Source: Rhodospirillales bacterium BBD 1991-14 (GTDB lineage Bacteria > Pseudomonadota > Alphaproteobacteria > Kiloniellales > Kiloniellaceae). Taken from it: a stretch of 64,000 nucleotides of DNA. The notes under the pieces were generated by a model. That model saw only the letters and a list, made by a program, of their open reading frames with translations, did no database searches and was not told where the DNA came from. The position numbers and the translations under genes are program-made. Positions 1 through 64,000 of this stretch are shown here, piece by piece (within the stretch, counting starts at the first letter, position 1; each line of letters starts with the position of its first letter). Location of the stretch: the NCBI GenBank assembly GCA_001657395.1, contig LYSY01000008.1, positions 1 to 64,000 of the forward strand, read 5' to 3'.

Positions 1-181
1 CGGAGAAGCGCTGGCCGATGAATTTGTCGCTGTCGACCTGGAATTTCTTCAGGGCCGTGTTCCACTCGACTTCAGGGACAACGGCTTCCTTGTCCTGGGC
101 CTGGACTTGGTCGATCGCCCCACTGCCGAAAAACAGTCCGATAACAGAGACGGCAGCGACAAGGTTCAATTTGCGAAACAT
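1..181 (-). CDS. Exported protein, LCCL-domain-like (partial, 3' end outside window)
   Basis: The reading frame starts at the ATG complementary to 179-181 and runs off the left edge, so only about 60 residues are visible. They begin MFRKLNLVAAVSVIGLFFG, a basic start and hydrophobic core followed by an Ala-rich region ending AQA-like (QVQAQD), i.e. a Sec signal peptide. The next segment (WNTALKKF...DKFIGQRFS) resembles the entry to LCCL domains found in secreted alphaproteobacterial proteins, in which such a stretch precedes a Cys-Pro motif. The Cys-Pro motif lies outside the window, so the domain call is an inference. A good ribosome-binding sequence (GGAG and GAGG) lies 6-14 bases upstream. 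Role in the periplasm is unknown. Confidence 0.6.
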   Translation of the reverse strand, partial: MFRKLNLVAAVSVIGLFFGSGAIDQVQAQDKEAVVPEVEWNTALKKFQVDSDKFIGQRFS

Positions 182-1130
182 AATACCTCGATCTCCTATG
201 CTTGGGTTGCGATAACCTTCTCGAAAAAAAGCGGTCACTCCTGAAGAGCCCTCTCCGCAGCGGCCGCCGTGGCGGCGCGCCGCGGAACGGGGAGCGCAAG
301 GGGGTGGATGCGTGCTGAAAGACGGCGGGCCATTTCACGCCTTGAAGCGGCAAGAAGCCCGGCAGTCGTCGCGCTATCGGCGCTGCCTGCGGCGACACGG
401 TCCCAGCCTTGCCTGACCGATGGTGTCAGGGCCGATGGTGTCAGGACCGACGGCCGCAGGCGCGCGGTCTTCGGCGAAGACGCCGCCTGCTGACAGCAAG
501 GCTGTTTTGGGAAGAGGCCGTGTCAGGATGCCCGCAGTGCCATCAACGGCAGCACAGCGTCACCCGGGCACTCAGCTCAGCGCAAGACGTCCCCGTCCAA
601 CAGTACCTGGGCACACGCCAGTACCCGGGCACACATCGGCACACGGTCTGTAAATTCGGGGAACGCAGGGGAAAGGCCTTGCGTGGAAGAATTCGGTGTT
701 GCTCATTCCAGTCCTCACGGTCGTAGCATGATGACGGAGCAAGGCTCTCGCCTTGCAAAGCAGCCCCAGGTTCCTCCACCAAAACCTCAGGAGCTTCCGC
801 TCGGGCGGTGTTCTAACAAAACCCGCAGGAGATTTCAGCCCCTTTATCGTTTCAGTTCTGTAACCGCAGCGTTGTGTACCCCCAAGGGAGTAGCGCCTGA
901 CGCGAACACCTCGCCGAAAGCGGTAAGCGATCAGCAGAAATCGCATCGCCGCGGGCCGCAAAGAGCGGACCACCGGCCGCGGAGAGAAAGTCAAAGGGTC
1001 AGAAAAGCGGCGGGCCTGGCAGGAGGTTCTATAAACCCCACAGCCTTGAGCCTGTTTCATGTGAGCAAGGACCCCAACACCCTTATCGATGACAGCCAAG
1101 GGTCCGGCGCAGCGGAGACAGACAAGGGAG
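182..1130. other. Gene-poor stretch with short degenerate repeats
   Basis: No convincing protein gene is seen. The open frames here have no domain-like sequence, no good start signals and an Arg/Pro/Cys-rich composition typical of random GC-rich translation. The stretch contains short imperfect tandem copies: a 15-base unit (CCGATGGTGTCAGG core) at 416-453 and an 18-base unit (CAGTACCYGGGCACAC core) twice at 601-636. The left end must carry the promoter of the LCCL-like gene. The right end lies downstream of the tRNA gene, which is on the minus strand. Confidence 0.5.
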
Positions 1131-1206
1131 TGGTGGGCCCGGCAGGATTCGAACCTGCGACAACACCGTTATGAGCGGTGGGTTCTAACCGCTGAACTAC
1201 GGGCCC
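1131..1206 (-). tRNA. ileX: tRNA-Ile2 (anticodon CAU)
   Basis: Reading the minus strand, a complete cloverleaf is visible: acceptor GGGCCCG/CGGGCCC, D arm GTTC...GAAC, anticodon stem CACCG/CGGTG with loop CTCATAA, T arm with GGTTCGAATCC, discriminator A and an encoded CCA at 1131-1133. The anticodon is CAU, but the loop CTCATAA and the acceptor match the minor isoleucine tRNA, whose C34 is changed to lysidine by TilS so that it reads AUA. They do not match initiator or elongator tRNA-Met. Assignment to Ile2 rather than Met is by family resemblance. Confidence 0.93.
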
Positions 1207-1284
1207 GGCAGCATTGTGCCGCTGCAAGCCTATAGATCAAGTGAATTGCCGGCCCGGGAAAGGGCGGTGTAAGCCCGAGCAGAG

Positions 1285-1329
1285 GAAAGCCGGGCAGCGG
1301 AAAGCAGGGCAGCGAAAAGCAGGGCAGCG
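1285..1329. repeat. Three tandem copies of a 15-base unit
   Basis: Units GAAAGCCGGGCAGCG, GAAAGCAGGGCAGCG and AAAAGCAGGGCAGCG follow head to tail between the tRNA gene and the stop codon of the CHAP protein. The copies differ at one position each. They lie outside any gene, in the 3' region of the minus-strand CHAP gene; no function is evident. Confidence 0.8.
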
Positions 1330-1353
1330 GAGCGCCGGCCCGCAAGCCGGCCT

Positions 1354-2100
1354 TCAGTTCGCCGCCTGCAGGACCTGCACGTCGTCCGGGTCGTTGGGAT
1401 AGACGAAGCCGTAGATCGGGTAGCGGCCACTGCCGTAGCGCTGGCCCGGGGTGTACCAGACCTGAACCACCGACCAGTCGTTGTTCTTCGAGACGTCTCG
1501 CACCGGCGTGTAGCGGTGGATGCGGCCGCGGTTCAGCCAGTTGGACTGGTGCACCAGCACCTCGCGTTCGTTCAGCACCGCCACCACATAGGCCAGATGC
1601 CCCTGGCGCAGCCGCTTGGTCTTGCTCCAGACCATGATCGCGCCGGGCTCCGGCGCCGCGCCACGGTCATAGCGGCCGGTGGCCTTGGCCCACCAGGTCC
1701 AGGCATTGCCGCGGATCTGGATGCCGGAAAGCTTGCGCGCATAGGGCACGCACTCCAGATGGCGGCCGGCCGAGACGATCGCCGGGCGTGGCCGGGTGGG
1801 CAGCGGCAACTTCGGCAGGCTGACCAGGCTCGCCTGAACGGCAGGTTCGTCGGCAAACCGGCCAACGGCCCGCCTGAAGGGCGCTGTACCGTAAGGCGCG
1901 GCAGAGGACGGCGCGATACTCCGGCGCTCTCCGCCCGCTGCGGGCACCACGTCCGCTGCGTTGGGTGAGGCTGCAACAGCCCCGCCTCCGGCAAGCGCAG
2001 CCGCTTCGGAAACGCCCAATTGGGAGTCGCCCGGCGGCTTGGCCGTCACGCAAGCGGAAACCAGCCCCACGAGGCCGATGGCGGCCAGGCGGGTCAGCAT
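1354..2100 (-). CDS. CHAP-domain lipoprotein (putative peptidoglycan amidase)
   Basis: 248 residues. The start was placed at the ATG complementary to 2098-2100 because it begins a lipoprotein signal (MLTRLAAIGLVGLVSAC, lipobox V-S-A-C at Cys17) and is preceded by GAGG about eight bases upstream. A longer in-frame start at 2190 would bury this signal. Residues 20-110 are a low-complexity Ala/Pro/Ser linker. Residues 113-235 form a CHAP-type papain-like domain with candidate catalytic Cys117 (HLECVPYAR) and His168 (GHLAYV), followed by the usual VxVWY strand. Such proteins cleave peptidoglycan cross-links or stems, here predicted to act while tethered to a membrane facing the periplasm. It is a single gene, transcribed away from the glycine-zipper lipoprotein. 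Confidence 0.8.
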   Translation of the reverse strand: MLTRLAAIGLVGLVSACVTAKPPGDSQLGVSEAAALAGGGAVAASPNAADVVPAAGGERRSIAPSSAAPYGTAPFRRAVGRFADEPAVQASLVSLPKLPLPTRPRPAIVSAGRHLECVPYARKLSGIQIRGNAWTWWAKATGRYDRGAAPEPGAIMVWSKTKRLRQGHLAYVVAVLNEREVLVHQSNWLNRGRIHRYTPVRDVSKNNDWSVVQVWYTPGQRYGSGRYPIYGFVYPNDPDDVQVLQAAN

Positions 2101-2548
2101 TGCCGTGCGCCTCGACCGGACCGGCCGTCGGCCGGCCTCCGCTGAGGCGCCCACGCGCCGCGGCAAGCGATTCCATATGGTGTATTTCATCCCGCCGGAA
2201 CGGCGGGCAGACACGGCAAGCTGCAAGAAACGACTTTCCCCCAAACACACCTTAGGACCCGAAGACCGGCCCTTATTGTTTTTCCACCAAACCCCGATGG
2301 ACTGCTGCCCAGCGCTCAAAGCTAGCTCCCAGCCTCAACAAGTCAAGGCATCCGAGTTAACGGATCGCGCGGGCAAGTCACGATCAGGCCCTACGCAAGA
2401 ATTCTATACGGCAGGGGAATAAAAGGTCTCCCTAAAGCGTTCTCAGGGCACAGTTTTGACATAGCTGTGCTGAGTCCGGGCCGCCTATATCTTCCCTGGG
2501 GCTGTCGGGACTCTGCGGGAAATGAAGCGCTGTATTGAGGAGAACCTT
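2101..2548. other. Divergent intergenic region between two lipoprotein genes
   Basis: No gene is seen. The region must hold the promoter of the CHAP protein (minus strand) and that of the glycine-zipper lipoprotein (plus strand). A TTGACA hexamer lies at 2456-2461, but the nearest TATATC (from 2485) is 23 bases further on, too far for a standard housekeeping promoter, so no promoter is assigned. A good Shine-Dalgarno sequence (GAGGAGAA, about 2537-2543) is present just before the following gene. Confidence 0.4.
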
Positions 2549-2788
2549 ATGATTCGCCTACCGATTCTTATGACTGCCATGGCTCTTGCGCTCTCTGCTT
2601 GCGGGTCCTCGACAGGAGACCGCGGCCTCAGCGGCGCCGGCATCGGCGCGGGCGCCGGTGCCGTGGTCGGAGCCGTCACCGGCCTCACCATCGTCGAAGG
2701 CGCCCTGATCGGCGCCGCCGCAGGGGGCCTCACCGGTGCCCTGACCGACGAGGACACCATCGATCTGGGCGACCCTTTCTGGAAATAG
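2549..2788 (+). CDS. Small glycine-zipper lipoprotein
   Basis: 79 residues. The ATG at 2549 is chosen over the one at 2522 because GAGGAGAA ends five bases before it and the protein then begins with a clean lipoprotein signal (MIRLPILMTAMALALSAC). The mature part is a glycine zipper, alternating Gly/Ala with small residues (GIGAGAGAVVGAV...GAAAGGLTG), the type of membrane-inserting hairpin seen in outer-membrane glycine-zipper 2TM proteins such as SlyB/OsmB relatives. The tail is short and acidic. It lies 50 bases upstream of rlpA on the same strand and may be cotranscribed. Exact role unknown. Confidence 0.75.
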   Translation: MIRLPILMTAMALALSACGSSTGDRGLSGAGIGAGAGAVVGAVTGLTIVEGALIGAAAGGLTGALTDEDTIDLGDPFWK

Positions 2789-2838
2789 ATTCGGCCGCAC
2801 CCTAGAGCCGTCCGATCCTGCACCCCAGCGGGACCCGC

Positions 2839-3438
2839 ATGCCGTCGCGGAACAGTCCAGCCGCGTTCCCAGCGCTCGTATCGGCGCTGGTGTTCACCCT
2901 GTTGGGCGCCTGTGCGGCGACCGCGCCCGAGGACCGTCCCCTGAACCGATCGGGGGACGTGTCCGGCGGCGGACCGGCGGCCACGACCACCCGGACGGAC
3001 GATACGCCGGCGCGCACGACGCTGCGCCCGGCATCGCCGGCTGCCCCGGAAAGCCAGTCGGGAGGGCAATCGGGGGCTTCCCTGGCCGCCCTGCCTCCAG
3101 CCGGCGGTCTCGGGGAGGCGGAACCCGCCGAACGGGTCACCGAGACCTTCAGCGGCCTTGCCTCCTGGTACGGCAGGCGGTTCCACGGCCGTCTGACCGC
3201 CAGCGGCAGCCGTTTCGACATGAACGCCATGACCGCGGCGCACCGAAGCCTGCCGTTCGGAACGCGGGTCCGCGTGACCAACGAGTCCAACCGGCGCTCC
3301 ATCGTGGTGACCATCAACGACCGCGGCCCCTTCATAAAGCCGCGCATCATCGATCTCTCCTTCGCGGCCGCCAAGGCGCTGGGCTTCATCGACGACGGCC
3401 TGACCAGGGTCCGTGTGGAGGTCCTGGCAGAAGGATAG
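2839..3438 (+). CDS. rlpA: RlpA-like septal lytic transglycosylase lipoprotein
   Basis: 199 residues. It begins with a lipoprotein signal peptide (VFTLLGAC, lipobox Cys near residue 25), then a Thr/Ala/Pro-rich linker to about residue 95. A double-psi beta-barrel domain fills the C-terminal 100 residues: GLASWYGRRFHG, GSRFDMNAMTAAHRSLPFGT and INDRGPF are the hallmark RlpA segments. The SPOR domain found in many RlpA proteins is absent, so this is a short form. Characterised RlpA proteins are lytic transglycosylases that act on stem-peptide-free glycan strands at the septum; activity here is inferred from the family. It follows the glycine-zipper lipoprotein by 50 bases. Confidence 0.85.
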   Translation: MPSRNSPAAFPALVSALVFTLLGACAATAPEDRPLNRSGDVSGGGPAATTTRTDDTPARTTLRPASPAAPESQSGGQSGASLAALPPAGGLGEAEPAERVTETFSGLASWYGRRFHGRLTASGSRFDMNAMTAAHRSLPFGTRVRVTNESNRRSIVVTINDRGPFIKPRIIDLSFAAAKALGFIDDGLTRVRVEVLAEG

Positions 3439-3458
3439 GGAGTGGGATAGAGAGTGGG

Positions 3459-4652
3459 TCAGAGACCGGGTTCGAAGACGGTCTGCGGCGTGGCGACGCC
3501 GCGCAGGCTGTGCTCGCCGTGGCTCTTGAAGGCGCAGTCCGGCAGATGGACGGCGAAGTCGGCCGAAACGAGCAGCTTGTGCCCCAGGTTGCCGGCGAGA
3601 TCCGCCAGACGGCTCGCCAGGTTCACGCCGCTGCCGACCACGGTGTAGTCGAGCCGGGCGCCGGAGCCGATGTTGCCGTAGGCGACCTCACCGAAATGCA
3701 GCGCGATCTTGATGTCGAAGCGCCGGTCCTCCGGGGCTTCTGCGCGCGCGGCCTCGACCCGCTCCAGAATGGCCTTCGCCGCGGTGAGGGCCTGGGCGCA
3801 GGCCGCCGCGTCGTCGTCGCCCGCGCCGTAGATCGCCAGCACACCGTCGCCGATGTACTTCAGCACCTCGCCGCCGCCCTCTTCCACCGGCGGCACGACG
3901 CAGTCGAAGTAGCGGTTCAGCAGGTCCACCGTCCCTTCCACCGTCATGGTGGAAGAGAGCGCGGTGAAGCCGCGCATGTCCGCGAAGATGATCGCGGCGC
4001 GCATGGGCACGATGTCGCCGCGCCGCACCTGCCCGGAGAGGATGCGCGCCTGCGGCTCCTCGCCCACGTACATGCGCAGGGTCTCGCGCAGCAGGATCCA
4101 GACGCGGTTGAGGTCGAGAAGGATGGCCATGGAGTCCTCGATTGCGCGCAGGAGCGCCAGATCCGAGGAACTGAAACCGTTGGGGTGACGGGTGGCAAAG
4201 GTCAGCCCCCCTTCGGTGCCGTCACGGAAGAAGATGGGAACGCAGATGTAGTGCGTATAGCCCTCTTCGCGGAGATCCGGGACGATGCCGTAAGCCGCAT
4301 CGTCGATCTCGTCGAGGCGGAAGATCACCCAGTCACGGGTACGGTGCGCCTCAAAGTAGGGGCTCGCCTCATAGAGATCGTCATTGCCCCAGGCAAACTC
4401 CAGCACCTCAATCCCCCCTTCTCGGGTCCAGTTGCGGCCCAACCCTTGGCGCACCGCATAGAGAGTGGGAATGGCGCTGGTCATGCGGTCCAGCGGCACG
4501 CCGGCTTCGATCAGGCGGCTGACGAAACCGTTCACGGTGTCGTCGGGATTGTCGAGGAAGCGCGCCTCGCCGATCAGCCAATGCTGGATCGCCATGGCCT
4601 TGGCCAGAACGTCGCGGTCGACATCTTCGAATGGGGTTCTTTGAAGGCTCAT
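3459..4652 (-). CDS. Class III adenylate cyclase with N-terminal GAF-like sensor
   Basis: 397 residues. Residues 1-190 resemble the GAF-like sensory region found in cyclases of this architecture (TRDWVIFRLDE..., YICVPIFFRDG). Residues 215-395 form a class III nucleotide cyclase domain. Metal-binding Asp225 (IIFADMRGFT) and Asp269 (KYIGDGVLAIYG), the purine-selecting Lys265 and an Asp at 335 (DYTVVG), and the transition-state Asn344/Arg348 (GVNLASRLA) are all present, pointing to an active enzyme using ATP to make cAMP. No transmembrane segment is seen, so it should be cytosolic. It lies downstream of the MBL hydrolase gene on the same strand (117-base gap) and converges with rlpA. Confidence 0.88.
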   Translation of the reverse strand: MSLQRTPFEDVDRDVLAKAMAIQHWLIGEARFLDNPDDTVNGFVSRLIEAGVPLDRMTSAIPTLYAVRQGLGRNWTREGGIEVLEFAWGNDDLYEASPYFEAHRTRDWVIFRLDEIDDAAYGIVPDLREEGYTHYICVPIFFRDGTEGGLTFATRHPNGFSSSDLALLRAIEDSMAILLDLNRVWILLRETLRMYVGEEPQARILSGQVRRGDIVPMRAAIIFADMRGFTALSSTMTVEGTVDLLNRYFDCVVPPVEEGGGEVLKYIGDGVLAIYGAGDDDAAACAQALTAAKAILERVEAARAEAPEDRRFDIKIALHFGEVAYGNIGSGARLDYTVVGSGVNLASRLADLAGNLGHKLLVSADFAVHLPDCAFKSHGEHSLRGVATPQTVFEPGL

Positions 4653-4769
4653 CAGGATTCGCGGAAACGGCAGGGATCAGAGAAGGGTACTACCTATAGA
4701 TGTTGGCGCCTTGCCAGATAAATCAAGGACTTCGCCCGTCCAGGCCCCCAAAGCCCGGGCCCCCAAAGC

Positions 4770-5645
4770 TCAGGCCCCAAAGCTTAGCACAGCACCGGCG
4801 TGGCTGAGGCTCCGCCGCAGCAGATCGACCCGCATCAGGTCCTCACCCAGCAGGATCGGCCCGGCATAGTCCGCCCGCACCTCGTCGAGCAGTCGGTCAC
4901 GGTCGGCGGCGGGCGGCACGAAATGGGTCAGGGCCAGACAGGCGACCCCGGCCTCCGCAGCGATCTTGCCGACCTCGCTGGAGAGGGTGTGATAGCCGGC
5001 CACGTTGGCCACGGTCTCCGCCGAGCGCACCCCTTCCACCACCGGCATCTCGCGGTGGACGAAGACCTCGTGAACCAGAAGGTCGGCGCCGCGGGCGGCC
5101 TCGATCAGCGCCGGGCAGTACCGCGTGTCGCCGGAGAGCGCCAGACGCTTTCCACCGGCTTCGAAGACGAAACCGAAGGCATGGCGCACCGGTTTGTGGT
5201 CCACCTCCACCACGGCGACCGCAAGCCCGCCGAAGCTCTGCACCTGGCCCGCCGCGATCTCCGTCACGTCGATCTCCAGGGCCGCGGTGGAGGGCCGTTT
5301 CTCGTGGGCGATGCGCTGGGTCAGTTCCGGCTCCCAGAGCGCCATCAGGCCTTCGACGTAGCGGCGTGTGCCCGGTGGTCCAAAGATGGGCAGCGGCCGG
5401 TCACGCCCCTGGTGCCAGGAAGAGACGATGAGCTGGAAGAGGTCGACCAAGTGGTCCGAATGCAGATGGGTCAGCAGCAGCGCATCGAGATCGCGTCCCG
5501 GCACCCCGGCGGCGAGCAGGCGCTGGGTCACGCCGGATCCACAGTCCACGAGCACCTTCGCGTCGCCTGCGAGGATGACTTGCGCGGGCCCGTAGCGCTC
5601 CGTCGAGACCACCGGACAGCCAGTGCCGAGAAAAACGAACTCCAT
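4770..5645 (-). CDS. Metallo-beta-lactamase-fold hydrolase, RNase Z/arylsulfatase-like
   Basis: 291 residues. The metal-binding motif THLHSDH (His60, His62, Asp64, His65) and the later SGDTRYC and LTHFVPP segments give the full ligand set of an MBL enzyme of the RNase Z/AtsA branch. The N-terminus MEFVFLGTGCPV is the first strand of that fold. Without the long flexible arm being obvious, either tRNA 3' processing or hydrolysis of a small molecule is possible; the name is kept general. It is the upstream gene of a possible two-gene unit with the adenylate cyclase. Confidence 0.8.
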   Translation of the reverse strand: MEFVFLGTGCPVVSTERYGPAQVILAGDAKVLVDCGSGVTQRLLAAGVPGRDLDALLLTHLHSDHLVDLFQLIVSSWHQGRDRPLPIFGPPGTRRYVEGLMALWEPELTQRIAHEKRPSTAALEIDVTEIAAGQVQSFGGLAVAVVEVDHKPVRHAFGFVFEAGGKRLALSGDTRYCPALIEAARGADLLVHEVFVHREMPVVEGVRSAETVANVAGYHTLSSEVGKIAAEAGVACLALTHFVPPAADRDRLLDEVRADYAGPILLGEDLMRVDLLRRSLSHAGAVLSFGA

Positions 5646-5732
5646 GGCCGCAGGCTAGCGGGTCGGCGGGCCCAGGCAACGAAAAAGGGCGGCACTCTCA
5701 AGGAGCCGTGGAAACGCCGGCCCGTCGCTTGC

Positions 5733-5842
5733 CCATCCTTCGAGACGCGTGCCTCCGGCACGCTCCTCAGGATGAGGACGAGGCGACTGCAGTATCTCCC
5801 CTCATGCTGAGGAGCGAGCACCGCGAGCGTCTCGAAGCATGG
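5733..5842. repeat. Palindromic intergenic repeat element (about 110 bases)
   Basis: The ends are inverted copies: CCATCCTTCGAGACGCG at the left and its near-complement at the right (GTCTCGAAGCATGG). An inner pair CTCCTCAGGATGAGG / CTCATGCTGAGGAGC sits between them. Elements with this CTTCGAGACGC...CTCAGGATGAGG pattern are abundant between genes in many alphaproteobacterial genomes. It fills the gap between the MBL hydrolase start and the EEP-family stop, and could fold into a long hairpin in either transcript. Confidence 0.8.
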
Positions 5843-5856
5843 CTTTCGGCAGCCGG

Positions 5857-6825
5857 CTAGAGATCCAGCTCGATCCAGGCCGGGTCGTGGTCGCTGCCGT
5901 CGCCGCCGTGCTTGGTGCGGCGGTCGATCATCGCCAGGGTCTGGCGCGGCGCCAGCGACGGGCTGAGCCAGATGTGGTCGTAGAGGTGATACTCGGCGGG
6001 CTTTCCCGAAGGCTTGAAGCGGTGCGTCCAGGCGGGGCCCGGCGGCATCGGCGTGTCGGCCTTGGGCGGCCGGGTCTCCGTCGGCGCGGCGAGCGCGTTG
6101 ACGAGGCCGAGGTCGGAGTTGGCGAAGGCGGCCAGGGGTGCGGCCTCCGGCGGGTCGTTCATGTCGCCGGTCAGGATGTAGCGGCTGTTGGGGCGGGTCT
6201 GGTCCTCGATGATCCGCCTGACGGCCTCCGCCTGGCGGCGGCGGCGCGTGTCGTTCTTCTGCTTGCCGGCGACCGGGTCGTCGCGGAAGTCGACGAAGTG
6301 GCTTTTCAGATGGGTGTTGAAGACCGTGAAGAGGGTGCGCCGCCGCGTCGGGTTCAGCACCTCCACCTGCAGCAGGTCGCGCCCGAAGATCGGCTCGTCC
6401 GGATCTTCTTCATGCACCGCCTGGTGCCAGCTTGTCACCTGTCCCAGGGGATACTTGGAAAGCAGCCCGACGTCGATCAGCCGCGGGTCGTTGCCTTCGA
6501 TCAGCGTGTAGTAGGGATAGAGGCTGCCGAGGTCCTGGTGATTGAAAGTCTTCAGGATGTCGATGTTCTCGACCTCCTGCACCGCCAGCACGTCGACGTC
6601 CATCGCCTTGACCCGCGCGGCGATCGTTGCGCGGTCGTCCTTGTCCTTGGTCTTGACAAGGCGGCCCTTGAAGGTGCGCAGGCGGTAGACGTCGCCTTCG
6701 GTGAACTTGTAGGTGACCTTGGAACTGACGCCGGTGTCGTTCTTCTTGATGGCCTCCACCTGACCCGAGAAGTTGTAGCGCGAAAACAGATTGTTCAGGT
6801 TGAAGGTGCCGATGGTGATTCGCAT
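5857..6825 (-). CDS. Endonuclease/exonuclease/phosphatase (EEP) family protein
   Basis: 322 residues. The start is the ATG complementary to 6823-6825 (MRITIGTFNLNNLF, the first strand of the EEP fold); an in-frame upstream start at 6879 adds 18 residues with no family similarity. Diagnostic pieces are the N-terminal FNLNN motif, AVQEVENI (metal-binding Glu), LTGDMNDPPE (Asp/Asn) and the final GSDHDPAWI (catalytic Asp-His). Members are Mg-dependent phosphodiesterases acting on nucleic acids, lipids or sugars. No signal peptide is visible, so it is probably cytosolic. Substrate cannot be told from sequence. Confidence 0.82.
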   Translation of the reverse strand: MRITIGTFNLNNLFSRYNFSGQVEAIKKNDTGVSSKVTYKFTEGDVYRLRTFKGRLVKTKDKDDRATIAARVKAMDVDVLAVQEVENIDILKTFNHQDLGSLYPYYTLIEGNDPRLIDVGLLSKYPLGQVTSWHQAVHEEDPDEPIFGRDLLQVEVLNPTRRRTLFTVFNTHLKSHFVDFRDDPVAGKQKNDTRRRRQAEAVRRIIEDQTRPNSRYILTGDMNDPPEAAPLAAFANSDLGLVNALAAPTETRPPKADTPMPPGPAWTHRFKPSGKPAEYHLYDHIWLSPSLAPRQTLAMIDRRTKHGGDGSDHDPAWIELDL

Positions 6826-6945
6826 GGCCGTGGTGCCCCCGTCTGTAGTCTCCCCCGGATAGGGGCGCGACGGTACCACAGGTTGTGCAATGCAGCCACC
6901 GCTCAGCGGGGTTAGACGCCGTAAGAAAGCATTGGAAAATCAACG

Positions 6946-6972
6946 AAAAAGGGCCGCTCCGGGGAGCGGCCC
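6946..6972 (-). terminator. Rho-independent terminator of rpoD
   Basis: On the minus strand a near-perfect hairpin, GGGCCGCTC and GAGCGGCCC with a four-base loop, is followed immediately by TTTTT. It begins about 25 bases after the rpoD stop codon. Confidence 0.85.
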
Positions 6973-6997
6973 TTGTCATTGTCGCGTCACGATTCCG

Positions 6998-9097
<2,100 letters not shown>

Positions 9098-9197
9098 TCA
9101 GCCCACTACCTCAGATGCCTTGACCACAGTGTCCGGCGGCCTGCGCGGGGGCCCAGATCCCGCTAGCCGGAAGTGGTCTTGTTTCAGTCGTCTTGGT

Positions 9198-11129
9198 TCA
9201 AGAGTCCGCCTTATGCACGGATCGCTCGGACAGGGCCTCGAAACGATCCAGGTCCACTTTGCGGCCCTCTTCTTGGTCGCGGATTTTCTGAGCAGCCTGC
9301 ATGCGTTTCAGCTGTTCCTCCGCCATATCCTTCGCAAGCGCATTGGCCTCCTCGACAACCAGAGGACCAAGCCGGCGCTCACGCATAACCCCCAAAATGT
9401 GCATAACGGATTGCCGCGCCACCTCTTCCGAGGCGTCGGGTCGGGCAAACCTGCCATGCACATAACGCTCCGGGGCCAAAAGCGTGGCCAAAAGCCCCGA
9501 AAACCCCAGTTCTGAGAGGTGGCATTTCACACCTTCACTGTCAAGGTCCGTATTGCCGGCGATACAGTCGATCAAAGCCTGCCGCAAGCCATCGAGATCG
9601 CGGTCAGCGAAGTCCAGACCTGCCAAATCCTCAACGAACTCGGTTAATAATTTGTTGTGATTGATCAGCGCGGCAAGGAGCAGTTCTTCCGTGCGGTTGG
9701 GCGCCGGCACCTCGCTGGCCGAACGGCGCCGGGCCGGCGGATAGGGGTCCGGCGGCCAGCCGCGGCCAGCGCCGAACCGGGCCTTGCCGGCGCGTCCGCC
9801 CCGGAAACCCTGGGAAAATCGTCCTCCGCCGCGGACCTGGCGCCCACCCCCCGAGGTGAAGACTTCGCCATAGCGGCGGTCCATCTCCGCGCGGTAGTCC
9901 TCCCGCAACTCCGGATCGCGGATCGTCCCCACCTGGTCGCGCAGCGCGGCGCGGATGGCGGCCCGGCGCTCCGGGGTGTCGGCGGGCCGGCCCTCGACCG
10001 CCTTGCGCCAGACCAGATCGGCCAGCGGCACGGCGGCATCAAGCACCCCGCGCAGGGCCTGGGGGCCGCGGTTGCGCAGCAGGCTGTCCGGATCTTCCCC
10101 CGCCGGCAGCAGGGCAAAGCGCAGGCTTTTCCCCGGTTTCAGCAGCGGCATGGCGCGCTCGGCGGCGCGGAAGGCGGCACGCTGGCCCGCCGTATCGCCG
10201 TCGAAGCAGAGCGTCGGCTCCGGCGCCAGCCGCCAAAGGGCGGCGATCTGATCCTCGGTGATGGCGGTGCCCAAAGGCGCCACCGCCGCCGGAAAGCCGC
10301 CTTCGGCCAGCGCGATGACGTCCATGTAGCCCTCCGCCACCAGCACCTCGCCGCTGTCGTGCGCCGCCTTGCGGGCACGGGCGAGGTTGTAGAGCTCCCG
10401 GCCCTTGTGGAACAGCGGGGTTTCCGGGGAATTCAGGTACTTGGCCTTGGAGTCCCCCAGGGCCCGGCCGCCGAAGGCGATCACCCGCCCGCGGCGGTCG
10501 GTGATGGGGAAGATGACACGGTGGAAAAAGTAGTCCCGCAACGCCTCCTCAGAGCTTGGCGCCCCTTCATCGCGCTTCACCAGCCCGGCTTCGATGAGCT
10601 GCTCCACCGCGATCCCGCGCGCCCGGAGCGCCCGGGCCAGGGCGCCGCGCTCCCGCGGGGCGAATCCCAGGCGGAAGGCCGCCACCGTCTGGGGCGCCAG
10701 GCCGCGCCCGGCCAGGTAGTCGCGCGCCTCGGCGCCGGCACTGCCGGCAAGCTGCTCCTGAAACCAGACCGCCGCGGCCTCCAGCACGTCCAAAAGGCCG
10801 GCGCGCTTTTCCGCCCGGGCGCGGTCCTGCGGGTCCTGCTGGGGCACCGCCATGCCGGCGAGGCCCGCCAGACGCTCTACGGTTTCCGGAAAGCTGAGGC
10901 CCTCGGTGTTCATGACGAAGTCGAAGGCGCTGCCGTGCGCCCCGCAGCCGAAGCAGTGGTAGAAGCCCTTCTCGTCACTGACCGTGAAGGAGGGCGTCTT
11001 TTCGTTGTGGAAAGGGCAGAGCCCGCTGTGCTCGCGGCCGCGCTTCACCAGCTTCACCCGCCGGCCCACCACCTCCGAGAGGGTGATGCGGTTGCGCAGT
11101 TCGTCCAGAAAATCCGGTGGAAAAGCCAT
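9198..11129 (-). CDS. dnaG: DNA primase
   Basis: 643 residues. The start is the ATG complementary to 11127-11129 (MAFPPDFLDELRNRITL, the conserved DnaG beginning); the longer frame to 11222 is not conserved. A CHC2 zinc-binding domain lies at residues 35-95 (CPFHNEKTPSF, YHCFGCGAHG), then the catalytic core with the Toprim motif (EGYMDVIAL; LCFDGDTAG). The C-terminal third, after an Arg/Gly-rich linker, is the helicase-binding domain. It synthesises RNA primers for the replisome. No clear Shine-Dalgarno precedes this ATG. Its position directly upstream of rpoD repeats the classic macromolecular-synthesis arrangement, with yqeY rather than rpsU in front. Confidence 0.97.
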   Translation of the reverse strand: MAFPPDFLDELRNRITLSEVVGRRVKLVKRGREHSGLCPFHNEKTPSFTVSDEKGFYHCFGCGAHGSAFDFVMNTEGLSFPETVERLAGLAGMAVPQQDPQDRARAEKRAGLLDVLEAAAVWFQEQLAGSAGAEARDYLAGRGLAPQTVAAFRLGFAPRERGALARALRARGIAVEQLIEAGLVKRDEGAPSSEEALRDYFFHRVIFPITDRRGRVIAFGGRALGDSKAKYLNSPETPLFHKGRELYNLARARKAAHDSGEVLVAEGYMDVIALAEGGFPAAVAPLGTAITEDQIAALWRLAPEPTLCFDGDTAGQRAAFRAAERAMPLLKPGKSLRFALLPAGEDPDSLLRNRGPQALRGVLDAAVPLADLVWRKAVEGRPADTPERRAAIRAALRDQVGTIRDPELREDYRAEMDRRYGEVFTSGGGRQVRGGGRFSQGFRGGRAGKARFGAGRGWPPDPYPPARRRSASEVPAPNRTEELLLAALINHNKLLTEFVEDLAGLDFADRDLDGLRQALIDCIAGNTDLDSEGVKCHLSELGFSGLLATLLAPERYVHGRFARPDASEEVARQSVMHILGVMRERRLGPLVVEEANALAKDMAEEQLKRMQAAQKIRDQEEGRKVDLDRFEALSERSVHKADS

Positions 11130-11370
11130 TCGGTGAAGGCAACTCAGATCGGTGTCGGGCCAGGGTTTTTCCGGCGGCCTCCCAACGCTCACGCGCTCCT
11201 CAGTCCAAGCCGCCGGCTGCACAGACTATCAGCAGATCGGAGTCGCCGGACAGCCGCGAAACACGCTCTCGATCACGACACTCTGGATCGATTGGCAAAA
11301 AGGCGGTGGAAATCCTGTGAGTTTCAAGGTGAAGACCGGGGATAGAATCAATCAGTGCGTCTGTGATGCC

Positions 11371-11844
11371 TTAGTCCAGGCGCATCTTGAACCAGGACGT
11401 CGGCGCGGCGGAGTCTTCCTCGACCACCTGAAAGCCGAAGCGCTCGTAGAGGCGCCGCGCGCCCGTGTTCGGGGTGTCGGTCTTCAGTTCCACCGGACGG
11501 CCGATGGCCGCCAGCACCTCGCGCAGCAGGGCCGAGCCGATGCCCCGGCCCTGCCAGGCCGGCGCGACGAAGAGGTTGTGGAGAAACCAGTAGCCGGGGG
11601 CGCGCCAGACCGAGGCAAAGGCCAGGATCCCGGCACTCCCGTCCCCGGCGCTCCCATCCTCGGCCACCCAGAGCGCCTCGCCGTAGGTGGAACCGGCGAA
11701 CTCCTCAAGGCCGTAGTCCCGATCCTCCCAGTGGAAGGCGGCACGGCGGGCGTCGCGGTAGATTGCGGCGCAGGCCGGCGCGTCGGCATCGCGGGCCTTG
11801 CGGAAGACGGCCGTTGCCGCCTCTGGGGTCGGACCAGGGGTCAG
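11371..11844 (-). CDS. GNAT-family N-acetyltransferase (probable CTG start overlapping yqeY stop)
   Basis: 157 residues if translation begins at the CTG complementary to 11842-11844. The coenzyme A-binding core is clear: NLFVAPAWQGRGIGSALL (Q/R-x-x-G-x-G/A), then TPNTGARRLYERFGF. The first conventional start, a GTG at 11667, would give only 98 residues. It would remove the first strand and helix of the fold (TAVFRKARDADAPACAAIY) plus the FAGSTYGEALWVAE strands, all of which are open and GNAT-like in frame up to the end of yqeY. No ATG, GTG or TTG exists in that stretch; the CTG overlaps the yqeY TGA as CTGA, a layout that fits translational coupling. Acceptor substrate unknown. Confidence 0.75.
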   Translation of the reverse strand: MTPGPTPEAATAVFRKARDADAPACAAIYRDARRAAFHWEDRDYGLEEFAGSTYGEALWVAEDGSAGDGSAGILAFASVWRAPGYWFLHNLFVAPAWQGRGIGSALLREVLAAIGRPVELKTDTPNTGARRLYERFGFQVVEEDSAAPTSWFKMRLD

Positions 11845-12296
11845 ACGAGGGCTTCCTTGACGATGCCGCTGGCCTTGCCGAAGTCCATGCGCCCGGGATA
11901 GCGCTCCTTCAGGGTGCTCATGACCCGGCCCATGTCCTTGACGCTGGCGGCGGAGAGTTCGGAAATCACGCCCTCGATGGCCGCGCGCATGTCCATCTCG
12001 TCCATCTGCTTGGGCAGAAAGCGCTCGATGACCCCGATCTCTTCGGCCTCGCGCTTGGCGAGGTCGTCACGCCCGCCCTTGGTGTACATCTCGATGGAAT
12101 CGTGGCGCTGGCGGACCATCTTCTGCAGCATTTCCAGGATCGCCTCGTCGCCCACACCCTCGCCGTTGCCCTTGCCGCGCTCGGCGATGTCACGGTCCTT
12201 CAAGGCCGCCAGGATCAGCCGCAGGGTCGAGGTGGCCTCGGCCTCCTTGGCCTTCATCGCGTCCTTCAAAGCGTCGTTCAGACGGGTGCGCAACAT
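11841..12296 (-). CDS. yqeY: GatB/YqeY domain protein
   Basis: 151 residues, the usual length. It matches the family throughout: MLRTRLNDALKDAMKAKE, STLRLILAALKDRDI, EMLQKMVRQRHDSIEMY, EEIGVIERFLPKQM and the final GRVMSTLKERYPGRMDFGKAS. The fold is the helical tRNA-binding tail domain also found in the GatB subunit of Asp/Glu-tRNA amidotransferase. Its cellular role is not settled. It is first in the yqeY-GNAT-dnaG-rpoD run and its stop overlaps the next start by four bases. Confidence 0.93.
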   Translation of the reverse strand: MLRTRLNDALKDAMKAKEAEATSTLRLILAALKDRDIAERGKGNGEGVGDEAILEMLQKMVRQRHDSIEMYTKGGRDDLAKREAEEIGVIERFLPKQMDEMDMRAAIEGVISELSAASVKDMGRVMSTLKERYPGRMDFGKASGIVKEALV

Positions 12297-12366
12297 GAAT
12301 GGTCTTCCCTTTCCCTCGCAAGGCGCGGGAGGTTAGCCCAATTACCCCGATTTGGCAAAACACCTT

Positions 12367-12392
12367 ATGACAGTCTAACTAATTGAAATATA
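12367..12392 (+). promoter_or_regulatory. Candidate promoter of carAB
   Basis: In a short AT-rich island between the divergent yqeY and carA genes, ATGACA at 12367 is followed about 18 bases later by TATAAA. Spacing and hexamers are reasonable for a sigma-70 promoter, and the strong local AT bias against 65% GC surroundings supports it. Not proven. Confidence 0.35.
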
Positions 12393-12415
12393 TAAATTAT
12401 GGACTTTTTCCTGAG

Positions 12416-12436
12416 GCGCCCTCCAGGGGGGCTTTT
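12416..12436 (+). terminator. Terminator-like hairpin in the carA leader (possible attenuator)
   Basis: GCCCTC and GGGGGC can pair (one G-U) around a three-base loop and are followed by TTTT. It lies downstream of the candidate promoter and 56 bases upstream of the carA ATG, so it would act within the leader. Stem is short and the U-run modest. Confidence 0.3.
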
Positions 12437-12491
12437 CCTCGCGGCCCGTTGCCGTTAAACATCTGATCGCCTGCGTTCTAGGATCCGCTTC

Positions 12492-17004
<4,513 letters not shown>

Positions 17005-17083
17005 TTGTGCTGCAGACTTTACAGCCCTGCCAAATCAGGCACACTTGTTCTCTTGGCAATTAGGAAGCATCAGGTTTGCTCCC

Positions 17084-17560
17084 ATGAGCGACAAAGTACC
17101 AATGACGGCGCAAGGCTATTCCAGCCTTGAAGAAGAACTGCGTTACTTGAAAACAACCGCGCGGCCGGAAGTCATCCGCGCGATTGCAGAAGCGCGCGAG
17201 CACGGCGACCTTTCCGAGAACGCCGAATACCACGCTGCGCGTGAGCGCCAGAGCTTTATCGAGGGCCGCGTGGCCGAGCTCGAGGACAAGATCGCCCGGG
17301 CCGAGGTCATCGACGTGACCTCTCTGGACGGCGACACGGTCAAGTTCGGCGCCACCGTCACCCTGGTGGACGAGGACACCGACGCCGAGACCGCCTATCA
17401 GCTCGTCGGCGAGATGGAGGCCGACGTGAAGGCCGGCCGTCTGGCCATCACCGCACCGCTGGCCCGCGCCCTCATCGGCAAGGAAGTGGGTGACTCGGTC
17501 GAGGTGATGACCCCCGCCGGCTCCAAGGCCTACGAGATCCTGAAAGTCCAATACGTCTGA
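17084..17560 (+). CDS. greA: Transcription elongation factor GreA
   Basis: 158 residues, the standard length, starting at the ATG at 17084 ([22 protein letters not shown]); the frame is open further upstream but without similarity. The N-terminal coiled-coil has the acidic tip ([19 protein letters not shown]) that enters the polymerase secondary channel to stimulate cleavage of backtracked RNA. The C-terminal FKBP-like domain ends [18 protein letters not shown]. It lies 80 bases after carB on the same strand and is followed by its own terminator. Confidence 0.97.
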
Positions 17561-17563
17561 ACG

Positions 17564-17587
17564 GCAGCGCTTTTGCCGCGCTGCTTT
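17564..17587 (+). terminator. Rho-independent terminator of greA
   Basis: GCAGCGC and GCGCTGC pair around a seven-base loop (TTTTGCC) and are followed by TTT, four bases after the greA stop. The right arm reaches the stop codon of the convergent GNAT gene. Confidence 0.7.
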
Positions 17588-18095
17588 ACGACCCGTCGAT
17601 GCTGAGGTCGAGGCAGGCTTCGACTTCGCCGTCGATGACGCGGCCGCTGCGCACGAAACCGCAGGCCTCGTAGAAGGGGCCCGGGCCGCCCTCCGCTTCG
17701 ACGAAGTCGACACAGAGATGGGTGAAGCCGTTGTTGCGGGCCACGTCGGTAAGAATTCGGATGACCCGGCGGCCCAGGCCCCGCCCCTGGTGCGCGCGGT
17801 CGATCATCAGGCGCCAGACAAAGAGCCGGCTGCGCTCGCTCGGGTCCGCCTCCGGGTCGCGGCGGGGGTCGTGCAGCATGAGGAAGCCAATCGCACTGTC
17901 GCCCTCGTAGACCGCGCGGAACCAGGCGCTGTCGTGGTAGTGGCCCTGGACCAGGGAGACCGCGTTGCTGTCGACGAACCGACGCTGATCCTCGGTGACC
18001 TCGAGGCGCAGGACCGTCAGGTAGTTGTCCGCGGTGACTGCGACCAGGCGCAGGCTTTCGCCCTCCGCCGGAACATACGAGATCTCGTCGGTCAC
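17586..18095 (-). CDS. GNAT-family N-acetyltransferase (polyamine/SpeG-like)
   Basis: 169 residues. After an N-terminal strand (LRLVAVTADNYLTVLRLEV) come the domain's usual elements: FLMLHDP, LFVWRLMIDRAHQGRGLGRRVI (the Q/R-G-x-G CoA loop) and PFYEACGFVRSG. The opening YLTVLRLEVTEDQRRFV resembles diamine or spermidine acetyltransferases, but substrate assignment is inference. It is followed upstream, on the same strand, by the Lrp-type regulator gene (35-base gap), so the two may form an operon. Confidence 0.82.
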   Translation of the reverse strand: MTDEISYVPAEGESLRLVAVTADNYLTVLRLEVTEDQRRFVDSNAVSLVQGHYHDSAWFRAVYEGDSAIGFLMLHDPRRDPEADPSERSRLFVWRLMIDRAHQGRGLGRRVIRILTDVARNNGFTHLCVDFVEAEGGPGPFYEACGFVRSGRVIDGEVEACLDLSIDGS

Positions 18096-18129
18096 GCGGG
18101 TTCGATCCCTGTCAGTGATTCGAGCCCTG

Positions 18130-18627
18130 TCAGTCCGCCGCCGGCTCCAGGCCCTGGTTCACGTCGATGGGCACCCCGGGCGAGGCCTTGGCGGTGCGGA
18201 TCACCTGGATGGTTTTCACGGTGACCACGTGGGGCACCGCGGTCAGACGCTGGGTCAGTTCGTTCTCATGCGCCGTGTTGCGCGCGACCAGGCGCAGCAC
18301 GAAGTCATCCGGTCCGCGGGCCATGTGGCACTCGCGCACCTCCGACCAGCCGCCGACCAGGCTCTCGAACTCGGTCAGCACCGCGTCCGACTGGCTGTCC
18401 AGGCCGACCAGCGCGAAGAAGGTCACTTCGAAGCCAAGCGCCTCGGCCTGCAACTCGGCATGATAGCCGCGGATAAAGCCCGCCTCTTCCAACGCACGCA
18501 CGCGGCGCAGGCAGGGCGGTGCGGAAATGCCTGCGCGGCGGGCCAGCTCGACATTGGTGATGCGGCCGTCCTCCTGCAGGTCCTGCAGTATCTGGAGATC
18601 GATTCGGTCCAACTTGACCCGACGCAT
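18130..18627 (-). CDS. Lrp/AsnC-family transcriptional regulator
   Basis: 165 residues. The start is the ATG complementary to 18625-18627 (MRRVKLDRIDLQILQDLQ), with GAAGGGTGAGAG upstream; a 20-residue longer form is possible but unlike the family. Residues 8-60 are a winged helix-turn-helix (NVELARRAGISAPPCLRRVRALEEAGFI), and residues 68-150 are the RAM effector-binding/oligomerisation domain (VRECHMARGPDDFVLRLVA). Such proteins sense amino acids. The downstream GNAT gene may be part of the same unit; divergently, the ELM1-like gene shares the upstream region. Confidence 0.9.
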   Translation of the reverse strand: MRRVKLDRIDLQILQDLQEDGRITNVELARRAGISAPPCLRRVRALEEAGFIRGYHAELQAEALGFEVTFFALVGLDSQSDAVLTEFESLVGGWSEVRECHMARGPDDFVLRLVARNTAHENELTQRLTAVPHVVTVKTIQVIRTAKASPGVPIDVNQGLEPAAD

Positions 18628-18953
18628 AGAACTCTCACCCTTCGCTTCCGGCCCGCGGGGCAGCCCCGGCGGCCCCGTTCCGGTCATCTTAAAAGATCGC
18701 GCCCCCCTGCAGACGTCGCGCGCAACAATATTACCGAGGCCCGGAAGCCGCGCAACCCCAATGGGTTGTGCAAAACCTTGGGCCGGTGCTGCAGAGGTGC
18801 CGCAAAGCCTGGGCGAAACGGAAAGCCGCGGGCAGGCTGGTTTGCCGGGCAGACCGCTGCGCCCGCCGCCGGCGCAGGCAGAGCGACTTCAGGCGGAATC
18901 CCGCGGCAGAACCGCTTGCACCGCAACGGTCTCCCGCCCATAGTCGCGCCGAA
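18628..18953. other. Divergent intergenic region with one palindrome
   Basis: No gene is seen between the Lrp regulator and the ELM1-like gene. An AT-rich patch near 18720-18733 (CAACAATATTACC) and a 22-base inverted repeat at 18750-18771 (GCGCAACCC, four-base loop, GGGTTGTGC) are the only structured elements. Either could bind the Lrp-type regulator encoded next door. The rest is GC-rich and featureless. Confidence 0.45.
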
Positions 18954-20018
18954 ATGGCCCGACCAGACGACCCCGCCTCCCGCAACGCTGGCGAATCCGG
19001 CACCGGAGCCGCCTCGGCCACCGGGGCCGCCGCCCTCGAGGGCCTGACCTGCTGGGTGGTGACCGACGGCAAGGCGGGCATGGAAATCCAGTGCCTGGGC
19101 CTGGCCGAGGCCATCGGCCTGCCCCCCGTGGTGAAGCGCATTCAGGTGACCAAGCCCTGGCGCTGGATGGCGCCGGGCATGATCCGCGATCCCCTGGCGA
19201 CCCTCGGTCCCAAGGGCGACCGCCTGTCCCCGCCCTGGCCCGACCTCTGGATTGCCAGCGGCCGGCAGACCGTGCCGCTGAGCCGCGACATGCGCGCGAT
19301 TTCCGGCGGCCGCAGTTTCACCGTACAGGTGCAGAATCCGGTGATCGATCCGGCCTGCGTCGATCTGGTGGTGACCCCGGACCACGATCTGCTGAACGCC
19401 CCCAACGTGCTCTCGACCCGCGGCGCCCTCGGCCGGGTGACGCCGCAACGCCTCGAGGACGCCGCCGCCGCCTTCGCGGCGCGCTACGCCGCCCTGCCGC
19501 GCCCGCGCATCGGCGTGCTGATCGGCGGCGACAACAGGGCTTTCCGCATGACCTCGGCGGTCATGACGCAGCTCACAGAGCAACTCGCCCGCCTGGCGCG
19601 CGAAGAGGGTTGCGGGCTGATGATCACGCCCTCGCGGCGCACCGGGTCCAGGAACGAAGCGATCCTGCGCAAGGGTCTGGCGGGCCTGCCCGCAGACATC
19701 TGGGACGGCGAGGGCGAAAACCCCTACTTCGGCATCCTGGGCCTGGCCGACCAGATCGTGGTGACGGGCGATTCGGTGAACATGGTCTCAGAGGCGGCCA
19801 GCACCGGAAAGCCGGTCCAGGTGGTGCAGCTCGAAGGCGGCTCGGCCAAGTTCGGCCGCTTTCACGGCTCGCTGCGCGCCGCCGGCATCACCCGGCCCTT
19901 CGCGGGCACCCTGGAGCGCTGGGATTACGAGCCCCTCGCGGAAACCCAGCGCATTGCCGCCGAAATCCGTCAGCGCCTGATCGACCGCCACAACCGCGCC
20001 GAGGCACAAAGCGCCTAG
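18954..20018 (+). CDS. ELM1-like (DUF1022) putative nucleotide-sugar-binding protein
   Basis: 354 residues. The start is the ATG at 18954; the frame is open 62 codons further but that part is Arg/Cys-rich and not domain-like. From residue 27 the sequence (LTCWVVTDGKAGMEIQCLGLAEAIGL) follows the DUF1022 family, annotated as mitochondrial fission ELM1 because of the plant member. The later motifs IGVLIGGDNRAF, TPSRRTGSRNE, NPYFGILGLADQIVVTGDSVNMVSEA and GKPVQVV resemble the GT-B glycosyltransferase sugar-nucleotide site. In bacteria the role is undefined; a glycosyltransferase-like activity on the cell envelope is an inference. It is first in a same-strand trio with an oxygenase and a large unknown protein. 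Confidence 0.85.
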   Translation: MARPDDPASRNAGESGTGAASATGAAALEGLTCWVVTDGKAGMEIQCLGLAEAIGLPPVVKRIQVTKPWRWMAPGMIRDPLATLGPKGDRLSPPWPDLWIASGRQTVPLSRDMRAISGGRSFTVQVQNPVIDPACVDLVVTPDHDLLNAPNVLSTRGALGRVTPQRLEDAAAAFAARYAALPRPRIGVLIGGDNRAFRMTSAVMTQLTEQLARLAREEGCGLMITPSRRTGSRNEAILRKGLAGLPADIWDGEGENPYFGILGLADQIVVTGDSVNMVSEAASTGKPVQVVQLEGGSAKFGRFHGSLRAAGITRPFAGTLERWDYEPLAETQRIAAEIRQRLIDRHNRAEAQSA

Positions 20019-20178
20019 CCAAGACGCAATGCACCTGACGGTGGCGCCGGCGCTGCACACCGCTGTCCAGGCCCAAGGCCCGGCGGGCGGGATTTCGACG
20101 ACCTTTGACCTGGCTCAATTGATCTTTGCCGTCGCTGCCTATAAGTAAGGCCAACAGCCGCCTTCACGGATTTGCAAC

Positions 20179-20835
20179 GTGGCCAGCCCCGCCGCCCAAC
20201 CGAGGGACACATCGCCGCTCGACCTGGAGCGTTTCGCAGCCACGCCGCTGCGCCGCGAGCCCTTCGACTTTCTGATCGTCCCGGCGTTCCTCAAGCCCGA
20301 GGCGCTGCCGGCCATCGAGCAGGACTTCCCTGATATCACCAAGGGCGGCAGCTTTCCGGCCCAGAGCCTGACCTGCGGGCCGCACTTCACGGCCCTGCTG
20401 GCCGAGCTTCAGGGCCCCGCCGTGACGGCGGCCTTTGCCGAGAAGTTCGCGATGGACCTGAGCGGGCGGCCCACCATGGTCACCCTGCGCGGCCAGTCGC
20501 GCGCCAAGGACGGCCAGATCCATACGGACTCCAAGACCAAGCTGGTGACCGCGCTGATCTACCTGAACAGCGCCTGGGAGGCCGACGGCGGCCGGCTGCG
20601 CATGCTGAACCGCCCCGACGATCTGGAAGACTATGCCGCCGAGGTGCCGCCCCAGGCCGGCACCCTGGTCTGCTTCCGCTGTTCGGAGAACGCCTACCAC
20701 GGCCACAAGCCCTTCGTCGGCCAGCGCCGCTCCATCCAGCTCAACTGGCTGACCGACGAGAGCGTGCTGAAGCGCGAACTCGGCCGCCACGCCTTTTCCG
20801 CCTGGACCAAGCGGGTGCTGCGCTTCGGCACTTAG
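20179..20835 (+). CDS. 2-oxoglutarate/Fe(II)-dependent oxygenase (prolyl 4-hydroxylase-like)
   Basis: 218 residues, GTG start at 20179. The double-stranded beta-helix core is recognised from the iron ligands His115-x-Asp117 (GQIHTDSKTKLVTALIYLN), a distal His174 or His176 (NAYHGHKPF) and a 2-oxoglutarate-binding Arg at 183/184 (QRRSIQLNW). The DGGRLRML and PQAGTLVCF strands are typical of P4H-like enzymes. It would hydroxylate a protein or small-molecule substrate with oxygen and 2-oxoglutarate in the cytosol. It lies 160 bases after the ELM1-like gene and 49 bases before the 636-residue protein, which makes that protein a candidate substrate or partner (inference). Confidence 0.8.
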   Translation: MASPAAQPRDTSPLDLERFAATPLRREPFDFLIVPAFLKPEALPAIEQDFPDITKGGSFPAQSLTCGPHFTALLAELQGPAVTAAFAEKFAMDLSGRPTMVTLRGQSRAKDGQIHTDSKTKLVTALIYLNSAWEADGGRLRMLNRPDDLEDYAAEVPPQAGTLVCFRCSENAYHGHKPFVGQRRSIQLNWLTDESVLKRELGRHAFSAWTKRVLRFGT

Positions 20836-20884
20836 GTCCGCCAGCCTCTTTAAGATCTTCCGCGAAGAAAGTAGCCTCACAGCC

Positions 20885-22795
20885 ATGGCGCTTAACATCG
20901 AAACCTTCAGCAATGCCAAGGGCGGCAACGCCTTCTTCAAGGCGATCGGCCACCCGCTGGCGGCGCGCAAGGCCCGCGCCCTGCTGAGCGAGCTGCAAGG
21001 CGTGCCGCTGGCGGTCTACGATCCGCTGGGTTTCGCCAGGGCTTTCGCCGAGATCTACGATCTCGCCGGTCTCGACATCCAGGCCGTCTACGTCCAGGAC
21101 CTTGAAGAGATCGGTGCTGACATCCTCGGCCGCCAGGCGCAGCCGGTGACCGACCTGCCGGGCAGCCCGGCGGCCAAGGTGCTGGTCACCGCCTTCGATG
21201 CCGAGCGGCTGATCGCCCACATCCGCCACCTGCTGCCCGCGGGCGCGGAGGTGGTGAGCCTGGATGCCCTGCGCCTGCCGGCGGAGATGCTGACCAACAC
21301 CCGCAACTATCTCGACGGGCTGAACTTCGCCACCAACCTGGTGTTCTTCCGCGAAGGCGGCGGCCACCACACGCGCCTCGCCACCGCCAACTACTGGTCG
21401 GCCTACGGCGCCAAGGCGCCCAGCGCCTGGTGCCTGCTGATGGACGAGGCCGGCGAGACCCTGGCCGAGTGGCAGGACCCGCTGCCCGGCGCCAACGCCA
21501 GCGTCGTCATCGACTCGCAGGAGGTGCGCGCGCGCTTCGGGCTGGAGGCCTTCACCGGCAGCCTCTTCCTCCATGTCTGCGGCATCGCCGGGCATGACAT
21601 CGTGAAGTACGCCCTCGACACCTATGGCGACAGCGACGCGGTGCTGTCCTGCACCCACGACGCCAACTCCTGGCCCGCCGATCTCTACGGCGGCCTGCCC
21701 GCGCCCAAGGCGGGCGAGCAGGTCCTGCTCTGGGTGCAAAACAGCCACCCGGCGCCGGTGCCCGCCGGCAGCGTCGGCCTCAACCTCATGGGCGACGAGA
21801 CCGTCGCCTGGCTGGAGGAGGAGATCCCCCCCTTCGGCACCCGCGCCATCGACACGGCGGCGCTGCTGCCCGAAGCGCGCTGGCCGCAGCAGATCGAGGT
21901 GCAGGCCGGCAAGCATTTCGTCAGGCCCCGCTACGAAGTCTTCGCCAACGGCGCCGTGACGCCGCCGCGCAGCCGCATCGCGCATGCCAATGTGGAGCGC
22001 GTCGACCTGAAGCCCGACCCGCGCATTCCGGAGCTGGCGAACCTCCTCGGCAAGGGCTTCATCCTGCCGGCACCGATCCTGCCCAGGGATCGCTTCCGCT
22101 CCATTGCCCTCCCGACGCCGATGTCGACCTGCCAGGAGAACCTGCCCCTGGCGCTGCTGGCCTATGACCCGGAGGGGCGGGAGATCGCCACGAAGCGCCT
22201 CGGCAAGCTGCCACGCGGCCACGCCACCATGATCGACGTGGCCGATCTGCTGGACGGCGACGAAACGTCTTGGGGCCACATGGAACTGGTCTACGACTTC
22301 GCCGAGGGCGGCGAGGCCGACGGCTGGCTGCACGGGCTCTTCCGCTACGAGGACAAGGCCTCCGGCCACATCGCCGAGACCTCCTTCGGCGCCCATGTCT
22401 TCAACACGGTGATGACCTACAAGAACGAGCCCCAGTCCTACGCCGGGCGCGCGCCGGGGCTCTCCACGCGGCTGTTCCTCTCCTTCGGGCCCAAGCCCTA
22501 CGAGCCGCTCTGCCACCTGATCTACCCGGCCTCGACGCCCTGGCACGAGAAAAGCCGCACCAACCTGATGCTGCACGACCGCAACGGCGCGCTGATCGCC
22601 GAGCACGAGGTGCAGATCGCCTGCGGCGGTTCCCTCCTCTGGCGCCCGGCGGACTACTTCTCGACATCAGACATGGAGACCGCCGGGCCGGAAGGCTACG
22701 TCATCATCCGCGACATCACCTGCCGCCTCTTCGGCTACCACGGCCTCACCAACGGCGAGCAGGCCTTCTCCTTCGACCACATGTTCGGGTTCTAG
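20885..22795 (+). CDS. Large uncharacterised protein, beta-rich, two similar halves
   Basis: 636 residues, not a family recognised here. No signal peptide or membrane segment is seen. Residues 1-150 look alpha/beta (ARKARALLSELQGVPLAVYD; AKVLVTAFDAERLIAHIRHLLP). From about 155 on the sequence is beta-rich with many aromatic, His and Gly residues. Two passages look alike: residues 155-250 (TNLVFFREGGGHHTRL...LHVCGIAGHD) and 470-636 (ELVYDFAEGGEADGW...IRDITCRLFGYHG). This suggests a duplicated jelly-roll-like domain. ATG at 20885. It is last in the trio after the ELM1-like and oxygenase genes. Its TAG stop shares bases with the stop of the convergent membrane protein gene (CTAG). Function unknown. 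Confidence 0.85.
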   Translation: MALNIETFSNAKGGNAFFKAIGHPLAARKARALLSELQGVPLAVYDPLGFARAFAEIYDLAGLDIQAVYVQDLEEIGADILGRQAQPVTDLPGSPAAKVLVTAFDAERLIAHIRHLLPAGAEVVSLDALRLPAEMLTNTRNYLDGLNFATNLVFFREGGGHHTRLATANYWSAYGAKAPSAWCLLMDEAGETLAEWQDPLPGANASVVIDSQEVRARFGLEAFTGSLFLHVCGIAGHDIVKYALDTYGDSDAVLSCTHDANSWPADLYGGLPAPKAGEQVLLWVQNSHPAPVPAGSVGLNLMGDETVAWLEEEIPPFGTRAIDTAALLPEARWPQQIEVQAGKHFVRPRYEVFANGAVTPPRSRIAHANVERVDLKPDPRIPELANLLGKGFILPAPILPRDRFRSIALPTPMSTCQENLPLALLAYDPEGREIATKRLGKLPRGHATMIDVADLLDGDETSWGHMELVYDFAEGGEADGWLHGLFRYEDKASGHIAETSFGAHVFNTVMTYKNEPQSYAGRAPGLSTRLFLSFGPKPYEPLCHLIYPASTPWHEKSRTNLMLHDRNGALIAEHEVQIACGGSLLWRPADYFSTSDMETAGPEGYVIIRDITCRLFGYHGLTNGEQAFSFDHMFGF

Positions 22796-23238
22796 CGGCG
22801 CTCATAGGTGACACTGACGCCATTGACGTGGCGTTCCGCTTTATACGCATCGGCCAGCGCGTTTGTGCCGATCACCAAGGTTGCCGAGTTCAACCATCGA
22901 GCATCGGTCTTCGTCCTGTCCGGATGACCATCGGCGATGAACACGTTCGCTGGCGCGTCCGGCAAGTTGCCCGAACCCCAGACAACTGCAATCTGCGTGG
23001 AGAACCCCGTGGTCGCGCCGCAGTCGCGCTGAAACACCACGGCCCGGCGCGTGCCATCCGGGGCGACCGCTTCCCGGACGATTTCGTTGCCGCAGAGCGG
23101 GGACATAAGCAAGACGGCAACGAACACGATAAAGCGCCAGGAAAGCAGCAACGCCAGGACTGCGACGCACGGTAGCCCGACGATCAGAACACTCTTCCGC
23201 AGGCCCAATTCACCGCCGGTCCCAAGCTTCGAAAACAC
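22792..23238 (-). CDS. Small membrane-anchored protein of unknown function
   Basis: 148 residues. A basic N-terminus is followed by one or two hydrophobic stretches (VLIVGLPCVAVLALLLSW; FIVFVAVLLMSPLC, about residues 17-50). A roughly 95-residue extracytoplasmic domain follows, with DCGATTGFSTQIAVV and a C-terminal strand VNGVSVTYERR. The Cys-Gly-Ala-Thr-Thr-Gly motif recalls small domains of unknown function found behind single membrane anchors in proteobacteria; no specific function can be named. ATG start complementary to 23236-23238. It converges on the 636-residue protein gene, with the two stops interleaved. Confidence 0.7.
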   Translation of the reverse strand: MFSKLGTGGELGLRKSVLIVGLPCVAVLALLLSWRFIVFVAVLLMSPLCGNEIVREAVAPDGTRRAVVFQRDCGATTGFSTQIAVVWGSGNLPDAPANVFIADGHPDRTKTDARWLNSATLVIGTNALADAYKAERHVNGVSVTYERR

Positions 23239-23340
23239 CTAGGCGTCATCATGCGCCTGTGAATGCGGCGGCAATGGCCCTGAATTGCGGCAAACACGCG
23301 CCCGAAAGACTGCAGGAGCGGACTGAACTCTCCCTGCCGA

Positions 23341-23946
23341 TCAGTTCAGCAGCACCCGCGCGAGCGACGCGCGGATGGTCTTGGAGGCGGCGGCGGGGCG
23401 CCATCCGCGCTCGCAGACCAGAAGGGCCCAGGCCTGCACCGAGCAGGCGGCCCAGAGGTAGTCGGCGGCGCGCGCCGCCGTCCATCCATCAGCGAGGGCG
23501 CCGTCGCGCGCCAGGCTTGTTGCCAACTCCCGGAAACAGTCCAGCAGGTCGGCCATGCGGTCGCTCCAGGCACGCTCGGCGTCCGGATCGGTGACGCGCA
23601 GGCGGATGAGGTCTGACGCCACGGGATGGATCTTGGGCACGAAGACCAGCCAGGCTTTCACGTAGCGGTCGAGCCGTTCCGCCGGATCGGCAATCGCGAG
23701 CGCGGCATCGAATTTCGCGAAGATGTCCTCGCGCTCGTCGGCACGGCGCGCCAGCGCCACCAGCAGGCCGCCGCGCGAGCCGAAGTGCACGTAGATCGAC
23801 TGCCGGGTCATGCCGACCGTCTCGGCGATCTCCGCCAGGGAGACATCGGCGCCGCGCGCGGCGATCAGGTCCCAGGCCGCATCGAGGATTTCGGCGCGGC
23901 TGCGCTGCGAGCGGACGGTCTTCGCCGCATTCTTTGTTTTTGACAC
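23341..23946 (-). CDS. TetR-family transcriptional regulator
   Basis: 201 residues, GTG start complementary to 23944-23946. The N-terminal helix-turn-helix is clear (RAEILDAAWDLIAARGADVSLAEIAE; VGMTRQSIYVHFGSRGGLL). The remaining 140 residues form the usual variable helical ligand-binding domain. No Shine-Dalgarno is visible before the GTG, and the start codon lies inside the left arm of a 41-base palindrome (23939-23979), so the gene is probably repressed by its own product. The divergent DUF1330-like gene shares that site and is the likely target. Confidence 0.88.
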   Translation of the reverse strand: MSKTKNAAKTVRSQRSRAEILDAAWDLIAARGADVSLAEIAETVGMTRQSIYVHFGSRGGLLVALARRADEREDIFAKFDAALAIADPAERLDRYVKAWLVFVPKIHPVASDLIRLRVTDPDAERAWSDRMADLLDCFRELATSLARDGALADGWTAARAADYLWAACSVQAWALLVCERGWRPAAASKTIRASLARVLLN

Positions 23947-23979
23947 GTGTAAAAAATCCGATATTTTACGCGCGTCAAA
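23939..23979. promoter_or_regulatory. Inverted-repeat operator for the TetR regulator
   Basis: TTTGACACGTGTAAAA at 23939-23954 and its inverted copy TTTTACGCGCGTCAAA at 23964-23979 match at 14 of 16 positions across a nine-base spacer. The site covers the TetR start codon and ends five bases before the AAGGAG ribosome site of the divergent gene, so one bound repressor would block both. Confidence 0.75.
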
Positions 23980-23995
23980 TTACAAGGAGTCAGGC

Positions 23996-24496
23996 ATGAC
24001 CCACAACAGTGATTACGGCAATCCAAACACTGAAACCCTTGATGGGACCGAAGCCCGCCTCGACCGGCTCGTTGCCTGGTACGGCGACGGCGCGGACGGC
24101 ACGGCTCCGACGCGAGCCCAGTGGCGCGCCCTGCTGGAACGCCCGGCGGACCAGCCGGTCACCGTCGTCAACTTCTTCAAGCTGCGCGGACAGGCGGTCT
24201 ATCCGGAAGGCGCCGAGACGATGCAGACGCCCGGCGTCAGCGGCAAGGAGGCCTTCGACCGCTACGCCGCGGTCAGCGGACCGACGCTGGAGAAGGTCGG
24301 CGGCCGCTTCCTGCTGCTGGCCCCCTTCGAGGCCGCCCTGATGGGCGCTGAAGAAGACTGGGACCTGGTGGTCGTCGGCACCTACCCCGACACCGAGGCC
24401 CTGCTGGCGCTGCACGAGGACGCCGCCTACCGCAGCGTCTACCCCCACCGCAGCGCGGCGCTCGAACGCCAGAAGGTCTTCGCCTGCAGCGCCTGA
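23996..24496 (+). CDS. DUF1330-like dimeric alpha-beta barrel protein
   Basis: 166 residues. ATG at 23996 with AAGGAG seven bases upstream. After a roughly 50-residue N-terminal helix region, the sequence follows the DUF1330/ferredoxin-like pattern. VTVVNFFKLRGQAVY is the first strand; AFDRYAAVSGPTLEKVGGRFLLLAPF is the helix and second strand; DLVVVGTYPDTEALLALHED and YPHRSAALERQKVFAC complete it. Such small dimeric proteins are often linked to degradation or stress responses, but no catalytic role is assigned. Divergent from and presumably controlled by the neighbouring TetR regulator. Confidence 0.75.
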   Translation: MTHNSDYGNPNTETLDGTEARLDRLVAWYGDGADGTAPTRAQWRALLERPADQPVTVVNFFKLRGQAVYPEGAETMQTPGVSGKEAFDRYAAVSGPTLEKVGGRFLLLAPFEAALMGAEEDWDLVVVGTYPDTEALLALHEDAAYRSVYPHRSAALERQKVFACSA

Positions 24497-24504
24497 GGCG
24501 GCTC

Positions 24505-24595
24505 CCCCTCACCCAGCTTCGCCTAAGCGCAATCTGCGATCGCGCAAAGGCTCCACAGCCCTCTCCCACCAGGGAGATGGCAATCCATTGGCACC
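24505..24595. repeat. REP-like intergenic element
   Basis: The stretch carries CCCTCACCCAGC..., a CCCTCTCCC / GGGAGA short hairpin and then GGCAATCCATTGG. The same hairpin-plus-CAATCCATTG arrangement recurs at 29131-29240, which identifies it as a member of a dispersed family. It lies between the DUF1330-like gene and the MFS gene and contains no reading frame of interest. Confidence 0.5.
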
Positions 24596-24680
24596 TCCTC
24601 ACTAGGCTTGGCAGAACATCGGAACTCGGTTAGGGGAGCAGGTCTGGTCTTCGTCCACCTGTCTGAAGGAGGATCTTGCG

Positions 24681-25916
24681 GTGCTGCGCCGTGCCGTCGT
24701 CGACTCCTGGCCGCTGTTTCTCGGCATGCTGCTGCTGATGCTGAGCAACGGCCTGATGGTGACCCTGGTCACCCTGCGTGCCACCGACCTCGGATTTTCG
24801 CAGACGGAAATCACCTTCATGCAGGCGGCCTATCCTCTGGCCGCGCTCTTCGGCTGTCTCGTCGCCCCGCGCATCGTCGCCGCGGTCGGCCATGTCCGCA
24901 GCTTCGGAGCTCTCGCCTCCCTCTGCTCCATCGCCGCCCTGGTGCACATGGTGACGGCCGATCCCTACAGCTGGGCAGCCATGCGCGGGCTTGCCGGCTT
25001 CTGCTTTCCCGGGCTCTACGTGGTTTCGGAGAGCTGGCTGAACGGGCGCGCCGACAACCAGACCCGCGCCGCCCTGCTTTCGATCTATTTCATCACCCAG
25101 ACCGGCGGCGCCGCGCTCGGCCAGTTCCTGCTCTACATTCCCGACGGCGAGGGCAATCTGCTCTTCGTCATCGTCTCCATCCTGATCTCCCTCTCCCTGG
25201 TGCCGATGCTGCTGTCGGCACGCCAGGGCCAGGACTTCGAGGTGCCGGCGCGCCTGTCGGTGCGCGCACTGTTCCGCATCTCGCCCCTGGGGCTCTCGGT
25301 CAGTTTCCTGAACGGCCTTTCCCAGGGCGCCTTCTACGTCGGGCTCGGGCTCTTCGGCGTCGCCGTCGGCCTGGCCGGCGATCAGGTCGGCCTGCTGGTC
25401 GCTGCCGGCACCTTGGGGGGCATGCTGGCGCAGTTCCCCTTGGGCGCCCTTTCCGACCGCATCGACCGGCGGCTGGTGATCGCCGGCTCCGCCACGATCG
25501 CCTTCGCCGCCAGCCTCGCCGTGGGTCTCGCAAACGAAACCCTGGCCCCCGGTGCCTGGCTGTTCCCCGCCATCGCCGTGGTCGGCGCTTTCACCCTGCC
25601 GCTCTATTCGCTGGGGGTCGCGCACTGCAACGACCGCCTGGCACCGGCGCAGATGGTGGCGGCTTCCGGCGCGCTGGTTCTGGTCATGAACTTCGGGATC
25701 TTTCTCGGCCCCCTGGCCGGCGGCCTTTCCATCACCCACCTGGGCGCACCGACGCTGTTCTACTGCCTCGCGGTTCTGCAGGCGGCAACGGCCCTGTTGG
25801 CCGCCACCCGGCTGGCGCTCGGTGCGCAGCGGGCCCAGGAGCCGGGCACCGCCCTGCCCGTCGGCCATGCCGCGACGCCGGTGGCCAGCCGCCTCAATCC
25901 CGAGGCGCAGGAGTAA
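24681..25916 (+). CDS. MFS transporter (YcaD-like)
   Basis: 411 residues, GTG start at 24681 preceded by GGAGGATC. About twelve hydrophobic segments are seen, with the MFS fold: the first half contains LRATDLGFSQTEITFMQAAYPLAALFG and RGLAGFCFPGLYVVSESWLN (a motif seen in YcaD-type carriers), the second the repeated loop motif GALSDRIDRR. It should be an inner-membrane secondary transporter or drug/metabolite exporter; substrate unknown. Cytoplasmic tail about 30 residues, Ala/Pro-rich. It converges with the following GNAT gene (stops nine bases apart). Confidence 0.85.
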   Translation: MLRRAVVDSWPLFLGMLLLMLSNGLMVTLVTLRATDLGFSQTEITFMQAAYPLAALFGCLVAPRIVAAVGHVRSFGALASLCSIAALVHMVTADPYSWAAMRGLAGFCFPGLYVVSESWLNGRADNQTRAALLSIYFITQTGGAALGQFLLYIPDGEGNLLFVIVSILISLSLVPMLLSARQGQDFEVPARLSVRALFRISPLGLSVSFLNGLSQGAFYVGLGLFGVAVGLAGDQVGLLVAAGTLGGMLAQFPLGALSDRIDRRLVIAGSATIAFAASLAVGLANETLAPGAWLFPAIAVVGAFTLPLYSLGVAHCNDRLAPAQMVAASGALVLVMNFGIFLGPLAGGLSITHLGAPTLFYCLAVLQAATALLAATRLALGAQRAQEPGTALPVGHAATPVASRLNPEAQE

Positions 25917-25925
25917 GGCAGCTCT

Positions 25926-26426
25926 TCAGTCCCCGCTCTGTGCCGCCGGCGCGATGCGCTTGATCAGGCTGAGGCCGAGATCGCGATACCCCTGGTTCCG
26001 GTAGGCGGCCTCCGCCGCCGTGTTTCCGGAGAGCACGCCGATCACCAGTTCGCGGTAGCCGCGCTTTGCCGCCGCCGCCTCGGCCGCCGTCATCAGCGCC
26101 CGGCCGATGCCCCGCCGGCGCAGGCTTTCGTCCACCGCGAGATCGCCGATATGGGCGTAGGGCCGCGCCTCCGGCACCACGTAGACCGGGCCCTCCTCGA
26201 AGGTCAGGGTCAGGAAGCCGCCAACCCGCCCTTCGACCTCCGCGACCAGGATGAAGCCATCGGTCTTCGCCACCTGCTCCTCGGCGGCCTGCAGGCTGTC
26301 CTCGGCACCCGCCCGGTCGGTGCGCCGGTTGGCTTCGATGGCGTTTTCGCTGCGGTTGAGCTGCAGCATGAGATCGACCAGGCGCTCCCGGTCCCCCGAC
26401 AGGGCTTCTCTGATGGAAACGGACAT
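25926..26426 (-). CDS. GNAT-family N-acetyltransferase
   Basis: 166 residues. Beginning MSVSIREALSGDRERLVDLMLQL, it has the acetyltransferase core: VEGRVGGFLTLTFEEGPVYVV, then YAHIGDLAVDESLRRRGIGRALM (the R-R-x-G-x-G CoA loop) and GNTAAEAAYRNQGYRDLG at the C-terminus. The pattern is close to general protein or small-molecule acetyltransferases such as AacA-type proteins; substrate cannot be assigned. Single gene convergent with the MFS carrier and divergent from trxB. Confidence 0.82.
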   Translation of the reverse strand: MSVSIREALSGDRERLVDLMLQLNRSENAIEANRRTDRAGAEDSLQAAEEQVAKTDGFILVAEVEGRVGGFLTLTFEEGPVYVVPEARPYAHIGDLAVDESLRRRGIGRALMTAAEAAAAKRGYRELVIGVLSGNTAAEAAYRNQGYRDLGLSLIKRIAPAAQSGD

Positions 26427-26608
26427 GGGGCGCTCTCAAACGGGGTGGTAAAGGGGCACGGCGGGCGCCAAGATCCTGGGCCGCGGCGGTGCTGTCAAGC
26501 CAGCCGGCAAACCAGCGGAATTCGTCCCCAGCTTTGGATTTCCGCCACCTTGCGGCACCCCCTGACGGTCTCTATGTTTTGGGAACTACCCAGTCAGGAG
26601 TCTCCCCC

Positions 26609-27595
26609 ATGGCGCAGACCAGCCAGAGCCAGCCCCGGCATGCGAAAGTCCTCATCATCGGCTCCGGCGCCGCCGGGCTGACGGCGGCGATCTACACCGC
26701 CCGCGCCAACCTGAGCCCGGCCCTGGTGCACGGCCTGCAGCCGGGCGGCCAGATGACCATCACCACCGATGTGGAGAACTACCCGGGCTTCGCCGACGTC
26801 ATCCAGGGCCCCTGGCTGATGGAGCAGATGCAGAAGCAGGCCGAGCATGTCGGCACGGAGCTGATCTCCGACATCGTCACCGAGGTGGACTTCACCCGCC
26901 GCCCCTTCGTGCTGAAAGGCGACAGCGGCACCACCTATACCGCCGACGCGGTGATCGTGGCCACCGGCGCCCAGGCGCGCTGGCTGGGCATCGCCGGCGA
27001 GCAGAAGTTCAACGGCCGCGGCGTTTCCGCCTGCGCGACCTGCGACGGATTTTTCTACCGGGACAAGGAGGTCGTGGTGGTCGGCGGCGGCAACACCGCC
27101 GTGGAAGAAGCGCTCTACCTCTCCAACATCTGCTCCAAGGTCACGCTGGTGCACCGCCGCGATGCCCTGCGCGCCGAGAAAATCGGCCAGGACCGCCTGT
27201 TCCGCAATCCCAAGATCGAGGTGCGCTGGAACGCCGTGGTGGACGATATCCTGGGCGGCGACGGGCCGATGGACGGGGTGGAGGCGGTGCGCCTGCGCGA
27301 CACCAAGACCGGGGCGCTCAGCGAACTGGCCTGCGAGGGTGTCTTCGTCGCCATCGGCCACGACCCGGCCACGGCCGTCTTCAAGGACAAGCTGGCGATG
27401 GACGCGGAAGGCTATCTGCTGTCGGAGAGCGGCGCCACCGGCACCTCCATACCCGGCGTCTTCGCCGCCGGCGACTGCGTCGACAAGGTCTTCCGCCAGG
27501 CGGTCACCGCCGCCGGCATGGGCTGCATGGCCGCCCTGGAAGCCGAGAAGTATCTGGCGGAAATGGAAGATTCCGCGACCGAAGCGGCGGAATAG
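26609..27595 (+). CDS. trxB: Thioredoxin-disulfide reductase
   Basis: 328 residues, ATG at 26609 preceded by AGGAGTC. It has the FAD-binding motif GSGAAGLTAAIYTARA, the redox-active Cys142-Ala-Thr-Cys145 (SACATCDGFFY), the NADPH-binding GGGNTAVEEALYLS with HRRD, and the C-terminal FAD motif GVFAAGDCVD. It is therefore a complete, conventional low-Mr thioredoxin reductase transferring electrons from NADPH to thioredoxin in the cytosol. Thioredoxin in turn supports methionine-sulfoxide reductase MsrB encoded later in the window. It is followed, after a short gap, by a LysR-type regulator on the same strand. Confidence 0.97.
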   Translation: MAQTSQSQPRHAKVLIIGSGAAGLTAAIYTARANLSPALVHGLQPGGQMTITTDVENYPGFADVIQGPWLMEQMQKQAEHVGTELISDIVTEVDFTRRPFVLKGDSGTTYTADAVIVATGAQARWLGIAGEQKFNGRGVSACATCDGFFYRDKEVVVVGGGNTAVEEALYLSNICSKVTLVHRRDALRAEKIGQDRLFRNPKIEVRWNAVVDDILGGDGPMDGVEAVRLRDTKTGALSELACEGVFVAIGHDPATAVFKDKLAMDAEGYLLSESGATGTSIPGVFAAGDCVDKVFRQAVTAAGMGCMAALEAEKYLAEMEDSATEAAE

Positions 27596-27742
27596 CGCGG
27601 CGGGGCCGTCTGGCCTATACTTGGGCCTATACTAAAGAGCGATTCACCCGAACCGCGCCGGCCCTTAGACCAGGGCCTCAGAACCCATCATCCCGGCAGG
27701 CCCGCCGACCCGGCGGTCTGCCCTTAGCCATGGGAGGCTTTC

Positions 27743-28684
27743 TTGCTGGACGATGTTGGCCTGCCCCAGAAGCGGGGTCTCGGCGCCACCATCATGGATT
27801 GGGACAAGCTGCGCATCTTCCACGCGGTGGCGGAGGCGGGCAGCTTCACCCATGCCGGCGAGCTGTTGAACCTCAGCCAGTCGGCGGTGAGCCGCCAGAT
27901 CTCCGCCCTGGAAGACAGCCTGAAGGTGCCGCTGTTCCACCGCCATGCCCGCGGCCTGATCCTCACCGAGCAGGGCGAGCTGCTGTACCGCACCGCGCAC
28001 GAGGTCTTCGGCAAGCTGGCGATGACCGAGGCCCAGCTCACCGAGAGCAAGGACCGCCCCAAGGGGCCCCTGAAGATCACCACCACGGTGGCCTTCGGCT
28101 CCCAGTGGCTGGCTCCGCGCATGCACGAGTTCCTCGACGTTTATCCGGAGATCGAGTGCCACCTGCTGCTGCTCGACCGGGAGGTCGACCTGTCGATGCG
28201 CGAGGCCGATCTTGCTGTGCGCTTCTCGCCGCCGCGCCAGGCCGATCTGATCCAGCGCCATCTGATGACGGTGCAGATGCACATCTACGCCGCCGCCAGC
28301 TACATCAAGAAGCACGGCGTGCCGCAGACCGCCGAGGAACTGGACGACCACCGCATCGTGGTCTACGGCGAGGACGTGCGCCCGCCGGTGCCGGACGTGA
28401 ACTGGCTGCTCCGGGTCGGCTACAAGGAGGGCAAGCTGCGCCGCCCCACCATGACGGTCAACAACGTCTACGGCGTGATGAAAGCGGTGCAGTCCGGGGC
28501 CGGAATCGGCGCCCTGCCGGAGTACATGAGCTCCAGCAACGCCGATCTCGTGGAGATCCTGCCGGAGCTCACGGGGCCCCAGTTCGATGCCTATTTCGTC
28601 TATGCCGAAGAGATGAGACGGTCTAAGCGGATCTCCGTGTTTCGGGATTTTCTGCTCCGAAAAGTTGCAGAGTCGAAGTTCTAA
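27743..28684 (+). CDS. LysR-family transcriptional regulator
   Basis: 313 residues from a TTG at 27743, chosen because GGGAGG lies six bases upstream; an in-frame ATG at 27794 (MDWDKLRIFHAV) has no ribosome site but would match the start of most homologues, so the true start may be either. The winged helix-turn-helix is AGSFTHAGELLNLSQSAVSRQISALEDSL. The effector domain follows (TTTVAFGSQWLAPRMHEFLDVYPEIE). A direct repeat GGCCTATACT (27612 and 27624) lies upstream of the gene and could be a binding site. It ends with a strong terminator at 28708-28752. Regulated genes unknown; trxB is adjacent upstream. Confidence 0.9.
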   Translation: MLDDVGLPQKRGLGATIMDWDKLRIFHAVAEAGSFTHAGELLNLSQSAVSRQISALEDSLKVPLFHRHARGLILTEQGELLYRTAHEVFGKLAMTEAQLTESKDRPKGPLKITTTVAFGSQWLAPRMHEFLDVYPEIECHLLLLDREVDLSMREADLAVRFSPPRQADLIQRHLMTVQMHIYAAASYIKKHGVPQTAEELDDHRIVVYGEDVRPPVPDVNWLLRVGYKEGKLRRPTMTVNNVYGVMKAVQSGAGIGALPEYMSSSNADLVEILPELTGPQFDAYFVYAEEMRRSKRISVFRDFLLRKVAESKF

Positions 28685-28707
28685 AACCTTTAACGCGACC
28701 TCGCAAC

Positions 28708-28752
28708 GCAGCGGAATAGACGGCTAAGGGCATGCCGCCGCTGCCTTTTTTT
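28708..28752 (+). terminator. Rho-independent terminator of the LysR gene
   Basis: GCAGCGG pairs with CCGCTGC with an inner CGGC/GCCG stem, followed by CTTTTTTT. It isolates the LysR transcript from the RNA-like segment that follows. Confidence 0.75.
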
Positions 28753-28849
28753 CGCGATGTTTCAGTTATTTAACAAGGTATGCAGCGCCCGCATATCACC
28801 ACTGCCCATATGTCTGTAGTAAAATAACCTCAAAAGCCTATTTTCAAAT

Positions 28850-29033
28850 CATCGGATGTTGCGACGCAGCATCCCCGAGTTCCCGGCACCCTCCCGCCGG
28901 CACTCAGTTCCGAGCGCCCCCCGCTCGGAGAAGGGCCTCACCGCAGGGCTCCCTCCCTGCCCCGAGGTCCTACGTCTCCCAGACGTGAAGCCTCCCTGTT
29001 CAACTTGCCGGGCCCTCGAGGCCCGGCTTTTTT
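28850..29033 (+). ncRNA. Candidate structured small RNA with C-rich (anti-Shine-Dalgarno) loops
   Basis: After the LysR terminator there is no protein gene, but five consecutive hairpins and an independent terminator. H1 28854-28874 has an 8-bp stem. H2 28883-28900 has loop ACCCTCCC. H3 28909-28929 has an 8-bp stem with loop CCCCC. H4 28933-28970 has an outer 7-bp and inner 6-bp stem with loop CTCCCT. H5 28972-28986 has loop CCC. A single-stranded CCTCCC follows, and then the terminator. Loops rich in CUCCC can pair with ribosome-binding sites; alphaproteobacterial sRNAs of the CcsR/cuckoo type use such loops. The 5' end is not fixed and no clear promoter was found. Confidence 0.65.
29007..29033 (+). 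terminator. Terminator of the candidate small RNA
   Basis: Perfect 8-bp stem GCCGGGCC / GGCCCGGC with loop CTCGA, followed by TTTTTT. No plus-strand protein gene precedes it after the LysR terminator. Confidence 0.9.
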
Positions 29034-29130
29034 CTTTTGGGGTTGAGGCGCGCCAAGCGGCGCAGGCGGGGGATGCGGCAGGCCGGGGATGCGATAGAGC
29101 AGGGGCGAACGGCTTGCAGCGGAATGGTTG

Positions 29131-29240
29131 TCACCCCCACCCCATCCCTCCCCCATCCAAGGGGGAGGGGCAATCCATTGCGGCGGCCAAAAAGAATGCC
29201 CTCCCCCCTTGATGGGGGGAGGTCGGGAGGGGGGTGAGCC
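29131..29240. repeat. Large inverted REP-like element
   Basis: Left arm TCACCCCC...CCCTCCCCC and right arm GGGGGGAG...GGGGGTGA are inverted copies about 40 bases long. Each also contains its own hairpin (CCCTCCCCC/GGGGGAGGG; CCCTCCCCCC/GGGGGGAGG). Between them is GCAATCCATTGC, also found in the element at 24505-24595. It is a typical dispersed GC-rich element of alphaproteobacterial genomes, and sits about 80 bases downstream of the msrP stop. Confidence 0.75.
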
Positions 29241-29320
29241 TCAGACTCGATGTCAGATTGTTTTCCGCAACAACGCGCTTGGCCGGACAGCCGTAGTGGT
29301 CGACCGGCCCCAGGCAGCCC

Positions 29321-30331
29321 TTACATGAACAGCCGCTCTGCTTTCGGGTCCATGTCCTTGTAGAGGTCGGCGACGAACTCGCCGTAGCCGTTGTAGAGCA
29401 GGGTCGGCACCCGCTCGTCGACGCCCAGCACCCGTTCGGTCGCCTGGCTCCAGCGCGGATGGGGCACCTCCGGATTCACGTTGGCCCAGAAGCCGTACTC
29501 ACCGCCCTGGATCTCCTCCCAGAAGGAGACGGGACGCTGGTCGGTGAACTCGAAGCGCACGATGCCCTTGATGTGCTTGAAGCCGTACTTCCAGGGGACG
29601 GCGAGACGCAGCGGGGCGCCGTTCTGCTTGGGGATCGGCTTGCCGTAGAGCCCGGTGGCGATGAAGGCCAGTTCGTGGGTCGCCTCGGCCATCGTCAGGC
29701 CTTCGATATAGGGCCAGGGGTACCAGGCCGCGTTCTGGCCGGAAGCCGTGTCACGGTCGAGGAAGGTTTCCATGCGCACATAGCGCGCCGACGACAGCGG
29801 CCGCGCCAGGTCCACAAGTGCCTTCATGGGAAAGCCGCTGTAGGGCACGGCCATGGACCAGGCCTCCACGCAGCGGTGGCGGTAGAGGCGTTCCTCCAGC
29901 GGCATCTTGGCCAGCAGGTCGTCGATGCCGATCTGCATCGGCGTTTCCACCATGCCGTCGATAGCCACCGTCCAGGGGCGGATCGGCAGGGCCTGGGCCT
30001 TCTGCCAGATGTTCTTGGACGACCCGAACTCGTAGTAGTTGTTGTAGGTGGTGGCCAGCGTCTCGTCGGTGATCGGCCGGTCGAGGACATAACGTTCGTT
30101 GCGGTCCACCGGATAGAGGCCGGCGGAGGGGTCTTCCGCAGGCTTTGGATCTTCGGCGGCCTCGGCCACCTGGTTCGGCGCTTCGTCGCAGGCGGCCAGC
30201 AGCCCGCCGGCCCCCAGCAGCAGCGGCCCGGCGGCGGCGGCCTTCAGGAGGCTGCGGCGCTTCAGGAAAACATCTTCCGGTGTGGCCTGGGATTCCGGCA
30301 GTTCCCAGCCGCGCTTGATCCGAATCAGCAT
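29321..30331 (-). CDS. msrP: Protein-methionine-sulfoxide reductase catalytic subunit MsrP (YedY)
   Basis: 336 residues. It has a Tat signal (KRRSLLKAAAAG, twin Arg 25-26) ending in LLAAC, which also fits a lipobox at Cys48. The SUOX-type molybdopterin domain has the Mo-ligating Cys154 (RHRCVEAWSMAVPYSGFPM), GAPLRLAVPWKYGFKHIKGI and NPEVPHPRWSQATER, all hallmark MsrP sequences. It repairs oxidised methionine in periplasmic proteins. The usual membrane haem partner MsrQ is not adjacent: the genes on either side are a repeat/sRNA region and dps. The Mo cofactor genes mobB/moeA/moaD/moaE are elsewhere in the window. Confidence 0.95.
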   Translation of the reverse strand: MLIRIKRGWELPESQATPEDVFLKRRSLLKAAAAGPLLLGAGGLLAACDEAPNQVAEAAEDPKPAEDPSAGLYPVDRNERYVLDRPITDETLATTYNNYYEFGSSKNIWQKAQALPIRPWTVAIDGMVETPMQIGIDDLLAKMPLEERLYRHRCVEAWSMAVPYSGFPMKALVDLARPLSSARYVRMETFLDRDTASGQNAAWYPWPYIEGLTMAEATHELAFIATGLYGKPIPKQNGAPLRLAVPWKYGFKHIKGIVRFEFTDQRPVSFWEEIQGGEYGFWANVNPEVPHPRWSQATERVLGVDERVPTLLYNGYGEFVADLYKDMDPKAERLFM

Positions 30332-30529
30332 GCGATTCCCTTCCCTCGGGGGCCTGGAACGGGCCCCTTCAACCGACTAAGGCAACAGTTACGGGCGACA
30401 CTTCTGGAGGTAGCCCGCAGCCCGCGGCCGGACAAGTCAACAAAATGCGAGCGCCCCGCCCCCTGTAACGGGGGCAGGGCCGCGGGCAGAACAGAAACTA
30501 GGAATGAATGCCTTTGGCGCGAAAATCGC

Positions 30530-30997
30530 TCAATCGAGCAGGGAGCGCAGCATCCAGGCGGTCTTCTCGTGCACCGTCATGCGCTGGGTCAGCAGGTCCG
30601 CCGTAACCTCGTCGTTGCCGGCCTCGGCGGCGGGAAAGACCGAGCGTGCGGTCTTGGCCACGGCCTCGTGACCGGCCACGAGCTGGCGGATCATCTCCCG
30701 GGCTTCCGGCACGCCCGCCTCTTCCTCGATGGAGGTCAGCTTGGCAAAGGCCGCATAGCTGCCCGGCGCCGGCTCGCCGAGGGAGCGGATGCGCTCGGCC
30801 ACCTCGTCCAGGGCCGCCCAGAGCTCGGTGTATTCCTCCTCGAACATGGTGTGCAGGGTCTGGAACATCGGCCCCGTCACATTCCAGTGGAACCCGTGGG
30901 TTTTCAGGTAGAGGGTGTAGGTGTCCGCCAGGACATGGGACAAACCCTCGGCAATGGCCTTGCGGTCGTCAGCGGGAATGCCGGTATTGATCTCCAT
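30530..30997 (-). CDS. dps: Dps-family ferritin-like DNA-protecting protein
   Basis: 155 residues. It has the four-helix ferritin-like fold with the Dps ferroxidase signature at the dimer interface: [21 protein letters not shown] (the two His) and [23 protein letters not shown] (the acidic Asp/Glu set). Dodecameric Dps proteins oxidise and store iron and so protect DNA from peroxide chemistry. No Lys-rich N-terminal DNA-binding tail is evident. Upstream is a candidate sigma-70 promoter with an Irr-type palindrome, which fits iron control of the gene. Confidence 0.88.
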
Positions 30998-31041
30998 CTC
31001 TCTCGTCCTCTCTCCGTCTGGCCGCCTTGTGGCGGTTCGTC

Positions 31042-31071
31042 CTTCATAGAGAAATATAGTATTTTTGCTGC
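31042..31071 (-). promoter_or_regulatory. Candidate promoter of dps
   Basis: On the minus strand TTGTAA is followed after 16 bases by TATATT in an AT-rich patch about 50-70 bases upstream of the dps ATG. Plausible -35/-10 pair; the Irr-like palindrome lies immediately upstream. Confidence 0.45.
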
Positions 31072-31085
31072 AGGTTACAAGTCTC

Positions 31086-31102
31086 TTTGGAATTATTCCA
31101 AA
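31086..31102. promoter_or_regulatory. Irr-box (ICE-type) palindrome upstream of dps
   Basis: TTTGGAATTATTCCAAA is a perfect 7+3+7 inverted repeat, matching the iron control element pattern TTTRGAA-N3-TTCYAAA bound by the haem-responsive regulator Irr in alphaproteobacteria. It lies 89 bases upstream of the dps start codon and just before the candidate -35 box. Confidence 0.65.
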
Positions 31103-31123
31103 TTAATGACAGAGACCGGCAAA

Positions 31124-31148
31124 GGGCGTTTCCTACCTGGAAACGCCC
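31124..31148 (-). terminator. Possible terminator of the EF-G paralogue
   Basis: GGGCGTTTCC and GGAAACGCCC form a perfect 10-bp stem with a five-base loop. In the minus-strand direction it is followed only by TTTGCC, a weak U-run, about 100 bases after the EF-G-like stop. Confidence 0.45.
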
Positions 31149-31244
31149 GCATTGCCCACCCCTGGGCCTATGCCTGGAAAGACCTTTTATCTGACAAACG
31201 CTGTCCCTGAAGAACCCGGTCCCAAAGTCGCTGGGCGCGGCGCT

Positions 31245-33278
31245 TCACGCCTCGCCGCCCTGACGCTGGGAGATCACCTGGTCGGCCAGCCGGCCGGTCA
31301 GTTCCTGCAGGTGGTCGAAGCGCCAGTCGAACCTGCCGACCCCAACGGTGAGGGAACGCAGCTCGATAATCAAGTCCTGCAGCTCGGCTTCCGGCAGATG
31401 ACATTTCAGATCGTCCCAGCCCTTCCAGCCCGCGCGCATCTCGAAACCCAGAATCTGGCCGCGCCGCCCGCTGACCAGGGAGTGCACCTTGTTGGTGAAC
31501 TCGTTGGGCACGGAGATCGTCACCTCGTAGATCGGCTCCAGCAACACCGGTTCGCAGTTCGGCATGCCCTCGGCCATGGCCATCCGGCCCACGGTCTTGA
31601 AGGCCTGGTCGGAGGAATCGACCGAATGGTGCTGGCCGTCATAGAGGGTGACGGAGACATCCACCACCGGAAAGCCGAGCGGGCCGCGGTCGAGGTATTC
31701 CTTGGTGCCGTGCTCCACCGCGCCGATGTACTGGCGCGGCACCGATCCGCCGACCACCTTGTCGACGAACTCGAAGCCCTCGCCGCGCGGCATCGGCCGG
31801 ATCTCGACGTGGACGTCGCCGAACTGACCGTGACCGCCGGTCTGGCGCTTGAAGCGCGAATGCTGCTTGGTCGCCTTGCGGATGGTCTCCTTGTAGGCGG
31901 TCTGCGGCCGCTCCGAGTCGACTTCCACGTTGTAGCGGTTCTTCAGCCGCTCCACCGCAAGCTTGAGGTGGATGTCGCCCTGGCCGCGCAGCAGCATCTG
32001 GTTGGTGTCGCCGTTGTGCTCCATCACCAACGAGGCGTCCTCGTCGACCAGGCGGCCGATGGAGGCGGTGAGTTTCACTTCGTCCTGGCGGTTGTGGGGC
32101 GAGATGGCCAGCGCAAAGACCGGCTGCGGCGTGTCCGGCCATAGGAGCCCGGCCTCCGGGTCGCGCCCCTCCACGGTCATCAGATCGCCGGTGGCCACGG
32201 CCTCCATGCGGCCCAGGGCGACGAGGTCACCGGCCTCGCCCTGCTCGATCTTCTGGTGGTCGCCGCCCATCAGGCGGTAAAGCCCGGAGATCCGGTCGTC
32301 GCCCAGGGTCTCGCCGTCCTTCAGGGAGCCGCGCCAGATCCGTGCGACCGACATCTTGCCGGTGTGGGACTGGTGGAAGCTGCGGATCACGCTGGCCGCC
32401 AGACCCTCGCCTTCCGGCACGCCGAGGCGCGCGGCGGTCACCGCCGGCTCCGGGCACTCGTGGCGCAAGGCCTTCATCAGCCGGGTGATGCCGTGCCCCA
32501 GTTCCGCCGAGCCGAAGAGCACCGGCACGATGAGATCGTCGGCCAGATCCTTGCTCAGTTGCTCGTAGATGTCGTCGGAAGCGGGAACTTTGTCTTCCAG
32601 CAGTTGTTCCAGCAGGCCGTCGTCGAAGTCCGCCAGGGACTCCAGCATTTCCTGGCGGGCCTCCTGCTCGCGGTCCTTCACCTGGTCGGGCATTTCGATG
32701 AGGTCGGACTGTTTGTTCAGGTTGTAGCGCCAGGCGCGTTCGCTCACTAGATCGATGAAGCCGGTCACCTCCTCGCCGTCGCGGATCGGGACCTGGCGCA
32801 GCACCAGCGGCTTGGAAGACACCGCCTGCAGCGATTCCAGCATGTCGCGCACGCGCACCGCCGCCTTGTCCATCTTGTTGACGAAGAGAATGTGCGGGAT
32901 CTGATAGTCGTCGAGAAACTTGAAAATCGGCGCCAGGGTCAGGCTGCGCTCCGGTTCCGGCGGCGCCACGACCACGGCGATGTCGACGCCCATCAGGGCG
33001 GTGTGGTTGTCCTGGATCAGCTCGATCGAGCCGGGGCAGTCGATGAACGACCAACGCTCGCCCAGGTATTCGCAGTGGGCGAAGTTGGGTTCCGTCGTCA
33101 TCTGGCGGGCCCGTGCCTCGGGCGCTGAATCGCCGACACTGTTGCCGTCGACGACCGAACCTTTGCGGTGAATGGCACCGGCGTTCAGAAGAAGGGCTTC
33201 CAGCAGCGTCGTCTTGCCGCTGGTGTAGGGTCCCACGAGAGCGGCGCAGCGCGCCGACGATACCGATCTTGACGTCAT
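31245..33278 (-). CDS. Elongation factor G-like protein (EF-G2 paralogue)
   Basis: 677 residues, ATG complementary to 33276-33278 with GGGGAGG before it. The order of domains is that of EF-G: G domain (residues 8-270), domain II (about 290-380), III-V (400-677, with GGHGQFGDVHVEI and the C-terminal EPIYEVTISVPNEF). The P-loop is the variant GPYTSGKTT and the switch II motif is DCPGSIEL, where canonical EF-G has DTPGH; the catalytic His is therefore replaced by Ser. NKMD is intact. Such EF-G2 proteins accompany a normal fusA elsewhere in the genome; their role is uncertain. It is divergent from argC. Confidence 0.9.
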   Translation of the reverse strand: MTSRSVSSARCAALVGPYTSGKTTLLEALLLNAGAIHRKGSVVDGNSVGDSAPEARARQMTTEPNFAHCEYLGERWSFIDCPGSIELIQDNHTALMGVDIAVVVAPPEPERSLTLAPIFKFLDDYQIPHILFVNKMDKAAVRVRDMLESLQAVSSKPLVLRQVPIRDGEEVTGFIDLVSERAWRYNLNKQSDLIEMPDQVKDREQEARQEMLESLADFDDGLLEQLLEDKVPASDDIYEQLSKDLADDLIVPVLFGSAELGHGITRLMKALRHECPEPAVTAARLGVPEGEGLAASVIRSFHQSHTGKMSVARIWRGSLKDGETLGDDRISGLYRLMGGDHQKIEQGEAGDLVALGRMEAVATGDLMTVEGRDPEAGLLWPDTPQPVFALAISPHNRQDEVKLTASIGRLVDEDASLVMEHNGDTNQMLLRGQGDIHLKLAVERLKNRYNVEVDSERPQTAYKETIRKATKQHSRFKRQTGGHGQFGDVHVEIRPMPRGEGFEFVDKVVGGSVPRQYIGAVEHGTKEYLDRGPLGFPVVDVSVTLYDGQHHSVDSSDQAFKTVGRMAMAEGMPNCEPVLLEPIYEVTISVPNEFTNKVHSLVSGRRGQILGFEMRAGWKGWDDLKCHLPEAELQDLIIELRSLTVGVGRFDWRFDHLQELTGRLADQVISQRQGGEA

Positions 33279-33448
33279 GGTTCCTCCCCGTCGCCCCCGG
33301 CGGGATGGGACCATGAGTTTCCCCATGGCGAGCCTGGGGCGAACTGTCCTCAAGTGGTTGGGCCCTTAAACGAAAGGGCACGGGGTCTTTACGACCGCTA
33401 TGTAGGCCTATGGTTTCAAAGATCGCCCGCCGCTGGCAACAAAAAACA

Positions 33449-33493
33449 CGGGGTAGGCCCGGAGTAGGCCCCGAGTAGACGCCGGAGTAGACT
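33449..33493. repeat. Four tandem 11-base units upstream of argC
   Basis: Units CGGGGTAGGCC, CGGAGTAGGCC, CCGAGTAGACG and CCGGAGTAGACT follow head to tail. The 11-base period is near one helical turn, so they could present a protein to one face of the DNA. Confidence 0.6.
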
Positions 33494-33579
33494 ACGGACC
33501 CGGCCGCGCGGGCCCGAAAACCGGCAGCAATCCGGCACCTTGGAATTCTCTTGGTCCGGTGTTAACTTTTGTGGGTTAC

Positions 33580-33609
33580 GCCGTTCCCCCTGGGGATCGG
33601 CATTTTTTT
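33580..33609 (+). terminator. Terminator-like hairpin upstream of argC
   Basis: GCCG...CCCC pairs with GGGG...CGGC (one mismatch, small loop), followed by ATTTTTTT. It lies 37 bases upstream of the argC ATG on the same strand, with no plus-strand gene before it, so it would end a leader or a separate short RNA. Confidence 0.55.
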
Positions 33610-33645
33610 GCTTTCAGAAAGCGACGGCGGAAAGGCCAGAGGATC

Positions 33646-34611
33646 ATGACGGCGCGGGTATTCATCGACGGCGAGGCAGGCACGACGGGGCTGCAGATCC
33701 GCGCGCGCCTAGAGGCCCGCGACGATGTCAGCCTGATCCGCCTGGCCGAGGCCGAGCGCAAGGACACTGCTGCGCGGGCCCGCGCCCTGAACGAAGCCGA
33801 CCTGGCCGTTCTCTGCCTGCCGGATGCCGCAGCGCGCCAGGCGGTCGGCCTGATCGAGAACCCGGAGGTGCGGGTGATCGACGCCAGCACCGCACACAGG
33901 ACGGATCCGGACTGGACCTACGGCTTTCCGGAGATGGACAAGGCTCAGCAGGCCGCCATCGCCGCCTCCAAGCGGGTCAGCAATCCGGGCTGCTATCCGA
34001 CCGGGGCCATCGCCCTGATCCGGCCCCTGGTCAGCGCCGGGCTGCTGCCGGCCGACTTTCCCGTCACCGTGAACGCGGTCTCCGGCTACAGCGGCGGCGG
34101 CAAGGGACTGATCCGGCGCTACGAGGACGATGAGGCGCCCGACCATCTGGACAAGGCCTACCGCGCCTATGCCCTGGGCCTCGCCCACAAGCACCTGCCG
34201 GAGATGCAGCAGCACGGCCTGCTGGACCGCACCCCGCTCTTCGTGCCGGCGGTGGGCAACTACTACAAGGGCATGCTGGTGCAGGTGCCGCTGCAGCTCT
34301 GGGCGCTGCCCGGGCGCCCGGCGGCGGACGACCTGCGCGACCTGCTGGCCAGCCACTACGCCGGCCAGGACTTCGTCTCCGTCGCCCCGGCGGCGGAAAG
34401 CGCCGGGCTCGAGGACCTTGATCCCGAGGGCCTGAACGGCACCAACGCCATGCGGCTTTACGTCTTCGGCAATGCCGCCGGCGATCAGGCCGTGCTGGCC
34501 GCCGTGCTCGACAACCTCGGCAAGGGCGCTTCCGGCGCTGCGGTGCAGAACCTGAACCTCATGCTGGGCCTCGACCCGCAGGCCGGCCTCGACGCCCGCC
34601 TGGCCGCCTAG
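33646..34611 (+). CDS. argC: N-acetyl-gamma-glutamyl-phosphate reductase
   Basis: 321 residues, ATG at 33646 preceded by AGAGGATC. This is the shorter class (type 2) enzyme: NAD(P)-binding start MTARVFIDGEAGTTGLQIRARL, active-site Cys in SNPGCYPTGAIALI, GYSGGGKGLIRRYED and the catalytic His region LGLAHKHLPEM. It reduces N-acetylglutamyl phosphate in arginine synthesis. Carbamoyl phosphate for the same pathway comes from carAB in this window. Upstream leader contains a terminator-like hairpin. Confidence 0.95.
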   Translation: MTARVFIDGEAGTTGLQIRARLEARDDVSLIRLAEAERKDTAARARALNEADLAVLCLPDAAARQAVGLIENPEVRVIDASTAHRTDPDWTYGFPEMDKAQQAAIAASKRVSNPGCYPTGAIALIRPLVSAGLLPADFPVTVNAVSGYSGGGKGLIRRYEDDEAPDHLDKAYRAYALGLAHKHLPEMQQHGLLDRTPLFVPAVGNYYKGMLVQVPLQLWALPGRPAADDLRDLLASHYAGQDFVSVAPAAESAGLEDLDPEGLNGTNAMRLYVFGNAAGDQAVLAAVLDNLGKGASGAAVQNLNLMLGLDPQAGLDARLAA

Positions 34612-34630
34612 GCCGCCCGCCTGCCCGGTC

Positions 34631-35023
34631 TCAGTCCTTCTTCTCGTAAGTGATGAGGCTGATGAGGGCACCCAAGGGGTCCTTCATCGTGACGATCCGG
34701 CCGACACCGGGCACGTCGAAGGGCTCGCCCAGCAGTTCCGCGCCGCCGGCAGTCGCTGCGGCGGCCCGCTTGTCCACGTCGTCCACCGTGATGAAACTGG
34801 CCCAGCGCACCGGCAGCGCGGCCATCTCCGGCGGGCGCTGCAGGATGCCGCCGACGTGCTGGCCGCCGGCCATCAGCACGGTGTAGGTGCCGCCGTCGGC
34901 CATCTCCATCGCCTCGGTCTCCCAGCCGACGACATCGCGGTAGAAGGCCTTAGCCTTCTCCGCATCGTCGGTCTGCAGTTCGCACCAGCTGAAGGCGCCA
35001 TGGGTCTGGAAGGCATCGCTCAT
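34631..35023 (-). CDS. VOC-superfamily (glyoxalase-like) protein
   Basis: 130 residues, ATG complementary to 35021-35023 with GAGGAG upstream; the longer frame to 35191 is Arg-rich and unlikely. Two beta-alpha-beta-beta-beta modules are visible: FSWCELQTDDAEKAKAFYRDVVGWE, then GGTYTVLMAGGQHVGG, then WASFITVDDVDKRAAAATAGGAELL and IVTMKDPLGALISLITY. Proteins of this fold include glyoxalases, dioxygenases and antibiotic-binding proteins; nothing specific can be said of the substrate. Convergent with argC. Confidence 0.82.
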   Translation of the reverse strand: MSDAFQTHGAFSWCELQTDDAEKAKAFYRDVVGWETEAMEMADGGTYTVLMAGGQHVGGILQRPPEMAALPVRWASFITVDDVDKRAAAATAGGAELLGEPFDVPGVGRIVTMKDPLGALISLITYEKKD

Positions 35024-35171
35024 CGTTCCGCTCCTCATTTCCGCTTCGTTCGTCGTCCGGGCGCGGCGCGGGCGCCGGCCCCTCGATCCTAGACGAAGCG
35101 GAGGCCCGGAACCCGACAGCATCGCCGCGGAGTTCCGCCAGAGAAATCGTGCAAAGCCAGAGACGTCACGC

Positions 35172-35202
35172 AAAGAGAAAGGGGCGGCCACCAGGCCGCC
35201 CC
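35172..35202 (-). terminator. Rho-independent terminator of the chemoreceptor gene
   Basis: On the minus strand GGGGCGGCC and GGCCGCCCC pair around a four-base loop, then TTTCTCTTT. It starts about 30 bases after the chemoreceptor stop. Confidence 0.75.
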
Positions 35203-35232
35203 CTCCGATAACCCTGTAGGGCGCCCTCCGGG

Positions 35233-36957
35233 TCAGGCGCTCTGACGCACCTTGCCCAGGAAGGCGGCGACCTGCTGCTTCAGGTCGTTGGCATCGCCGT
35301 TCAGGCCCTCGATCGCCGTCACGGCCTGCTGCAGCGCGGTCATGGTCTGCTCGGACGCGCCGCGCACCTCGACGATGGTCGAGGAGACCTTGGCGGTGTC
35401 GCCCGCAGCCGACTCGACGTTGCGGCCGATCTCCTGGGTCGCGGCATTCTGCTCCTCCACCGCCGAGGCGATCGCCGTCGTCGACTCGTTGACCTGGCCG
35501 ATGACGTCGCGAATGCTGGCGATGGCGGAGACCGCTTCGGTCGTCGCCTGCTGCATGGCGTTGATCTGGCCGGAGATCTCCTCCGTCGCCTTGGTGGTCT
35601 GGGAGGCCAGGGTCTTGACCTCGTTGGCCACCACCGCAAAGCCCTTGCCGGCGTCGCCGGCGCGGGCCGCCTCGATGGTGGCGTTGAGCGCCAGCAGGTT
35701 GGTCTGCTCGGCAATCTCGTTGATCAGCTTCACCACGTCGCCGATCTTCTGCGCGGCGGTGTCGAGGGACTGAACCGTCTCATTCGTCGACTCCGCCTCC
35801 TGCACCGCGCCCGAGGCGATCTTGGCCGACTCGCTGGCCCGCCGGGCAATCTCGCCGATCGACGCCGACATCTCTTCCGAGGCCGCGGCGACGCTGTCCA
35901 CGTTCCCGCTCGCACCCTCGGCCGCCCCGGAGACCAGGGCGCTCTTCTCGCTGGTCTCGGTTGCCAGATCGCGCACCTGGCGGGTGGCGGCGTCGATGTT
36001 GCTGGCCGCTTCCAGCACGCTGGTGACCTTGCCGGCCACCGACTGCTCGAACTCGTTCGCCAGGTTGCTCATCGCCTGCTGCTTCTCCGAGGCCGCACGC
36101 GCTTCCTGCTCGTGGCGCTCCTGCTCCAGGCGACGCTTCTCCAGGGCATTCTCTTTGAAGACCTGAACGGCACGCGCCATATCGCCGATCTCGTCACCCT
36201 GCCGCTGATAGGCGACCTCCACGGCGGTATCGTCCTGCGCCAGGCGGTTCATCACCTCAGCCAGCCGGGGCAGCGGGCGCAGCAGCATGCGGAAGGCGGC
36301 GAATGCGATCAGTGCCGTGACGACGATGGCGATGGCCGCGGTGATCGCCAGCTTGCTGGTCAAAGAGTCGAGCACCGCGTTCACGTTGGACTTCAGCACG
36401 CCGGCATAGAGAATGCCGATCACCTCGCCCCCGGGGGAAAAGATCGGCTGATAGATGGTGTAGTAGGCCTTGCCGAGAATCACCGCTTCGCCGCGGAAGG
36501 TCTCGCCCTTCGTGACGACCGGATAGACCGCCCCCTTCTGGCCCAGCGGCGTTCCGATGGCGCGGCTGCCGTCGTCCTTCTTGATGTTGGTCGTGCGGCG
36601 CCAGAAATCCCGGCTTTCGTCTTCCCAGACGAACACGGTAGCCGTCTCGCCGGTCAGATCGCCGATGCGGTCGATCATCGCGTGATCGGGAAAGTCGGGA
36701 ATGCCGTCGATGGTCACCCGCTGAACCTGCGCGCCCTGGCGGGAGACCTGCAGTTGCGGGTAGCGCTCCGCGAAGATGTCAGCGGCGATGCGCAGGCTCG
36801 AAGACTGGCGGTCGACGACCTGGTCGCGAATCTCACCCTGGATGGCAAAGACGGCCGCCGTCGCACAGGCAGCAGCCGCCAGCACGATCAAGACAATCGT
36901 CAGAACCATCGTCTTGGTCGTCAGCTTGATATTGTTCATGAAAAACAAGGATTTCAT
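35233..36957 (-). CDS. Methyl-accepting chemotaxis protein with periplasmic Cache sensor
   Basis: 574 residues from the ATG complementary to 36955-36957 (a GTG three codons earlier is possible). It has transmembrane helix 1 at about 17-38, a periplasmic single-Cache domain at about 40-195 ([46 protein letters not shown]), transmembrane helix 2 at about 200-222, HAMP at about 222-275, and a long cytoplasmic signalling coiled coil. The conserved hairpin tip reads [38 protein letters not shown]. It signals to CheA/CheW. Expressed alone and followed by a terminator. Confidence 0.95.
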
Positions 36958-37167
36958 AACTCCCACTCTCTCTCCCTAGCGCCAAAGACATCTCTCTCCA
37001 TGATGGCTACGCAATCTATTCAAGCGCTCCTTATCATTTGTTTAATCGCCTCAGAGTTTTCGTCGGAGCGCCCTCAGCACACGTGACAGGCGAGCAATCA
37101 CCGGGGGTAGCGCTTCCCACCGTCGCTTCAGCATCCTGGGGCAGGGGTTCGCGGCCAGCGGACCCGA

Positions 37168-38436
37168 TCAGGTTCTCCGCAGCGCGCCGATACGTCGCCG
37201 CAGATAGGCCTGCTCGGCGGGATTGGCCGCAAGGCCGAGGGCGGCCTCGTAGCGCTCGAGCGCCGCAGGCGCGTCGCCGGCCTCGGCCAGCAACGCCGCA
37301 CGGGCCGCGTGGAAGTGGTGATAGCGCTGCATCTCCGGCTGGTCCGAGAGGCCGTCCAGCATGGCGAGGCCGGCGGCGAGGTCACCCGCCTTGGCGATGG
37401 CGACGGCGCGGTTGAGGCGCACAACCGGCCCGCCCTGATAGCGCTCCAGAATCCCGTAAAGTTCGGCGATCTGGGTCCAGTCGGTTGCCACGGCCGTCTC
37501 CGCCCCGGCGTGCAGCGCGGCGATGGCGGCCTGGATCTGGTAGGGCCCGGGCCGCTTGCGGCGCAGCGCCTGCTCCACCAGCGCCTGGCCCTCGACGATC
37601 ATCTGGCGGTCCCAGAGGCCGCGGTCCTGTTCGTCCAGCGCCACGATATCCCCGGCGCCGTCCAGCCGTGCATCGCGCCGCGAATGCTGCAGCAGGATGA
37701 GCGCCAGCAGGCCGCCCACTTCCGGCTCGCTGCCGTAAAGACGCTTCAGCAAACGCGCGAGGCGCATGGCCTCCAGGCAGAGGTCCCGGCGCACCAGTTC
37801 GGGCGCCCGGTGCGCCTTGTAACCCTCGTTGAAGATCAGATAGACGACCGACAACACGGCCCCAAGGCGCGCCGGCAGGGCGCCGGCATCGGGCACCTCG
37901 TAAGGCACGCCCTCCTCGGCCAAGCGGCGCTTGGCGCGCAGCAGCCGCTGCTCCATGGCGCCGGGCTGCACCAGAAAGGCGCGCGCGATTTCCTCCACCG
38001 AGAGCCCGGCGATTGTCTTCAGCGTGAGCGCGATCTGCAGGTCCTCACTGAGGCTCGGATGACAGCAGGTGAAGATCAGCCGCAGCAGGTCGTCGCGCAG
38101 ATGGAGGCGCAGCGCGTCGGCACTGAGGTCCAGGTCCGGCGGGCCGCCGGAGGCAAGCTGCCGCTCGGCCTTGCAATAGGCCGATTCCAGGGAGCGGCGG
38201 CGGATCTGGTCGATGGCCTTGTTGCGCCCGGTCTGGATCAGCCAGGCGGAGGGATTGTCTGGCAGGCCCCGTTCCGGCCAGACCTCCAGCGCCCGCGCCA
38301 GGGCCTCCTGCAGCGCGTCCTCCGCCGGGTCCAGGCCGCCGAGCAGGCGGATGAGGGTCGCCAGGGCCTTGGGCCGCGCAATCTTCAGGACCGCCGCAAT
38401 CTCCCGGGCTGACGCAATCTCCTGGGCTGACGCCAT
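37168..38436 (-). CDS. ECF sigma factor, ECF42-type with C-terminal TPR-like domain
   Basis: 422 residues. Sigma region 2 is at residues 20-85 (ALATLIRLLGGLDPAEDALQEALARALEVW; NPSAWLIQTGRNKAIDQIRRR), region 4 at about 115-170 (LTLKTIAGLSVEEIARAFLVQPGAMEQRLLRAKRRL). After that comes the long DUF6596-type extension (about 185-422; AVLSVVYLIFNEGYKAH) with TPR-like helices to the end. This architecture defines the group that lacks an anti-sigma factor and is encoded with a DGPF/YCII protein, which here is the gene just upstream (48-base gap). Confidence 0.92.
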   Translation of the reverse strand: MASAQEIASAREIAAVLKIARPKALATLIRLLGGLDPAEDALQEALARALEVWPERGLPDNPSAWLIQTGRNKAIDQIRRRSLESAYCKAERQLASGGPPDLDLSADALRLHLRDDLLRLIFTCCHPSLSEDLQIALTLKTIAGLSVEEIARAFLVQPGAMEQRLLRAKRRLAEEGVPYEVPDAGALPARLGAVLSVVYLIFNEGYKAHRAPELVRRDLCLEAMRLARLLKRLYGSEPEVGGLLALILLQHSRRDARLDGAGDIVALDEQDRGLWDRQMIVEGQALVEQALRRKRPGPYQIQAAIAALHAGAETAVATDWTQIAELYGILERYQGGPVVRLNRAVAIAKAGDLAAGLAMLDGLSDQPEMQRYHHFHAARAALLAEAGDAPAALERYEAALGLAANPAEQAYLRRRIGALRRT

Positions 38437-38484
38437 TCCCCCTCCTCGCGCGCCGGGGCCCTTTCCGGACCTGTCTCCGGACCG

Positions 38485-38853
38485 CTAGCGCTTCTCGGGC
38501 GGGTCCGACATATACATGATCGGGCGCACCTCGATGCAGCCGGTGGGCACACTGGGCAGCATCTTCGCATAACCGGTGGCTTCTTCCAGGCTGGCGCAGT
38601 CGAGGATGTAGAAGCCCAGCAACTGCTCCTTGGTCTCGGCAAAGGGCCCGTCGATCAGCCGCGCGGCGCCGTCCTTGCGGCGCAGCGTGGTGGCCGCCCC
38701 CGTCGGCACCAGCCGGCTGGCCGCAACGAAGGTGCCGTTGCCGCGCGTGACCTCATGCAGCTTGCGGTGCTCCGCCAGGGCTGCTTCCTCCTCGGCGGCG
38801 CTCATCGCCTCGACCTCTTCCTCGGCCTGATAGATCAACAGCGTATAGAGCAT
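38485..38853 (-). CDS. DGPF/YCII-family protein, partner of the ECF sigma factor
   Basis: 122 residues. The ATG complementary to 38851-38853 (MLYTLLIYQAEEE) is preferred over one nine codons earlier. It has the diagnostic motif DGPFAETKEQLLGFYILD and the ferredoxin-like strands of the YCII family (CIEVRPIMYM). DGPF proteins are encoded next to ECF42-type sigma factors, where their function is not known; a role in sensing or as the regulated product is inferred. Same strand and operon as the downstream sigma factor. Confidence 0.9.
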   Translation of the reverse strand: MLYTLLIYQAEEEVEAMSAAEEEAALAEHRKLHEVTRGNGTFVAASRLVPTGAATTLRRKDGAARLIDGPFAETKEQLLGFYILDCASLEEATGYAKMLPSVPTGCIEVRPIMYMSDPPEKR

Positions 38854-38929
38854 GGATCCGTCCCCCTTTTGGCTGTCCACTCTCCTGTCCTAGACGAAAC
38901 CCGGGCCCGGTTTCCGACAGGGTGCAGCT

Positions 38930-39550
38930 TCAGGAACCGGATTTCTGATAGCGCTGCCAGACCGCGCGGATCACCGGCTCTTCCAGCAGCCGTTCGCGCA
39001 ACCGGGCCAGAACCGGCCGGCTTTGTGCCGGGCGGTACCAGTCGACCAGCATCATCACATAGAGGTCGGCGGCGCTGAAGCGCTCACCCTGCAGGAAAGT
39101 GCTGTCGCCAAGCGCCTCTTCGACGATGGCAAACTGACGATCCAGGTCGCGCGCCGCCGCGGCCTTGACCCCGGGCGCCGCGGCCGGATCGGTCGAGTAG
39201 CGGTCGCAGTAATAGTAGCGCAGATCGGCGGTGTAGAGGTTCACCGCCGCGAAGACCAGCCAGCGGTCGAAGACCGCGCGCTCCGGGGTGCCAGGCGCCG
39301 GCGCCAGGCCGGCGTCGGGGAAGCAGTCCACCAGATGCAGCACCATGGCCGCCGACTCGGTCATGACCGTGCCGTCCGGCAGGATCAGCAGGGGGATCTG
39401 CCCCATCGGGTTCAGCCGGCGATACGTTTCGCCATGCTGTTCCTTACCGTCGTAGTCGATGGAGACCTTCTCGAAAGGAGCACCGGCCAGTTCCATCAGC
39501 ACTTCCGGGGCAAAGGCCCCGGTGTTCGGCGCCCAGTAAAGTTTGTACAT
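38930..39550 (-). CDS. Glutathione S-transferase family protein
   Basis: 206 residues. The ATG complementary to 39548-39550 (MYKLYWAPNTGAFAPEVLMELAGAPFEKV) starts the thioredoxin-like GST domain, which includes NPMGQIPLLILPDGTVMTESAAMVLHLVD with the cis-Pro (Gln-Ile-Pro) and Glu-Ser glutathione-binding pair. The C-terminal domain is all-helical (residues 90-206). The catalytic Ser/Cys position at the N-terminus is Thr/Ala-rich, so the class is not assigned. Cytosolic. It follows the amidase gene on the same strand with a 43-base gap. Confidence 0.87.
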   Translation of the reverse strand: MYKLYWAPNTGAFAPEVLMELAGAPFEKVSIDYDGKEQHGETYRRLNPMGQIPLLILPDGTVMTESAAMVLHLVDCFPDAGLAPAPGTPERAVFDRWLVFAAVNLYTADLRYYYCDRYSTDPAAAPGVKAAAARDLDRQFAIVEEALGDSTFLQGERFSAADLYVMMLVDWYRPAQSRPVLARLRERLLEEPVIRAVWQRYQKSGS

Positions 39551-39593
39551 GGCCAGTCCCATCCCTTCGACCTGCTGACACAAGGAGCTTAGC

Positions 39594-41009
39594 CTAGCCC
39601 GGCGGCCTCCTGCCAAACCACGGACAAGCGGCCTCGAACTGGGCGGCCAGGGCGAAGAGGCGCGCCTCCGCGCCCACCGGTGCCGCGATCTGCACGCCGA
39701 TGGGCAGGCCGTCATCGGACCAATGCAGCGGCAGCGAGGCCGCCGGCTGGCCGGACATGTTGAACATCTGGGTGAAGGCGACGTAGGGCTGGACCGCGGC
39801 AATGAAGCCGTCGAAGTCGTCGCGCAGCGTGTCGATGGTGCCGAGGCGCGGCGGCGGCTGCGCCATGGTGGGCGACAGGACGATGTCATAGTCACCCAGG
39901 AAAGCGGCGAGGCGCTCGCCGACGGAGCGCACCACCTGTTGGGCGCGCAGATAGTCCTTGGCCGCGATCCCGTTGCCCAGCTCGACGAAGCGCCAGGTGA
40001 CGATCTCCAGGTCCTGCTCGCCCGCCCCCTTCGGCCAGAGCGGATTGCCGGGACCCAGGGCATCGGCCATGTTGGCGCCGACGATGACGGTCATGGCCTG
40101 ACGCAAGGCGGCGTAGTCGATGTCCGGCGCCGCCTCCACGACCTCGTGGCCGAGGTCGGCCACCAGCGCCACGGCCTTTCCAAGCGCTGCCGTGCAGTCC
40201 GGATGGACCGGCACGTCCTCCGGCGTCTGCCGGTGCCAGGCGATGCGCAGCCGCCCAGGATCCGACCCGACCGCCTCCAGAAAAGGGCGCTCCGGCTTCG
40301 GCAGGCTGTAGGGATGATAGGCGGGCGGGCCGCAGGTGGCGTCGAGCAGCGCGGCGGAATCGCGCACCGAGCGGGTCACCGCGTGAAAAGCCGTCATCCC
40401 CGCCCAGGCGTCATTGGTGACGTTGCGCCCGCGGCTGGGCTTCAGCCCGAAGAGCCCGCAGCAGGAGGCCGGGATGCGGATCGAGCCGCCGCCGTCGGAG
40501 GCGTGCGCCAGCGGCACCATGCCCGCCGCCACCGCCGCCCCGGCGCCGCCGCTGGACCCGCCTGAGGAACGGTCCAGGTTCCAGGGGTTGCGGGTCGCAC
40601 CGTGCTGCGCCGTCTCGGTACTGACGTTGAGGCCGAACTCCGAGGTGGCGGACTTGCCGACGACAACCAGCCCGGCCGCGCGCCAGCGCGCCACCATGGG
40701 GTCGTCGAAGGGCGCGTGGTAGTTGGCGCACCAGCGGCTGCCGTTGCCGCAGGGCCGCCCGCGCCGGAAGGTGTAGAGGTCCTTCAGCAAGAAAGGCAGC
40801 CCGGCGAAGGGGCCGTCCCAGCCGCCCTCGGCCAGTTCGGCGCGCGCCTCGTCGTAGAAGCGGTGGACCACGGCATTGACGCTGGGGTCCCGCGCCTCGA
40901 TGCGCGCGATCACCGCCTCCAGGACCTCGGCGGCGGCGATCTCGCCACGGCGGATCAGATCGGCGAGGCCGAGCCCGTCGTATTGGTCCAGCAGGGCGTC
41001 CTGCGGCAA
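39594..41009 (-). CDS. Amidase-signature family amidase
   Basis: 471 residues. It contains the full amidase signature: catalytic Lys in FLLKDLYTF, the Gly/Ser-rich stretch [19 protein letters not shown] (cis-Ser and nucleophile Ser) and [25 protein letters not shown]. The C-terminal [25 protein letters not shown] is also typical. The family hydrolyses amide bonds of varied substrates; it is not GatA, which lacks this N-terminus and lies with gatC/gatB. Probably in one transcription unit with the GST gene. Confidence 0.92.
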
Positions 41010-41075
41010 AGCGCCCCCTTTCGCGTCAGCCGCCCAGGGCTGTGCTAATCGTTCCGGGTTCAGTCGGCCCGGATT

Positions 41076-42709
<1,634 letters not shown>

Positions 42710-45055
42710 ATGATGCGTCACGACATGCTGCCTTACCGGCCGGCCAGCCTGATCCCGCCACAGATGATCCGCGCCTGCCTGCGCTCGGTCTTTGTGGTGA
42801 GCGGCACGCTGGGCTTTGCCATCGCCATTCTGATCCTGAGCTTCGCCCTGCGCGGCCTGCCCGCCGCCTATGGTGCCGAAGCGGGTCAGGAACTGCCCAA
42901 CGGACTTTTCTTCCGCTCCGGCGACGGACAGAGCGGGCTGGAGGCACCGGTGCTTCAGAGCGACGTCAGCATGACGGTGAACGGCCTGGTGAACCGGGTC
43001 ACCGTGCGCCAGGTCTTTCACAATCCCAGCGACCGCTGGCTGGAGGGCATCTACGTCTATCCGCTGCCCGAACGCTCCGCCGTCGACCGCCTGACCATGA
43101 CCATCGGCGACCGCAAGGTGGAAGGCCGCATCATGGAAAAGGCCGAGGCCGAGCGCGCCTATCAGGCCGCCGCCGAGAACGGCCAGCGCGCCAGCCTGGT
43201 CAGCGGCGAGCGGCCCAACGTCTTCGTCACCTCGGTCGCCAACATCGGGCCCGGCGAAAGCATCACCATCGAGATCGGCTATCAGGACGCCGTCGCCTAC
43301 GAGAACGGCGTCTTCGCCCTGCGCTTTCCCATGGTGGTGGCGCCGCGCTACAGCCCGGCACCGCCCGCGGTGGTCGAGGCGCCTTCGACCCCTGTCACCC
43401 CCACCCCGGCCGTCAACCCGGCGCAAGACGATCAAGCCCGCGACGTCTTCGGGCCGGTCGAGACCGGCGGGAAGCGCAACCCGCTGTCGCTGGCCATCAC
43501 CCTGGATGCCGGCGTCCCGTTACAGGACGTGAAGAGCCTCTACCACCCGGTGGTCATCGAGACCCTGGAGGACGGCCGCCAGCGCATCGACCTGCGCGAC
43601 GGCAGTGTGCCGGCGGACCGGGACTTCGTGCTGGAATGGCAGCCCGTCCCCAGCGCCGCGCCCCAGGCCGCCGTCTTCGCCGAGCAGGTCGGCGCCGACA
43701 CCCATCTGCTGGTGATGATGGTGCCGCCCGAACCCACCTGGACAAACACCGAGCCGGTGCCCGCCCCCTTCCCGCGCGAACTGGTCTTCGTCATCGACAC
43801 CTCCGGCTCCATGCACGGCGACTCCCTGGATCAGGCCAAGGCCGCCGTCATCGCCGCCCTGAAGAGCCTCAACCCCGAAGACCGCTTCAACGTGGTGCAG
43901 TTCAACAGCGTCACCAATGCGCTCTACCGCCGGCCGATGGTGGCCTCCGTCGCCAACGTCTCGCGCGCCTTTCACTACGTCAGCGCGCTGGAGGCCGAGG
44001 GCGGCACCGAGATGGCCCCGGCGCTGGACTTCGCGCTGACCGGCGGCACCGCCGACGGTTATCTCAGCCAGATCGTCTTCCTGACCGACGGCGCCGTCGG
44101 CAACGAGCACGAACTCTTCAAGATGGTCGCCGAGCAACTGGGGGACAGCCGCCTCTTCACCATCGGCATCGGCTCAGCGCCCAACAGCTATTTCATGCGC
44201 AAGTCGGCCGATCTGGGCCGCGGCAGCTTCACCCACATCGGCGACCTGGATGAGGTGGCCACGCGCATGGAAGCGCTCTTCGCGAAACTGGAGAACCCGG
44301 CCCTCACCGACATCCGCGTCGGCTGGCCGATCGCCGCGGGCAAGCGTGTCGAGGCCTACCCCGGCCCCCTGCCCGATCTTTACGAAGGAGAGCCGGTGAC
44401 CTTCAGCGCCCGCCTGGAAGGCGTTCCCCTGGAAGAGCTGGAAGGGCAGATGCTGATCACCGGGACCGGATCGGAGGGCGCCTGGCAGCAGCGCCTCTCC
44501 CTCGACAGCCTGACCGCAGCGCCGGGCACCGCCAGCCTCTGGGCCCGGGCCAAGCTGGTCGCCATCGAGGACCGATTCTACGGCACACCGGGGGTCGACA
44601 GCGCTGCCGTGCGCGCCGATGCCCTGGCCCTGGCCCTGGAGCACCGTCTGGTCACCCGCTACACCAGCCTGGTGGCGATCGACGAGGAACGCGCCCGGCC
44701 CGAAGACGAGACCCTCCAGAGCGAGGAGATCGCCCGCAACCTGCCCGAAGGCTGGAGCGCGGAACATGTCTTCGGCAGCGCCGAGGCGGAGTCCACGTTA
44801 GACCCGGCCCGTCTCCAGGTGCCCCCCACGCAGGCGCCGCTTATGGATGCAGCCCAAACGAAGGCCATGCGCAGCTTCGCGCTGCCAGCACCGCTGCTGC
44901 AGCAGGCCGATGCCGCCGGTGGCGGCCAACCGATCATGCTGCCGCAGGGTGCGACCGCGGCGGAGCGCATGGCCCTCTTCGGCAGCCTCGCCTTGACCGC
45001 CGGCCTCCTGCTGCTGCTCGTGCTGCGACGGCGGAAGGCGGTGCGGCTTGCTTAG
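42710..45055 (+). CDS. VIT/VWA-domain sortase target protein (marine proteobacterial type)
   Basis: 781 residues, ATG at 42710. Signal/anchor segment at about 25-52 (SVFVVSGTLGFAIAILILSFAL). VIT domain at about 60-210 (VSMTVNGLVNRVTVRQVFHNPSDRWLEGIYVYPLP; GQRASLVSGERPNVFVTSVANI). A VWA domain follows with the metal-binding D-x-S-x-S of FVIDTSGSMHGDSL near residue 361 and FLTDGAVGN later. Near the C-terminus LPQGA (about 743) is followed by a hydrophobic helix and RRRK, i.e. a sorting signal. It is translated in an overlapping frame with the sortase gene, its dedicated processing enzyme; surface anchoring of an adhesin-like or scaffold protein is the likely purpose. Confidence 0.9.
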   Translation: MMRHDMLPYRPASLIPPQMIRACLRSVFVVSGTLGFAIAILILSFALRGLPAAYGAEAGQELPNGLFFRSGDGQSGLEAPVLQSDVSMTVNGLVNRVTVRQVFHNPSDRWLEGIYVYPLPERSAVDRLTMTIGDRKVEGRIMEKAEAERAYQAAAENGQRASLVSGERPNVFVTSVANIGPGESITIEIGYQDAVAYENGVFALRFPMVVAPRYSPAPPAVVEAPSTPVTPTPAVNPAQDDQARDVFGPVETGGKRNPLSLAITLDAGVPLQDVKSLYHPVVIETLEDGRQRIDLRDGSVPADRDFVLEWQPVPSAAPQAAVFAEQVGADTHLLVMMVPPEPTWTNTEPVPAPFPRELVFVIDTSGSMHGDSLDQAKAAVIAALKSLNPEDRFNVVQFNSVTNALYRRPMVASVANVSRAFHYVSALEAEGGTEMAPALDFALTGGTADGYLSQIVFLTDGAVGNEHELFKMVAEQLGDSRLFTIGIGSAPNSYFMRKSADLGRGSFTHIGDLDEVATRMEALFAKLENPALTDIRVGWPIAAGKRVEAYPGPLPDLYEGEPVTFSARLEGVPLEELEGQMLITGTGSEGAWQQRLSLDSLTAAPGTASLWARAKLVAIEDRFYGTPGVDSAAVRADALALALEHRLVTRYTSLVAIDEERARPEDETLQSEEIARNLPEGWSAEHVFGSAEAESTLDPARLQVPPTQAPLMDAAQTKAMRSFALPAPLLQQADAAGGGQPIMLPQGATAAERMALFGSLALTAGLLLLLVLRRRKAVRLA

Positions 45056-45824
45056 CGCTTCGAAAGCCAGGCAGGCTTTCTGCGGCCTCGCCCTGCTGCT
45101 TGTCGGCCTCGGCCTCTGGCAGCTCGGCGGGGCCGCCCTGATCCACGGCAAGGCCTGGCTCGCGCAGCACCTGATGGAGCACGCCTGGACCCAGACCCTG
45201 GCCGGATCGGACTCCGCCAAACACGGGGCCGCCAAGCCCGTGGCCATCAAACCCTGGCCCTGGGCCGACACATGGCCGGTGGCGCGCCTGCAGGTGCCGG
45301 GAAGGGACATCGACCTCTTCGTGCTGGCGGGCGCCTCCGGGCGTACCCTCGCCTTCGGACCCGGCTGGGTTGCCGGCACGGAGCGCCTGAACCACGACGT
45401 GCTCGGCGGCCACCGCGACACCCACTTCGCCTTCCTGCGCCACCTGGAGCCCGGCAGCCGCTTCCGCCTGCAGGACCGCAGCGGTGCCTGGCGGGACTAC
45501 CGGGTGCGGGGCCACGCCGTTCTCGACGTGCGCCAGGAGGTGATCCTGCAGCCCGGCCGGGACCGGCACCTGCTGACGCTGGTCACCTGCTATCCCTTCG
45601 ACGCCATGACGCCGGGCGGCCCGCTGCGCTACGCGGTCACCGCCGAGGCCATGGAAGCCGCCGCAGTGGAAGCCGCCGCAGTGGAAGCCGCCGCAGTGGA
45701 AGCCGCCGCAGTGGAAACCGACGTCGAAGAGACCGCTGCGGCGGAACACGCTGACTTCAACGGGGAAAACAACGCAATCGGGGGAGTTGAACCAGGAAAG
45801 GTATCCTCAGCCCATGCTCTTTGA
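45048..45824 (+). CDS. Class GN sortase
   Basis: 258 residues, TTG start at 45048 inside the last codons of the target gene. One N-terminal transmembrane helix (residues 10-31). The sortase beta-barrel carries His122 (GGHRDTHFAFL), Cys181 (LLTLVTCYPFDA) and Arg194 (GGPLRYAV), the complete catalytic triad. Family members cut a LPxTG-like signal such as LPQGA in the neighbouring protein and transfer it to an acceptor amine; the acceptor in Gram-negative bacteria is uncertain. The core ends near residue 199 and a 59-residue tail with EAAAV repeats follows. Its end overlaps the next small gene by 11 bases. Confidence 0.92.
   Translation: MLSASKARQAFCGLALLLVGLGLWQLGGAALIHGKAWLAQHLMEHAWTQTLAGSDSAKHGAAKPVAIKPWPWADTWPVARLQVPGRDIDLFVLAGASGRTLAFGPGWVAGTERLNHDVLGGHRDTHFAFLRHLEPGSRFRLQDRSGAWRDYRVRGHAVLDVRQEVILQPGRDRHLLTLVTCYPFDAMTPGGPLRYAVTAEAMEAAAVEAAAVEAAAVEAAAVETDVEETAAAEHADFNGENNAIGGVEPGKVSSAHAL
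45654..45713 (+). repeat. Four perfect 15-base tandem repeats in the sortase tail
   Basis: The unit GAAGCCGCCGCAGTG occurs four times in frame, each giving Glu-Ala-Ala-Ala-Val, with a fifth partial copy. The exact DNA identity of the copies suggests recent slippage and copy-number variability. Confidence 0.95.
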
Positions 45825-45966
45825 CCCCACGCTCATGACCCAGCACAAGCCGGGACCGCTGGACCGCGGCAGCCGTCTGCGCCGCTGGTCGGCGCGGCTT
45901 TTCGTCCTTGCCCTCGTCGGTGTCGGCCTCGGCGCCGCGCTGCTGCTCTTCGCGCCCCTGCTTTAG
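45814..45966 (+). CDS. Small single-helix membrane protein in the sortase operon
   Basis: 50 residues, ATG at 45814 and TAG at 45964-45966. The sequence begins MLFDPTLMTQHKPGPLDRGS, then Arg-rich RLRRWSAR and a hydrophobic helix of about 20 residues (LFVLALVGVGLGAALLLFAP) at the extreme C-terminus. AGGAAAGG lies 10-14 bases upstream of the ATG. The start is 11 bases inside the end of the sortase gene, so translation may be coupled. No similarity is recognised; a role in the sortase system is an inference from position. A chance frame in GC-rich sequence cannot be excluded. Confidence 0.5.
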   Translation: MLFDPTLMTQHKPGPLDRGSRLRRWSARLFVLALVGVGLGAALLLFAPLL

Positions 45967-46183
45967 GTGACCCTGCTTTACGAACAGTGCTTTGGAAACG
46001 GAAGACCCCGATGGCATCCATCCCGCTCCGGACATTCGCCGGCCCCGCCACGCCGACCCTCGCGCCCGCCCAGGACCCTCAACTGCGGAGCGCTTCCAGT
46101 GAAGAGGAGGGCGCAGTGGCTCTGCGCCGCGCCTTCCGCACGCCGCCTCCCTTGATGGGCGGCGGCTGGAATGGAGCCAGAGG

Positions 46184-46921
46184 TCAGTCGTAGCGCAGGC
46201 TGGGGAACCAGTCGCCGCGGCCTTCCGGCAGCAGGTCAAAGAGGTGCCAGACCGGCGACATCAGATCGATGCCGCGGGCGAGGTCCGCACCGATGGGCGC
46301 CGAGCCGGTGTAGAAGTGATAGACGCCACCGTCTTCGCCCTTGCGGAACACGGAGACCCCCGGCCACTGCCCGAAGTCGTCCTCCATGCCGAAGTCGGCG
46401 TTGAAGCCGGTGTCGTGGCTCGACAGCAGGCGCAGGTGGCTCCAGCCCCGCCCGGCGGCAAAGGCGCGCAGCTTTGCGATCTCCGCCTTCGCGACCAGCA
46501 CCAGGGCGGCCCGCTGACGCACGTGTTCGGCCACCGCATCGTAGCCGTCAGCCCACATGGCGCACATGGGACAGGGGTTTTCCGCCGCCGCGCCGAACAT
46601 GAAGTGAATGAGGATGAGGTTCTCCTTGCCCGGGGCGAAGAGCTCGCTCAACCTTGTCTCCGTCATATCGGCGGCATCGTTGCGGGAGAGGTCCGCGGGC
46701 CCCTCCCGGAAAACGTAGTCGGTCTCCAGGGGCGTGCCCAAGGGCAGGCGGCGGCGCAGGGCGGCCACCTTTTCGCGCTGCTCCTTCAGCGCCACCTCGG
46801 CCTCCATAAGCTCACTGCGCAGCCGGCGCTGCTTGTCGCTGGCATGGGGCAGCAGGACCGGCGAGCGCGCCGCCATGCGCGCCAGGGCTTCTTGCATCGG
46901 GTTGTATTGCGTCTCAGGCAT
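46184..46921 (-). CDS. DUF899 thioredoxin-like protein
   Basis: 245 residues. The DUF899 pattern is seen: a helical N-terminus (DKQRRLRSELMEAEVALKEQREKVAALRRRLP), YVFREGPADL, LILIHFMFGAAAENPCPMCAMWADG (the CxxC equivalent at the start of the thioredoxin-like fold), FNADFGMEDDFGQWPGVSVF and the C-terminal VWHLFDLLPEGRGDWFP. Family members are predicted cytosolic redox or disulfide-type proteins; activity is unproven. It is the last gene of a minus-strand ArsR-SRPBCC-SRPBCC-DUF899 run, one base after the second SRPBCC gene. Confidence 0.88.
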   Translation of the reverse strand: MPETQYNPMQEALARMAARSPVLLPHASDKQRRLRSELMEAEVALKEQREKVAALRRRLPLGTPLETDYVFREGPADLSRNDAADMTETRLSELFAPGKENLILIHFMFGAAAENPCPMCAMWADGYDAVAEHVRQRAALVLVAKAEIAKLRAFAAGRGWSHLRLLSSHDTGFNADFGMEDDFGQWPGVSVFRKGEDGGVYHFYTGSAPIGADLARGIDLMSPVWHLFDLLPEGRGDWFPSLRYD

Positions 46922-46922
46922 C

Positions 46923-47360
46923 TCAATCCTCCACGAAAGGCACCAGCTTCTCGAAGCAGGCCGTCCAGCCGCCGTTGTGCAGCTCGGCCATGGCCTGATC
47001 GGCGAAGCCTTCGTGGATCAGGGTCAGTTCCGAGCCCTCACCCAGGGGTTCGATCTGCACGGTGACCAGGGTGTCCCTGCCCTCGGTCGCCGAGGAGGAC
47101 CAGGTGAAGACCAGACGCCGCGGCCGCTCGATCTCCCGGTAGACGCAGCGGTGGGAGTAGGTCTCCTCGCCCTTCATGACGAAGTCGAAACGCCCGCCGA
47201 CGCGCAGGTCGAGCTCCAGGGCGGCCATGACCATCTCGCCCGGCACCAGCCACTGGCGCACCATCTGCGGATCGGTCCAGGCATCGAAGACCAGTTCCGG
47301 GCTGGCATCCAGACGCCGGGTCAGGCGCACCACAGGCTTGCTCAAGGCCGTCTCCACCAT
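46923..47360 (-). CDS. SRPBCC (AHSA1/START-like) domain protein 2
   Basis: 145 residues, ATG complementary to 47358-47360 with GGGAGACGG upstream. The domain signatures are VVRLTRRLDASPELVFDAWTDPQMVRQWLVP, RVGGRFDFVMKGEE, RLVFTWSS and ELTLIHEGFADQAMAELHNGGWTACFEKL. The fold makes a deep hydrophobic cavity for a ligand. The stop is directly followed by the DUF899 gene, so they are cotranscribed. Paralogue of the preceding SRPBCC protein. Confidence 0.88.
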   Translation of the reverse strand: MVETALSKPVVRLTRRLDASPELVFDAWTDPQMVRQWLVPGEMVMAALELDLRVGGRFDFVMKGEETYSHRCVYREIERPRRLVFTWSSSATEGRDTLVTVQIEPLGEGSELTLIHEGFADQAMAELHNGGWTACFEKLVPFVED

Positions 47361-47396
47361 CGTCCGTCTCCCATTGCTGTGTCGCAAAGCCTTCGT

Positions 47397-47882
47397 TCAG
47401 CGCTTCAGCGCCGCTTCCAGCTTGTCGAAGGCGCTGTTCCAGCCGCCCTCGTAGTTGCCGGAGGTCTCGGCATCGGGGAAGCGCTCGTGGATCAGGGTCA
47501 TCCGCGCACCCGGCTTGCCGTCGGCGGTCTCGGCCTCCTCGATCCTGATGGTCAGGCGGCTTTCGACGCCCTTCAGGCCGCCGCCGGCCCAGGACATCAC
47601 CAGCCGGCCCGGCGGATCGATGACCTCGAAGACGCCGTGGTGCTCGTGGTCGTCCTCGCCGCGCATCAGGACGTGGTAGGCGCCGCCCACTCTCAGGTCC
47701 ACAGCGGCGTCGGCGACGTGCAGGTCGAAGGGGCAGAGCCACTGGCTCAACTGTTCGGGCTTGGTCCAGGCATCGAAGACCGCCTGGGGCGTGGCCTCGT
47801 AGACGCGGGTGATCCTGACCGTCGGCGCAGTCCCGAAGGCCGCGGCCGGCGCCACGCTCTCGCTGCTCAGCGCATCGCTCAT
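47397..47882 (-). CDS. SRPBCC (AHSA1/START-like) domain protein 1
   Basis: 161 residues. After a short acidic N-terminus, RITRVYEATPQAVFDAWTKPEQLSQWLCP begins the SRPBCC fold; RVGGAYHVLMRGEDDHEHHG, RLVMSWAGGG and the C-terminal GARMTLIHERFPDAETSGNYEGGWNSAFDKLE complete it. The ATG overlaps the stop of the ArsR gene by four bases (ATGA), so translation is coupled. Such ArsR-SRPBCC pairs are common; the ligand is unknown, and the proteins may act on small aromatic or lipid-like compounds (inference). Confidence 0.88.
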   Translation of the reverse strand: MSDALSSESVAPAAAFGTAPTVRITRVYEATPQAVFDAWTKPEQLSQWLCPFDLHVADAAVDLRVGGAYHVLMRGEDDHEHHGVFEVIDPPGRLVMSWAGGGLKGVESRLTIRIEEAETADGKPGARMTLIHERFPDAETSGNYEGGWNSAFDKLEAALKR

Positions 47883-48256
47883 GACTTTCGTTCCTTTCCA
47901 TCAGATCCGTGGGGGGAGTTGTCCCGGGTTTTCTGCCGCTTGAGGAAAGCGTCCAGGGCGTCCAGCCGGGCTTCCCAGAAGCGCCGTGTTTCTTCCATCC
48001 AGCGCGCCGCCTCCAGGATCGGTGCGCCTTCGAAGGAAAGCTGATGCACCCGGCCCTGCACGTCGCGCTTCACGAGCCCTGCCCGCTCCAGCACCGCGAC
48101 GTGCTTGGAAACGGCATTGAGGGACATGTCGAAGGGCTCGGCGATCTCCGTCACCCGCGCCTCCCCCGCCATCAGGCGGCCCAGAATGGCCCGCCGGGTC
48201 GGGTCGGCGAGGGCGGAAAAGGTGCGGTCCAGGCGCTCTTCAGAATATTCAACCAT
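47879..48256 (-). CDS. ArsR-family transcriptional regulator
   Basis: 125 residues, ATG complementary to 48254-48256 (MVEYSEERLDRTFSALADPTRRAIL). It has the winged helix-turn-helix of ArsR/SmtB proteins (EARVTEIAEPFDMSLNAVSKHVAVLERAGLV), and no Cys residues for metal sensing, so it is probably not a metal sensor. There is no Shine-Dalgarno before the ATG; the start codon is within a 24-base perfect palindrome, suggesting a leaderless, self-repressed gene. It heads the SRPBCC/DUF899 operon. Confidence 0.9.
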   Translation of the reverse strand: MVEYSEERLDRTFSALADPTRRAILGRLMAGEARVTEIAEPFDMSLNAVSKHVAVLERAGLVKRDVQGRVHQLSFEGAPILEAARWMEETRRFWEARLDALDAFLKRQKTRDNSPHGSDGKERKS

Positions 48257-48268
48257 ATGGTTGAATAT
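48245..48268. promoter_or_regulatory. Perfect 24-base palindrome over the ArsR start codon
   Basis: Half-site ATATTCAACCAT followed by its exact inverse. The ATG of the ArsR gene is at the centre. Best read as the autoregulatory operator of this regulator; the divergent uvrB gene starts 135 bases away. Confidence 0.8.
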
Positions 48269-48402
48269 ATGAGATCGCGGGCCGGCCGTCAAGAGGCCGG
48301 CCGCGCGCTCCTGCCAGGCTCCCGACTCTCCTGACAGACTGCTGGCAGGAGGCCCCCTTCTGGCCTCTGGCATCGGCGGGGGTGCGGCGCATATAAAGAG
48401 GC

Positions 48403-50583
<2,181 letters not shown>

Positions 50584-50603
50584 ACCGCCGGCGCTAGAAC
50601 GGG

Positions 50604-50972
50604 TCAGGCCGGGTCGTCGCTTTCGTCTTCGGCCATCAGAAAGCCGCGGCGGGCGCGCCGGTAGCGCACGACCAGAACCAGCAGGGCCAGCGGCAGCAGG
50701 ACAACCATCGCCGCGATCGCCAGCACCCAGAGCAGGATCATCAGCGGGAGAAACTCCCCCGCCGCCGTGCTGGTCAGGGCCTCGACAACACCGAACACCC
50801 AGCCCGCTGCGTAGAAGCCGAGGCCGGCCAGCATGGCGAGGGCGGCGTAGAACAGCGCGCCCGGCCCGGCCGCCGCAAGGAACAGAAGGTCGACGGCGAG
50901 AAGGGTGTAGGCGATCGCCAGACCGATGGCCAGAATGGCAATCTTGCGCAGGATCATGACGTGTTCGGGCAT
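50604..50972 (-). CDS. Multi-pass membrane protein of unknown function
   Basis: 122 residues, ATG complementary to 50970-50972 with GGGAG upstream; the longer frame to 51071 is not convincing. Three to four hydrophobic helices are visible: ILRKIAILAIGLAIAYTLLAVDLLFLAAAG, ALFYAALAMLAGLGFYAAGWVFGV, and FLPLMILLWVLAIAAMVVLLPLALLVLVV, followed by a basic then acidic tail (RYRRARRG...EDESDD). No family was recognised. It converges with uvrB. Confidence 0.7.
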   Translation of the reverse strand: MPEHVMILRKIAILAIGLAIAYTLLAVDLLFLAAAGPGALFYAALAMLAGLGFYAAGWVFGVVEALTSTAAGEFLPLMILLWVLAIAAMVVLLPLALLVLVVRYRRARRGFLMAEDESDDPA

Positions 50973-51157
50973 AGGCTCCCGCACTCCCTTCCCATAGAGA
51001 AGACCGGTCCCGTAGAAACGACAGGTCCCGCAGAGACGGCAGGCCACCATCTCTGCGGCAACAGTCCCCATTCAGTCGCGGGCCCAGGGCGGCGGGTTCA
51101 AGACCCCGCGAGATCGGCCTATAGTATCCGCCTCGCCCGAGGACCCGACAGCCCACT

Positions 51158-51199
51158 GAAGCGCAGATGACGAAGCGCAGATGACGAAGCTCAGATGAC
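51158..51199. repeat. Three 14-base tandem repeats at the YaiI start site
   Basis: GAAGCGCAGATGAC occurs twice and GAAGCTCAGATGAC once, head to tail. Each contains ATGA. The last copy supplies the start codon at 51195. Confidence 0.9.
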
Positions 51200-51683
51200 T
51201 CCGCCCGCACCGCCCCCCGGCACCATCCCAGGAACGATCTACGTCGATGCCGATGCCTGCCCGGTGAAGCAGGAGATCTACAAGGTCGCAGAGCGGCACG
51301 GCTGGACCGTACAGGTAGTGGCCAACGATATCATCGCCCTGCCGGTCCATCCCCTGATCAAACGCGTGGTGGTGGACGGGGGCTTCGATGCCGCCGACGA
51401 TTGGATCGCCGAACGGGCCGGACCGGGCGATGTCGTGATCACCGCCGACGTGCCGCTGGCCGGCCGCTGCGTGAAGGCCGGCGCCGCCGTTCTCGGTCAC
51501 AGCGGCAAGACCTTTTCCGACCGCTCCATCGGTATGCAGCTCGCGACCCGCAACCTGATGACCGAGCTGCGCGAGGCGGGCCAGGTGACCGGCGGGCCCC
51601 GGCCGTTTTCCAAGCGCGACCGCTCTGCCTTCCTCTCCGCCCTGCACGAGACCATTCTGCGGCTCACCCGCACCGCCCGCTAA
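51195..51683 (+). CDS. YaiI/YqxD (DUF188) family protein
   Basis: 162 residues. It begins with a Pro-rich stretch, then IYVDADACPVKQEIYKVAERHGW, the first strand of the DUF188 fold with its conserved acidic residues, then GGFDAADDWIAERAGPGDVVITADVPLAG and GKTFSDRSIGMQLATRNLM. The family is predicted to be a PIN/NYN-like nuclease; no activity is established. The ATG is provided by the third of three tandem 14-base repeats, and no clear Shine-Dalgarno is seen. Single gene upstream of msrB. Confidence 0.88.
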   Translation: MTPPAPPPGTIPGTIYVDADACPVKQEIYKVAERHGWTVQVVANDIIALPVHPLIKRVVVDGGFDAADDWIAERAGPGDVVITADVPLAGRCVKAGAAVLGHSGKTFSDRSIGMQLATRNLMTELREAGQVTGGPRPFSKRDRSAFLSALHETILRLTRTAR

Positions 51684-51831
51684 GGCGCGTCGTCGGTTAG
51701 AGCGCTCTCCAGCCCGGCCGCAGACGCAGATCCGCCCCGCCCAAGCTTTGAAGTCAGCCCGCCAGGGCGTAGCATCCTTGTCCGAGAAGACGACTGATTG
51801 AAGCAGGGCAGCCAGCGTGGGAGACCGGTCG

Positions 51832-52242
51832 ATGTCGGCGAAGATCGAGAAAAGCGATCGCGAGTGGCGCGAAATGCTGACCCGCGAGCAGTACTACGTG
51901 ACCCGCATGGCGGGCACCGAGCGGGCCTTCAGCGGGCGCTACCACGACTGCAAGATCCCGGGCCGCTATCACTGTATCTGTTGCGACCAGCCCCTTTTCG
52001 ACTCGGCGGCCAAGTTCGATTCGGGCACCGGGTGGCCGTCGTTCTATGCGGCGATCGGTCCCGCCGCGGTTGCAACCCGCGAGGACCGCAGCCTCTGGAT
52101 GCGGCGCACCGAGGTGCTTTGCGCCCGCTGCGATGCCCACCTCGGCCATGTCTTCGAGGACGGCCCGCCGCCGACAGGCCTGCGCTACTGCATGAATTCC
52201 GCGGCCTTGAAGCTGGTTCCGGCCCCGCGCGAGGGGGGCTAG
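51832..52242 (+). CDS. msrB: Peptide-methionine (R)-S-oxide reductase MsrB
   Basis: 136 residues, ATG at 51832 (a GTG at 51817 is in frame but GGGAGA serves the ATG). Beta-core motifs: [10 protein letters not shown]-like start, [13 protein letters not shown] and [18 protein letters not shown] (zinc Cys48/51 and Cys97/100), [10 protein letters not shown], and the catalytic Cys120 in RYCMNSAAL. It reduces the R form of methionine sulfoxide in the cytosol using thioredoxin; trxB is earlier in the window. The MsrA partner is not present. Confidence 0.95.
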
Positions 52243-52468
52243 AGCAGGCCCCGCCGCCTCCCGCACCCCGGTTTGCGGCGGCTGATCCGGCTCAAGGCGG
52301 CAGAAATCAGCCGCGCCGGCACAGAAGCAATTGAAAACCGTGAGAACAATCGACATTTAAGGGCAGCTCAGCCATTGTGCGGGCCGCCGCAGCCGGTTCT
52401 CCTCTTGCAGACCCGGCACCCTGATTGCCACCCGTCCTCCTTAACCAGCCCGAGAACCAGTTGCGGAT

Positions 52469-53500
52469 ATGACAGCATTAGCGTTTCTGCAGGCTGGCGG
52501 TGGGTTGGTGCTGTTGTTCATCGGCGGTGAGGTGCTGCTGCGCGGCGCCGTCGGCCTGTCCTTGCGCTTCGGCCTGTCTCCCCTGCTGATCGGCCTGACG
52601 GTGGTCGCCTTTGCAACGTCGATGCCGGAACTGGTGGTCACCCTGACCGCCGGAATCCAGGGTTCGACCGACATCGGCATCGGCAACGTGGTGGGCTCGA
52701 ACATTGCCAACATCCTGCTGATCCTCGGCGTCTCGGCACTGCTCTGCCCGATCCTCAAGGAGCCCAAGCGTCTGCTCCGGGACATTGCCGTCATGGTCGG
52801 CGCCACCGCGGTCTTCATGGCGCTGGCCTTCATGGGCACCATGACCCTGATGCACGGCGTCATCATGATCGTTCTGCTGGTTGCCTATCTCTGGGCCAGC
52901 TACCGCGCCGAGATCAAAGGCGGCAACGACGCGGACACCGGACTGGAGGCGATCGAGGAGGCCGGCGCCGCACCGCGCTCGACCTGGCTGGCGCTGGTGC
53001 TGGTGATCGGCGGGATCGTCGCCCTGGCTGCGGGCTCGGAGCTGCTGGTGCGCGGCGCCCTGCAGATAGCCCGTGCCGCGGGCGTGTCCGAATCGGTCAT
53101 CGGCCTGACACTGGTGGCTTTCGGCACGTCGCTGCCGGAACTTGCGACCGCCATCGTCGCCGCCATCCGCGGCCATACCGAGGTGGCGCTGGGCAACGTC
53201 CTGGGATCCAACATCTTCAATCTTCTCCTGATCCTCGGCTCCCTTTTCATTCTGACCCCGGTGGTGGTCTCGCCCGAGGTCCTGGGCTTCGATATCTGGA
53301 TCCTCGCGGCGGCAACCCTGATCGCGGTTCCGGTCATGCTGATCGGCAAACGCATGGGCCGCGTGTCGGGTGCCGTGTTCATTGCCCTTTACGTCGCCTT
53401 CATCTGGATTCAGTTCGAACCGCAGAAGCCGGCGGTGGCCGAGTCCCTTGAAAACGAAAGCAGCAATCGGCACGCCCTGTCTCTGGCGAGCCCGGGCTAG
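52469..53500 (+). CDS. Calcium/sodium antiporter (CaCA family, YrbG-like)
   Basis: 343 residues, about ten transmembrane helices. The two inverted alpha-repeats are easily seen: GLTVVAFATSMPELVVT...GIGNVVGSNIANILLILG near residues 42-90, and GLTLVAFGTSLPELATA...ALGNVLGSNIFNLLLILG near 210-260, each with the Glu that binds Ca2+/Na+. An acidic cytoplasmic loop (DADTGLEAIEEAG) lies between the halves. It should exchange Na+ for Ca2+ across the inner membrane. It is followed by folB 32 bases later. Confidence 0.93.
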   Translation: MTALAFLQAGGGLVLLFIGGEVLLRGAVGLSLRFGLSPLLIGLTVVAFATSMPELVVTLTAGIQGSTDIGIGNVVGSNIANILLILGVSALLCPILKEPKRLLRDIAVMVGATAVFMALAFMGTMTLMHGVIMIVLLVAYLWASYRAEIKGGNDADTGLEAIEEAGAAPRSTWLALVLVIGGIVALAAGSELLVRGALQIARAAGVSESVIGLTLVAFGTSLPELATAIVAAIRGHTEVALGNVLGSNIFNLLLILGSLFILTPVVVSPEVLGFDIWILAAATLIAVPVMLIGKRMGRVSGAVFIALYVAFIWIQFEPQKPAVAESLENESSNRHALSLASPG

Positions 53501-53532
53501 CCCGCGGACCGGCAAAGGCCGATACTGATTGC

Positions 53533-53976
53533 ATGAGCGCGACAACCAGAACCCCAGCCGACCCGCAGGCGCCAAGCGCTGCTCCAGAAGCCGACCCGAA
53601 CGCCGACTGCGAGATTCTGGCCCAACGTGTCGTCATCCGCGATCTGACCGTTTCCTGCAGCATCGGCGTCAGCGATGAAGAGCGCACCCGCCGGCAACGG
53701 CTGCGCCTGAACCTGGAGCTGCTGGTCGAGCCGCAGCCGCCGCAGCACGACAACATCAACGAGGTGCTGGACTACGGCGTGCTGGCGGAGGCGATCCGCA
53801 AGCGCAGTGTGGCGGGGGGCGTGCGGCTGCTGGAAACCCTGGCCGAAGACCTGGCCGGGATCTGCTTCGGCTTTCCGCAGGTCCTCGAGGCGCGGATCAG
53901 GATCGAGAAGCTGGATCGCTACGCCGATATCGGTGGCATCGGCATCGAGATCAAGCGCCGCCGACAGCGCCGCTGA
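53533..53976 (+). CDS. folB: Dihydroneopterin aldolase (FolB)
   Basis: 147 residues, ATG at 53533. After about 30 non-conserved Pro/Ala-rich residues the FolB domain begins: VVIRDLTVSCSIGVSDEERTRRQRLRLNLEL, then LDYGVLAEAIRKRSVAGGVRLLETLAEDLA and IEKLDRYADIGGIGIEIKR. The catalytic Glu is in RLLETLAED and the start of the domain carries IGV. It converts dihydroneopterin to hydroxymethyl-dihydropterin in folate synthesis; the domain is also found in epimerases. A downstream start is possible. Confidence 0.88.
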   Translation: MSATTRTPADPQAPSAAPEADPNADCEILAQRVVIRDLTVSCSIGVSDEERTRRQRLRLNLELLVEPQPPQHDNINEVLDYGVLAEAIRKRSVAGGVRLLETLAEDLAGICFGFPQVLEARIRIEKLDRYADIGGIGIEIKRRRQRR

Positions 53977-54354
53977 AGCCGGACTCGATTCCGCTAAACC
54001 CTTGCTCTAGAAGCCAATCCCGGCTCCTATGGAGCATCAGTTTTACACAGGTTCTGCAGGACTTCGATTACCCCCTTCGTGTATGATGACTTTTTTGAGG
54101 CAGCGCCGTTTACTTTATTCTTGACTTGTTTTTTCTTACGATAAATCAATAATTTGACATCATTTGCCTAAAAATTAAGCAGATTAATAAAAATGTAGAA
54201 TTCCCTAAGACTCGACTTCTGGCCACCTTAGATAATCACAGTTTTATCCACAGCTTTGGTGGATAGAATCCCCAGGGCCTCGGGAGCATTGACCGGCGGC
54301 CCGGGTGTTGATTTTCTCCTTGCCGAAGACCTCAGCCTAACCACTTGATTTGCA
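53977..54354. other. AT-rich intergenic region with DnaA-box-like sites, upstream of uvrC
   Basis: No gene is seen. 54090-54215 is strongly AT-rich (TTTATTCTTGACTTG, ATAAATCAATAATTTGAC, AAAATTAAGCAG, TTAATAAAAATG). A perfect DnaA box TTATCCACA lies at 54244-54252; a diverged inverse (GGTGGATAG) is at 54258-54266, and a weaker TTTTACACA at 54041. The region must also contain the uvrC promoter. Confidence 0.5.
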
Positions 54355-56373
54355 ATGGCCCGACCCCCAAAGCGCCGCCTGAGCGACCCCTCCATCGGTG
54401 GCAAACGCTCCGCCATGGGCATGGAAGAGGACCCTGCCGAACCCTATCTGCCGCCGCCCGCGGCAGAGGGTGAGGCGGCCGCACCGGGGTTTGCCGAAAC
54501 GCCGGAAGACGACACTCTCGGCCAGGGTCTGGCGCGCGGCGTCGCGGTGATCGCCGAAACGGTGAAGACCCTGACCGCCAGTTCCGGTGTCTACCGGATG
54601 ATGAACCGGCGCGGCGATGCGCTCTATGTCGGCAAGGCGCGCAATCTGAAACGCCGCGTCACGGCTTATACGCAGATCGGCAAGTTGCCGCGGCGTCTGC
54701 AGCGCATGGTCGCCGAGACCGTCGCCATGGAAGTGGTCGAGACACACACCGAGGTTGAAGCGCTGTTGCTGGAAAGCAACCTCATCAAACGCTTCATGCC
54801 GCGCTACAACGTGCTGCTGCGCGACGACAAGTCGTTCCCCTATATCCTGCTGACCGACGATCACGCAGTGCCGCAGATCACGAAACACCGCGGCGCCCAG
54901 ACCCGCGAGGGCGACTACTTCGGCCCCTTCGCATCGGCCGGCGCGGTGAACCGCACGATCACGGCCTTGGAGCGCGCCTTTCTTCTGCGCTCCTGTTCCG
55001 ATGCGGTCTATGCCGCGCGCACCCGGCCCTGCCTGATGTATCAGATCAAGCGCTGCTCGGCCCCTTGTGTCGAGCGCATCTCGGCAGCCGACTATCAGGA
55101 CCTGGTGCGCCAGGCCCGCGACTTTCTGACCGGCAGCTCGCAGGAGGTGCAGCAGCAGCTTGCCGCAGCCATGGAGTCGGCGGCGGAGGCCCTGGACTTC
55201 GAATCGGCGGCCACCTACCGGGACCGCATCCGCGCCCTCGCCCACATTCAGTCGCACCAGGACATCAACATCGAAGGCGTCGACAATGCCGACGTCATCG
55301 CCGCCCACGAGGAAGGCGGGCAGATCTGCCTGCAGGTTTTCTTCTTCCGCGCCGGGCGCAACTACGGCAACCGCGCCTACTTCCCCAGCCATGACAAGAG
55401 CCTGGGCATCGGCGAAGTGCTGGGCGCCTTCCTTGCCCAGTTCTACGAAAACAAGCCGGTGCCGAAGACCATCCTGGTCAGCCACCGCCTGAACGAGGAA
55501 GACCTGCTCGCCGAAGCGCTGTCGGTGAAGGCGGAGCGCAAGATCGAGATCCTGCGCCCGCAGCGCGGCGCCAAGCGCAAGCTCATCGACAACGCGCTGC
55601 ACAACGCCCGCGAGGCGCTCGCCCGCCGCCTGGCGGAGAGCAGCAGCCAGCGCCGGCTGCTGGAGAAGCTGGCCGAGGTCTTCGCCCTGGACGGCACGCC
55701 GGAGCGCATCGAGATCTACGACAACAGCCACATCCAGGGCAGCGAGCCCTACGGCGGCATGGTGGTGGCCGGACCGGAGGGTTTCGTCAAGAACGCCTAC
55801 CGCAAGTTCCGCATCAAGGACCCGGGGACCGCCGCCGGCGACGACTACGCCATGATGCGCGAGGTCCTGACCCGCCGCTTCAAGCGCGCCCTGAAGGAAG
55901 ACCCGGAGCGCAGCGGCGGCACCTGGCCCGACCTGGTGCTGCTGGACGGCGGCCAGGGACAGCTCAACAGCGGGCGCGAGGTGCTGGCCGACCTGGGCCT
56001 CGGCGACCTGCCGATCGCCGCGGTTGCCAAGGGGCCGGACCGCGACGCCGGGCGCGAGCGCATCTTCGTGCCCGGCAAGCCCTCCTTCATGCTGCAGCCG
56101 CGCGACCCCCTGCTCTACTTCATTCAGCGTCTGCGCGACGAGGCGCACCGCTTCGCCATCGGCAGCCATCGCGCCGGGCGCTCCAAGGCGCGGCTGCGAT
56201 CCGTCCTCGACGAGGTGCCGGGCATCGGCGCCAAGCGCAAGAAGGCCCTGCTGCTGCATTTCGGCGCCGCCAAGGCCGTGGCCCGCGCCGGCCTGGCCGA
56301 CCTGGAGGCGGTGGAGGGCATCAGCAAGACCGTGGCGCGCAAGATCTACGACCATTTCCACCGGGAGGGCTGA
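54355..56373 (+). CDS. uvrC: Excinuclease ABC subunit C
   Basis: 672 residues. GIY-YIG endonuclease domain ([25 protein letters not shown]; about 78-165), UvrB-binding UVR segment ([21 protein letters not shown]), the RNase H-like 5' nuclease domain ([33 protein letters not shown]) and C-terminal helix-hairpin-helix repeats ([33 protein letters not shown]). It makes both incisions in nucleotide excision repair. ATG at 54355; the first 65 residues are not conserved, so the true start may be later. Followed by pgsA. Confidence 0.97.
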
Positions 56374-56507
56374 TGGCGCCGGCCTTTGCGTGAACATTTC
56401 ACGCAGTGGGTCGCCCGCCGCGGCTGTGCTACAAAGAGGGGTCGTTGCAGCAGTTCCGGAGCGCTGTTCCCGGCGCCGTATGAGTATAGGAAGGAAGACC
56501 GGCGGTC

Positions 56508-57080
56508 ATGCTGACCAGCCTGCCCAATCTGTTGACGCTTTCACGGATCGCGGCCATCCCGCTGCTGCTGATCCTGATCTATTTCGACACGCCGCTGCTG
56601 CGCTGGCTGGCGCTGGCCGGCTACATCCTGGCCTGCATCACCGACTACTTCGACGGCTATCTGGCCCGCCACCGGAACGAGGTCTCGCCGCTGGGCCGCT
56701 TTCTCGATCCCATCGCCGACAAGCTGCTGGTGGCTTCGCTCATCGTCATGCTGGTGGCGACCCAGCAGATCGCCGGTCTGCTCGTCATACCGGCGATCAT
56801 CATCCTGGCGCGCGAGATCCTGGTCTCCGGCCTGCGCGAGTACCTGGCCGAGATCAAGGTCTCGGTGCCTGTCACCAAGCTGGCCAAGTGGAAGACGACC
56901 ATCCAGATGCTGGCCCTCGGCTTTCTCATTGTCGGCGACGCCGGCCCGGCGGTGATCCCGGTGCAGTTCATCGGCGAGGCCGGGCTGTGGATCGCCGGCG
57001 TGCTGACCGCCATCACCGGCTACGACTATCTGGCCCGCGGCCTGAAGCACATGGTCGGCGAGGAAAGCGGCAGCCGGTGA
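56508..57080 (+). CDS. pgsA: CDP-diacylglycerol-glycerol-3-phosphate 3-phosphatidyltransferase
   Basis: 190 residues. ATG at 56508 with AGGAAG before it. Typical of the CDP-alcohol phosphatidyltransferase family: four or five hydrophobic helices and the signature TDYFDGYLARHRNEVSPLGRFLDPIADK (D-G-x2-A-R...G-x3-D-x3-D, with one substitution pattern normal to the family). It makes phosphatidylglycerol phosphate at the inner membrane. First gene of a close-packed run with the molybdenum cofactor genes (13-base gap to mobB). Confidence 0.93.
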   Translation: MLTSLPNLLTLSRIAAIPLLLILIYFDTPLLRWLALAGYILACITDYFDGYLARHRNEVSPLGRFLDPIADKLLVASLIVMLVATQQIAGLLVIPAIIILAREILVSGLREYLAEIKVSVPVTKLAKWKTTIQMLALGFLIVGDAGPAVIPVQFIGEAGLWIAGVLTAITGYDYLARGLKHMVGEESGSR

Positions 57081-57093
57081 AGGAACACATTCG

Positions 57094-57609
57094 ATGAAAG
57101 TCATCGGCTTCGCCGGCTGGAGCGGCAGCGGCAAGACCACGCTGGTCACCCAGTTGATCCCGGTCCTGGTGGGGCGCGGCGTCACGGTCTCGACCATGAA
57201 GCACGCCCACCATGCCTTCGACGTCGACAAGCCGGGCAAGGACTCCTACCAGCACCGCGCCGCCGGGGCGACCGAGGTGATGATCGGCTCCGGCAAGCGC
57301 TGGGCCCTGATGCACGAGCTGCGCGAAGAGGCCGAGCCCGACAGCGTCGGCCTCATGAAGCACATGAGCCCGGTCGACCTCCTGATCATCGAGGGCTGGA
57401 AGAAGGAAGGCCACGAGAAGATCGAGATCCACCGCCCCGCCCACGGCAAGCCGCTGATCCAGCCCGACGACCCCAAGGTGGTCGCCGTTGCATCAGACGC
57501 GGACCTGCCCGGCCTGCCGGTGCCGCGCCTCGACCTCAACGACATCGAAGCCATCGCCGACTTCATCGTCGACCACTGCGGCCTCGCCGCGAAGACGGCA
57601 GCCCAATAA
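57094..57609 (+). CDS. mobB: Molybdopterin-guanine dinucleotide biosynthesis adaptor MobB
   Basis: 171 residues. The P-loop is at residues 6-16 (GFAGWSGSGKTTLV), followed by GVTVSTMKHAHHAFDVDKPGKDS and DLLIIEGWKKEGHEKIEIHR, hallmarks of MobB. It binds GTP and helps MobA attach GMP to molybdopterin. Its neighbours moeA, moaD and moaE belong to the same pathway and all are within a few bases of one another, so this is one operon. Confidence 0.92.
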   Translation: MKVIGFAGWSGSGKTTLVTQLIPVLVGRGVTVSTMKHAHHAFDVDKPGKDSYQHRAAGATEVMIGSGKRWALMHELREEAEPDSVGLMKHMSPVDLLIIEGWKKEGHEKIEIHRPAHGKPLIQPDDPKVVAVASDADLPGLPVPRLDLNDIEAIADFIVDHCGLAAKTAAQ

Positions 57610-57614
57610 CGCCC

Positions 57615-58883
57615 ATGGCCCAGCTCACCGACGACTGCTTTGCCCAGGGCGGACCGCTGATGCGGGTCGCCGAGGCACGCCGGCTGCTGAGCGAGCGCAT
57701 CACCGCGGTGACGGAACGCAAGCGCGTGTCCTTGACCGGAGCGCTGGGGCGCATCCTGGCGGAGGACGTGGTCTCGCCGGTGAACATCCCGCCGGCGCCC
57801 AACTCCGCCGTCGACGGCTATGCGGTCTACCACGCCGACCTGGACCCGGATAAGGAAACGCGCCTGCCGGTCGCCGGGCGCATCACCGCCGGCCAGCAGG
57901 ACCTGCCCGAAGCCAAGCGCGGCACAGCGGTGCGCATCTTCACCGGTGCCCGCATGCCGGCCGGCGAGGATGGAGGCCCGGACACCGTGATGATGCAGGA
58001 GGACTGCACGCTGGAGGGCGAGGCCGTCATCATCCGGCCGGGCATCAAGCCGGGCGCCAACGCCCGCAAGGCCGGCGAGGACGTGACCGAAGGTGCGACC
58101 GTGCTCCACGCCGGCCAGCGCCTGCGGCCCCAGGACGTCGGCCAGGCCGCCGCCGTCGGGCGGCAGGACCTTCTGGTCTCGCAGCGCCTGAAGGTGGCGC
58201 TGTTTTCCACCGGCGACGAGCTGCGCGAGCCGGGCGGCGCCCTCGGCCCCGGCGCGATCTACGATTCCAACCGCTACACCATCCACGCGCTCCTGACCGG
58301 GCTCGGCTGTGCCGTCGACGACCTCGGCATTCTGCCCGACCGGCTGGAGGCCGTGCGCGACGCCCTGGACGGCGCGGAGGGACGCCACGACCTCATCGTC
58401 ACCTCCGGCGGCGTCTCGGTCGGCGAGGAGGACCACGTGAAATCAGCCGTCGAGGCGCTGGGCCAGCTTCATCTCTGGCGCCTCGCCGTGAAGCCGGGCC
58501 GGCCCATCGCCCTCGGCCAGGTGGGCCGCGTGCCCTTCGTCGGCCTGCCCGGCAATCCGGTCGCCGTGGTGGTGACCTTCCTGACGGTCGTGCGCCCCCT
58601 CATCCTCCGCCTGATGGGTGGCCAGGACGCGCCGCCCCATACCTTCCGCGTGCGCGCCGGCTTCGACCACAAGAAAAAGAAAGACCGGCGCGAGTGGGTG
58701 CGCGCGCGTCTGGTCGACGATCCCTCCGGGGCGCTGACGGCAGAGAAGTTCCCGCGCGACGGCGCCGGCATCCTCTCCTCCCTGGTCGCCGCCGACGGCC
58801 TGGTGGAACTGCCCGAGGACTTGACCCGCCTGGAGGCGGGCGCGATGGTGGACTTCCTGCCCTTCAGCGAAGTGGCGCAGTAA
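57615..58883 (+). CDS. moeA: Molybdopterin molybdenumtransferase
   Basis: 422 residues. The four-domain MoeA layout is clear: N-terminal region I (MRVAEARRLLSERI; NSAVDGYAVY), region II with GRITAGQ, region III (MoaB/Mog-like core: STGDELREPGG, GAIYDSNRYTIHALL, DLIVTSGGVSVGEEDHVK) and region IV at the C-terminus. It inserts molybdate into adenylylated molybdopterin. ATG at 57615, five bases after mobB. The insert in region IV (KKKKDRREWVRAR) is basic. Molybdoenzymes served include MsrP in this window. Confidence 0.95.
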   Translation: MAQLTDDCFAQGGPLMRVAEARRLLSERITAVTERKRVSLTGALGRILAEDVVSPVNIPPAPNSAVDGYAVYHADLDPDKETRLPVAGRITAGQQDLPEAKRGTAVRIFTGARMPAGEDGGPDTVMMQEDCTLEGEAVIIRPGIKPGANARKAGEDVTEGATVLHAGQRLRPQDVGQAAAVGRQDLLVSQRLKVALFSTGDELREPGGALGPGAIYDSNRYTIHALLTGLGCAVDDLGILPDRLEAVRDALDGAEGRHDLIVTSGGVSVGEEDHVKSAVEALGQLHLWRLAVKPGRPIALGQVGRVPFVGLPGNPVAVVVTFLTVVRPLILRLMGGQDAPPHTFRVRAGFDHKKKKDRREWVRARLVDDPSGALTAEKFPRDGAGILSSLVAADGLVELPEDLTRLEAGAMVDFLPFSEVAQ

Positions 58884-58893
58884 GGAGAAGGCC

Positions 58894-59145
58894 TTGAAGC
58901 TGCTGTATTTCGCCTGGGTGAAGACCAAGACGGGCCTCTCTGAAGAGGAGGTGACGCCGCCCGAGGACGTTGCCACCGTGGCCGAGCTGCTGACATGGCT
59001 GGAGGGCCGCGGGCCGGAGTTCGCCGACGCGCTGTCGGACCGCGAGGCCATCCGCGTGGCGGTAAACCAGTCTTTCGCCAAATCCGGCGACCCGGTCGGC
59101 CCCAACGACGAGATCGCCCTCTTCCCGCCGGTGACGGGAGGTTAG
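58894..59145 (+). CDS. moaD: Molybdopterin synthase small subunit (sulfur carrier)
   Basis: 83 residues, TTG start at 58894 with AAGGAGAAGG just before it. Ubiquitin-like beta-grasp fold (MKLLYFAWVKTKTG; GPNDEIALFPPVTGG) ending in the diagnostic Gly-Gly, which is adenylated and thiocarboxylated. It delivers sulfur to precursor Z together with MoaE. The stop is two bases before the moaE start. Confidence 0.93.
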   Translation: MKLLYFAWVKTKTGLSEEEVTPPEDVATVAELLTWLEGRGPEFADALSDREAIRVAVNQSFAKSGDPVGPNDEIALFPPVTGG

Positions 59146-59147
59146 AG

Positions 59148-59612
59148 GTGATAAGGGTTCAGGAGCAGGACTTCGACGTCGGCGCAGAGCTGGCCAGGCT
59201 GACCGAAGGCAACACCGCCATCGGCGGGCTCGCCGTCTTCGTCGGGCTGGTGCGGGACCACGTTGGGTCTAAGGGGGCCGGCGGCAGCGGCATCAGCGCC
59301 ATGACCCTGGAGCACTACCCGGCCATGACCGAGAAGATGCTGGCCGAGATCGAAGCCGAGGCGCAGGGGCGCTGGCCGCTGGAGGCGAGCCTCATCATCC
59401 ACCGCTACGGGCGGTTGGAGCCCGGTGACCAGATCGTCATGGTGGCCGCCGCCTCCGCCCACCGCGAGGCCGCCTTCGAGGCCTGCCAGTTCCTCATGGA
59501 CTGGCTGAAGACCAAGGCCCCCTTCTGGAAGCTGGAAGAAACCGACCAGGGCGCCCAATGGGTCGACGCCCGCTCCAGCGACGATGCCGCCGCGGCGCGC
59601 TGGGTGAAGTGA
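59148..59612 (+). CDS. moaE: Molybdopterin synthase catalytic subunit
   Basis: 154 residues from the GTG at 59148, placed by GGGAGG about seven bases upstream. MoaE motifs: IGGLAVFVGLVRDHVG, MTLEHYPAMTEKMLAEIEAEA, IIHRYGRLEPGDQIVMVAAASAHREAAFEACQFLMDWLKTKAPFWKLE, the last containing the catalytic Lys pair. Forms the heterotetramer with MoaD that converts precursor Z to molybdopterin. The Gly/Ser insertion after LVRDHV is slightly longer than usual. Last gene of the operon; a dispersed repeat follows. Confidence 0.94.
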   Translation: MIRVQEQDFDVGAELARLTEGNTAIGGLAVFVGLVRDHVGSKGAGGSGISAMTLEHYPAMTEKMLAEIEAEAQGRWPLEASLIIHRYGRLEPGDQIVMVAAASAHREAAFEACQFLMDWLKTKAPFWKLEETDQGAQWVDARSSDDAAAARWVK

Positions 59613-59660
59613 GATCCGGATGCGGCGGAGTGAAGCCTCGCCTTTCGTTACTCCTCCGCC

Positions 59661-59766
59661 CGTCATCCCGGCCTTGAGCCGGGATCCATAGGGCTGCTCG
59701 CTGAAATCTCTCCCATCCGCTTCGCGCCTGACCCCACAGTGGACCCCGGATCAGGTCCGGGGTGAC
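59661..59766. repeat. Dispersed palindromic repeat pair between moaE and an MFS gene
   Basis: Two hairpins of the widespread alphaproteobacterial type, GTCATCCCGGCCTTGAGCCG at the left and CCCCGGATCAGGTCCGGGGT at the right, lie in inverse order with a spacer. The right one contains the stop codon and last codons of the minus-strand MFS gene. Confidence 0.85.
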
Positions 59767-60974
59767 GATAGATATGACGGCATCCGCCCCAGCGTCAGTG
59801 CCGCGGCGAGCGTCAGCCAGCAGGCGGCAACGACGGCCAGCACCGTGAAGCCGAAGTCGGCGTAGACCAGGCCCATGGCGGCGCCGGCGAGGAAGTGGGC
59901 GATGTAGGTGACGCCGCTGTAGAGGCCCATGACCGCACCGCGCGTCTGCTCCGGGCCGCCCGAGAGCTGCGAGACGATGATGTTGAGGCCGATGTGGTTC
60001 AGCACGCCCCAGAGCCCCGACAGCAGCAGGATCGCCGTCGGCCCGGCGGCAGCGGCCCAGGGCTGCGCCAAGTAGAGCAGGGCCAGCAGAACGAAGACCG
60101 GCGCCGCCACCCGCCAGGGGCCGAGGCGGTCGAGCAGGCCGTCGAAGACCATGGCCGCGCCGAAGCCGAGGCCGTAGGCCAGTGCCACCAGTCCGCCGAG
60201 GCCGGCCCCCGCATCGTGCAGCCCGCGCAGGTGATCGCTGAGGAAGGTATAGGTGCCGTAAAAGGCGATCATGTAGGCCAGCGTCACCAGCAGCAGGCGC
60301 AGCACGCCCGGCTGGGTCAAAGCCTGGCGGTAGGTGACACCGGCGGAGGCCTGTGCAGGGGTCTGTGCGGGGGCCTGACCGGCGCCGCGCCGCGGCAGGC
60401 TGAGAAAGCTGAACGCCGAGAGCGCCGCCAGGCCGGCCAGTGCCCCGAAAGCACCGCGCCAGCCGAGCTGGTCGGAGAGAACAGCGGCCAGCGGCACCCC
60501 CAGCACCAGGGCCAGTGACCAGCCGGTGATCACCCGTCCCACGGCGCGCGCCCGCAGGGCTTCGGGCGAGAGGTCGCCGGCCAGCGCATAGACCGAGGGC
60601 AGGATCACCCCCGCCGCCAGGCCGCAGGCGGCCAGGGCCGCAGCGAGCATCCACCAATTCGCCGCAAGGGCTGCCGCCAGCAGCGCCGCCCCCAGGGCCA
60701 GCATGGCGGCGATGAGGGTCGGGCGCCGCGGCCAGAGGTCGAGGCGCGGCGCCGCGGCCAACGCCGCCAGGGCAACGCCCGCACCATAAGCGCCGTGGGC
60801 GCGGCCGATGGCCGCCGGCCCGACCCCCAGGTCGCGCGCCATGTCGGTCAGCATCGGCGCCACCATCAGCGCCTGGATGCCGACCACGGTGATGCCCAGC
60901 ATCAGGCAGGCCAGATGGCGGCTCTGGGCGCCGGTGAACTTGGCGCCTGCGGCGCCCAGGGTCGTCTCCGCCAT
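59751..60974 (-). CDS. MFS transporter
   Basis: 407 residues, ATG complementary to 60972-60974. Twelve helices are visible, in two halves around a central Ala/Gln-rich loop (AGQAPAQTPAQASAG). The first half includes GAYGAGVALAALAAAPRLDLWPRRPTL (cytoplasmic loop signature) and VYALAGDLSPEALRARAVG, and the second VFDGLLDRLGPWRVAAP. Substrate unknown; resembles drug exporters. The final residues (YLSSPRT) are encoded by a dispersed repeat. Divergent from an Lrp-type regulator, the likely controller. Confidence 0.85.
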   Translation of the reverse strand: MAETTLGAAGAKFTGAQSRHLACLMLGITVVGIQALMVAPMLTDMARDLGVGPAAIGRAHGAYGAGVALAALAAAPRLDLWPRRPTLIAAMLALGAALLAAALAANWWMLAAALAACGLAAGVILPSVYALAGDLSPEALRARAVGRVITGWSLALVLGVPLAAVLSDQLGWRGAFGALAGLAALSAFSFLSLPRRGAGQAPAQTPAQASAGVTYRQALTQPGVLRLLLVTLAYMIAFYGTYTFLSDHLRGLHDAGAGLGGLVALAYGLGFGAAMVFDGLLDRLGPWRVAAPVFVLLALLYLAQPWAAAAGPTAILLLSGLWGVLNHIGLNIIVSQLSGGPEQTRGAVMGLYSGVTYIAHFLAGAAMGLVYADFGFTVLAVVAACWLTLAAALTLGRMPSYLSSPRT

Positions 60975-61017
60975 GCTCTCCTCCGTCGTGTGATGTCGAA
61001 CGGGGATTTATAGATTT

Positions 61018-61032
61018 CCGAACATCATTCGG
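61018..61032. promoter_or_regulatory. Candidate Lrp-type operator in the MFS/Lrp divergent region
   Basis: CCGAACATCATTCGG is an inverted repeat (CCGAA-N5-TTCGG) about halfway between the two divergent starts; similar TTCCG/CGAAT half-sites follow at 61064-61080. Weak evidence. Confidence 0.3.
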
Positions 61033-61103
61033 CTCAAGGCGGAATTAACCCCATCCGAGAAAATACGAATGGCGTTCCGTGCCGAACCTGATAAGGTCAC
61101 CCG

Positions 61104-61541
61104 ATGGACGCGATGGACCGAAAGCTGTTAGGCCTGCTGGCCGGGGACGCCACCCTCTCCTACAAGGACATGGGGGAGCGGTTGCACCTCTCGGCGCCGG
61201 CCGTGCACGAGCGGGTGAAGAAACTGAAGAAGGCCGGCGCCATCACCGGCACGGTGGCGCGCCTCGACGGGGCGGCGGTCGGCCGCCCGCTCTGCGCCTT
61301 CATCCACATGGATACCGAGGGCTGGGGCAAGTCGCCGGAGCTGATGGAGATCCAGGACGACTCCCGCGTCGAGGAGATCCACGCCGTCGCCGGCGACACC
61401 TGCGTCATCCTGAAGGTGCGCTGCGAGAGCACGAAAGCGCTGGAGGACATCCTCCACCGCCTCTACCAGGTGCCCGGCATGATCCGCACCCAGTCCTACA
61501 TCGTCCTCAACACCTACCTGGAGCGCGGCCCGGGGGTTTAG
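61104..61541 (+). CDS. Lrp/AsnC-family transcriptional regulator
   Basis: 145 residues. The N-terminal helix-turn-helix (DRKLLGLLAGDATLSYKDMGERLHLSAPAVHERVKKLKKAGAI) and a RAM domain (HAVAGDTCVILKVRCESTKALEDILHRLY) are complete. ATG at 61104; a second Met at codon 4 is an alternative. Divergent from the MFS carrier, as is common for amino-acid or metabolite exporters controlled by Lrp-like proteins. Confidence 0.9.
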   Translation: MDAMDRKLLGLLAGDATLSYKDMGERLHLSAPAVHERVKKLKKAGAITGTVARLDGAAVGRPLCAFIHMDTEGWGKSPELMEIQDDSRVEEIHAVAGDTCVILKVRCESTKALEDILHRLYQVPGMIRTQSYIVLNTYLERGPGV

Positions 61542-61596
61542 GAGATGCAACACTTCCCATATCTGAGCTCGACGACTCTTTCGGGGTAGCCTCGCG

Positions 61597-62328
61597 ATGA
61601 AGAAGCTGTTGGCCTTCGCATTTGTGGCATTGCTTGCGCTCGGCAACACCTCATTTCAGGCAGTGGCCAAGGATCTATCTCTAACCGGCCAACAGACGGA
61701 ACTCTCGGGTGAACCTTTCCGCGGACTGACCAGCGAGGAGGCTGTGATCGACCGCCTGTGCCCACCTCCGTTAAGAGAAGTCGATGGGTCTGCCTTCAGG
61801 TTCCTCAGCGATCGGGTCCGTGTGGACGACTTGAGTGACGCGCTTCTCAGCGCCATCGAGGCATCGCTGTTACGGGCAGTAGAGGTCTGCAATACGCAGA
61901 CATCCGAAAGAACCGGTCTTCTGCTTGCCGGGCTATTGGAGTCGGTCGCCGGACACAGATGGAATCATGGAGAGCTGCTCAAGGCCGACAACGCTCTCAA
62001 GATTGCTTTTGAAATCAGTCATGCGGAGTCACTGCCCCTCTTGAGCATCGGGATCCTTACGAGTTGGGCGCACTTGAAAGTGGACCTTGGGGACAGCTGG
62101 TCGGCCAGAGAATTAATCGACCTCCAGGCACAAATCGTCGAGGATCACCTCGACAAGAAGCCGCAAAGCCCGGTGCGAACTAGCCGCCTTGTCCACGCCC
62201 TGCGCGATCAAGCTTACATCTATGATGTCATCGGCTTGAGCCGCGAAGCGGCAGCGCTCAATGAACGCGCTGCAGTAATGGAAGCCCGGCTGCCCCCTTG
62301 CGACACGGGTTGCATCTACACCGACTAG
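61597..62328 (+). CDS. Exported protein of unknown function, AT-richer than its neighbours
   Basis: 243 residues, ATG at 61597. A Sec signal peptide (MKKLLAFAFVALLALGNTSFQAVA, cleavage after AVA) precedes a mature protein with several helical segments resembling TPR-like arrays (SDALLSAIEASLLRAVEVCN; LLKADNALKIAFEISHAES; RDQAYIYDVIGLSREAAALNERAAVMEARL). Four or five Cys are present, two near the C-terminus (CDTGC). No family was recognised. Its codon use is more AT-rich than the surrounding genes, suggesting a more recently acquired gene. It lies 55 bases after the Lrp gene. Confidence 0.72.
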   Translation: MKKLLAFAFVALLALGNTSFQAVAKDLSLTGQQTELSGEPFRGLTSEEAVIDRLCPPPLREVDGSAFRFLSDRVRVDDLSDALLSAIEASLLRAVEVCNTQTSERTGLLLAGLLESVAGHRWNHGELLKADNALKIAFEISHAESLPLLSIGILTSWAHLKVDLGDSWSARELIDLQAQIVEDHLDKKPQSPVRTSRLVHALRDQAYIYDVIGLSREAAALNERAAVMEARLPPCDTGCIYTD

Positions 62329-62431
62329 AAAAGGGGAGACGAGCCGATCTTCTACGACTCATCTGCCTCATACCCAGTCGCCACCATCTCCAGTTCCTGA
62401 TCGCCGGCGACGCTCTTTCAGGCGATGGCGC

Positions 62432-63097
62432 CTATCCCTGACCGCCCGAGCCAAGAATCTGCGCGGCCCGCATCGCCGCGGCGGTCCGGTTGGTGACGCC
62501 CAGCACCCGCAGGATCACCGACACGTGGTAGCGGACGGTGTAAGGAGAGACTCCGAGCACAGCGGCAATCTCGCGGTTGGTCCGCCCGTCCCGCAGCTGT
62601 TCCAGGATCTCCATCTGCTGGAGGCTGAGCTTGCCGTCCGACGGCCCCGGCACAGCGGCAGGGTCCGACAGCTTCGTGGTCATCTTCTGCGCGTCGCTTT
62701 CCGGCTGACCGTCCGGTGGCGGCACCCAGACGTCACCGTCGATAACACGCCGCAAGGCAGCCACCGTCTGGTCTTCCGATGCACTGCGGTTCAGACAGCC
62801 GGCGGCGCCGACCTCGAGAGTCCGCACGGCGCTCTGCCGGTTGACGGCGTCACAAATCACAAGAACCGGAGCCGGGCGCACCGCATCGCTGACAACCTTG
62901 AGCTGGCGCAACGGCTCCCCGTTACAGGCCTCCAGGTCCAAAACGACAAGACCGAAGTCCGGTGCGTGAAGAACCTCATCGACCGCGTCTTGCAGCGACG
63001 GGGCTTCGCAGACCTCCGCGTCGTCGACGACCTGCCTTAGAAAAGTTGCGATTCCGGCCCGGTGAACGGCGGACCGCCCCCCAATCAGAGCCCTCAT
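62432..63097 (-). CDS. LuxR/NarL-type response regulator with degenerate receiver
   Basis: 221 residues. Residues 1-120 have the receiver fold and an Asp at 54 (VVLDLEACNG), but the acidic pair after strand 1 is replaced by Gly-Gly-Arg (ALIGGRSAVHRAG). The Thr/Ser after strand 4 is Cys (VLVICDAV) and the strand 5 Lys is missing (GCLNRSA), so phosphorylation is unlikely. Residues 150-215 form a LuxR DNA-binding domain (LQQMEILEQLRDGRTNREIAAVLGVSPYTVRYHVSVIL). No sensor kinase is adjacent. It is divergent from the chemoreceptor at the right edge; the AT-rich region between them is where it would act. Confidence 0.85.
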   Translation of the reverse strand: MRALIGGRSAVHRAGIATFLRQVVDDAEVCEAPSLQDAVDEVLHAPDFGLVVLDLEACNGEPLRQLKVVSDAVRPAPVLVICDAVNRQSAVRTLEVGAAGCLNRSASEDQTVAALRRVIDGDVWVPPPDGQPESDAQKMTTKLSDPAAVPGPSDGKLSLQQMEILEQLRDGRTNREIAAVLGVSPYTVRYHVSVILRVLGVTNRTAAAMRAAQILGSGGQG

Positions 63098-63471
63098 TGT
63101 CTGACCGCCCCACTAAACCCATGAGCGAGCCACGCCCGCTTGAATTCCTCATTACGTAGGTAAACCCATCGGTCCGATCAAGACAAATTGGCAAGTCCTT
63201 ATCCCACAAGATTCATAAGGATTACATGTCGGATATTTACACAATAAGTCAGCTATACATCTGTACAAACCCGATACAATATAACTATACAATACTATAA
63301 ATATACGATTCATCAATATTTAAATGAAAAGACGTACTACTCCAAACACCTTGCATTAGACCTTGTTTGTTTACGTCAGATTTTGGATCACCCAAATCGC
63401 GTCGCAGTATTGCAAGGACAGCGACAGGCTTCATCCCGCCTTGGCAAAGGCAAGCCAGAGGAGAGCAAGAC
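63098..63471. other. AT-rich divergent regulatory region
   Basis: No gene is seen. 63190-63360 is far more AT-rich than the rest of the window (ACAATATAACTATACAATAC, ATAAATATACGATTCATCAA). Inverted CCTTAT-N12-ATAAGG lies at 63197-63220, and TATACAATA-type words repeat at 63276-63304. The region holds the promoters of the LuxR-type regulator and the chemoreceptor; a good ribosome site (AGAGGAGAG) precedes the latter. Confidence 0.5.
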
Positions 63472-64000
63472 ATGTCCGTCCGTGCACGATTGGGTCAGGT
63501 CAGGATCGGGGCTTCCGTCGCCCAGAAGTTTCTCGGCATCGTCGCCATCTGCATCGCCCTGCTGCTGGTCACGGCCGGCTACGCGATCTTCCAGATCGAC
63601 AGCATCGGCAAGGAACTGGCCGAGGTTGCGGAGCGCGACATCCCCCTGACGGAGGTCATCTCGCGCATCACCGCCCATCAACTGGAGCAGTCGACCAAGC
63701 TGGAGCGCGCCCTGCGCTACGGCACCATCCTTGCGGGCGACGGGGGCGGGAACGGCGGCGAGAGCACCGGCGCCCGCGAGCGCTTCGCCGAGGCCAGCCA
63801 GCGCTTCACGGCCCTTGAAGAAACCGTCGGGAATGACTTCGCCGAGGCCGGAGAAATGGCCGCTCTGGCCGTCGCAACGGCCACAACCGCCGCTGCCCGG
63901 ACGGAGTTCGAACAGCTTTCCGCCCTGCTGTCCGAGGCAGAGACGGCCTATGGTGCCTTCGCCGAGCACGCCGCCGAACTGCTCGCCAAGCTGGAAGCCG
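63472..64000 (+). CDS. Methyl-accepting chemotaxis protein or related receptor (partial)
   Basis: About 176 residues are visible before the window ends, from the ATG at 63472 (AGGAGAG six to twelve bases upstream). A basic start (MSVRARLGQVRIG) is followed by transmembrane helix 1 (residues 19-42, FLGIVAICIALLLVTAGYAIF), then an alpha-helical periplasmic region (IGKELAEVAERDIPLTEVISRITAHQLEQSTKLERALRYG) typical of four-helix-bundle ligand-binding domains. HAMP and signalling domains would lie beyond the edge. A histidine kinase with the same sensor is an alternative. Confidence 0.75.
   Translation, partial: MSVRARLGQVRIGASVAQKFLGIVAICIALLLVTAGYAIFQIDSIGKELAEVAERDIPLTEVISRITAHQLEQSTKLERALRYGTILAGDGGGNGGESTGARERFAEASQRFTALEETVGNDFAEAGEMAALAVATATTAAARTEFEQLSALLSEAETAYGAFAEHAAELLAKLEA

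Follow-up and report, generated by a model that had tools for sequence, protein, structure and literature searches.

The closest described systems are two kinds of alphaproteobacterial small RNA, AbcR and SorX. AbcR genes are placed directly downstream of trxB-lsrB/vtlR in PMC7486931, and their motif M1 is given as CUCCCA in PMC5461406. In Sinorhizobium the LsrB/VtlR regulator activates the AbcR sRNAs from the same position as that of the sRNA considered here, and PMC8844928 reports for S. meliloti an LsrB motif that starts at -61 and whose removal cuts the promoter more than 22-fold. SorX is described in PMC9438474 as Hfq-dependent and as blocking translation of the polyamine-transporter gene potA. 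Here we analyze a candidate sRNA gene in a window that comprises the whole 64,000-nucleotide stretch at the start of contig LYSY01000008.1 of Rhodospirillales bacterium BBD 1991-14; an initial annotation, made from the letters alone, had drawn attention to the candidate. What lies there is a structured and conserved module without a conserved reading frame, with a conserved box upstream and with linkage to an ortholog of LsrB/VtlR over much of the class. The module is probably an anti-SD sRNA that is activated by the LysR protein and represses ABC-transporter mRNAs.

The gene order at the locus is trxB, then a LysR gene, then the candidate sRNA, with the gene of MsrP (methionine sulfoxide reductase) beyond it on the opposite strand, and the sRNA is directly downstream of trxB-lsrB/vtlR as AbcR genes are. 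The thioredoxin-disulfide reductase gene trxB (26609..27595, + strand; NCBIfam TIGR01292, 411.7 bits, above cut-off) is an ORF open from 26489 for which the start at 26609 was our choice, and its product has 65% identity over 311 columns with TrxB of the S. meliloti trxB-lsrB-abcR locus. The LysR-type regulator gene (27794..28684, + strand) encodes a protein with 49% identity to S. meliloti LsrB over the full length; with S. meliloti LsrB as query it is the top match in the genome at 324.9 bits, the second LysR reaching 122.9, and both the reciprocal match with S. meliloti LsrB and the linkage to trxB identify it as an LsrB/VtlR ortholog. An ortholog at this locus does not fit the statement in a passage of PMC11975290 that LsrB is unique to Rhizobiales. 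A passage of the same source describes C144 and C273 of Agrobacterium LsrB as used in redox sensing. When the S. meliloti cysteines of HADC (142) and YFCY (271) are taken as these two, the window LysR protein has Leu and Val at the aligned positions, and counterparts are also missing from two other non-Rhizobiaceae LysR sequences aligned; the activating signal in the window's organism may therefore differ. Beyond the module, at 29321-30997, there are MsrP and an ORF that we take from its letters to be Dps-like, and together with trxB these make up an oxidative-stress neighbourhood; MsrP is close to the sRNA in 13 of 30 order-level loci. Between the sRNA and msrP, at 29131-29237, there are inverted repeats with runs of G and C (CCCTCCCCCATCCAAGGGGGAGGG and a second pair), and a search of 358 loci for the pattern gave 3 matches, each of which is this very site.

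Upstream of the sRNA is a 15-bp palindromic box, ATGCAGCGCCCGCAT (ATGC-N7-GCAT, 28780..28794, + strand), which its conservation and its presence in Rhizobiaceae suggest as the site of the LysR protein. The exact ATGC-N7-GCAT form occurs at most 420 nt behind LysR in all 28 order-level loci in which the LysR end is visible, against a mean of 0.16 in letter shuffles, and in the class it occurs in 42 of 61 loci with the sRNA module versus 3 of 29 without. The distance from the LysR stop to the box varies from 5 to 340 nt. From the H1 motif, which belongs to the 5′ hairpin of the RNA, to the box centre there are 67–73 nt in 43/43 distinct loci having both (27/28 in the order), a box with up to one mismatch being allowed; of the 89 rows surveyed, 41 gave no match to the H1 pattern, nearly all of these being outside the order, and 3 gave no box. 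The box and this spacing point to a separate promoter. The initial annotation had set the extent at 28850-29033, but the gene also includes the box, which is outside those limits. The identical form is found upstream of ar15/AbcR1 in S. meliloti (L129, 3526-3540) and R. leguminosarum (L137, 3420-3434), and GCAT begins 61 nt before the ar15 match in both, the corresponding distance from GCAT to H1 in the window being 63 nt. An LsrB/VtlR box upstream of the promoter, as at AbcR genes, is thus found here as ATGC-N7-GCAT, but of the longer motif published for LsrB in S. meliloti, GCAT-N3-TG-N3-T, only a part is present, as GCAT-ATC-AC-CAC-T. We infer that the window LysR protein binds this box. 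Counting 61 nt from the window GCAT at 28791, as the S. meliloti spacing would have it, puts a predicted transcription start near 28852, with a predicted -10 region CTATTT (28838..28852 for the two together, + strand); a simple scan found no sigma-70 consensus promoter.

When 28850-29033 is folded on the + strand, 28854-29033 forms five hairpins and a terminator, separated by a C-rich linker of 20 nt that stays single-stranded. The minimum free energy is -91 kcal/mol, whereas shuffles average -63.5 (z -6.94; as low in 0/200 shuffles). The 5′ hairpin H1, GGAUGUUGC-GAC-GCAGCAUCC (28854-28874), is indicated by the fold, by the spacing of its motif to the box and by pairing in relatives. It is followed on the same + strand by H2 with loop ACCCUCCC (28877-28905, from the fold), H3 with loop CCCCC (28908-28930, from the fold and changes on both sides of the stem), the long hairpin H4 with loop CUCCCU (28932-28971, from the fold) and H5, ACGUCU-CCC-AGACGU, which exposes CUCCCA (28972-28986, from the fold and pairing in relatives). 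The single-stranded linker GAAGCCUCCCUGUUCAACUU (28987-29006), proposed from fold and conservation as the main anti-SD site, leads into an intrinsic terminator (29007-29033) whose stem at 29007-29027 has 8 G-C pairs in the terminator scan and is followed by T6, and which is also indicated by the fold and by class-level changes. The opposite strand has a good fold as well (z -3.62), and the terminator scan inside the stretch listed no terminator-like site on it. The fold confirms the series of five hairpins and a terminator with T6 that had been proposed initially, and the C-rich loops named at that time, CCCTCCC, CCCCC, CTCCCT and CCTCCC, are all present, with H5 additionally exposing the CCC of CUCCCA. 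A long ORF, 28856-29212, begins within H1. Its N-terminus is common to relatives due solely to conservation of the stem, and it was rejected as coding because its frame relative to the conserved core differs between relatives when 27 order-level loci are translated, which upholds the earlier view that the RNA has no coding potential. The sequence points to 28854-29033 as a predicted separate, non-coding sRNA gene; the fold and the helices kept in relatives support the earlier reading of an apparently independent sRNA gene with anti-SD sites and its own terminator.

Support for the helices differs between levels of comparison. In the order-level test, with 29 sequences and an alignment not fitted to structure, 93.5% of cells pair, compared with 33–41% when the pairing is slid, and letter-dealing shuffles already reach 90.0% because most columns hardly vary. 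Changes on both sides of a pair occur in 26 cells, where shuffles average 7.5, and the pairs concerned number 9, where shuffles average 4.9. There was no excess of further pair types at this level (24, a number reached in 105/500 shuffles). Among the 29 sequences, H1 has 90.4% of cells paired with mainly one-sided changes, the H3 stem has both-sided changes in 7/7 counted pairs, and H5 has 99.4% of cells paired, H5 and the terminator hardly varying in the order. At the class level, H5 and the terminator together have 11 modelled pairs, 6 of them in the terminator, and every one shows both-sided changes that keep the pair; the alignment used was fitted to R1, a model built from the order-level sequences, and hence leans towards that model.

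The CCCCC loop of H3 is present in 8/8 genus rows, own genome included, and in genus rows only; the H2 loop is C-rich in 6/8 genus rows, whereas other members of the order have a variable H2 loop or none. Two genus members (L006, L007) have no apical part of H4. In other order members the loops of H2–H4 are patchy and often UUCG, GCAA or GCCU. The loop of H5 and the linker (CCUCCCUGUU) are invariant in the 29 order-level sequences of the alignment, which were gathered by DNA match to the RNA itself, and they are the only C-rich sites constant in the order, the C-rich loops of H2–H4 being mostly a genus trait. As these extra loops are mostly lineage-specific, the idea that the run of loops is the functional point, which had been put forward initially from their number, is weakened, though loop number may matter within the genus.

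A DNA search with the RNA found a match at E 0.01 in 54/58 genomes (own included) and 25/27 genera, and the 30 best-matching places form the order-level set. In 28 of these 30 the sRNA core is directly preceded by a LysR ortholog, the other two (L012, L021) being near contig ends, and the 3′ module ACGUCUCCCAGACGUGAAGCCUCCCUGUUCAACUUGCCGGG, that is the CUCCCA hairpin, the CCUCCCUGUU linker and the terminator, is almost letter-identical in the order-level loci. In the class, LysR is present in 103/190 genomes at E 1e-80, and one locus each was taken from 90 of the 103, with the 11 lowest-scoring genomes and two with LysR at a contig end (G218, G242) left out. R1 finds the module beside LysR in 61/90 of these class loci (64 matches, E up to 0.0024), a count that includes the window itself (L031) and a member of the model (L033). 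Four matches are weak (at most 24.8 bits) and one, L078, is without the linker; the CCUCCCUGUU linker is present in most of the 64. The other 29/90 have LysR and no R1 match, and at least 5 of them have a match to the SorX model 1.8–5.6 kb away. No R1 match was found downstream of LysR in Tistrella (L132), Methylobacterium (L135), Microvirga (L138) or two Azospirillum plasmids (L133, L134), whose LsrB-like LysR copies have 61% identity to the window LysR and no trxB annotated in the stretch; in other Azospirillum records the core adjoins LysR.

Named genomes hold at least 118 stretches with the core, of which 80 were listed, and the labels of these 80 are Alphaproteobacteria, genera belonging to that class, or Proteobacteria alone. 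Genera among the matches listed include Azospirillum, Kiloniella, Reyranella, Roseomonas, Inquilinus, Nisaea and Magnetovibrio. Also among the matches listed, 64 named GTDB loci have at least 1200 nt upstream, with LysR within 600 nt in 51/64 and TrxB in 45/64, and the box ATG[CT]-N7-GCAT is present within 330 nt in 57/76 that have enough sequence. Two MAG contigs labelled ‘Rhizobium sp. Q54’ (L395, L434) carry the exact core, though named Rhizobiaceae loci show ar15, and they are possibly mislabelled bins. Behind LysR there are arrays in two loci, with three R1 matches in L076 (1596-2197) and two in L066 (1902-2188), several hairpins with CUCCCA-type loops and ATGC-N7-GCAT boxes recurring between the copies. 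A second candidate occurs in the window's own genome (L122, ~1502-1622, - strand, the same as G000:C19 near 488406-488474), with C-rich stretches, a linker GCCUCCCUGUUAAACUUGCCG and a terminator; it is intergenic with no LysR beside it, scores 28.6 bits with R1 and folds with z -3.8. It may be a second copy of the sRNA in this genome, comparable to AbcR2 beside AbcR1.

At curated cut-offs Rfam matched only a tRNA in the window, with none at 28850-29033, and it matched nothing in 20 class loci scanned; such genes therefore go unannotated. A relaxed search of 28700-29130 gave SorX as the best match (36.4 bits, E 2.6e-7, cut-off 46.6), with anti-hemB at 24.4 bits (cut-off 49.5) and suhB/MmgR at 24.2 bits (cut-off 41) as further matches. 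The ar15 model (RF02345) had no match up to E 5 in the same 28700-29130, and it does find Rhizobiaceae loci, where ar15/AbcR pairs lie downstream of LysR in S. meliloti, Shinella, Sinorhizobium sp. K101 and R. leguminosarum. R1 in turn had no match to Rhizobiaceae ar15 genes. A genome search with RF02345 gave 0/240 class genomes, which is uninformative on absence because its 14 controls were silent too, and named Rhizobiaceae loci of the plasmid collection were used instead. Neither model finds the loci of the other, so the case for common descent with AbcR is one of position, regulator and box, not of sequence.

The SorX model matches 68/230 class genomes, over the cut-off in 2, and 1/14 controls. 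In 42/68 the SorX match and LysR are on one contig and strand when compared by hand; SorX is at most 500 bp downstream of LysR in 36 of those 42, 1.8–5.6 kb downstream in five, and ~289 kb away in G197. The remaining 26/68 have SorX and LysR on different contigs, have no LysR found, or are genomes outside the LysR search. In the five genomes of intermediate distance (G220, G217, G089, G093, G233) other sequence lies between LysR and the SorX-like match. The SorX of Paracoccus denitrificans is beside LysR and scores 52.6 bits with the SorX model, over the cut-off, and E 3.1e-6 with R1. G210 has an above-cut-off SorX match beside LysR and others elsewhere, and G079 has a below-cut-off match beside LysR and above-cut-off ones elsewhere, a pattern from which SorX proper would be a relocated copy.

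Evidence on targets comes from the ribosome sites of binding-protein genes, AGGGAG and UGGGAG being complementary to the sites in the linker and in H5. In the window's own genome, 70 places from four solute-binding-protein families (two below curated cut-off, kept) were compared with the 30 best of 54 dehydrogenase places and with 206 ORFs from 400 kb, from which binding-protein genes were not removed, and starts were called by one simple heuristic for all genes. The form [AT]GGGAG, chosen after viewing this genome, is at the ribosome site in 28/70 binding-protein genes; the share is 4/30 among dehydrogenase genes (p 0.007 for the comparison) and 18/206 among the other ORFs (p 1.6e-8). In a second genome, G036, from another family of the order (1.6 Mb of 4.2 Mb, genes by tblastn), the corresponding counts are 5/12 versus 0/15 (p 0.010) and 62/876 (p 0.001). 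Plain GGGAG occurs in the ribosome-site region of 35/70 binding-protein genes, 9/30 dehydrogenase genes and 33/206 other ORFs of the own genome, and alone it does not separate the first two groups (p 0.05; 6/12 versus 7/15 in G036). Set against AGGAG, it likewise does not separate binding-protein genes from dehydrogenases (35:9 versus 9:3, p 0.50) but does separate them from other ORFs (35:9 versus 33:33, p 0.0015). When only GGAG-bearing genes are considered, [AT]GGGAG is not significant against dehydrogenases in the own genome (28/52 versus 4/13, p 0.12), but it is significant against other ORFs there (18/101) and in G036 (5/9 versus 0/13 and versus 62/386). The pattern spans several binding-protein families. 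Binding-protein genes have stronger SDs generally, as the energy of a plain anti-SD gives p 0.0004 versus p 0.024 for the linker; separation by hybridisation energy gives p 0.0045 for H5, 0.0022 for H2, 0.12 for H4 and 0.997 for H3, the part of the linker outside CCUCCC gives p 0.25 for separating transporter genes, and 4/60 versions of the linker with shuffled flanks separate the genes as well as the real one does. Hybridisation energies were not used as support for targets. ABC-transporter mRNAs are supported as targets by the SD pattern, though the result is a small one and in part post hoc.

The mechanism that we propose begins with a trans-acting anti-SD sRNA of ~180 nt, which would be transcribed from ~28852 to 29033. 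By comparison with S. meliloti, Agrobacterium and Brucella, the LsrB/VtlR-type LysR protein would bind the box (28780-28794), the centre of which is near -65, and activate a weak promoter. Two conserved parts of the RNA, CCUCCCUGUU in the linker and CUCCCA in H5, would pair with AGGGAG(G) and UGGGAG(G) ribosome sites, which are enriched at periplasmic solute-binding-protein genes, and such pairing would block translation of ABC-transporter mRNAs, probably together with Hfq. H1 probably protects the 5′ end, and H2–H4 would form a variable domain in which extra C-rich loops were gained in the genus.

An alternative explanation could be a SorX-type sRNA with one dominant target in polyamine uptake, potA, and a role in stress, the AbcR-like position being secondary. 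SorX is indeed the best Rfam match of the window RNA, its model matches 68 class genomes, a Paracoccus member of the family is beside LysR, and the Hfq-dependent block of potA translation described in PMC9438474 would be the precedent; but the window RNA is below the SorX cut-off, in R. sphaeroides an OmpR-type gene yields SorX by cleavage at its 3′ end, whereas the window RNA has its own upstream box, and the SD pattern runs over several binding-protein families and not one target. We think this explanation unlikely as it stands, although it overlaps with the AbcR-like reading and SorX may be a relocated paralog. If instead the number of loops were what counted, the RNA could be a sponge, a general anti-SD titrator of ribosomes or other RNAs, in line with the ribosome-site titration suggested initially, as might be expected from four accessible C-rich stretches in addition to the H5 loop (the linker and the loops of H2, H3 and H4) and from the invariance of the H3 CCCCC loop in all eight genus members. 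That is distinctly unlikely, since in many order members the H2–H4 loops are UUCG, GCAA and the like while H5 and the linker are fixed, and since the letters on either side of CCUCCC (UGUUCAACUU) are conserved, which speaks for specific pairing, even if those letters alone give the p of 0.25 for transporter genes noted above. 

It is very unlikely that the element is part of the LysR transcript, as a 3′-UTR element or attenuator and not a separate gene. In its favour are the position directly downstream of LysR on the same strand and the lack of a sigma-70 consensus site in the simple scan. Against it, the box, 67–73 nt from H1, suggests that the RNA has a promoter of its own; the interval between LysR stop and box ranges from 5 to 340 nt; and in five genomes the SorX-model match is 1.8–5.6 kb downstream with other sequence between. 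The anti-SD sRNA activated by LysR and acting on ABC-transporter mRNAs is thus the reading that we retain.

Far outside Rhizobiales, the locus thus combines the regulator with its box and with a linked sRNA whose 3′ module scarcely changes in the window's order, and direct tests are therefore possible: the same regulator–sRNA pair can be compared over the class, and targets are predictable from two fixed pairing sites. In the open-licence literature no paper naming SorX and AbcR1 together was found, nor, by title or abstract start, a description of the window RNA outside Rhizobiales; a literature search by the linker letters gave, among the matches listed, papers all unrelated by title.

Compared with known RNAs, the window RNA shares with AbcR1/AbcR2 (alpha-r15, RF02345) the gene order trxB-LsrB/VtlR-sRNA, the ATGC-N7-GCAT box at a near-equal distance, the succession of a CUCCCA hairpin, a single-stranded pyrimidine-rich site and a terminator, and binding-protein genes as likely targets. 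It differs in that the Rhizobiaceae locus has a tandem pair and this locus one copy, in length (114–121 nt in AbcR versus ~180 nt here, with the extra domain H1–H4), and in the linker, GUUCCCCUCUGG in AbcR versus CCUCCCUGUUC here; the M1 letters are present in H5, and M2, GUUCCC, is absent from the linker with CCUCCCUGUUC in its place. SorX (RF02784, Rhodobacter) has the same layout of CCUCCCUGUU linker and terminator, a Paracoccus member that adjoins the same LysR, and an ABC-transporter gene as known target, but the window RNA reaches only 36.4 bits under the cut-off of 46.6, and R. sphaeroides SorX is cut from the mRNA 3′ end of an OmpR-type gene whereas the gene upstream in the window is LysR and the RNA has its own box. 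The suhB/MmgR RNA (RF00519) resembles it in having a hairpin, a CUCCCU site and a terminator and in the weak match of 24.2 bits, but the cut-off is 41 and other letters surround the site. RNAs with CCUCCUCCC loops are those that we take to bear the family name CcsR/cuckoo, with which the window RNA has anti-SD loops in common and under which it had been filed initially. That filing does not hold: the CCUCCUCCC motif, as given in PMC3927594, is absent from 28850-29033, and the locus is a different one, that of trxB-LsrB/VtlR, the position of AbcR. Most likely AbcR, SorX and the window RNA descend from one LsrB-linked sRNA of an ancestral alphaproteobacterium. More tentatively, that ancestor could have been an anti-SD sRNA of early alphaproteobacteria with AGGGAG/UGGGAG as a class-wide ‘address’ at solute-binding-protein genes, to which the window's genus added C-rich sites that widened the targets; if so, the address would match the two invariant sites of the RNA. 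By the tests made, the window RNA is a member of neither the AbcR nor the SorX Rfam family; its locus, regulator and box make it the counterpart of AbcR, its sequence is closest to SorX, and it probably works like both.
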